Assembly (NCBI GenBank): GCA_020249125.1
Contig: JADCGG010000169.1
Coordinates: forward strand, 1-33,465
Direction: 5' to 3'
From: Roseomonas sp.
Lineage (GTDB): Bacteria; Pseudomonadota; Alphaproteobacteria; Acetobacterales; Acetobacteraceae
Length of the DNA stretch: 33,465 nucleotides
Positions 1 through 33,465 of this stretch are shown piece by piece (position 1 is the first letter of the stretch; each line of letters begins with the position of its first letter). Position numbers and translations under genes: made by a program. A model generated the notes under the pieces. That model worked only from the letters and a program-made list of their open reading frames with translations. It did not search any database and was not told the origin of the DNA.

Positions 1-2
1 CT

Positions 3-470
3 TCGCCGCGCATCGCCGGCATGCCTTCGGGGTTTTCGGCCGGGCTTCAGGAATTGCCGCCGCTTGGCAAAATCCGCGAACATGCCCACCCGGCCCAGAC
101 TGAGATTTTCTGGGTGGTGGCCGGCGAAGCGCTGGGGCGCGTGGATGGGGTGGTGCGGCGCATCCCGACCGGCAGCTTCATGGTGGCACCGCCGCATAGC
201 CGGCACGGCTTCATCAATGATGGCGCGCATCCCTTTCGCTTCCTCTGGCTGCTGATTCCGGCGGGGCTTGAGGATTTTTTCATCGGCATTGGCCGGCCTA
301 AAATGCCGGGCGCACCGGACCCGACCCCCTATCCGCGCCCGGCGGATGCCGGGAATATCGAACTCTCCACGGTGTTTGAGAGTCTGGACCCGCCCCCGCC
401 GCCGCCCTGGGATACCAGCCCGATCACCGATCCTGGCGTATTGGAAGCGCTGCGACGGGAAGCCGTGTAA
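3..470 (+). CDS. Cupin-fold protein, 5' end outside the window
   Basis: The reading frame is open to the left edge, so the true start is probably outside; the first ATG in view is at 21. The visible part shows a cupin metal-site pattern: H-x-H followed by Glu in the 'REHAHPAQTEIFWV' segment, then a 'G..ALGRVDG' turn, and a second His in 'APPHSRHGFIND'. The C-terminus is proline-rich. No helix-turn-helix follows, so it is not the N-terminal half of an AraC regulator. Cupins of this kind are small metal-binding enzymes or sugar/ligand sensors. It lies 94 bases upstream of an ABC importer on the same strand, so a role in metabolism of the imported compound is possible but only inferred. Confidence 0.7.
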   Translation, partial: SPRIAGMPSGFSAGLQELPPLGKIREHAHPAQTEIFWVVAGEALGRVDGVVRRIPTGSFMVAPPHSRHGFINDGAHPFRFLWLLIPAGLEDFFIGIGRPKMPGAPDPTPYPRPADAGNIELSTVFESLDPPPPPPWDTSPITDPGVLEALRREAV

Positions 471-564
471 TTCCCCGCTTGCAGTGTGGCGCGGTTGCGT
501 GAAGGATCACGCCTGGAACAGGGCGGCGCGGAAGCCGCCCGGAAAATGGGAGAGGGACCGGACC

Positions 565-1902
565 ATGACCATTCAGATCACACGCCGTCAGGCACTGGGC
601 GCGGGCGCTGCCTTGCTTGGCGCGCCTGCCATTGTGCGGCAAGCCAATGCGCAAAGCCGCTTCGATTGGAAGCGCTTCGCCGGGGAGCGGATCGAAGTCA
701 CGCTGCAAACATCGCCGCGCGGCTTGTTGCTGCAACGCCAGAACAAGGAATTCGAAGACCTGACAGGGATTCGCTGCGGCATTGAAGTGGTGCCGGAACA
801 GCAGCATCGCCAGAAGATCATCGTCGAATATGCGTCTGGCCGGCCATCCTTCGATGTCGCGGAATTGAGCCTGCATGTGAACAAGCGCCAGGTCGGCAAG
901 GCGCGCTGGAATACGGATATCAAGGCGCTGATCGCGGACCAATCCATCACCGCGCCGGATTTCGACTTCGCCGATTTCGGCGCCGGCATGGTGCAATACG
1001 CGACGCAAGCCGATGGCCGGATGGATTCGCTGCCGGCCTTCGCGGATTATTTCATCCTTTACTACAACAAGGAATTGCTGGCGGCGAAGAATATCGCGGT
1101 GCCCACCACCTTTGATGGCATGTTTGAAGCGGCCCGCGCGCTGACCGAACCTTCGCGCCAGATCTATGGCCATGTCGGGCGCGGCTTGAAGAACGCCAAT
1201 GTGGTCTTGTGGTCCAGCTATCTACTGGGCACCGCGCAGCGCGACATGATCAACGCCAATCGCCAGCTGATCACCGATACGGATGACGCCGTTTGGGCCG
1301 GTGAGATGTATAAGAAGTTCCTCCGCGATGTCTCGCCACCCGGGTCCATCGGCTTCAACTGGAATGAATGCCAAACCACCTTCATGCAGGGCCGCGCGGC
1401 CATGTGGATTGATGGCATTGGCTTCGCGGCACCTTTGGAAGATCGGCAGCGTTCGCGCGTGGCGGGCAAGGTTGGCTATGCGCTGGTGCCGAAGGGACGT
1501 GGCGCCAATCACCATTGCTGCCTGTTCGGTGCGGGTTATGGCATTCCCGAAGCATCGCGGAAGAAGGGCGCGGCCTGGCTTTATCTGCAATGGGCTTTGG
1601 GCAAGGAAAACCAACTCCGCTTCCTCACCAGCGGTGCCGGTGTGCCGGCGCGCAGCAGCCCCTTCGGCAATGAGCAGGCGATTGCCGCCAGCACCTTCCC
1701 GCGTGAATTCTTCAATACGCTCAATGAAAGTGCGAAGATTGCCCGCGCCGGCCTGCCGGAAATTGTGCCGGTGACGCAATTCCGCGACGTGATTGGCACG
1801 GCCTTGACCAACACCATCAGCGGTTCGGATGTGGCGACAGAATTGCGTCGCGCCACCGCTGAATTCCGCCCTGTGCTGGAACAGAGCGAGCGGGAAAGCT
1901 GA
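565..1902 (+). CDS. ABC transporter extracellular solute-binding protein (carbohydrate type, family 1)
   Basis: This 445-residue periplasmic binding protein is the substrate receptor of the importer encoded by the next two genes. The ATG at 565 is preceded by a purine-rich site (GGGAGAGGG, 548-556). It opens a Tat-like leader with twin Arg ('TRRQALGAGAALLGAPAIV') ending near ANAQS, so export in folded form is likely. The rest has the usual pattern of family 1 binding proteins: an early 'FEDLTGI' segment, 'YYNKELLAAKNI' followed by a proline/threonine stretch, and a late 'GAAWLYLQWALG' segment. The open frame extends further upstream, but that part has no family features. The ligand is probably a sugar or polyol; the sequence does not say which. 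Confidence 0.88.
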   Translation: MTIQITRRQALGAGAALLGAPAIVRQANAQSRFDWKRFAGERIEVTLQTSPRGLLLQRQNKEFEDLTGIRCGIEVVPEQQHRQKIIVEYASGRPSFDVAELSLHVNKRQVGKARWNTDIKALIADQSITAPDFDFADFGAGMVQYATQADGRMDSLPAFADYFILYYNKELLAAKNIAVPTTFDGMFEAARALTEPSRQIYGHVGRGLKNANVVLWSSYLLGTAQRDMINANRQLITDTDDAVWAGEMYKKFLRDVSPPGSIGFNWNECQTTFMQGRAAMWIDGIGFAAPLEDRQRSRVAGKVGYALVPKGRGANHHCCLFGAGYGIPEASRKKGAAWLYLQWALGKENQLRFLTSGAGVPARSSPFGNEQAIAASTFPREFFNTLNESAKIARAGLPEIVPVTQFRDVIGTALTNTISGSDVATELRRATAEFRPVLEQSERES

Positions 1903-1917
1903 GGCTTTGGCGGGCTG

Positions 1918-2829
1918 ATGGCGCAAGCTGAAACCATCGCCGCGCGCCCAGGGACGGGCGCGCGGGTTCGCAATTACGCGCGGCATTATGGCTGGTTCAT
2001 TGTGCCGGCGGCGGTGGTGGTGCTGGCCGTCATCATCTTTCCGTGGATTTTCACCATCTATGTCTCCGCCCATGATTGGCATTTGGGCGGGGAACGGCGC
2101 TGGGTGGGGTTCGATAATTACACCAAGCTTTTTTCGGATTCCCGCTTCGGCTGGGCCATGCTGCGCACGCTGTTCTATACGGTGCTGGCCGTGGTCTTCC
2201 CGATGCTGCTGGGGCTGGCGGCCGCACTTGCCTTTAATCGCAAATTTCCTTTGCGCGGCCTGGCGCGGACCATTTTCATCCTGCCCATGATGGCAACACC
2301 GGTGGCGGTGGCGCTGGTGTGGACCATGACCTTTCACCCGCAGCTTGGTGTGCTGAACTGGCTTTTGGGCCAGGTCGGCCTGCCGCCCAGCATGTGGATC
2401 TATAGCGCCAATACTGTGATCCCGACGCTGGTGATGATCGAGGTCTGGCATTGGACGCCCTTGGTGATGCTGCTGATCCTGGGGGGCCTCGCTTCCCTGC
2501 CGGTTGATCCTTATGAGGCCGCGAAGATTGATGGCGCCAATGGCTGGCAAGCCTTCCGCCACATCACGCTGCCCTTGCTGATGCCCTTCATTGTGGTGGC
2601 GCTGATCATTCGCTGCATTGATGCGCTGAAGGCGTTTGATACGATCTACGTCATTACCCAGGGCGGGCCAGGTTCGGCGAGTGAGACGATCAATATCTTC
2701 CTTTATCTGCAAGCCTTCGCTTTTTACAATGTGGGTTATGCTTCCGCCGTGGTGGTGGTGTTTTTCGTGATCATCCTGGCGCTGGCTGCGCTGCTGTTAT
2801 GGACGCGTCAGCGGGTGAAAATGACATGA
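1918..2829 (+). CDS. ABC transporter permease, MalF/UgpA type
   Basis: An inner-membrane permease of 303 residues with about six hydrophobic segments. The first is near residues 25-45 ('WFIVPAAVVVLAVIIFPWIF'). The cytoplasmic EAA loop that contacts the ATPase is clear: 'EAAKIDGANGWQAF' followed by 'ITLPLL', near residues 200-225. This is the class of the MalF/UgpA/LacF sugar permeases. It starts 15 bases after the binding protein and its TGA overlaps the next permease start (ATGA), so the three genes are one transcription unit. It pairs with the next gene product as the transmembrane core of the importer. Confidence 0.9.
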   Translation: MAQAETIAARPGTGARVRNYARHYGWFIVPAAVVVLAVIIFPWIFTIYVSAHDWHLGGERRWVGFDNYTKLFSDSRFGWAMLRTLFYTVLAVVFPMLLGLAAALAFNRKFPLRGLARTIFILPMMATPVAVALVWTMTFHPQLGVLNWLLGQVGLPPSMWIYSANTVIPTLVMIEVWHWTPLVMLLILGGLASLPVDPYEAAKIDGANGWQAFRHITLPLLMPFIVVALIIRCIDALKAFDTIYVITQGGPGSASETINIFLYLQAFAFYNVGYASAVVVVFFVIILALAALLLWTRQRVKMT

Positions 2830-3683
2830 GCGTAGAAGCAAAGCGTAGCCCCGCGCAGTATCGGCTGCGCCGGCTGATCGGCAATATCGGCTTTGGCTTT
2901 TCGGTGCTGGTGCTGGTTTCGCCCGCCATCCTGTTCTTTCTGTGGATGCTGTCACTGTCCTTCAAGAATGAATTGGACAATACGGATTGGCCGCCGATTT
3001 TCATCCCGCAAAGCCCGACCTTGGACAATTACCGGGAAGTTTTCGCGCGCAATGATTTCCTGCGCTTTGCCTGGAATTCCATTGTGGTGTCCTTCGGTGC
3101 CACCGGGATTGCGCTGCTGATTGGCGTGCCGGCGGGTTATGGCATTGCCAAGATGCACGCCATGCGCGCCGCCGCGCTGATCCTGATTGCGCGCATCACG
3201 CCGGGGCTTTCCTATCTGATTCCGCTGTTTCTGCTGTTCCAATGGCTTGGCATGACGGGTTCGCTGACGCCCATTGTGATTACCCATTTGGTCATCACGG
3301 TGCCGATTGTGGTTTGGGTGATGATTTCCTTCTTTGAAGGCCTGCCGCCGGAATTGGAGGAAGCGGCCCTGGTGGATGGTGCGACGATCTGGCAGGCGTT
3401 TCGTTATGTGGCGATGCCGTTGGCGCGGCCTGGCATTACGGTGGCGACCATTCTGTCCTTCATTTTCTCCTGGAATAATTTCATCTTCGCCATGGTGCTG
3501 GCGGGGCGGGAGACGCGCACTCTTCCGGTCGCGGTCAATAACATGCTGACCTTTGAGCAAATCGCTTGGGGGCCGCTATCGGCTGCGGCGCTGCTGGTGA
3601 CAGCGCCGGTCTTGATCCTGACTCTGGTGGCGCAGAAGCAGATTGTGGCGGGGCTGACGGCGGGGGGTGTGAAGGGGGCTTAG
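2826..3683 (+). CDS. ABC transporter permease, MalG/UgpE type
   Basis: The second permease, 285 residues. I chose the ATG at 2826 because it overlaps the previous stop in an ATGA junction and opens directly into the cytoplasmic N-terminus; an in-frame upstream start at 2799 would lie inside the first permease. It has about six membrane segments and an EAA loop, 'EAALVDGATIWQAF' followed by 'VAMPLARPG'. The 'FSWNNFIFAMVLAG' segment is typical of MalG-type permeases. No ATP-binding subunit follows: the next gene is unrelated. The ATPase must lie left of the window or be shared with another importer. Confidence 0.9.
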   Translation: MSVEAKRSPAQYRLRRLIGNIGFGFSVLVLVSPAILFFLWMLSLSFKNELDNTDWPPIFIPQSPTLDNYREVFARNDFLRFAWNSIVVSFGATGIALLIGVPAGYGIAKMHAMRAAALILIARITPGLSYLIPLFLLFQWLGMTGSLTPIVITHLVITVPIVVWVMISFFEGLPPELEEAALVDGATIWQAFRYVAMPLARPGITVATILSFIFSWNNFIFAMVLAGRETRTLPVAVNNMLTFEQIAWGPLSAAALLVTAPVLILTLVAQKQIVAGLTAGGVKGA

Positions 3684-3921
3684 TTTCCGATCCGCTGCCT
3701 TGCTATTGACCGTTGTCGGAGCGGCATTCAGTGCTTCAGGAAGCCTCCCGCCTGCACCCGAGATGGCCAGACCCCCAATATCGCCGCGACCCTTCCGCGT
3801 TTGATGCTGGCTTGTGCTGTTGAGCGTTGGGCGATTGAACTTGACGCAATCGGGAATGATCGCTGAAACTATTCGCGCTTTGGCAACAAACTGAGGCGCT
3901 GTGGCCCCTCAAAGGCACGGA

Positions 3922-5646
3922 ATGTCAGACCTGCCCGATCAATCGCCGGAATTGAGTCGATCCCGAAAAATTCTCGCCGCGGCGGAACCCGACCCGGTCG
4001 GGGAGGTTTTTCGAGTCGAGGGCGACCGGTTGGTCATAGACCGCAGCCCAGCCGCCACCGATGCGGAAGCCTTAAACGACCCGGACCTTCAGGCGGACCA
4101 CCCGGATGCCATCGCCAAGCTTCGCACCCTGGTCGATAAAGCCCAGCGTGCCGACAACGCATTGCGCGGGACCGTTTGGCAAGACCTCCAGGACCGCGCG
4201 CAAAAGGCGCTGACTGCCATAGATTGTCCTTTGAAGGACTTGCCGGCCCGGACGCCATTGGCGCACTCGGCCTCCCTCTCGCTTGGCGTGCTTTATGACC
4301 AACTGCAACGCATGCGTAACGCACCACGAATTGGTGACGAAGCGCTGGCGCCCGAACTTGAAGTCGCGCTGATTGAGGCCTTACTGATACTCGGGCCAAT
4401 GTTGCGCATCCTTCCCGGCGGACGCCGACGCGATGGGCACATCCGGGAGTTCTTGCGACCGGGAGACCTGTCAGCTTCGGTTTCAATTAATCTTGCCTCG
4501 AAGGCGCAAGACTATCTGAAGCGGGAAGATCAGGCCTTGATGGACGGCTTGGCGCTGGATACGGGCCGGCCGGGGCCGCAGGGGGAAAAAGCCAATGGCC
4601 GATTTGTGGCCTCCATCCGCAATATGCTTTTGCCCTGTGCGGTTTCATTGCTGCTCAGCGGCTATGCGAATGAATCGCCGCTGGTGAAGCGGATCAGTCA
4701 TTTCTTCGTCAAAGTGGAAGAGGAGATCGGCACAATCGCGAGCGGTATGGCGCCCGATGTTGGTGCCGCCATCCGACATGCCGTCGATCTTTTGGCGAAG
4801 CAAACGGATGCTGGTAGTTTGCCCCAGACATCTCCACCGCCGCGCTTCCCACCCCTGGAACCCCTGGCCCGTTGGCGCGAACCCATCCCTGGCCTGCCGG
4901 AGGAAGCCTGGCCGGAGATGATCACCCTTCCCGCCGGAAAATTCCTGATGGGCGCGCCGGCGAAGGAGAAAGGCAGTAGTGACGCCGAACACCCGCAAAG
5001 TCGGGTGACCGTGCCGCAGCCTTTCGCCCTGGGGCGAACCACTGTGACCTTCGCCATGTGGGATGCGGCGGTGGCGGCGGGCTTCAAACCGCCGCGGGGC
5101 GCCGAGGCACCCGACGATCATGGTTGGGGGCGGGGCGATCGGCCGGTGATCTACGTTAATTGGCATGATGCCCAGGCCTATTGCGCTTGGCTGAACCAAA
5201 GCCTGGGGCTGCGCCCGGGCACCTATCGCCTGCCCAGTGAAGCGGAATGGGAATATGCCTGCCGGGCCGGTACCACAACGCCCTTCAGCTTTGGTGCGAC
5301 CATTTCAACCGACCAAGCGAACTATAACAGCCGTACTTATCGGCATGGCAAGCGCGGTGTCTATCGCGGACGCACCGTGCCGGTGGGCAGCCTGCCGAGG
5401 AATGACTGGGGTCTGCATGAAATGCATGGTAACGTCAAAGAATGGGTGGAGGATACTTTTAACCCATATCGCTCGGTCAGGACTGATTCAAGCCCGCGGG
5501 TAGGTGATAATGAATCATTTCGCGTTCTTCGTGGTGGATCATGGGACAACGCTCCTCTGAGCCTGCGCGCGGCGTTTCGGTACAGGGGTACGACCAGGAT
5601 TAGGGACTACTTCAACGGCTTCCGCCTCGCCAGGACGCTCGGCTAA
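3922..5646 (+). CDS. Two-part protein with C-terminal FGE/SUMF1 (C-type-lectin-like) domain; candidate DGR target
   Basis: A 574-residue protein counted from the ATG at 3922; a GTG at 3901 adds 7 residues and is about as plausible. Residues 1-320 match nothing I recognise. This part is mostly helical in appearance, with charged stretches and no signal peptide or obvious catalytic motif. Residues 330-572 form an FGE-sulfatase domain: 'LPAGKFLMGAP', 'YRLPSEAEWEYACRAGT', 'MHGNVKEWVED' (near 503) and a final 'RVLRGGSW...GFRLAR'. The C-terminal cysteines that catalytic formylglycine-generating enzymes use are absent, so a binding rather than an enzymatic role is likely. This fold is used by DGR variable proteins, and the last ~35 codons look diversified (see separate entries). 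It is flanked by 238 bases upstream and stands alone. Several AGG and GGT codons near its end are unlike the CGC/GGC-rich neighbours. Confidence 0.85.
   Translation: MSDLPDQSPELSRSRKILAAAEPDPVGEVFRVEGDRLVIDRSPAATDAEALNDPDLQADHPDAIAKLRTLVDKAQRADNALRGTVWQDLQDRAQKALTAIDCPLKDLPARTPLAHSASLSLGVLYDQLQRMRNAPRIGDEALAPELEVALIEALLILGPMLRILPGGRRRDGHIREFLRPGDLSASVSINLASKAQDYLKREDQALMDGLALDTGRPGPQGEKANGRFVASIRNMLLPCAVSLLLSGYANESPLVKRISHFFVKVEEEIGTIASGMAPDVGAAIRHAVDLLAKQTDAGSLPQTSPPPRFPPLEPLARWREPIPGLPEEAWPEMITLPAGKFLMGAPAKEKGSSDAEHPQSRVTVPQPFALGRTTVTFAMWDAAVAAGFKPPRGAEAPDDHGWGRGDRPVIYVNWHDAQAYCAWLNQSLGLRPGTYRLPSEAEWEYACRAGTTTPFSFGATISTDQANYNSRTYRHGKRGVYRGRTVPVGSLPRNDWGLHEMHGNVKEWVEDTFNPYRSVRTDSSPRVGDNESFRVLRGGSWDNAPLSLRAAFRYRGTTRIRDYFNGFRLARTLG
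5521..5646 (+). other. Candidate DGR variable region (VR) at the 3' end of the FGE-domain gene
   Basis: The segment starts at the RVLRGGSW motif and ends at the stop codon. At the places where FGE-type DGR templates usually encode Asn (AAY), this gene has D, N, A, S, F, Y, G, I, D, Y, F, N (residues 542, 543, 544, 547, 552, 554, 556, 560, 562, 563, 564, 565). Every one of these codons is NNY (gac, aac, gct, agc, ttt, tac, ggt, att, gac, tac, ttc, aac). That is what adenine mutagenesis of AAC/AAT codons would give. The intervening framework (W, P, L, R, T, GFR) is conserved. Against it: several framework adenines (four AGG codons, ACG, ACC) look unmutated, and no template repeat or reverse transcriptase lies in the window. 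Confidence 0.45.
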
Positions 5647-5654
5647 GGCCGAGC
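5637..5654 (+). repeat. Perfect 7-bp inverted repeat with 4-base loop across the stop codon
   Basis: GCTCGGC (5637-5643), loop TAAG (5644-5647), GCCGAGC (5648-5654). The loop contains the TAA stop of the FGE-domain gene. No T-run follows, so it is a poor intrinsic terminator. DGRs are known to carry a GC-rich hairpin or cruciform with a 7-10 bp stem and 4-base loop just after the variable region, where it helps target recognition. Position and size fit; the loop sequence does not match the GRNA consensus I recall. Confidence 0.6.
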
Positions 5655-5694
5655 TTACCGCCTGAATCTTCGCCTCTTTACCTCTTGGGTGGGT

Positions 5695-5719
5695 CCAGGG
5701 AGGGCGCAGCCCTCCCTGG
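5695..5719. repeat. Perfect 10-bp inverted repeat between convergent genes
   Basis: CCAGGGAGGG (5695-5704), 5-base loop CGCAG, CCCTCCCTGG (5710-5719). It sits between the convergent ends of the FGE-domain gene (stop at 5646) and the AhpD-like gene (stop at 5861), so it could end transcription from both sides. It lacks a following T-run, so Rho assistance or a dispersed palindromic repeat are alternatives. The rest of the 5647-5860 interval shows no gene. Confidence 0.6.
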
Positions 5720-5860
5720 TCGCCGGCCCAACGCCCGCCTCATGCGCCTGCGCGGCAGGCGGCGCTATCTGGTCATTCCCATGGTGTCTGCGCGCCCGGC
5801 CGCAACGCGCAGGAAGTGCTTGAACCCGCCATTTCCGCCGCGCGATTGTGCCAAGGCGCC

Positions 5861-6409
5861 CTATTCCGCCGCTGCGGCCTTGTGCTGCGCCTCATCAATG
5901 CCAAGCGCGCCGGTAAACCGATTGAAAAATCCGCAAAGCGTGATGCGCAACGTCAGTTCCACAATCTGCGGTTCGGAAAAATGCTCGCGCAGATCACGGA
6001 ACAGGCGTTCGGGCACGCGGTGGCTGTTTTCCCAGGCAGCGACTGAATATTCCGCGACCAGCCGATCAAGCGGCGTCAGCGATGGGTGATCAATCCGCCC
6101 CGGCAGGCCTTCCAAAGCCTCGGTCGGGATGCCTTCCACCGCCAGAAACGGCCCGTGATGATCCACGCAGTAATCGCAGGCATTGAGCTTTGAGACGACA
6201 ACAATCGCCAATTCCAGATAGCGCCGCGGCAGCGTCCCCGCCGCGCGCAATTCCATCAGCATCGGCATCAAGTGGCGCAAGGCCGCCGGCACATGGGCGA
6301 AGACCGCCAATTGCTCCTCAAACGGGCCATAGCCGGTGACGTAGCGCTGCCAGATATCGCGGAGTTCCGGCGTCAATTCCTCGGGCGAGACGTCACGCAC
6401 GCGGGCCAT
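5861..6409 (-). CDS. Carboxymuconolactone decarboxylase / AhpD-like protein
   Basis: A 182-residue alkylhydroperoxidase-like protein; the ATG at 6409 opens 'MARVRDVSPEEL'. The AhpD core is visible: Glu66 twelve residues before the first Cys, then C78-x-x-C81-x-x-x-H85 within 'NACDYCVDHHGP'. These residues form the redox-active thiol pair and proton relay in AhpD-fold peroxidases. The His between the two cysteines in AhpD is Tyr80 here. An open frame continues far upstream over the divergent gene, but that part is antisense to a clear M20 enzyme and has no family features. It is divergent from the amidohydrolase at 6527 with 117 bases between, so the two may share a control region. A role in peroxide defence or in aromatic/amide catabolism remains open. 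Confidence 0.85.
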   Translation of the reverse strand: MARVRDVSPEELTPELRDIWQRYVTGYGPFEEQLAVFAHVPAALRHLMPMLMELRAAGTLPRRYLELAIVVVSKLNACDYCVDHHGPFLAVEGIPTEALEGLPGRIDHPSLTPLDRLVAEYSVAAWENSHRVPERLFRDLREHFSEPQIVELTLRITLCGFFNRFTGALGIDEAQHKAAAAE

Positions 6410-6526
6410 GGCGGTTTCCTCTCCAACGGGCCTCAAGCTTGCGCTGCCCGCCGCGGCGCGTCCACCCCTGGACTTGGCAGGGGCACCGCGCGAAACTCTG
6501 GCCCGGAATTCGAGGAGCCCAAGGCA

Positions 6527-7945
6527 ATGCGCAATACGGAAGAAATCTGGCGGCTGGTGGATGCCAAGGCGCCTGAGGCGATTGAACTCAGCGACCGCGT
6601 CTGGGGCATGCCGGAACTTTGCTACGCCGAACACCGTTCCTGCGCCGAACATACCGCCATGCTGGAAGCGCATGGGTTCCGCGTGACGCAGAATGTGGCC
6701 GGCATTCCGACCGCCGTGATGGGTGAGGCCGGGGAAGAAGGCCCCATTATTGCGATCCTTGGCGAATATGATGCGCTGCCGGGGTTGTCGCAGGAAGCCG
6801 GCATCGCAGAACCGCGCCCCTTGCCAGGCGATGGCAGCGGCCATGGCTGCGGGCATAATCTGCTGGGTGCCGCTTCGCTTCTGGCCGCGAGTGCGGTGAA
6901 GGATTGGCTCGCGCAAAACGGCATCAAGGGCCGCGTGCGCTATTATGGCTGCCCGGCAGAAGAAGGTGGCGCCGCCAAGGGCTTCATGGTGCGCGCCGGC
7001 TGTTTTGATGATGTGGATATGGCGATTTGCTGGCACCCGGCGGCGTTTTCCGCGGTGAATGAACCGGTGTCGCTGGCCAATACGCGCATTGATTTCAGCT
7101 TCACGGGCCGGTCTTCCCACGCCGCCGCCGCGCCACATCTGGGCCGCAGCGCGCTTGATGCGGTGGAATTGATGAATGTCGGCGTGAATTACATGCGCGA
7201 ACACATGCCATCCGATGCGCGCATTCATTACGCCTATCTGGATGCCGGCGGCATCGCGCCCAATGTGGTGCAGGGCACGGCCAAGGTGCGCTATCTGATC
7301 CGCGCGCGGGATCTGGTGGAACTGAATGGCCTGGTCGCGCGCGTGCGCAAGATTGCTGATGGCGCCGCGCTGATGACGGAAACCAGTGTCTCCACCAAGG
7401 TGGTCAGCGCCGTTTCCAACCTGCTTGGCAATACACCCTTGGAAAAGGCGATGTTCGACAATTTCCAACGCCTTGGCCCGCCGCAATTCGATGAGGATGA
7501 TCGCCGCTATGCCCGCGAAATCCAGGCGACGCTGAAGCCCGAAGATATTGTCTCTGCCTTCCGCCGCCACGGCCTGACGCCGGAGATGGATCTGCCACTG
7601 TGCGACAAGATCGTCCCGCTGGAAAACAAGGGCTTTGGCGGCGTTGGGTCCACCGATGTGGGCGATGTGTCCTGGGCGGTGCCAACAGTGCAGGCGCGCG
7701 GCGCCACTTGCGCGGTGGGCACGCCGGGGCATTCCTGGCAACTCACGGCGCAGGGCAAATCCGGCATTGCCCATAAGGGCCTGGTGCATGTGGCGAAGAT
7801 CATGGCCGGCACGGCGGTGGATGCCATCACCAATCCGGAAATCCTCGCCGCCGCCAAGGCGGATCACCAAAAGCGCACCGAGGCGACGCCCTATATCTGC
7901 CCGCTGCCACCGGATGTGGAACCGCCGATCCAGATGTCGTCCTAA
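6527..7945 (+). CDS. M20 family amidohydrolase, AbgB-like
   Basis: A cytosolic metallo-aminoacylase of 472 residues. The ATG at 6527 follows a GAGGAG site at 6512-6517; the longer upstream frame overlaps the divergent gene. The di-metal site motifs are visible: 'LGEYDALPG' (near 77-85), 'GHGCGHN' (near 104-110) and 'CPAEEGGAAK' (near 142-150), where the Glu-Glu pair holds the catalytic base. The dimerisation-domain motif 'FTGRSSHAAAAPHLG' and the late 'PGHSWQLTAQGKSG' follow. The pattern resembles AbgB (p-aminobenzoyl-glutamate hydrolase subunit) more than the hippurate hydrolases, but the substrate cannot be read from the sequence. It hydrolyses an amide bond of an N-acyl amino acid or a related conjugate. 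Confidence 0.88.
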   Translation: MRNTEEIWRLVDAKAPEAIELSDRVWGMPELCYAEHRSCAEHTAMLEAHGFRVTQNVAGIPTAVMGEAGEEGPIIAILGEYDALPGLSQEAGIAEPRPLPGDGSGHGCGHNLLGAASLLAASAVKDWLAQNGIKGRVRYYGCPAEEGGAAKGFMVRAGCFDDVDMAICWHPAAFSAVNEPVSLANTRIDFSFTGRSSHAAAAPHLGRSALDAVELMNVGVNYMREHMPSDARIHYAYLDAGGIAPNVVQGTAKVRYLIRARDLVELNGLVARVRKIADGAALMTETSVSTKVVSAVSNLLGNTPLEKAMFDNFQRLGPPQFDEDDRRYAREIQATLKPEDIVSAFRRHGLTPEMDLPLCDKIVPLENKGFGGVGSTDVGDVSWAVPTVQARGATCAVGTPGHSWQLTAQGKSGIAHKGLVHVAKIMAGTAVDAITNPEILAAAKADHQKRTEATPYICPLPPDVEPPIQMSS

Positions 7946-8183
7946 AACCCCGCCTTGCTTTCGCCTTGAAGGGCGCCCATATGAAACCCGTCAGCGCGCC
8001 TTTCTGCGCGCCTCGCGCCCTGCCGGCTGCGTGATCGGTCCCCGCCGCTTCCCTGGAAGCGCGGTGCGGGCCCGGGTCGGCCAGAACGCTCTTCCCACTT
8101 AGGACGGTCCCAATCCCGCGGGGCTTTCTGCCCCAAGCCGCGCTTGGCCCGGAAGGCTGCGCGCGGCTGAATTAGGATTCATC
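7946..8183 (+). promoter_or_regulatory. Long GC-rich structured leader of the RNA helicase gene
   Basis: 238 bases without a large gene precede the helicase. Two small hairpins carry a TTTCT loop: GCGCGC-CTTTCT-GCGCGC at 7994-8011 and GGGGC-TTTCT-GCCCC at 8120-8134. The helicase ribosome site (AGGA, near 8174) lies within a short GAAT-TAGG-ATTC pairing at 8169-8180. Helicase mRNAs with long structured leaders are often cold-regulated or autoregulated. That this one is regulated is inference only. Confidence 0.35.
7981..8034 (+). CDS. Possible 17-codon leader peptide upstream of the helicase
   Basis: ATG at 7981 to TGA at 8032-8034, encoding MKPVSAPFCAPRALPAA. An AAGGG ribosome site sits about 8 bases ahead of the ATG. 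The coding stretch overlaps the first TTTCT hairpin of the leader, so its translation would change the fold. No family match is possible at this length; chance occurrence is a real alternative. Confidence 0.2.
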   Translation: MKPVSAPFCAPRALPAA

Positions 8184-9506
8184 GTGACCGAACATTTCGA
8201 GGCTCTGCGCCTCAATCCCTTGATTCTTCAAGCTTTGAAGGATGAGGGCTATAAATCCCCCACCCCCATCCAGGCCCAGGCCATCCCGGCCGTGATGGAA
8301 GGGCGCGACCTGCTGGGTATTGCCCAGACCGGCACCGGCAAGACTGCGGCCTTTGCGCTGCCCTTGCTGCATAAGCTTGCGCTGCTGAAGGGCCGCCCGC
8401 CGCGTGGCGGTTGCCGCGTGCTGGTGCTGAGCCCGACGCGCGAATTGGCGACGCAAATCGCCGAAAGTTTCCGCGCCTATGGCAAGCATCTTGGCTTTTC
8501 CATCGCCACCATTTTCGGCGGTGTTGGCTTTGGCGGCCAACGCCAGGCGCTGGGCCGTGGCATTGATGTGCTGGTGGCGACCCCTGGCCGCTTGCAGGAT
8601 CATCTGGAACAGGGCTCTGCGCGGCTCGATCATGTCAGCACGCTGGTATTGGATGAGGCCGATCAGATGCTCGATAAGGGCTTTCTGCCGGCTATTCGTC
8701 GCCTGATCCGGGCGGTGCCGGCGGAACGTCAGACGCTGTTTTTCAGCGCTACCATGCCGGTGGAAATCAATCGGCTGGCCGATGAAATGCTGAAATCGCC
8801 CGTGCGCGTGGCGGTGGCGCCGGTGGCGAGTACGGCGGAGAAAGTGGCGCAGCGCGTCATTCACGCCAATCGGCAGGATAAGCGGCGCGTGCTGGCGGAA
8901 TTGCTGCGCGGGGAAGGCGTTGGCCGCGCGCTGATTTTCAGCCGTACCAAGCATGGCGCGGATCGGATTGTGAATCAGTTGGATCAGGATGGCATCAAGG
9001 CGAATGCGATCCATGGCAATAAATCGCAGAATGCGCGCGAAGCGGCATTGGCCGCGTTTCGTGATGGTCGCGCGCCAGTGCTGGTCGCGACCGATATCGC
9101 CGCGCGCGGCATTGATGTGGATGGCGTCACCCACGTGATCCAATTTGATTTGCCGGAAGTGCCGGAAACCTATGTCCATCGCATTGGCCGCACCGCCCGC
9201 GCCGGCGCGGCGGGGATTGCGATTGCGCTGTGTTCTGGCGAGGACCGTGACAAGCTGCGCGCCATTGAAAAGCTGATCCGCGCGGAAATCCCGGCGGAAG
9301 ATCGCCGGACTGGGGAAGCGGAGGAAGCGGCCCCGGCCCGCCCGCCACGTCAGCCCCGCCCGCAACGCGCGGCGCCGAAGCCGCGCCAGCAACAGCAGCA
9401 GCAACGCCCGCGTCGGCCTGCGGCGGGTGGCGGTGGCGGTCAGGAAAGCCGTCGTCGTTCGGGTTCCACACCCGGTTCTGGGCAGTTTGGCCGCTTGCCG
9501 CGTTGA
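8184..9506 (+). CDS. DEAD-box ATP-dependent RNA helicase, RhlE type
   Basis: A 440-residue RNA helicase starting with GTG at 8184 (AGGA site upstream). It has the full set of DEAD-box motifs: the Q motif in residues 4-35 ('SPTPIQAQAIP'), Walker A 'AQTGTGKT' at 47-54, 'SPTRELATQ', 'TPGRL', 'DEAD' at 157-160, 'SAT' near 188, 'IFSRTKHGAD', 'VATDIAARGIDV' and 'HRIGRTARAG' near 332-341. The last ~65 residues are a disordered tail rich in Arg, Pro, Gln and Gly, including a glutamine run (CAGCAG codons) and a Gly stretch, typical of RNA-binding tails. RhlE-type helicases remodel rRNA and mRNA, notably in the cold. A strong intrinsic terminator follows 27 bases after the stop. Confidence 0.92.
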   Translation: MTEHFEALRLNPLILQALKDEGYKSPTPIQAQAIPAVMEGRDLLGIAQTGTGKTAAFALPLLHKLALLKGRPPRGGCRVLVLSPTRELATQIAESFRAYGKHLGFSIATIFGGVGFGGQRQALGRGIDVLVATPGRLQDHLEQGSARLDHVSTLVLDEADQMLDKGFLPAIRRLIRAVPAERQTLFFSATMPVEINRLADEMLKSPVRVAVAPVASTAEKVAQRVIHANRQDKRRVLAELLRGEGVGRALIFSRTKHGADRIVNQLDQDGIKANAIHGNKSQNAREAALAAFRDGRAPVLVATDIAARGIDVDGVTHVIQFDLPEVPETYVHRIGRTARAGAAGIAIALCSGEDRDKLRAIEKLIRAEIPAEDRRTGEAEEAAPARPPRQPRPQRAAPKPRQQQQQQRPRRPAAGGGGGQESRRRSGSTPGSGQFGRLPR

Positions 9507-9533
9507 ACTGAGACGCTGGTCTTGCGTCAGCGC

Positions 9534-9563
9534 AAAGCCCGGGCCGATGGTCCGGGCTTTTTT
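9534..9563 (+). terminator. Rho-independent terminator after the helicase gene
   Basis: Perfect 9-bp stem AAAGCCCGG (9534-9542) / CCGGGCTTT (9552-9560) with a 9-base loop and six T's (9558-9563). The T-run touches the likely hemN start codon at 9564, so read-through would be needed for helicase-hemN cotranscription. Confidence 0.85.
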
Positions 9564-10919
9564 ATGGGCATGACCCAAGCCGCCGAAGCGCCGGAATCCG
9601 GCCTGCTCGCCTATGCCAGCGCCAATCTGCCGCGCTACACCAGCTATCCAACCGCGCCGCATTTCACGCCGCTTGAAGAAGCGCGGCTCAGGGAATGGCT
9701 GGCCGAAATCACGCCTCATGATGCGCTATCGCTTTACGTGCATGTGCCGTTTTGCGCCGCGCTTTGCTGGTATTGCGGCTGCCATACGGCGGTGACGCGC
9801 TCTGCCGCGCGGATCGCGCGGTATGGCGCGGGTTTGGCTGAAGAAGCGCGGCTTTTGGGTGCGGTGCTGCCCGCCCATGGTGGCGTGGCGGCTTTGCATC
9901 TGGGCGGCGGCACGCCAACCGCCTTGGGGTCTGCGGGGTTGATCGCCCTCGGCAACGCCTTGCGTCAGCATTTCCCCTTTCAGCCCGGTGCTGAAATCGC
10001 CGCCGAGCTTGATCCGCGCACGCTGGATACGCGCATGATTGATGCGCTGGCAGGCATGGGCCTGACGCGCGCGAGCCTTGGCGTGCAGGATATCTCGCCC
10101 AAGGTGCAGCGCCTGATTGGGCGTGTGCAGCCGGCCGAACAGGTGGCGGTTGCCGTTGAAAGGCTGCGCGGCGCCGGCATTGGCGGGATCAATATGGATT
10201 TGATTTATGGCCTGCCGGGGCAGGGCGTGGCGGAGGTTGAAGCCTCGGCCCGCTTCGCCGCGGAACATGGCGCGGATCGGGTGGCGGTGTTTGGCTACGC
10301 GCATGTGCCCTGGATGAAATCACACCAGAAGGCGATCAAGCTGGAAGATTTGCCGGATGCGCCCTTGCGGATGGCGCAGGCGGAAGCGGCGGCGCGCGTG
10401 CTGAATGATGCGGGTTATGTCGCGATTGGGCTTGATCACTTCGCGCGGCCCGAAGATACCATGGCGCGTGCCGCGGCGTCCGGCAGGCTACGCCGCAATT
10501 TCCAAGGCTATACCACGGATGAAGCGCCGGTCTTGCTTGGCCTTGGCGCTTCGGCGATTGGCCGCTGCCGCGCCGGTTTCTTCCAGAATAACGCGGATGA
10601 GCGCGGCTGGCTGGCGGCGGTGGAAGCCGGGCGGTTGCCGATTGCGCGCGGGCGCGGCTTCAGCGGCGAAGATGTGGCGCGCGCCAACATTATTGAACGC
10701 ATCATGTGCGATCAGGCATTGGATCTTGCGCTGGTGCCGCCGGAAATCCTGGCAAGCGCACGCCCCAAGCTTGCAGCGCTGATCGCCGATGGCCTGGTGG
10801 TGGAAGGTGGCGGGCGGCTTGCGATGACCGAAACGGGGGCGCGCTTCCTGCGGCATTTGGCCGCGTGCTTCGATGCCTATTTGGCGCCCGCTGCCACGCG
10901 CCATAGCGCCGCCGTTTAG
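9564..10919 (+). CDS. hemN: Oxygen-independent coproporphyrinogen III oxidase
   Basis: A radical-SAM enzyme that decarboxylates coproporphyrinogen III to protoporphyrinogen IX in anaerobic heme synthesis. The 'RYTSYPTAPHF' motif near the N-terminus and the cluster-binding C-x3-C-x2-C-x-C in 'FCAALCWYCGCHT' mark true HemN rather than HemW: C62, C66, C69 and C71 counted from the second ATG at 9570. The length of about 450 residues matches the family (E. coli about 457). Start choice: an in-frame TTG at 9522 would run through the terminator stem, so ATG 9564 or 9570 is preferred. Neither has a good ribosome site, suggesting a very short or leaderless transcript. No FNR-type palindrome was seen upstream. 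It converges with the next gene, the stop codons overlapping by 4 bases. Confidence 0.9.
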   Translation: MGMTQAAEAPESGLLAYASANLPRYTSYPTAPHFTPLEEARLREWLAEITPHDALSLYVHVPFCAALCWYCGCHTAVTRSAARIARYGAGLAEEARLLGAVLPAHGGVAALHLGGGTPTALGSAGLIALGNALRQHFPFQPGAEIAAELDPRTLDTRMIDALAGMGLTRASLGVQDISPKVQRLIGRVQPAEQVAVAVERLRGAGIGGINMDLIYGLPGQGVAEVEASARFAAEHGADRVAVFGYAHVPWMKSHQKAIKLEDLPDAPLRMAQAEAAARVLNDAGYVAIGLDHFARPEDTMARAAASGRLRRNFQGYTTDEAPVLLGLGASAIGRCRAGFFQNNADERGWLAAVEAGRLPIARGRGFSGEDVARANIIERIMCDQALDLALVPPEILASARPKLAALIADGLVVEGGGRLAMTETGARFLRHLAACFDAYLAPAATRHSAAV

Positions 10920-11878
10920 GCGGGGGCCAGATTCAATCGCCGCAGCAGGGCGCGTTCTTCATCCATGGTCTGGCGCATCGCCTCCCGATAGGCAGGGCCA
11001 TCCAACAGGATCAGCGGCTGATTGACGCGTTCCAGGAATTGCACATGGGCGGGGTCTTGTGCTGCGGCAGTGAAAGCCTCCGCCAATATGCGCACCACGC
11101 CGGCATCCATCCCGCGCGGGCCGATCAAGCCGCCCGGACTATCCACCACAATATCCAAGCCCTGTTCTTTCAGTGTCGCCACCTGCGGAAAACGCTTGGC
11201 GCGGGTGGAGGTATAAATCGCGAGCAAGCGCAATTGCCCCGCTTCCAACATAGGCGCCCAGCCGGATGCCTCTGACGCGAAATCAATCTCGCCGCCCAGC
11301 AGCGCGCGTAATGTGTCGGAGGTGCCGCGATAGGGCACATGCGTCCAGCTCAAGCCCCGCTGAAAGCCGATGCGTTCCACCACCAGATGCTGCGTGGAGC
11401 CAATGCCAAGCGTGCCGAAATTGAGCTTGCCCGGATTGGCGCGGGCATGGGCCAGTAATTGTTCAAGGCTCTGCCAGGGGGAATCAGCGCGGACCACAAG
11501 CCCCATGACGAAGCCGGTAATTTGCAGGATATAGGTCACATCATTTATCGGATCATAGGGCGGGCGCGGGTTCAGCAGCATTTGCCGCACCACGCCGACA
11601 TGCATTTGCGAAATCGTATAGCCGTCGGGCCGCGCTTCCTGCAGCGCCATCGCCCCCAGAATGCCGGAAGCGCCGCCGCGATTTTCCACCACCACCGGCT
11701 GGCCCAGGCTGCGCGATGCATGGTCTGCCATGATACGAAAGCCGATATCCGCCGGCCCGCCCGCCGCCCAGGGAATGATCAGCTTGATCGGCCTATCCGG
11801 GAAACGCGGTTGCGCCAGCGCGGGCATGGCGAGCAATGCTGAAGCGCCAAGCGCCGCGCGTCGGGTGATTTGCGCCAT
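10916..11878 (-). CDS. Bug/TctC-family tripartite tricarboxylate transporter substrate-binding protein
   Basis: A 320-residue periplasmic receptor. The ATG at 11878 is preceded by GGAGG at good spacing. It opens a twin-arginine leader 'MAQITRRAALGASALLAMPALA' followed by the mature start 'QPRFPDRPIKLIIPWAAGG'. The Bug signature 'AAGGPADIGFRIMAD', 'VVVENRGGASGILG', 'LNFGTLGIGSTQHL' and 'VPYRGTSDTLRALLGGEID' is complete. Members bind small carboxylates or related organics for TctA/TctB membrane partners. No tctA or tctB is present anywhere in the window, so it is an orphan receptor, as is common in bacteria with many Bug paralogs. The ligand is unknown. Confidence 0.9.
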   Translation of the reverse strand: MAQITRRAALGASALLAMPALAQPRFPDRPIKLIIPWAAGGPADIGFRIMADHASRSLGQPVVVENRGGASGILGAMALQEARPDGYTISQMHVGVVRQMLLNPRPPYDPINDVTYILQITGFVMGLVVRADSPWQSLEQLLAHARANPGKLNFGTLGIGSTQHLVVERIGFQRGLSWTHVPYRGTSDTLRALLGGEIDFASEASGWAPMLEAGQLRLLAIYTSTRAKRFPQVATLKEQGLDIVVDSPGGLIGPRGMDAGVVRILAEAFTAAAQDPAHVQFLERVNQPLILLDGPAYREAMRQTMDEERALLRRLNLAPA

Positions 11879-12037
11879 TGTCTTGAGCCTCCGTTGAACA
11901 GTTTAGTTTGGGCGTGAAAAAGCCTTCCCGACAAGATGCGGTGATACGGATTGATGGGCCGATATCACTTGGCAGCTTTGGCGCCACCTTCCTCATGACT
12001 GAAACGGTCCCGTAGTGACGCCCGATGTAATGGCAGC

Positions 12038-13915
12038 CTACGACTTAAGCGCTTCGGTTATTCTTGTGATGACGCTATCCCAATCGCCGGGCCGGTATTG
12101 GCGAAACAGCCGCATGCCGGGATACCAGGGCGAATCATCCCGATCCAATAGCCAACGGAAATCAGGCGCATTGGGCAGCATAAGCCAAACTTGCTTCCCA
12201 AGGGCAGCCGCCAAATGCGCGACCGAAGTATCCACCGCGATCACGAGATCAAGCGCTGAAATCAAGGCAGCGGTATCGGCAAAATCATTGAGTTCATTTG
12301 TCAGATCAAGCATACCAGAGGATTGCAGCGTCGCTTGATCTCTCTCCCGCACCTCCTTTTGGAGTGAAACCCAGGTATCGCCGGATCGGAGCAAGGGCGC
12401 CAATCGCGCAAGTGCCATGGAACGATTGGCGTCGTTGCTGTGGGTGCTACTGCCGCTCCAGACAAGACCGATCCGGCGACCTTGCGGCAGGCGTGCTGCC
12501 CAGCGCGCTGATTCTACTGTTGGCGCCTTGAGATAGCCTTCGGGCCAAGCGGGGATTGTTTCAATCCTGGTTCGGAAAGCAAGTGGCAGGCTGAGCAGCG
12601 GGCAATGCAAATCGAATTCCAGGGGTGCTTCGTTATTGTTGATGGCAATTACTTTCGGATGAAATCCCTGAAACAGTCGATAGAGAGGCTTTTGAACTGA
12701 TAGAATTACGCTCGCCCCGCGTTCGGCAGCCAGCAGGGCATAGCGTCCGAAATGGATCGTATCTCCCAGGCCCTGCTCACAATAGACGAAAAGCTTCTGA
12801 TCCTTGACCGGTTCCTCGCCCCACCAGAGTGGCTTAGGGTAGTTGCGCACAACCGAAGATTTCCGCCGCAAATTGCGATATTCATATTCAAGCCATCCTT
12901 CTTCGAAGCGCCCCAGCGTTAGCAGGGCGAAGGCACGATTATGATGCGCTTCACGATCATCTGGCTTGATCTTCAATGCCCGATCATAAAAAGTGAGCGC
13001 TTCGTCAAGCCGGTTCAGCGCTGCCAGGATGAAGCCATGATTGATGAGAGTTAGCGGATTGTTCAATTCAATGCCGCGCGAAGCTGCCGAAAGCGGCAAG
13101 GCCCGTTCCGTTTGGCCCAGGAGGACAAGTATCCTGCTGCGCCATAGATGGCCCTGAAGCGATTGTGGATGCGCGGCGAGAACCGCCATCACAGCTTCAA
13201 GGCTTTCTTCCAAGCGTTCCTGAGAAAGCAGCACATCCACCCGACACAAAAGTGCCAATTCCATGCCTGGTTCGATTGCGAGTGCCTTGTCGATGAGGGG
13301 TATCGCTTCTTCGTGACGCTTCAGATTGCAAAGCACCGCTGCCATGTTCGCGATATACTCAGCGGAATTCGGTTGCAGGTGCAGAGCTTTTTCATGATCG
13401 CCATAGGCTTCCTCAAGCCGCTCCAGCTCCGCCAATGAACGCCCGCGATGGTGATGTGCTTGATCATGATCTGGTTTGCTTGCGATGATGCTATCGAAAG
13501 CGGCGATGGCATCAGCATGTCGGCCCAGTTTTTGCAGAAGATTGCCCATGTGCTGGCGTATATCAATTGCTGCGGGGTCCAACACAAGCGCAGTTTGGAA
13601 ACTGGCAAGCGCGTCCATATCCCTTCCCTGATTTATTAGGGCGAGTGCCAGATTATTGTGTATGACCGCGTCATTTGGCCTGATCTGCGTGGCGCGCTGC
13701 AGGCGGCGGACGCCCTCATCCGTACGGCCGGCTTGCGTTGCGACCAGACCGGAAAGATGCAGTGCGCCAACATGCCTTTCATCGAGAGCCAAAACGGCAA
13801 GACAGAGCGCCTCAGCCGATGCCAGATCACCGCGCCTAAGCGCTGCAATGGCTTCAGAAAATTTTTGGTCGATCACTTGGAGCTGTCGCTGCATCGGGGT
13901 GGGTTTCACGATCAT
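12038..13915 (-). CDS. TPR-repeat protein with C-terminal glycosyltransferase-like domain
   Basis: About 625 residues from the ATG at 13915; a TTG at 13933 would add 6 and an ATG at 13894 would remove 7, and none has a clear ribosome site. Roughly residues 10-340 are tandem tetratricopeptide repeats with the usual A/G-x-x-x-A/L spacing, e.g. 'PNDAVIHNNLALALINQG' and 'PDDREAHHNRAFALLTLG'. The C-terminal ~250 residues contain 'CEQGLGDTIHFGRY', 'IGLVWSG' and 'DLVIAVDTSVAHLAAALG'. This arrangement resembles heptosyltransferase-like (GT9-related) domains of TPR glycosyltransferases. Such proteins modify surface glycans or flagellin. Codon use appears less GC-biased than neighbouring genes, hinting at a different history. 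It stands alone, with about 160 bases downstream and 275 upstream holding no recognisable gene. Confidence 0.8.
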   Translation of the reverse strand: MIVKPTPMQRQLQVIDQKFSEAIAALRRGDLASAEALCLAVLALDERHVGALHLSGLVATQAGRTDEGVRRLQRATQIRPNDAVIHNNLALALINQGRDMDALASFQTALVLDPAAIDIRQHMGNLLQKLGRHADAIAAFDSIIASKPDHDQAHHHRGRSLAELERLEEAYGDHEKALHLQPNSAEYIANMAAVLCNLKRHEEAIPLIDKALAIEPGMELALLCRVDVLLSQERLEESLEAVMAVLAAHPQSLQGHLWRSRILVLLGQTERALPLSAASRGIELNNPLTLINHGFILAALNRLDEALTFYDRALKIKPDDREAHHNRAFALLTLGRFEEGWLEYEYRNLRRKSSVVRNYPKPLWWGEEPVKDQKLFVYCEQGLGDTIHFGRYALLAAERGASVILSVQKPLYRLFQGFHPKVIAINNNEAPLEFDLHCPLLSLPLAFRTRIETIPAWPEGYLKAPTVESARWAARLPQGRRIGLVWSGSSTHSNDANRSMALARLAPLLRSGDTWVSLQKEVRERDQATLQSSGMLDLTNELNDFADTAALISALDLVIAVDTSVAHLAAALGKQVWLMLPNAPDFRWLLDRDDSPWYPGMRLFRQYRPGDWDSVITRITEALKS

Positions 13916-14191
13916 GTTACAAATAGACTGCAAGCAAAGGGATTATGATTGCCTGGCTCAGAAAAAGGGTTAATGGGCAGGCTCGCCTTAAAGGGAGCGC
14001 CAAACATGTCCCATGGGTCCAATTCTTTGCGCCCGAGCACCATATGAGTCCAGCCTAACCGCAAAAGAGCCGTCTTGCTCGATTGGCGTGACGCGGCTTT
14101 CCAGGCTTCGGATCATCCTTGACACTCCTCCTCATGGGGCGTTTGGCAGCGATCTCGGACGCCAAGGGCAGGTTCCGCCTGATGCCCAAAC

Positions 14192-15331
14192 CTATCCCGG
14201 CTGGCGAAGCCCAAGCCTTTCAAGACGCGGCAGTACTTCCTGCACGAAATAAGGAAGTTCCTTGAGGTAATCGAGGAAGGCGATGGTGCAGCCGGCAAGC
14301 CCTGTCGCACTCATGTGTGCCATCTCATCGGCAATGTCATCGGGCGTGCCGACAAAGGGGTAGGAACCGGGATAGGCGCCATCGAATTTGAACCGCCCCT
14401 CTCGGGTGAAGCGGTTTTCAAAGGGCCGCGCGATTTGCTGCCCGGGAGCGCCCACCTTGGTGCCACGATTTGCGCGATAATAAGCCTGGCCCGCCGTATC
14501 TGCCATTTCTTCAGCAAAATAATAAAAGAAATCCTCGGCCTCCTGCCGTGTTGGGCGGCAGACCACATGGCCCATGGTGAAAATGCCAATCTGGCGTTGA
14601 TGCCGGGCCATATATTGGCGAACATCTGCCAGTAATGTCGGCACCTGGTCCAATTCCGTCACAGTGAGGAACAGCACGTCAGCCGCCTGAGAGGCAAAAT
14701 CCCGCCCCGCCGGTGAAAACCCCGCCGACATCACGGGCGGCCAGGGGCGCTGCACGGAAACCGGATTGGTGTGGCAATTCTTGAGCTTGAAAAATTCGCC
14801 GTCCCAATCAAATTCCGGCCCGCCCGCCAGCATTTTGGACCAGATGCGGAACCATTCCAGCCCATGCTGATAGCGCTTGTCCTGCTGAATGGTGACGCCG
14901 TGCAGGTCAAATTCCGCCTGGTTCCAGCCGCAGACAATATTGAGCCCCGCGCGCCCATGGCTCACGTGATCAATGGTCGCAATTGCCTTGGCGCCAAAGG
15001 CGGGGGTGACGATGGGCACATGCACGGTGGAGAAAATCGCGATGCGCTTCGTGATGGCGGCAAGCGCCGCGCCATGGGTCAGGGTTTCAAGCGATCGGCC
15101 ATAGATATTCGCATCCCCCTGATAGCCGCGCCATTTCGCGACCGGCAGGATGAATTCGATCCCCGCCGCATCGGCGATTTGCGACATGGCGGCGATGTCA
15201 TCCCAATCGGCCTTCCAACGTTCCGGCGCGCGGCTCATGGTCAGGCCGCCATCGCAATTGGCGCTGAAAATCCCAAGCTTGAACTTGTTTGGCCCGAAAA
15301 GCGGGTTCCGCGCCCGTGCATCCTGATCCAT
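14192..15331 (-). CDS. LLM-class (luciferase-like) flavin-dependent monooxygenase
   Basis: A 379-residue FMNH2-dependent monooxygenase of the bacterial luciferase superfamily. The ATG at 15331 has an AAGGGA site about 7 bases ahead. Family features: an N-terminal 'LGIFSANCDGGLTMS' strand, 'WDDIAAMSQIADAAGIEFILPV', 'TKRIAIFSTVHVPIVTPAFGAKAIATIDH', 'GRAGLNIVCGWN' and a late 'VGTPDDIADEMA'. The general form resembles two-component monooxygenases of the SfnG/SsuD/RutA group. These take reduced flavin from a partner reductase and split C-S, C-N or similar bonds. No flavin reductase gene is adjacent, so the substrate and partner are unknown. Confidence 0.87.
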   Translation of the reverse strand: MDQDARARNPLFGPNKFKLGIFSANCDGGLTMSRAPERWKADWDDIAAMSQIADAAGIEFILPVAKWRGYQGDANIYGRSLETLTHGAALAAITKRIAIFSTVHVPIVTPAFGAKAIATIDHVSHGRAGLNIVCGWNQAEFDLHGVTIQQDKRYQHGLEWFRIWSKMLAGGPEFDWDGEFFKLKNCHTNPVSVQRPWPPVMSAGFSPAGRDFASQAADVLFLTVTELDQVPTLLADVRQYMARHQRQIGIFTMGHVVCRPTRQEAEDFFYYFAEEMADTAGQAYYRANRGTKVGAPGQQIARPFENRFTREGRFKFDGAYPGSYPFVGTPDDIADEMAHMSATGLAGCTIAFLDYLKELPYFVQEVLPRLERLGLRQPG

Positions 15332-15448
15332 GGCGTTTCCCTTTCCGCTTCAGTCTGCGGCGCGGCGCAGGGCAGGGCAAGGCGGCGGGCATGATTGCAT
15401 CCCGCGCTGGGATCGGGAATCATTTTCCAAACCAGAAGGGGAAACACC

Positions 15449-15832
15449 ATGAATGCTTGGCCTGATGCCACCCGACCCGGAGAGCCTGCGGATGCTGCGC
15501 GGCCTTGGCATTGGTTGGCGCGGTTGGATGATGGCGGACAGGCGCCGGTGCCGCTTGGGTGGAATCCTGCCGCGCGGCAATGGCTTTCCTGGGATGGCAG
15601 CGCCCTGGCACCGGCAGAGGCAGCGCGGCGCTTTCGCTATCTTGGCCCCGCTTTGACGCCGGCTGAAGTGGCAGCGGAGGCCGCACAGGCGGAAGCCATG
15701 CCAAGCTTGCCGACAATCCCCGTTGATATGGTCCCCAAGCGCGATGCCATCCGCAATCATATGTTGATCTTTATTGGCAGTGTGGTCGCGACCTTGTTTT
15801 TGGCGGAAAAGATTGTGCGGTGGCGTCAGTAA
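15449..15832 (+). CDS. Small protein with C-terminal membrane helix, unknown function
   Basis: 127 residues from the ATG at 15449, which follows an AGAAGGGGA site; an upstream in-frame start at 15395 lacks such a site. The N-terminal two thirds is Trp/Pro-rich and soluble ('RPWHWLARLDDGG', 'WNPAARQWLSWDG'). The last ~25 residues contain one hydrophobic helix ('MLIFIGSVVATLFLAEKI') ending in 'RWRQ', so it is probably anchored with its N-terminus on one side of the inner membrane. No family recognised. It is divergent from the flavin monooxygenase, with 117 bases between. Coding is supported by the ribosome site and codon bias. Confidence 0.7.
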   Translation: MNAWPDATRPGEPADAARPWHWLARLDDGGQAPVPLGWNPAARQWLSWDGSALAPAEAARRFRYLGPALTPAEVAAEAAQAEAMPSLPTIPVDMVPKRDAIRNHMLIFIGSVVATLFLAEKIVRWRQ

Positions 15833-15999
15833 GGAACTGCGTTTCTGTTTGAAGTTTGGCCGGGTATGTCGAAAGCCTCATGCCGTGATGGCGCAGATAT
15901 GCAGCAAGCAGCAGGAAACCCCTTTGCAGTTGTGCGCGCAATGCGCCATGCTCCGATGCATCAAGAGGGCTGAACGCGCCCCGACAATGGGAGGATTTC

Positions 16000-16998
16000 A
16001 TGGTTGCTCGTCGCAAACTTCTTGCGCTTACCGCGCTTTCGCCCCTGGCCGCGCCTGCGCTTTTGCGCTGCGCCATAAACCCCGCCGCCGCGCAGGCGCC
16101 CTGGCCCAATCGGCAAATCCGCATGGTGATCCCCTGGCCGCCTGGTCAGGCGACAGATGTGGTCGGGCGGCTTGCCGGGCAGCGCTTGTCGGAGCGCTTG
16201 GGCCAGGTGGTGGTGCCGGAAAACCGCCCCGGTGCGGGCGGGCAGATTGGCACTGATCTGGTGGCCAAGGCGCCGCCGGATGGCAATGTGATCCTCTCGG
16301 CCTCGATTGGGCCGATCTCTTTCAGCCCTCTGGTGCAGCGCACGCCCTATGACGCCGAACGTGAATTGGCCCCGGTGGTGATCTTTGGCATCGCGCCCTT
16401 CATGCTGCTGGTGAAGCCCGATTTCCCGGCTCAGGATTTGCGGAGCTTCATGGCGTTGGTGAAGGCCAATCCCGGCAAATACAGCTTCAATTCCTCAGGC
16501 ATTGGCGGCGCGCAGCATCTGGTCTGCGCGCTGTTCCTGGCCAAGGCGGGGCTGGAGGCGCTGCATGTGCCCTTCCAGGGCAGTGGGCCGGCGCTGGCGG
16601 CGCTACTCGGCGGGCAGGTGGATTTCGGTTTTGATACGCCGGCGGCGGCGGGGCGCCTGGTGCGTGATGGGCAATTGCGCGCGCTTGGGCTCAGCACCGC
16701 CAAGCCCTCGGCCCAGGTGCCGGGCATTCCGCCGGTTGCCGCTGTGGGTGGGCCCGCGGATTACGATGTCGGCGGCTGGAATGGGTTGATGGTGCCGGCG
16801 GGCACGCCGCGCCCGATTATTGACCGCATTTACACGGAAATCCGCGACGGCATGGCGGTGCCGGAAGTGCGCCAGCGTTATGAATCCGTGGGCTTCGACG
16901 TTGATCCTATGGGCCCCGAGGCGATGCTCCAGCATATGCGGAAGCTTTGGGGCGAATTCGGCCCGCTGATCCGGCAATTGGGCATTCGCGCGGAATAA
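16000..16998 (+). CDS. Bug/TctC-family substrate-binding protein
   Basis: A 332-residue periplasmic receptor with ATG at 16000 and GGGAGGA directly upstream (15989-15995). The leader starts 'MVARRKLLALTALSPLAAPALL' and ends near AAAQA. Family motifs are present: 'RQIRMVIPWPPGQATDVVGRL', 'VVVPENRPGAGGQIG', 'FNSSGIGGAQHLV' and 'VPFQGSGPALAALLGGQVD'. As with the other two Bug proteins here, no TctA/TctB membrane genes are nearby, so it is an orphan receptor. It converges with moeA, leaving 6 bases between stops. Ligand unknown. Confidence 0.9.
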   Translation: MVARRKLLALTALSPLAAPALLRCAINPAAAQAPWPNRQIRMVIPWPPGQATDVVGRLAGQRLSERLGQVVVPENRPGAGGQIGTDLVAKAPPDGNVILSASIGPISFSPLVQRTPYDAERELAPVVIFGIAPFMLLVKPDFPAQDLRSFMALVKANPGKYSFNSSGIGGAQHLVCALFLAKAGLEALHVPFQGSGPALAALLGGQVDFGFDTPAAAGRLVRDGQLRALGLSTAKPSAQVPGIPPVAAVGGPADYDVGGWNGLMVPAGTPRPIIDRIYTEIRDGMAVPEVRQRYESVGFDVDPMGPEAMLQHMRKLWGEFGPLIRQLGIRAE

Positions 16999-17004
16999 AG
17001 GGCG

Positions 17005-18228
17005 CTAGATCCCCAATTCGCCCAGCATAATCGCCTCAACCTCCGCCCCCGCCGGCAAGGCAGGCGCGAAGGGTGCGCGCAGCACCAGAGCATCAGCGCG
17101 CGCGAGTGTCGCGAGCATGGAGCTATCCTGCACCGGAAAGGGCCGCACCAGGGCGCGGCCTGCGTCATCCATTTCAAGGCTGGCGCGCAGGAAATCGGCG
17201 CGGCGGTCATTTTCGGCCAAGGGGGTGGCGCAAATCACGCGGCGGCTTGGGGTTGGCGCGCCCGGCAGGCCGGATAGCCGCGCGAGGGCGGGCAGCAGGA
17301 ACACAATGCCGCAAACCAGCGCGGAGACCGGATTGCCCGGCAGCCCCAAGACCGGCACGCGCCCAAGCCGGCCCCAAATCAGCGGCTTGCCGGGGCGCAT
17401 GGCGATTTTCCAGAAGCCGAGCTCAAAACCTTCGCCGCCCAGCGCGTGCTGAATCAGATCATGCTCACCCACGCTGGCGCCGCCGGTCGTCACCAGCAGA
17501 TCATAGCCATGGGCCGAGGCGGCGATATCCGCGATGGCCTTGCTGTCATCGGAGGCAATGGGCAGCACAATCGGCTCGCCGCCCCCGGCGCGGATCAGCG
17601 CGGCCAGGGCATGGGCGTTGGAACTGACAATGCCGCCCGCAGGGATGGGGTCTCCGGGCAGGGCGATTTCATCGCCGGTCGCCAGAATGCCAACGCGCGG
17701 GCGCCGATGCACCGCAAGCCAAGGGTTATTGCTGGCGGCTGCGAGCCCGATATCGCGCGCGGTCAGGCGCCGTCCGGGGGAGAGCAAGGTCTCGCCCTCA
17801 GCAAAATCCAGCCCGCGACGTCGCACCCAGCGCCCGCGCGTCACGCTTTCCTTGACCAGCGCGGCGCCATTGGCGGCTTCGGCATCTTCTTGCAGCAGGA
17901 TGGAATCAGCGCCTGCGGGGATGAAGCCGCCAGTGAAAATCCGCACGGCCTGGCCGGGGCCGACCTCTCCGGCAAAGGGGTGGCCGGCGGGCGCGGCGCC
18001 AATCACGGCAAGCGTCGCACCTTCAAGGGCATCCGCCGCGCGCACCGCATAGCCATCCATGGCCGAGACATCCGCCGGCGGCTGCGTCAGGCGTGCCAGC
18101 ACAGGCCGCGCCAAAACGCGCCCCGCCGCTTCGGGCAGGGAAAGGGTCTCAGTGGCGGTGGGCGCAAGGGCGGCCAGGATACGCGCCCGCGCATCCTCAA
18201 CCGCCAGCAAGCCGCCCTTTTCAGCCAT
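17005..18228 (-). CDS. moeA: Molybdopterin molybdenumtransferase MoeA
   Basis: A 407-residue enzyme that inserts molybdate into adenylated molybdopterin. I set the start at ATG 18228 because it overlaps the moaC stop in ATGGCTGA; a longer in-frame start at 18282 would lie inside moaC. Family motifs run in order: '[13 protein letters not shown]' (domain I), '[14 protein letters not shown]', 'GILATGDEI' followed by 'IVSSNAHAL', '[11 protein letters not shown]' (molybdopterin binding), '[10 protein letters not shown]' and '[11 protein letters not shown]', with a C-terminal beta domain. Last gene of the trpG-trpD-trpC-moaC-moeA run. In many alphaproteobacteria lexA comes next; here a convergent Bug gene follows instead. 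Confidence 0.95.
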
Positions 18229-18700
18229 TGGTAAACTCGCCGGATTTGCCCCCGGCCTTATGCACCAGGCGGATGTTTTCAATCCGCATGCCGCGATCCA
18301 CCGCCTTCACCATGTCATAGACCGTAAGCGCCGCGATGCTGACGGCGGTGAGCGCTTCCATCTCAACGCCGGTTTTGCCGGTAAGGGTCACGGTCGCTTC
18401 AATGGCGATGGCGTCATCGCCTTCCGCTTCCAAATCCACCGCGACTTTTGACAGCATCAGCGGATGGCAAAGCGGGATCAGGTCTGGGGTGCGCTTGGCC
18501 GCCATGATGCCGGCGAGCCGCGCCACACCCAGCACATCGCCCTTGCCCGCACGGCCCTCGCGAATAAGTGCCAGGGTTTCCGGCGCCATCACAATGCGCC
18601 CGCGCGCGGTGGCCGTGCGCGCCGTCTCAGCCTTGGCGGCAACATCCACCATGGCCGCGCGCCCGGCAGCGTCAAAATGCGTAAGGCGCTTGTCGTTCAG
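18221..18700 (-). CDS. moaC: Cyclic pyranopterin monophosphate synthase MoaC (probable CTG start)
   Basis: MoaC with MoaA turns GTP into cyclic pyranopterin monophosphate, the first molybdopterin precursor. Motifs: '[13 protein letters not shown]', '[15 protein letters not shown]', 'VKAVDRGM' and 'KAGGKSGEF'. The first ATG (18652) gives 143 residues and would cut off the conserved N-terminal 'LTHFD..G.A.MVDV' stretch. That stretch is encoded just upstream in frame ('[17 protein letters not shown]'). The only start-like codon reaching it is CTG at 18700-18698, in a CTGA overlap with the trpC stop and about 8 bases after GGTGGA. It yields 159 residues, the usual family length (E. coli about 161). 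The gene end overlaps moeA by 8 bases. Confidence 0.92.
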
Positions 18701-19536
18701 GACACGTCCACCAATTGGCGCGCGGCGGCGGCGACATCCGCCTGCCGCATCAGGTGTTCGCCCACCAGAATGCAGCGCGCCCCGGCGGCGGCCATGCGGC
18801 GCACATCATCGGGCGTGCGGATGCCGCTTTCGGCGACGGGCAGGCGATCCGCCGGCACCAGCGGGGCCAGGGCTTCACTGGTCGCAAGGTCTGTCTGCAG
18901 CGTGCGCAAATCGCGGTTATTGATGCCGATCAGCCGGGTTTCCAGGCCGAGGGCGCGGTCCAATTCGCGCCGATCATGCACTTCGGCCAGCACCGCCATA
19001 TCCAACGACCGGGCGATGGCTTCCAATTCGCTGGCCTGCTGGTCGGTCAGCGCCGCCATGATCAGCAGAATGCAATCGGCGCCCATGGCGCGGGCTTCAA
19101 ACACCTGCCAGGGATGGATCATGAAATCCTTGCGCAGCACGGGCAGCGCACAGGCGGCGCGGGCGGCTTCCAGATGCTCCACCGCACCTTGGAACCAGGG
19201 CGCATCGGTCAGCACGGAAAGGCAGGCGGCGCCGCCCATTTCATAGGCGCGCGCCAGGTTGGCGGGTTCAAACGGATCACGGATCAGCCCACCGGATGGC
19301 GAGGCACGCTTGATTTCCGCAATCAACCCGGTGCGGCCTTCGCCAATGCGTTCACAGAGCGCGCCAACGAAATCACGGAGCGGCGGCGCGCTGGCAGCAC
19401 GGCGTTCGATTTCTGCCTGCGGCGTGATTTCCATCCGCTCGGCGACTTCGCGCGCCTTATCGGCGAGGATACGGGCCAGGGTGTCAGGGACCGATGCGGT
19501 ATCGGTCGAGGGCACCGAGATACGGGGTGCGTTCAT
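18697..19536 (-). CDS. trpC: Indole-3-glycerol phosphate synthase
   Basis: 279 residues; the fourth enzyme activity of tryptophan synthesis, closing the indole ring of 1-(o-carboxyphenylamino)-1-deoxyribulose 5-phosphate. The ATG at 19536 overlaps the trpD stop (ATGA), which decides the start over a TTG at 19560. TIM-barrel motifs are present: '[13 protein letters not shown]' (catalytic Lys), '[12 protein letters not shown]', '[10 protein letters not shown]', '[11 protein letters not shown]', 'VAESGI' and '[12 protein letters not shown]'. It is a single-domain TrpC, not fused to TrpF. Translationally coupled to trpD upstream and to moaC downstream. Confidence 0.95.
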
Positions 19537-20555
19537 CCAGGGGGATCCTTGGGGGGGCAAAGCGCCCGGAGGCGCGCCAATACTCCAAAGGCGGCGCCTT
19601 CGTCTATGGCCCGGGCGGCGAGTGCCACCCCGGCCTTCAGGTCAGCCGCCTTGCCGGCCACGATCAAGGATGCGGCGGCATTGAGCAAGACAACATCGCG
19701 ATAGGCACCATGGGCGCCGCGCAGCAGGGCTTCCAGCGCGGCGGCGTTTTCCGCCGGGTCGCCGCCCTTGAGCGCCGAGGCCGGGGCGCGGGAAAGCCCG
19801 GCATCTTCCGGCGTCACGGTGAATTCCCGAATGGCGCCAGCTTCCAGCGCCACCACCTGGCTTTCCCCGGCCAGCGTCAGTTCATCCAGCCCCTGCCCAT
19901 GCACCAGCCAGGCGCGTTCGGTGCCGAGTCGGGCCAGCGTCTCCGCCATGGGGCGCAGCCATTGGGGCGAAAAGGCGCCGGTCATTTGCCGCTTCACCCG
20001 GGCGGGGTTGGCCAGCGGGCCAAGCAGGTTGAAGATGGTGCGCGTGCCCAATTCCATGCGCGGCCCGGCGGCGTGACGCATGGAAGCGTGATGGCGGGGC
20101 GCCATCAGGAACACCATGCCGGCTTCGCGCAGCACGTCCGGCAGTTTTTCGATGGGCCCATCCAGCGAAATGCCAAGTGCCGAGATGGCATCCGCCGCGC
20201 CGGAACGTGAAGAAAGCGCGCGATTGCCGTGCTTGGCCACCGGCACACCGCAGCCCGCCACCACCATGGCTGTGGTGGTGGAAATATTCAGCGTCCCCGC
20301 CGCGTCGCCCCCGGTGCCGACAATATCCATCGCCCCCGGTGGTGCTTCAATTGCGACCATCCGCGCGCGCATGGCGCGCACCGCGCCGATCATTTCCTCA
20401 ACCGTTTCGCCGCGCACGCGCATCGCCATCAGCATGCCGGCAATCTGCGCGGGCGTGGCCTCGCCGGCCATGATGATGCCGAAGGCTTCTTCGGCCTCGA
20501 TCTCGGTCAGCCGCGCGCCATCAGCAAGCCGCGCGAGGATGGGTTTCAGGGACAT
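19533..20555 (-). CDS. trpD: Anthranilate phosphoribosyltransferase
   Basis: 340 residues; transfers phosphoribose from PRPP to anthranilate. The PRPP site '[19 protein letters not shown]' and the following '[18 protein letters not shown]' are diagnostic. Later '[31 protein letters not shown]' completes the type III phosphoribosyltransferase fold. It begins 5 bases after the trpG stop and overlaps trpC by 4 (ATGA), so it is cotranscribed and translationally coupled. A stand-alone enzyme, not a TrpGD fusion. Confidence 0.95.
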
Positions 20556-20560
20556 CGCCT

Positions 20561-21160
20561 TCAGGCCGGGACAGCGGCGCCCTGGCTGGCGCCGGCCAGT
20601 TTCAGGAAATTGCGCAGAAGGTCATGCCCATGGGCGGAAGCGATGCTCTCCGGATGGAATTGCACGCCCCAGACCGGCAATTCCCGATGCGCGAGGCCCA
20701 TGATCAGCCCATCCTCCGTCCAGGCGGTGGGGCGCAGGCTGGGCGGCAGGGTTTCCCGTTCCACAATCAGCGAATGATAGCGCGTGGCTGAAAAGGGGGA
20801 GGGCAGGCCGGCAAAGACATCCGTGCCGCCATGATGCACATCCCACACCTTGCCATGCACCGGTTCCGGCGCGCGGATCACGCGCCCGCCGAAAGCCTGG
20901 CCAATCGCCTGATGGCCGAGGCACACACCCAGCAGCGGCAGCTTCACCTCGGCGGCGAGTGAGATCAGCGGCAGGCAAATGCCGGCCTCATTCGGCGTGC
21001 AGGGGCCTGGGGAAAGCACCACGGCTTCGGGCTTCATCGCCAGCACCCCTTGCGGGTCTATGGCGTCGTTCCGCCTGACCTCAACCCGCGCGCCCAGATC
21101 GCCCAGGAAGTGGAAGAGGTTGAAGGTGAAACTGTCGTAATTGTCGATCAGCAGGATCAT
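20561..21160 (-). CDS. trpG: Anthranilate synthase glutamine amidotransferase subunit
   Basis: 199 residues; releases ammonia from glutamine for the TrpE subunit. The triad is visible: Cys80 in '[10 protein letters not shown]' with His169 and Glu171 in 'QFHPES'. The N-terminal '[15 protein letters not shown]' and '[14 protein letters not shown]' are classical for TrpG/PabA. The protein could also serve p-aminobenzoate synthesis as in amphibolic TrpG enzymes. The synthase subunit trpE is not upstream: the preceding gene is an SbtA-like permease 60 bases away. No attenuator-type leader was found in that gap. Confidence 0.95.
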
Positions 21161-21220
21161 GGCGCTGATCCTTGGGCCGAAGGGGCCGAAGAATCAAGCG
21201 CCAGATTTGGGTTTAGTTGG

Positions 21221-22192
21221 TCAGGGGTAGAACCAGCCACTCGCGGCATAAAGCAGCGGCATATTGACCAGCAGGTTGAAGGGGAAGGTGATGCCGAGAG
21301 AGGCAGTCAGATAGATCCCCGGACTCGCTTCCGGCAGGGCCGCCCGGCAGGCGGCGGGGGCGTCAATATAGGATGCGCTGGCGCAAATCGCGGCGAAGAC
21401 AAAGGCGCCACCTTGCGACAGGCCGACCAGCCAGCCCACGCTTAGCCCCGCCAGGCCAAAGCAGATGGGCGCCACAATGGCGAAGCCGGTCATGAAGCGG
21501 CCCACCCCGGCAAAGGCCCGGATCTGCCGCGCCGCGGTCATGCCCATTTCAAGCAGGAACAGCATCAGGAAGCCGCGGAAGAGCTGCTCATAAAAGGGCG
21601 CGATCCGCCGCCATTCGGCATCTGTCGCCAGATAGCCGATCAGCATGCCGCCCGTGAGCAGCAGAATGCCCCGGCCACGGAGGGTATCGAGCAACAACTC
21701 GCCCAGCCGGAAATTGCCCGCCTTGGCCTGATTGCCCCAGCGCCCGATGGCGAGCGAGATGATGACGGCGAATTCCATCACCGCGACAATGGCTGTCATG
21801 TAGCCCTCGGCTGGGGTTTCCATGGCGCGCGCAAAGGCGATGGCGGCGAAGAAGGTGACGCTGGAAACCGAGCCATAATGCGCCGCCACTGCCGCCGCGT
21901 TGGAAACATCAAAGCCGCCAAGCCGCCGCAATACCGCGTAGCAGGTGACGGGGATGGCGATGGTCATGGCAGCGGCGGCGGCAATCAGGGTTGACACATC
22001 ACTGAGCGAGACCTGCGCAAGTTCGCGCCCGCCCGTGAGGCCGATGGAAAACAGCAGATAGATGGAGATCAGCTTCAAGACCGCTTCGGGCAATTCAAGT
22101 TCCGAGCGGATGAAGCCGGCGACAGCGCCCAGCGCGAAGGCGAGCACGATGGGCGAGAGAAGATTCGTAAGCAAAAGGTCAAAACCTGGCAT
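21221..22192 (-). CDS. SbtA-like sodium-dependent bicarbonate transport family permease
   Basis: A 323-residue integral membrane protein with about ten hydrophobic segments in two halves. The N-terminal 'LLTNLLSPIVLAFALGAVAGF', 'GLTGGRELAQ' and 'HYGSVSSVTFFAA' and the C-terminal 'ASYIDAPAACRAALPEASPGIYLTASLG' plus 'FPFNLLVNMPLLY' match the SbtA family. Cyanobacterial SbtA imports HCO3- with Na+; in heterotrophs the family's substrates are poorly known. It is divergent from a LysR regulator with a 96-base AT-rich gap, and runs toward trpG on the same strand. Control by that regulator is a reasonable inference. No PII-like SbtB partner gene is adjacent. Confidence 0.85.
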   Translation of the reverse strand: MPGFDLLLTNLLSPIVLAFALGAVAGFIRSELELPEAVLKLISIYLLFSIGLTGGRELAQVSLSDVSTLIAAAAAMTIAIPVTCYAVLRRLGGFDVSNAAAVAAHYGSVSSVTFFAAIAFARAMETPAEGYMTAIVAVMEFAVIISLAIGRWGNQAKAGNFRLGELLLDTLRGRGILLLTGGMLIGYLATDAEWRRIAPFYEQLFRGFLMLFLLEMGMTAARQIRAFAGVGRFMTGFAIVAPICFGLAGLSVGWLVGLSQGGAFVFAAICASASYIDAPAACRAALPEASPGIYLTASLGITFPFNLLVNMPLLYAASGWFYP

Positions 22193-22252
22193 GGTGCGGC
22201 TCCGTCAAGGTCAAGAGAATTGCCGCCTAGCCTGTGGGCGGAGATAAATAAA

Positions 22253-22285
22253 ATACATTGTATCAATTTTAATGTTCGATAAAAT
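22253..22285 (+). promoter_or_regulatory. Shared AT-rich control region of the permease / LysR pair
   Basis: The 96-base gap between the divergent genes contains an AT-rich core unlike its surroundings. It has a perfect palindrome ATACA-T-TGTAT (22253-22263), of the size and form bound by LysR regulators. A sigma-70-like pair overlaps it toward the LysR gene: TTGTAT (22258-22263), 16 bases, TAAAAT (22280-22285). The predicted transcript start falls at about the ATG (22289/22292), so the regulator mRNA may be leaderless. Prediction only. Confidence 0.45.
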
Positions 22286-22288
22286 AGA

Positions 22289-23182
22289 ATGATGAGCCGA
22301 CTGAACCTGCGCCACCTTGGCTATTTCCGCGCTGTCGCGCATGAGGGAAACCTGACCCGTGCGGCGGAAAAACTCGGCCTGTCGCAATCCGCCCTTTCGG
22401 TGCAAATCCGCGATTTGGAGGCGCGGCTTGGGCACCCGCTTTTTGAGCGCACCCAGCGCAAGCTGGTGCTGACCGAAGCGGGGCGGATTGCGCTTGATCA
22501 CGCCGATGCCATTGCCACGACCGGTGAGGAATTGCTGGCAACCCTGAAGGGCGACAACCCCGCGCAGGCGGTCTTGCGCATTGGTGCGCTGGCCACGCTG
22601 TCGCGCAATTTTCAGTTGGCGTTTCTGCAACCTTTGTTGGATCGGCCCGATCTGCATCTGGTGTTGCGATCAGGCGGCGCGGCGGAGCTTTTGGCGGAAT
22701 TGCGCGCGCTCAACCTTGATGTTGTGCTGATGGATAGGTTGCCCGCCGCAGGGCCAGGCCCGGCCTTGGTCGGGCATCGCGTGGCGCGGCAGCGGGTTGA
22801 GCTTTTCGGCACGCCGAAGCGCTTGGGTCAGGGTGGCAGCCTGCCGGAATTGCTGGCGCGCCATCCGGTTATTCTGCCCGGGCCGGAAAGTGGCTTGCGC
22901 GCGGAATTTGAAGCGCTTTCGAATAGGCTCCGCGTCACGCCGCGCATCGCGGCCGAGGTTGATGACATGGCGATGATGCGCCTTCTGGCGCGCCAGGATG
23001 TCGGCCTTGCGGTCATGCCCGCGATTGTGGTGCGCGATGAGCTTCGTGCCGGCACGCTGATGCGTGCCACGGCGCTTTCGGGGCTGGTTGAGACCTTCTA
23101 CGCCGTGACGATCGCGCGGTCCTTCCCCAATCCGCTGCTGCGCCCCCTGCTGAAGGCGCGCCCCGCCGCGCTGGAGGCATAA
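22289..23182 (+). CDS. LysR-family transcriptional regulator
   Basis: 297 residues (ATG at 22289; a second ATG at 22292 removes one residue). The N-terminal winged helix-turn-helix is clear in residues 5-62: 'LRHLGYFRAVAHEGNLTRAAEKLGLSQSALS' with 'IRDLEARLGHPLFERT'. A periplasmic-binding-protein-like effector domain fills residues 90-297. LysR genes divergent from a transporter usually control it and themselves, so the SbtA-like permease is the likely target. The effector is unknown; bicarbonate, CO2 status or an organic anion are guesses. Confidence 0.92.
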   Translation: MMSRLNLRHLGYFRAVAHEGNLTRAAEKLGLSQSALSVQIRDLEARLGHPLFERTQRKLVLTEAGRIALDHADAIATTGEELLATLKGDNPAQAVLRIGALATLSRNFQLAFLQPLLDRPDLHLVLRSGGAAELLAELRALNLDVVLMDRLPAAGPGPALVGHRVARQRVELFGTPKRLGQGGSLPELLARHPVILPGPESGLRAEFEALSNRLRVTPRIAAEVDDMAMMRLLARQDVGLAVMPAIVVRDELRAGTLMRATALSGLVETFYAVTIARSFPNPLLRPLLKARPAALEA

Positions 23183-23204
23183 CGCCCATGCGCCTGATTT
23201 CTTC

Positions 23205-23233
23205 TTTACCGAAACGCCGGCATTTCATGCTAG
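23205..23233 (+). promoter_or_regulatory. Possible sigma-70-type promoter for fliI
   Basis: TTTACC (23205-23210), 17 bases, TGCTAG (23228-23233), ending 9 bases before the fliI ATG. The match to consensus is modest. No flagellar sigma-28 or sigma-54 pattern was evident. A transcript from here would have almost no leader; read-through from the LysR gene is the alternative. Confidence 0.25.
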
Positions 23234-23242
23234 AAGCGCACC

Positions 23243-24571
23243 ATGCTGCCTGATTTCCACGCCACTGCCGCTGCCCTGGGCGCCCTGCCGCGTGAACGCG
23301 TTCACGGGCGCGTCAATGCCATTACGGGGCTGACCATAACCCTGGAAGGCTTCGGCCCTTTGGCCGCGATTGGGGACCGTGTTGCGATTACCCCGCCAAC
23401 CGGCGCGCCGGTCATGGCGGAAATCGCCGGGTTTCGCGATGGCAAGGCGCAGGCGATTGCGCTTGGGCCCCTCACAGGTCTGACATCCGGCATGCGCGCC
23501 ACGCTGGCGCCGCGCCCGGCCTTGCCGGTTTCCAATGCCTGGCTGGGGCGCGTGCTGGACCCGATGGGAAGGCCGCTCGATGGCGGGCCCATTCCGGCCC
23601 CCGGCGCGGTTCAACGCCCAACCCATGCGCCGGCGCCGGCAGCGGGTCAGCGCTCCCGCCTTGGGGTGCGGCTGCCGCTCGGCGTTCGGGTGCTGGATCT
23701 GTTCACCCCGGTCAGGCGTGGGCAAAGGCTTGGGCTTTTCGCGGCTTCCGGCGTAGGTAAATCAACGCTGATGGCCATGCTGGCAGGCGGGTTGGCGGCG
23801 GATGTGATTGTTTTTGCGCTGGTGGGCGAACGCGGGCGCGAATTGCGCGAATTCATCGAAGATGATCTGGGGCCGGAACGGCTGGCGCGCAGCGTGGTCG
23901 TCTGCGCCACATCGGATAGCGCGGCACCGCTCAGGCGCGAAGCCGCCTATGCTGCCATGACGGTGGCTGAGCATTTCCGCGATCAGGGCCTGCAAGTGCT
24001 GCTGCTGATGGATAGCGTGACGCGCTTTGCGCTCGCTTTGCGCGAAATTGGCCTGGCGGTGGGCGAACCGCCGGCAACACGCGGCTATCCGCCTTCGGTT
24101 TTCACGGAATTGCCCCGGCTTCTGGAACGCGCCGGGCCGGGGCCGGATAACGCGCCGGGTGCCATTACCGCGCTGTTCACCGTGCTGGTGGAAGGCGATG
24201 ATCATGATGAACCCGTGGCCGATGCGGTGCGCGGCATCCTGGATGGCCATGTGGTGCTGGACCGCGCCATTGCCGAAGCGGGGCGGTATCCGCCGGTGGA
24301 TGTGCTGCGGTCAGTCTCGCGCAGCATGCCGGGGGTTCTCGAAGAACAGGAATGGCAATTGGTGGCGGAAGCCAAGCGCCTGCTATCCACCTATGGGGAA
24401 ATCAAGGATCTGGTGCGGCTTGGCGCCTATCGCGCCGGGCATGACCCGGAAGCGGATGCGGCGGTGAAACTGGCGCCGCGCATTGAAGCGGTGCTGCGCC
24501 AGCGCAAGGGCGAGATTTCACCCGTTGAGCAATCCTTCTCGGCACTCGCTGAGGCGATAGACGGGGCTTGA
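23243..24571 (+). CDS. fliI: Flagellum-specific ATP synthase FliI
   Basis: A 442-residue ATPase of the flagellar type III export apparatus, related to the F1 beta subunit and to SctN of injectisomes. Walker A 'ASGVGKST' is at 168-175, preceded by 'GVRVLDLFTPVRRGQRLGLF'. Walker B is in 'VLLLMDSVTRFA', and 'GEPPATRGYPPSVF' and 'DGHVVLDRAIAEAGRYPPVDVL' are present. The 'DLFTPV' form and the N-terminal domain fit alphaproteobacterial FliI better than SctN. It is isolated: no fliJ, fliH or other flagellar gene lies on either side, only a LysR gene and a methyltransferase. The usual FliI-FliJ adjacency is absent. Confidence 0.9.
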   Translation: MLPDFHATAAALGALPRERVHGRVNAITGLTITLEGFGPLAAIGDRVAITPPTGAPVMAEIAGFRDGKAQAIALGPLTGLTSGMRATLAPRPALPVSNAWLGRVLDPMGRPLDGGPIPAPGAVQRPTHAPAPAAGQRSRLGVRLPLGVRVLDLFTPVRRGQRLGLFAASGVGKSTLMAMLAGGLAADVIVFALVGERGRELREFIEDDLGPERLARSVVVCATSDSAAPLRREAAYAAMTVAEHFRDQGLQVLLLMDSVTRFALALREIGLAVGEPPATRGYPPSVFTELPRLLERAGPGPDNAPGAITALFTVLVEGDDHDEPVADAVRGILDGHVVLDRAIAEAGRYPPVDVLRSVSRSMPGVLEEQEWQLVAEAKRLLSTYGEIKDLVRLGAYRAGHDPEADAAVKLAPRIEAVLRQRKGEISPVEQSFSALAEAIDGA

Positions 24572-24687
24572 GGCTGCTGGATGCCTGGACCAAGCCTGAC
24601 GAATATGCCAAAGGCCGAAGCTGTCGGATTGGGGGGTTGGGTGCCTGATGATCGCGCCTATCGGCTGGAATTGGCAATCCGTCGGCC

Positions 24688-25284
24688 TTGCCCGAAGGCC
24701 TGAAGCAATATTGGCGGCTTGGGCGTTTGGCGCTTCGGCCTGATGCGCCCTTTGCGCCCGCGATCCCGCAGGCGCAGCTTGAAGGCTGCAAATTGCTTAC
24801 AGATCGCATTGAAATGCTGCGCCGCCTTCCCCATGGCGGTGTGGTTGCTGAAATCGGCACCTACAAAGGTGATTTTGCTCGCGCGATGTTGGACATCATG
24901 CAGCCGGCGCGGCTTCATCTGGCCGATGTCACCTTCAGTCATTGCAGGGCCGACGTATTGGCCGATCCGCGCGTGGCGCAGCATGAGGGGCTTTCGGTTC
25001 CCTTCCTTCAATCCTGCGATGATGCAAGCTTTGACATGATCTATGTGGATGCTGATCATGGATATGATGCGGTTCGCGCCGATATTGCTGCCGCTGCGCC
25101 CAAGGTGAAGCCGGGCGGCTATCTGGCCTTCAATGATTTCGCCCGCATCATTCGACGCGGTTTTGGGGTGCTTGGTGTGCAGCAGGCCGTGAGCGAATTC
25201 GCCGTCGCTAGCGGATGGCCTGTCGCCTATTTTTGCCTGGAAGGTGAGGCGCTTTACGATATCGCGCTGAGAAGGCCTGAATAG
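24688..25284 (+). CDS. Class I SAM-dependent methyltransferase (TTG start)
   Basis: 198 residues. A Rossmann-type methyltransferase fold: motif I 'VVAEIGTYKGDFARAML' near residues 52-68, an acidic strand end 'LHLADV', then 'FDMIYVDADHGYDAVRADI' and 'VKPGGYLAFNDFA'. The form resembles the Methyltransf_24 group of small O-methyltransferase or glycan-linked enzymes. No ATG or GTG is available in frame near the start; the TTG at 24688 follows an in-frame stop at 24649 and lacks a good ribosome site. The N-terminus may therefore be shortened, or a frameshift may have occurred just upstream. Substrate unknown. It converges with the protease gene with 9 bases between. Confidence 0.75.
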   Translation: MPEGLKQYWRLGRLALRPDAPFAPAIPQAQLEGCKLLTDRIEMLRRLPHGGVVAEIGTYKGDFARAMLDIMQPARLHLADVTFSHCRADVLADPRVAQHEGLSVPFLQSCDDASFDMIYVDADHGYDAVRADIAAAAPKVKPGGYLAFNDFARIIRRGFGVLGVQQAVSEFAVASGWPVAYFCLEGEALYDIALRRPE

Positions 25285-25293
25285 GCGCTCGCG

Positions 25294-26307
25294 CTATTTC
25301 TCGCAGCGAATAAACACCGTGCTTGCATGCGCGCGTTCGCCGACCTCAGCCGCGCTCAATTCCGTGGGCGCGCTTTCGCGGAGTGTGGGTTCCACGCCGG
25401 CGCGGCGCAGGAAGCCCAAAGCTTCCGTGCCCTTTACGGCGAAATTCACATTCTGCGGAATATCGCCAGTGCGCTGCGCGATGCGCTGGGCATTCAGCTT
25501 GGAAACAATCACGCCCATCACATGGCCCTGACGGTCCAGCAAAGGCCCGCCGGAATTGCCCTGCTGCACCGGCGCGCTGATCTGGAAATGCTGTTCATTA
25601 TTGGCGAGCCCTGCAAGCGCGCTGACTTCCCCGGTGGTCAAGGTAGGCCCTGCGGCCAGCAGCCCGGCCAGCGGGAAGCCATAGGTCACAACACTTTCGC
25701 CGCGCCGCACGGGATTGGCGCGAAAGGGCAGGATCGGCCCCGGATCATTCGGTACCACAAGCAGCGCCAGGTCACGCTGCACATCAACCCGCGCGGGCAT
25801 GGTGGCGGGCAGGGTCCGGCCATCAGCGCTGCGGACGGTGATCGCGTTGCAGCCATCAATGACGTGATGATTGGTGAGCACGCGGTCGCGCGCCACAACA
25901 AAGCCCGTGCCGGTGGAAGCCCGTCCGCGCGCCTGCGGCGGCGCGCCGGGGGTAGGGGTGGGGGCCGCGGCGCTTGGCGGGCGGGGCAGGGATGATTGCA
26001 AGGCAACGACCTTTTCCGCGCAAATATCCTGGCCGCGATTGATGATTTCCCGCCCATCGCTCAACACCATGCGGAAATCAAAGCGGCAGCCGGCATTCTC
26101 GGTAGGGCGTATATTGATCCCGGCACCTGGCGCCAGCGGGCCGCGCGTCAACATATTGGCGCCCCAATCCGGCCGCCCCGAGCGCACGGCAAAAAGCGAA
26201 TGGGCCGATTGTTCGGTCTGATTGAGCACCCTGAAGGGCTCTGTCTGCGAAAGCGCAGGCAAGGGGGCCAGGAGCAGGGCGACAAGGGCGAGGAACAGGG
26301 CGGGCAT
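25294..26307 (-). CDS. Secreted trypsin-like serine protease
   Basis: 337 residues with a Sec signal peptide (residues 1-20, 'LFLALVALLLAPLPALS' before Q). Residues 24-100 form a small domain with two Cys (74, 96). A Pro/Ala-rich linker covers 108-128, then an S1C/HtrA-like protease domain. The catalytic triad is His148 ('TNHHVI'), Asp179 ('QRDLALLVV') and Ser252 ('QGNSGGPLL'). No PDZ domain follows, so it is not a full DegP/HtrA; it probably acts in the periplasm or outside the cell. It is divergent from the copper operon with 89 bases between, and the CueR operator lies in that gap, so copper control of it is possible but untested. Confidence 0.88.
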   Translation of the reverse strand: MPALFLALVALLLAPLPALSQTEPFRVLNQTEQSAHSLFAVRSGRPDWGANMLTRGPLAPGAGINIRPTENAGCRFDFRMVLSDGREIINRGQDICAEKVVALQSSLPRPPSAAAPTPTPGAPPQARGRASTGTGFVVARDRVLTNHHVIDGCNAITVRSADGRTLPATMPARVDVQRDLALLVVPNDPGPILPFRANPVRRGESVVTYGFPLAGLLAAGPTLTTGEVSALAGLANNEQHFQISAPVQQGNSGGPLLDRQGHVMGVIVSKLNAQRIAQRTGDIPQNVNFAVKGTEALGFLRRAGVEPTLRESAPTELSAAEVGERAHASTVFIRCEK

Positions 26308-26356
26308 GATGTATTTTATCTCGGCATGGATGACGCCTTCGTCAATCGCATTGGGC

Positions 26357-26387
26357 TTGACCTTCCCATAATGGGAAGCGCCACATA
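26357..26387 (+). promoter_or_regulatory. CueR-type copper-responsive promoter/operator of copA
   Basis: TTGACC (-35, 26357-26362), a 19-base spacer and CACATA (-10, 26382-26387). The spacer holds a perfect palindrome CTTCCCAT-A-ATGGGAAG (26362-26378). The overlong 19-base spacing with a CTTCCC..GGGAAG dyad is the hallmark of MerR/CueR promoters. The predicted transcript start (about 26394) is only a few bases before the copA ATG (26397). Confidence 0.9.
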
Positions 26388-26396
26388 GGCCCCATC

Positions 26397-28772
26397 ATGC
26401 CCGATGCCACTGCCCCTCTGCCGCGACTGTCCTTGCCGATTGAGGGCATGACCTGCGCCGCCTGTGCCGGGCGGGTGGAACGCGCGCTCCGCAAACTGCC
26501 GGGGGTGGTTGAAGTTCAGGTAAACCCAGCCACGGACCGCGCCGAGGTGCTGGGCAGCGCCAGCGCCGCCCTGATGAAGCAGGCGGTGGAGGCCGCTGGC
26601 TATGGCGTGGCGGTGGCGCGCTTTGACCTTGCCATTGGTGGCATGACCTGCGCGACCTGCGCGGCCCGCGTTGAGAAAGCGCTGAAAGCCGTGCCCGGCG
26701 TGCTTGAAGCCAGCGTCAATGCCGCATCTGAACAGGCGCAGGTGCTGGCCATTGCGGGTGTCAGCGAAGCCGCCTTGCGCACGGCCATTGAGGCCGCCGG
26801 GTATGAATTGCGCGGCAGCACCGCCGATGCAGGGGAAGAGGCCGCCGTGCGGGCGCTTGCCGCTGAACGGCGCGATGTGGTGCTGGCTGGGATATTCTCG
26901 GTCCCTTTCCTGATCGGCATGATCGGCATGGGCTTGGGGCAGGATTGGATGCCAGGCGGCTGGGCGCAATTTGGCTTGGCGAGCTTTGTGGAATTCTGGC
27001 TCGGCGCGCGGTTCTGGCGCGCGGGCTTCAAGGCGGTACGCGCGGGCACGGCCAATATGGATGTGCTGGTCGCACTCGGCACCGGCGCGGCCTGGGCGCT
27101 TTCCACCTGGTTGTTGCTGACCGCGCCCGCGCATCACGGCACGCCGCATCTTTATTTTGAAGCGGCGGCGGTGGTGATTTTCTTTGTGCTGCTCGGCAAA
27201 TATCTGGAAGCGCGCGCCAAGCGCGCCACCGGTGCCGCGATCCGCGCCCTGCTTGATCTCAGCCCGCGTCAGGCGCGGCGCATTGAAGATGGCGCGGAAC
27301 GCGACGTGCCCGCCGCGTTGCTGGTGGTGGGCGATTTGGTAGTGGTGCGCCCGGGCGAACGTATCCCAGTGGATGGGCTGGTGCTTGAAGGCCGCGCTGG
27401 CGTGGATGAAAGCGCGCTGACCGGCGAAAGCCGCGCGGTGGAAAAGGACATTGGCGCGACTATTTCCACGGGCACCATGGCGCTGGATGGGCGTTTGGTG
27501 ATCGAAGCCCGCGCGGTGGGGCGCGATACGACGCTGGCGCGTGTGGCGCAGTTGGTGGCGGCGGCGCAGGCGTCTCGGGCGCCGGTGCAAAAGCTGGTGG
27601 ACCGCGTGAGCGCGGTTTTCGTGCCGGTGGTGCTGGGGCTGGCGCTGGCGACATTGCTGGGCTGGCTGCTGGCGGGGGCGGATTTTGAAGCCGCGCTGAT
27701 CCATGCCGTTTCCGTGCTGGTGATTGCCTGCCCTTGCGCGCTTGGCCTGGCGACGCCGGCGGCGATCATGGCCGGCACGGGGGCGGCGGCGCGTGCGGGC
27801 ATATTGCTGCGCGATGCGGAAGCGATTGAACGCGCCGGGCATATCACCCTGGTTGCCTTTGATAAGACCGGCACGCTGACGGAAGGGCGACCCAGGCTGG
27901 CGGCATTGGATACGGTGCCGGGCCTGACGCGCGAAGAAGCACTTGCGATTGCCGCCGCGCTGCAAGCAGGCAGCGAACACCCCTTGGCGCGGGCGGTATT
28001 GGCTGAGGCCGGAACCGCGCCGCCCGCAGAAGATTTTCGCGCCCTGCCTGGACGCGGCGTGGAAGGAGTTGTCGGCGGGCGGCGTTATGCCCTCGGTTCT
28101 TCCAGGCTGTTGCAGGAAGCCGGCGCCTCACCTGGCGCCTTGGCCGATGCGGCGGCGGCGGGGGAGGTCGCGGGGCAGAGCCTGTCCTGGCTGATGGAAG
28201 GCAGCACCGCGCGCGCGCTGTTTCGCTTTGAAGATGCGCCGCGCGCGGGTGCGGCGGCGGCGGTGCGCGGGCTGGCGGCCCTTGGCGTAACGCCCGCCAT
28301 GATCAGCGGAGATCAACGTGCCGCAGCCCTTGCCGTTGCAGCACCGCTTGGCATTACCGATGTCGCCGCCGAGGTTTTGCCCGATGGCAAGGCCGCGCGC
28401 ATTGCCGCCTGGCAACAGGCGGGTGAGGTGGTTGCGATGGTGGGTGATGGCGTGAATGATGCGCCCGCGCTTGCGCAAGCTGATCTTGGCATTGCCATGG
28501 GCACGGGCACGGATGTCGCCATTCAATCCGCCGGTGTCACGCTATTGCGCGGTGATCCCGCGCTGGTGCCGGCGACGCTGGAGATCACGCGGCTCACTTT
28601 GCGCAAGATCAGGCAGAATCTGTTCTGGGCCTTTGGCTATAATCTGCTCGGCGTGCCGCTGGCAGCACTTGGCTTGCTGTCTCCGCCCATCGCGGGCGCG
28701 GCGATGGCGGCTTCAAGCGTGAGTGTGCTGACGAATGCGTTATTGCTGGCGCGCTGGAGGCCACGGCCATGA
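26397..28772 (+). CDS. copA: Copper-exporting P1B-type ATPase CopA
   Basis: 791 residues; pumps Cu(I) out of the cytoplasm using ATP. Two N-terminal heavy-metal-associated domains carry GMTC-x-x-C sites (C20/C23 and C85/C88). The membrane metal site 'CPC' is at 445-447 within '[13 protein letters not shown]'. The phosphorylated Asp489 lies in 'DKTGTLTEG', followed by '[10 protein letters not shown]', 'MISGDQ' and '[12 protein letters not shown]'. About eight membrane helices fit the family. The CueR operator lies immediately upstream and the stop overlaps cueR (ATGA), so it heads a copper-induced operon copA-cueR-copZ. The C-terminal '[15 protein letters not shown]' is typical of Cu(I) ATPases. 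Confidence 0.96.
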
Positions 28773-29284
28773 ATATCGGCGAAGCGGCCCGCGCTTCTGG
28801 CATCTCGGCCAAGATGATCCGGCATTATGAGGCGATTGGCTTGATCGCCGCCGGGCGCGGCGCCAATCACTATCGGGTCTATACGCAGGCGGATATTGCG
28901 GAGCTTCGCTTCATTCGCCATGCGCGTGATCTTGGCTTTCCGCTTCAGGATGTGCGGCGCCTGCTCGATCTCTGGCGCAACCGTGCGCGGGCGAGTGCGG
29001 AGGTGAAGCGCCTTGCGCTGGATCATGTCGCCGCCCTTGAGGCCAAGGCCAAATCGCTCAGCGCCATGGCGGAAAGCCTGCGTCATCTGGCCGATCATTG
29101 CCATGGCGATGAGAGGCCCGATTGCCCGATTTTGGAAGAATTGGCCGGAGCATTTTCAAGCCAAGTGGGATCACTTGGCGGCTCGGAAAATGCGACCAGA
29201 CAAGCATTTTCAAGCCAAGTGGGATCACTTGGCGGCTCGGAAAATGCGACCAAAAAAACAGGAAAGGATCAATGCCATGGCTGA
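28769..29284 (+). CDS. cueR: MerR-family Cu(I)-responsive regulator CueR with repeat-extended tail
   Basis: 171 residues. Residues 1-70 are the MerR winged helix ('[25 protein letters not shown]'), then a dimerisation coil. The metal loop '[16 protein letters not shown]' holds the C-x7-C pair that binds Cu(I) in CueR. Normal CueR proteins end soon after this (E. coli about 135 residues). Here about 37 extra residues follow, mostly two 18-residue copies of '[16 protein letters not shown]', encoded by two tandem palindromic elements inserted in frame. The start overlaps copA (ATGA) and the stop overlaps copZ by 8 bases (ATGGCTGA). It regulates its own operon through the operator at 26357. Whether the tail alters function is unknown. 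Confidence 0.93.
29149..29198 (+). repeat. Palindromic element, copy 1, inside the cueR tail
   Basis: 50-base unit with nested inverted repeats: outer arms GCATTTTC (29150-29157) / GAAAATGC (29186-29193), inner arms GCCAAGTG (29160-29167) / CACTTGGC (29172-29179) around loop GGAT. The unit ends GCGACCA. It is identical to copy 2, four bases downstream. The outer ends resemble the GCATTTTC...GAAAATGCG palindromes common in other alphaproteobacterial genomes; membership of that group is from memory. Confidence 0.9.
29203..29252 (+). repeat. Palindromic element, copy 2, inside the cueR tail
   Basis: Second identical 50-base copy, separated from the first by GACA, giving a 54-base (18-codon) period that keeps the cueR frame. 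Its outer arms are at 29204-29211 and 29240-29247. It ends about ten bases before the copZ ribosome site (GGAAAGGA, 29261-29268), so folding in the mRNA could influence copZ translation. Confidence 0.9.
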
Positions 29285-29480
29285 ACCCATCACACTTCAG
29301 GTCGAAGGCATGAGCTGCGGCCATTGTGTGCGCGCCGTGACCAACGCCATCCAGGCGCTGGATCAGACGGCGAAGGTGGAGGTGGATTTGGCCGCGAAGC
29401 GTGTGCTTGCCCAAACCAGCCTGCCGCGCGCCGATGTGGTGCGCGCGGTGGAAGAAGAAGGTTTTGCTGTTAGGGGCTGA
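29277..29480 (+). CDS. copZ: Copper chaperone CopZ-like heavy-metal-associated protein
   Basis: 67 residues, a single HMA domain with 'EGMSCGHC' near the N-terminus. It carries Cu(I) in the cytoplasm and hands it to CopA. I chose the ATG at 29277 ([11 protein letters not shown]) since it follows GGAAAGGA at 8 bases and gives the usual chaperone length; longer in-frame extensions overlap cueR. An ATG at 29272 is in the wrong frame. It overlaps the cueR stop by 8 bases and is the last gene of the copper operon, converging with a Bug gene 4 bases away. Confidence 0.92.
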   Translation: MAEPITLQVEGMSCGHCVRAVTNAIQALDQTAKVEVDLAAKRVLAQTSLPRADVVRAVEEEGFAVRG

Positions 29481-29484
29481 GGGT

Positions 29485-30453
29485 TCAGTCAGGCCGCGCG
29501 CCGGAAGCGCGCACCACCGGCGCCCAGCGCGCGGTTTCGCGCCGGATGAAATCGCCAAGCGCCTCGGGCGTTGAACTTTCCAGCACCAGGCGCCGCGCTG
29601 CCATGGCGGCGACCAGCTCCGGGTCCTTCAGCACGCTTTGCATGGTGGCATTCAGCTTCGCGAGGATCGGTGCGGGCAGGCCGGGTGGGGCCATCATGGC
29701 GGCCCAATCCACACCATCAAAACCAGGCAGGCCGGATTCCGCGATGGTGGGGATTTCGGGCAGCAGCGGCACGCGCTTGCCATTGGGCACGCCCAGAATA
29801 CGCAGCTTGCCGGCTTCCGCCTGCGGAATGCCATTCAACGCCGTGGTGAAGGCGTAATCCACGCGACCCGCGATCAATTCCGGCAGCAGCGCGCCACCGC
29901 CGCGATAGGGCACATGCGTCGTGCGAATGCCCGCCATCAGATTGAGCTGTTCCGCCGCCAAATGTCCCGCCGAGCCAATGCCGGAGGAGCCGAAATTCAA
30001 TGCCTCGGGCCGTGCTTTGGCAGCGGCGATGATATCGCCCACGCTGCGATAGGGGCGATCCACCGGCACGGCCAGCACATTGGGCACCTCACCGATCAGC
30101 GAAACCGGCGTCAGATCCTTCAAGGGATCGAAGGGCAGATTGCCGTAAAGCGTGGGGTTGATGGCGAGCGGCCCGATCGTGCCAAGCAGCAGCGTATAAC
30201 CATCCGGCGCGCTGCGTGCGGTTGCTTCGGTTGCGATATTGCCGCCCGCGCCGGGGCGGTTTTCGATCACGACAGGCTGGCCGAGCAATGCCTGCATGCG
30301 CGGCGCGATGGCGCGCGCGAAAACATCGGTGGAACCGCCGGCGGCGAAGCCCACCAGCAGGCGAATGGGGCGCGAAGGGTATTCCTGCGCCAGCGCCGGC
30401 GCCGCCAAGGGCAGCAACGCCAAGCCCGTCAGCAATTCACGTTTTTTCATCAT
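29485..30453 (-). CDS. Bug/TctC-family substrate-binding protein
   Basis: 322 residues from the ATG at 30453 (AAGGG upstream); a longer in-frame version would run into hisD. The signal peptide is 'MMKKRELLTGLALLPLAAPALAQ'. Family motifs: 'RPIRLLVGFAAGGSTDVFARA', 'PVVIENRPGAGGNIATEA', 'NFGSSGIGSAGHLAAEQL' and 'HVPYRGGGALLPELIAGRVDYAF'. It starts 24 bases after the hisD stop on the same strand, so it may be cotranscribed with murA-hisG-hisD, although it has no known link to histidine synthesis. TctA/TctB partners are absent. Confidence 0.9.
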   Translation of the reverse strand: MMKKRELLTGLALLPLAAPALAQEYPSRPIRLLVGFAAGGSTDVFARAIAPRMQALLGQPVVIENRPGAGGNIATEATARSAPDGYTLLLGTIGPLAINPTLYGNLPFDPLKDLTPVSLIGEVPNVLAVPVDRPYRSVGDIIAAAKARPEALNFGSSGIGSAGHLAAEQLNLMAGIRTTHVPYRGGGALLPELIAGRVDYAFTTALNGIPQAEAGKLRILGVPNGKRVPLLPEIPTIAESGLPGFDGVDWAAMMAPPGLPAPILAKLNATMQSVLKDPELVAAMAARRLVLESSTPEALGDFIRRETARWAPVVRASGARPD

Positions 30454-30476
30454 GGTTCCGGCCCTTTTTGCTTGGA

Positions 30477-31766
30477 TCAATTCAGGCGGATGCTGATGCT
30501 CCGCCCATGGGCGTGCAGCCCTTCGGCTTCCGCCAAAGCCACCGCTGCTTTGCCGATTTGCGCGAGCGCCGCGCCATCCGCTTCCACCCAACTTGTGCGC
30601 TTCAGGAAATCAAAGCTGGAAAGGCCAGACGCGAAGCGCGCCGTGCGCCCGGTGGGCAGCACATGGTTCGGTCCGGCAATGTAATCGCCAACCGCTTCCG
30701 GGCAAAACCGCCCAAGAAAGGCCGCGCCGGCATGGCGGACTTGGCCGAGCAAGCCGTGCGCATCATCCACCATCAATTGCAAATGCTCGGGCGCCAGGCG
30801 GTTGGTGAGGGCGGCGGCCTCCGCCAGATCGTGCACCAAAATCACCGCGCCATGGCGTGCCCAGCTTTCCCCGGCAATCGCCGCGCGCGGCAGGGTTTTC
30901 AGCGCGTGTTGCACGGCCTGCGCCACCGCATCGGCCAGCGCTGCATCGGGCGTGATCAGGATGGATTGCGCGCTTTCATCATGTTCGGCCTGGGCCAGCA
31001 AATCCATCGCGACATGTGCGGGATCATTGGCGCCATCGGCAATCACTACCACTTCTGATGGGCCGGCAATGGAATCAATGCCAACGCGGCCAAAGACCTG
31101 GCGCTTGGCTTCCGCGACATAGGCATTGCCCGGCCCGACAATCCGATCCACCGGTGCGATGCTGGCGGTTCCCCAGGCGAGGGCCGCCACGGCCTGCGCG
31201 CCGCCGATGCGGTAAATCTCAGTGACGCCGGCGCGTTTCGCTGCCGCCAGCACCAAAGGATTGAGCGCGCCATCAGGTGTTGGCACCGCCATGGCAATAC
31301 GTGGCACGCCGGCGGCACGCGCCGGCAGCGCATTCATCAGGACAGAGGATGGATAAGCCGCCTTGCCGCCGGGTACATAGATGCCGACCGCATCCACCGG
31401 CCCCCAGCGCAGCCCAAGCGTCAGCCCCGCCGCATCCTGCATCACCAAATCCTGCGGCAATTGCGCGCGGTGGAAGGTTTCAATCCGTTCGGCTGCAAGG
31501 TTCAACGCGGCGCGGAGGTCGGGCGCGATGGTGGCATCTGCGGCCTCAATTTCGGCGGGTGTGACGCGGAGCGCGGCGGCGCTGGCGGGCTGCCAGCGGT
31601 CAAACCGGGCGGTGTAATCAACCAAAGCCGCATCGCCGCGCGCGCGGATGGCGCCGATGATGTCGGCCACCACGCCATCCACCTTTTGTGTGGTTTCGCG
31701 GGCATCATCCAATAGCGCGGAGAAGCCGGCCTCAAACCCGGCGTCGCGCGTATCGAGCCGCTTCAT
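30477..31766 (-). CDS. hisD: Histidinol dehydrogenase
   Basis: 429 residues; catalyses the last two oxidations of histidine synthesis, L-histidinol to L-histidine, with NAD and Zn. Motifs: '[23 protein letters not shown]', '[13 protein letters not shown]', '[18 protein letters not shown]', '[11 protein letters not shown]' and '[12 protein letters not shown]' (metal and catalytic residues). Full length for the family. The start overlaps the hisG stop (ATGA), so it is translationally coupled to hisG. Confidence 0.96.
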
Positions 31767-32464
31767 GCCCGCGCTTCCAGGGCAGCGCGGAAGCGGGCGA
31801 TCCAGGCGCCAATCGCCTCGGGCCGCGTTTTCAGCGCGGTGCGGTTGACGATGAGTTTGGAGGTGACATGGGCAATCACCTCCCCTTCCTTCAGGCCATT
31901 GGCTTTAAGCGTGGAACCCGTTTGCACCAGATCCACAATCAGCTTCGCAAGGCCCATGGAAGGCGCCAATTCCATGGCACCATTCAGATGCACGATTTCC
32001 GCCTGCACGCCGCGCGCGGCGAAATGGCGCTGCGCGATATTCGGGTATTTGGTGGCGACCGTCACGCGCGACCAGCGGCGCGGATCATCCGGCGTGGCAT
32101 TCACCGGTTCGGCGGTGGAAATCCGGCAGCGCCCAATGCCAAGATCAAGCGGCGCGTAGATTTCCGGGTAGTCAAATTCCATCAGCACATCAGCGCCGCA
32201 AACGCCAATCGCCGCCGCGCCATGCGCGACGAAAGTCGCGACATCAAAGGGGCGCACGCGAATGACATCAATGGTTGGATCATTGGTTTGGAAACGGAGC
32301 CGCCGGCTGTCTTCATCGGCGTAATCGGCATCAGGCACCAGGCCGGCGCCGGCAAGCACCGGATGCAGTTCCTTCAGGATGCGCCCCTTGGGCAGCGCAA
32401 TCACCAAGGGTGCATCGGTTTCAGCCGGCGCCCCGTTCAGGGCATTGGCGATCGGGATATCCAT
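31763..32464 (-). CDS. hisG: ATP phosphoribosyltransferase, short form
   Basis: 233 residues; commits ATP and PRPP to histidine synthesis. Motifs: '[13 protein letters not shown]', '[11 protein letters not shown]', '[16 protein letters not shown]', '[30 protein letters not shown]'. It lacks the C-terminal regulatory domain of the long form, so it should need a HisZ partner, which is not in this window. It sits 5 bases after murA and overlaps hisD. Confidence 0.95.
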
Positions 32465-32469
32465 GACAC

Positions 32470-33465
32470 TCAGCCCGCCAGTCTTTCAATATCGGCGCCC
32501 ACCGCCGCGAGTTTCGCTTCGACGCGTTCATAGCCGCGATCCAAATGATAGACGCGGTTGACGATGGTTTCACCTTCCGCCGCAAGCCCGGCGAGAATGA
32601 GGGAAACCGAAGCGCGCAAATCAGTCGCCATCACCGGCGCACCGGAAAGATGCTTCACGCCGCGCACAATGGCCGATGCGCCGTGGAAATTGATCCGCGC
32701 GCCCATGCGCGACAATTCCGGCACATGCATGAAGCGGTTTTCGAAAATGGTTTCCGTGATCATGGAAGCGCCTTCGGCCACGCACATCAGCGCCATGAAT
32801 TGCGCCTGCATATCGGTGGCGAAGCCGGGGAAGGGTTCGGTCATCACATCCGCACCACGCAAGCCATTGCTGCGAGTCACACGCAGCCCGCCTTCTTCTT
32901 CCGCCACATCCACGCCTGCTTCGCGGAGCGTGCGCGTCACCGCGCCCAAATGGTCCAAACGCGCGCCTTGCAGCAGCAGCGACCCACCCGTGATGGCCGC
33001 GGCGCAGGCAAAGGTGCCGGCTTCGATCCGGTCCGCGATGATGGGATGCGTCGCGGCGCCCAGGGTGGCCACACCTTCGACCAAAAGGCGATCCGTGCCG
33101 ATGCCTTCAATCCTGGCGCCCATACGCATCAGGCAGGCGGCAAGGTCGGTAATCTCCGGTTCCCGTGCGGCATTGACGATTTCGCTCTGCCCACGCGCAA
33201 GGGCTGCGGCCATCAGGATATTTTCCGTGGCACCGACAGATACCTGCGGGAAGATGATGCGCGCACCCTTCAGGCCACCCGGCGCGCGGGCTTCGATATA
33301 GCCCGCCGTGATCTCGATCTCCGCGCCCATTTGCTCAAGCGCTTTCAGGTGCAGATCAACCGGGCGCGTGCCAATGGCGCAGCCGCCGGGCAGGCTAACC
33401 CGCGCGCGGCCAAAGCGCGCCAGCAAGGGGCCCAGCACCAGGACCGAAGCGCGCATCTTGCGCAC
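32470..33465 (-). CDS. murA: UDP-N-acetylglucosamine 1-carboxyvinyltransferase, N-terminus beyond the window
   Basis: The visible 331 residues lack about 90 N-terminal residues of this ~420-residue enzyme; the frame is open at the right edge and the GTG there is internal. MurA adds enolpyruvate to UDP-GlcNAc, the first committed step of peptidoglycan synthesis in the cytoplasm, and is the fosfomycin target. The active-site Cys loop is intact: '[16 protein letters not shown]'. The sequence begins '[18 protein letters not shown]' and later shows '[13 protein letters not shown]', '[17 protein letters not shown]', '[10 protein letters not shown]' and '[12 protein letters not shown]'. Having Cys (not Asp) in the loop, it should be fosfomycin-sensitive. 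It leads the murA-hisG-hisD run. Confidence 0.95.

Follow-up and report, generated by a model that had tools for sequence, protein, structure and literature searches.

The window, the whole stretch of DNA analysed, is a single contig of 33,465 nucleotides from the draft genome (3.53 Mb in 323 contigs, 93.3% complete) of a lake bacterium of the Roseomonas type. On its forward strand lies a protein-coding gene (3901..5646), listed with a GTG start, whose product of 581 amino acids consists of a predicted helical N-terminal module and a C-terminal domain of the FGE/C-type-lectin kind. FGE-sulfatase (PF03781; 4912..5634, forward strand) is the sole Pfam domain in the protein and spans residues 338–578 (E 6.8e-53). 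Towards its end, on the same strand, is a candidate variable repeat (VR) of 84 bases (5542..5625), comprising 28 codons that run from W to GFR. The 5′ edge of the repeat is the segment RVLRGGSW, encoded at 5521..5544 on the forward strand.

The N-terminal module is about 325 amino acids in length (3901..4875, forward strand) and belongs to no Pfam family. Its helical character is a low-confidence prediction. The AlphaFold model is poor (mean pLDDT 49.8), and the best match among PDB sequences has an E value of 0.29, the rest being worse. The first ∼320 residues had been described as an unrecognised domain in the original prediction. This stands with respect to Pfam, but the segment is one of several interchangeable modules and has homologues in two other species (genomes G007 and G015), where it is preceded by a further N-terminal extension.

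The catalytic Cys pair of formylglycine-generating enzymes (FGEs) presumably lies in the segment that matches residues 541–581 of the window protein. There is no Cys in these residues, and the catalytic Cys of true FGEs is missing, as had been predicted. By sequence, the best solved relative of the domain is PvdO (E 1.5e-33), with TvpA (PDB 2y3c) matching at 1.6e-15 (phmmer). The closeness to PvdO is what would favour a working FGE-type enzyme, either a sulfatase or PvdO-like, in which the variability reflects differing substrates. Given the absent Cys, such an enzyme is very improbable. The NCBIfam PvdO score of the protein is 154, far below the cut-off of 500, and substrate specialisation alone would not keep third codon bases while randomising the first two.

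Hypervariability confined to twelve codons

The VR holds twelve codons that start at positions 5545, 5548, 5551, 5560, 5575, 5581, 5587, 5599, 5605, 5608, 5611 and 5614. They read GAC AAC GCT AGC TTT TAC GGT ATT GAC TAC TTC AAC. The original prediction, which considered these codons the mark of a diversity-generating retroelement (DGR), held that all are NNY and that ten or more encode choices other than Asn. Both counts are correct: NNY is found at 12/12 positions, and 10/12 codons are not Asn but specify seven other amino acids (D, A, S, F, Y, G, I). As a sign of a DGR, however, NNY codons are weak when taken alone. In 23 control FGE C-termini (6 from group A and 17 from group C, described below) the same positions are NNY at a mean of 81%, and because of this baseline the codons were rejected as stand-alone proof. 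A full set of twelve is present in none of the 23 control C-termini, compared with seven of nine C-termini from DGR loci; the other two DGR ones have 8/12.

Genes of the window type were assembled as group B, consisting of the window gene, those of genomes G005, G007, G015, G031 and G033, and those of two further Acetobacteraceae MAGs (69% and 80% complete). Group A contains six genes of a paralogous FGE family from the same genus, and group C is a second control FGE set, from which twelve genes were compared. In group B (n = 8) amino acid identity is 8.0% at the twelve codons and 73.6% over 226 upstream domain columns (Mann–Whitney p 1.5e-9), and the best-conserved of the twelve codons is matched in variability by 15 of the 226 columns. 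The same positions are 72.8% identical in group A (n = 6; domain 80.6%) and 74.2% identical in group C (n = 12; domain 72.5%). Variability among the relatives of the window gene is limited to the twelve codons clearly beyond chance. An even spread of substitutions over orthologs, which the original prediction had named as contrary evidence, was not seen; changes are concentrated at these codons. The 16 framework codons between the variable ones are 54.0% identical in group B (n = 8) and so are not invariant. G007 and G031 agree at 9/12 codons in a pairwise table in which group B includes the more distant G025.

Codons derived from AAY by misreading of adenines would be expected to show random first and second bases and a retained third base. 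Identity at codon positions 1, 2 and 3 of the twelve codons in group B is 0.29, 0.25 and 0.51; in these genes, 27 other fast columns of the domain give 0.39, 0.44 and 0.41. The third-base excess in group B alone (0.51 versus 0.41) is modest. For C-termini of DGR loci, in a between-locus comparison, the values are 0.27, 0.32 and 0.69, and for group A 0.79, 0.81 and 0.72. Sets picked for 12/12 NNY reach a third-base identity of 0.82, a figure that this selection makes partly circular.

These data bear on a rival explanation, namely that the protein is simply one of the FGE fold, varied by recombination and by strong diversifying selection in a lineage in which a DGR never took part. Such a history is compatible with the NNY baseline of control FGEs and with the state of the sister genes in group B, which hold 8–11 NNY codons of twelve; the strict NNY pattern has drifted, and in several sisters frameworks are altered as well. 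It does not account for third bases that are kept while the first two are randomised, and paralog families of the same genus keep the twelve positions. On this and on the evidence from target-site elements and templates given below, ordinary selection is quite unlikely to be the source of the repeat.

The nearest named relatives of the source genome are MAGs called Roseomonas or Acetobacteraceae (among the best 80 of 110 relatives, at 79 loci). In a synteny comparison of 10 other window frames (not all genes) with 12 stretches from the group B genomes and G025, matches were limited to paralogous-looking ones of frame 10916–11878, plus one weak match.

Target-site elements and comparison with templates

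Downstream of the VR, at 5629..5639 on the forward strand, is a putative IMH-like homing motif, GCCAGGACGCT, recognised by its sequence. This is the VR form of the motif, and the VRs of L146 and L305, both true DGRs of alphaproteobacteria, end in the same way. Other true DGRs of this class have VR ends that read GCCCGGACGCT (L306) and TCCAGAACACC (L147). The corresponding template ends are GCCAGCACGC in L146, L305 and L307, TCCAGCACGC in L147 and GCCCGCACGC in L306.

A hairpin with a 7 bp stem and a 4 nt loop, GCTCGGC-TAAG-GCCGAGC, is situated at 5637..5654 (forward strand), and the stop codon (TAA, 5644–5646) is within its loop. An 18 nt stretch with six of the seven pairs has a DNA fold of −7.0 kcal/mol, and none of 200 shuffles is as low. 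Hairpins of DGRs have been described as having a GC-rich stem of 7–10 bp and a 4 nt GRNA loop, 4–34 bp past the VR (PMC3240598). The likeness to known DGR hairpins that had been claimed for the window is equivocal: stem length, loop size and place fit, but the loop is TAAG and not GRNA.

Past the stop codon is a pyrimidine-rich motif of 23 nt, CTGAATCTTCGCCTCTTTACCTC (5662..5684, forward strand). Similar motifs stand behind the VRs of the true DGRs L306, L147 and L146, as well as those of G351, a chromosome considered below. A comparison with 5.19 million positions of fetched loci, at ≤6 mismatches, gave 14 distinct matches besides the window, a count that is not an unbiased census because the fetched loci are enriched in FGE genes. 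Twelve of these matches are directly behind an FGE C-terminus (11 flagged by program, L165 by reading), and two, in L235 and L280, are not. Three of the 12 belong to true DGR VRs: L306 with 3 mismatches, and L146 and L147 with 6 each.

A second hairpin, of 11 bp with a GCA loop, is found at 5695..5719 (forward strand). Its position resembles that of the hairpin behind true DGR VRs, and the loops in the true targets L146, L147, L305 and L306 are GAA or GGA, as against GCA in the window. It is also a dispersed, terminator-like element of the genus. Its standing as a DGR-specific feature is weakened because it recurs across the genus without the other elements. By reading, the 3′ side of the L305 VR displays an 8 bp stem with a GGTA loop that overlaps the stop codon, followed by TTACC, a pyrimidine tract and a second hairpin, and the order of elements in the window is the order in L305. 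The VR-form homing motif and the 23 nt post-stop motif, both common to true DGR targets, argue against ordinary diversifying selection.

For comparison with templates, 16 template-like repeats were gathered, and the 12 that have a VR at the same locus with ≤1 non-adenine mismatch were termed true DGRs. The best template for the window is that of L307, which is located beside a DGR reverse transcriptase (RT; E 8.9e-91 with A3, a profile built from four DGR-type RTs); the 2,431 bases fetched for this locus include no VR. In the alignment of the L307 template, WNNNPRNLRAANRNRNTTGNRNNNAGFR, with the window sequence, WDNAPLSLRAAFRYRGTTRIRDYFNGFR, 14 of 17 framework residues are identical, and 11 of the 12 variable positions are Asn codons in the template. 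Framework identity in control FGEs (n = 21), each taken at the best of 13 templates, is ≤0.71 (12/17), and in the eight other group B genes (G025 included) it ranges from 0.44 to 0.82 at the best template. It is only the framework amino acids that set the window apart from the controls, and the same cannot be said of all sister genes. That the framework agrees with a template adjacent to a DGR RT is a further point against ordinary selection.

The comparison of bases is less discriminating. Between window and L307 template, 43/56 non-A sites and 11/28 A sites agree. At the best of 13 templates the window has a non-A mismatch of 0.23 and a third-base agreement of 0.64, compared with control means of 0.26 and 0.69 for group C and 0.32 and 0.47 for group A; on this measure the window comes no nearer to a template than group C does, though it does better than group A. 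When five foreign templates were used, the excess of A-site mismatches did not separate the window from the controls, the values for the L183 template being 2.2-fold for the window, 2.0-fold for group A and 3.0-fold for group C. That the window is not singled out in these comparisons is in keeping with ordinary selection. Adenine specificity of the window repeat is not directly readable, since a DGR RT and template were not found in the assembly.

Search for a reverse transcriptase and template

The original prediction stated that neither an RT nor a template repeat is visible in the window, and proposed a search for both in the genome. No RT is present among the listed frames of the window. 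A blastn search of the genome with 5501–5660 found no template repeat: the sole near-copy was the segment itself, and the next best match was 25 bp long. At ≤3 mismatches the template form of the homing motif does not occur in the source genome. In the genus it has eight matches, each with 3 mismatches, in 7/35 genomes, none of which is a group B genome, and it is absent from G005, G007, G015, G025, G031 and G033.

DGR RTs are marked by an SQ motif. An RVT_1 search of the assembly gave two RTs, and both were rejected as a resident DGR enzyme. The first, L001 (G000:C94), is a type IX retron RT (PADLOC E 6.2e-129) that adjoins an HTH/HEPN partner; the second, L002 (C139), has QGAPTSP in place of the SQ motif. 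Profile A3 matched only the retron in this assembly (4.7e-7; 6 of 28 first-look candidates scored). Finding neither a near-copy nor a DGR-type RT in the draft genome, which is 93% complete, is one half of the refutation that the prediction had itself set out, there for a complete genome.

Across the genus, RVT_1 matches are found in 9/35 genomes at 11 places. None of the 10 places with a readable motif has a DGR-type RT, and L066 is without a readable motif. G007, G015 and G025, each ∼99% complete, have no RVT_1 match, and G005, G031 and G033 have one each, not of the DGR type. In a sample of the family, 56/299 genomes match A3; two of these do so below 1e-90 (G213 and G267), and the other 54 are unclassified. 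A phage origin of the repeat was also considered and rejected, as 19 phage records match, all at <60% identity, and scans of viral_contigs gave no match, either to the FGE alignment or to a single exact pattern resembling a template.

Another reading is that diversification of the repeat continues in trans, driven by a DGR on DNA absent from the assembly (a plasmid, a phage or the missing 7% of the genome) or by mobile DGRs that circulate in the population. The window codons are still 12/12 NNY, the assembly is fragmented into 323 contigs at 93% completeness, and the two family genomes of 299 with A3 matches below 1e-90 indicate that DGR RTs do occur in the sampled family. There are precedents as well: some VRs of Thiohalocapsa PB-PSB1 are best explained by action in trans, according to PMC10907252, and remote variable proteins are reported for cyanobacteria in PMC7517822. 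These points are countered by the genus itself, where 10/10 readable RTs are not of the DGR type and the three nearly complete genomes above lack any RVT_1 match. They are also countered by the absence of the template-type motif from the source genome and the six others named, and by the empty viral scans. Continuing diversification in trans is considered unlikely.

Locus L077, on a Pseudomonadales MAG chromosome of 3.83 Mb (G351, OY282519.1), provides a related case. This chromosome has a related repeat and five further copies, at 74–85% identity, and all six are in long FGE frames. The five closest copies differ in 30 of 84 columns, 14, 12 and 4 of which are at codon positions 1, 2 and 3. 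The identities by codon position (0.35, 0.40 and 0.875) show that third bases are strongly kept. Twenty-three of the 30 varying columns display A in at least one copy, and seven display none. Framework codons also change at adenines, with AGG becoming GGG or TGG, ACC becoming TCC, CCC or GCC, and ATC becoming GTC. No copy among the six has the form of a template. When the record was searched with A3 (33/33 candidates scored), one RT was found (E 2.5e-5), and this is a UG13 enzyme (PADLOC 1.5e-76) rather than a DGR RT. Thus repeats of the window class exist without a detected DGR, with the proviso that other replicons of this MAG may be missing.

The explanation we favour, and regard as probable, is that a DGR wrote the last 28 codons, as a variable repeat, in an ancestor or donor, that the element is now absent, and that the gene encodes a putative recognition protein. 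The original proposal of an orphan DGR target, with its element lost or distant, is supported by the codon-confined variability, the third bases, the L307 framework, the homing and post-stop motifs and the G351 case. In the ancestor or donor, a DGR RT would have misread adenines while copying a template in which roughly these twelve positions were AAY codons, and the mutated cDNA would have homed in at the GCCAGGACGCT/hairpin site. RT and template may then have been lost, or the gene or a cassette may have been gained without them. With both absent, the repeat would now be fixed and slowly drifting.

Known systems and exchange of modules

DGR proteins of the FGE/CLec kind, such as TvpA of Treponema denticola (2y3c), have the same domain and a C-terminal variable repeat. 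The window differs from these in that no RT or template was found in its genome, the hairpin loop departs from GRNA and the N-terminal module is uncharacterised. Among alphaproteobacterial DGR loci, the window resembles L307 in framework, L146 and L305 in GCCAGGACGCT, L305 in the stop-codon hairpin, and L306, L146 and L147 in the post-stop motif. These five loci own an RT and a template, whereas neither was found in the window genome. The cyanobacterial remote variable proteins are alike in that a VR-bearing CLec gene is situated away from the DGR locus; in the cyanobacteria (PMC7517822) a DGR with a similar template is present in the same genome, and here none was found.

Putative conflict systems diversified by DGRs, as described in the reports on Thiohalocapsa PB-PSB1 (PMC10907252) and the VMAP ternary system (PMC7159879), carry a C-terminal lectin/FGE sensor on interchangeable modules. 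By analogy with that architecture, the window protein may act as a sensor in a conflict system. In this role the lectin tip would recognise an invader or a surface ligand, with signalling or effector action falling to the N-terminal module. The window differs from the PB-PSB1 and VMAP systems in that STAND, vWA and MoxR domains are absent from the five window frames scanned with Pfam, no DGR was found, and the module has no known effector domain.

DGR variable proteins are a known kind, and what is seen here is a variant of it, an orphan with swapped modules for which no DGR was detected. No such case was found in literature searches on DGRs with Roseomonas, DGRs with metacaspase and orphan variable repeats, within a search that most subscription papers lay outside. 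PMC4372165 applies the term orphan differently.

Searches for DGRs usually begin from the RT, and orphan targets are therefore easily missed. The 3′ signature of GCCAGGACGCT, stop-codon hairpin and pyrimidine-rich motif offers a route to such targets that is independent of the RT. The genus, with hypervariable sensors but no detected DGR, and a chromosome with six diversified repeats and no DGR RT found open three possibilities to testing: diversity that persists after its DGR has gone, diversification in trans from one replicon to another, and movement of the diversity in the form of cassettes.

The N-terminal modules of related proteins vary. Besides the window-like module in G007 and G015, L070 has an N-terminal pentapeptide domain (PF00805, 2.3e-5); by reading, G005 and G033 appear alike, and the segment in G031 is helical-looking. 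A caspase (PF00656) is fused N-terminally in L072 (4.2e-17) and G025 (5.9e-21), and caspase-like motifs were seen by reading in four G351 targets. Caspases are thus among the modules swapped in window relatives.

In G025 the FGE domain groups with the non-variable group A (94/86) in an FGE tree of 52 rows, for which the support mark of the tool is 95/80. Between G025 and the window, identity is 86% over the 113 bp that reach from the end of the VR across the noncoding flank, in contrast to 57% for the FGE coding DNA. Together with the group A placement, this difference suggests that the 3′ end was transferred as a cassette. More tentatively, and with some doubt, one may propose that these bacteria maintain a family of hypervariable sensors with no DGR of their own: VR, homing site and 3′ flank would form ready-made cassettes that DGRs elsewhere write and that recombination carries to unrelated FGE scaffolds and effector modules. 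G025 is consistent with such a spread.

In the same tree, the eight group B genes fall into a 32-row clade with 18 of the 21 DGR rows and six others, with support of 88/90, which is under the mark. Two DGR rows from the same family as the window, L182 and L183, fall with control group C (96/99), and this placement implies that group C, too, is related to DGR targets. The third DGR row outside the clade, L103_DGR1, represents the frame of a template and has a very long branch.

Diversified FGE C-termini in other genomes

Six FGE proteins with diversified C-termini are encoded on one Pseudomonadales chromosome, G351 (OY282519.1; loci L333, L334, L335 and L337), and in four of these, on reading of the sequences, caspase-like motifs precede the FGE part. 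Neither a DGR reverse transcriptase (RT) nor a template was found in record OY282519.1. Arrays of FGE C-termini of the variable repeat type, each holding four to six of them within ∼20 kb, are present in a planctomycete (L110), a Magnetococcales MAG (L094) and Thiothrix (L130); a clear template was not seen within the fetched flanks of these arrays.

Elements behind FGE genes

The GGTCCAGGGAGGGCGCAGCCCTCCCTGG hairpin (window 5687–5720), which lies behind the window gene, is a terminator-like dispersed element that recurs across the genus. With the window stretch 5600–5745 as query, matches are found in 23 of 35 genus genomes, mostly to the hairpin part. Locus L165 carries, on the minus strand near position 794, an FGE C-terminus from the family Acetobacteraceae and a post-stop motif resembling that of the window. 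The letters directly behind this C-terminus resemble a group II intron start, a possible reason for the locus having been picked up in a search for RTs.

Reverse transcriptases and possible assembly faults

The Roseomonas genome itself has a type IX retron (L001:20–2226, contig C94), consisting of an RT and an adjoining HTH/HEPN_IX protein; PADLOC assigns the RT to RT_IX (E = 6.2e-129). By inspection, an RT in G005 (L060) closely resembles it. At L059 (G024, contig C73), a 1671-aa open frame contains an RT, resembles a non-LTR element of eukaryotes and perhaps represents contamination of that assembly. In the Roseomonas genome, the match to a paralogous group A FGE gene (L181; contig C241, 2329–3013) is split into two overlapping pieces, which is a frameshift or an assembly error.
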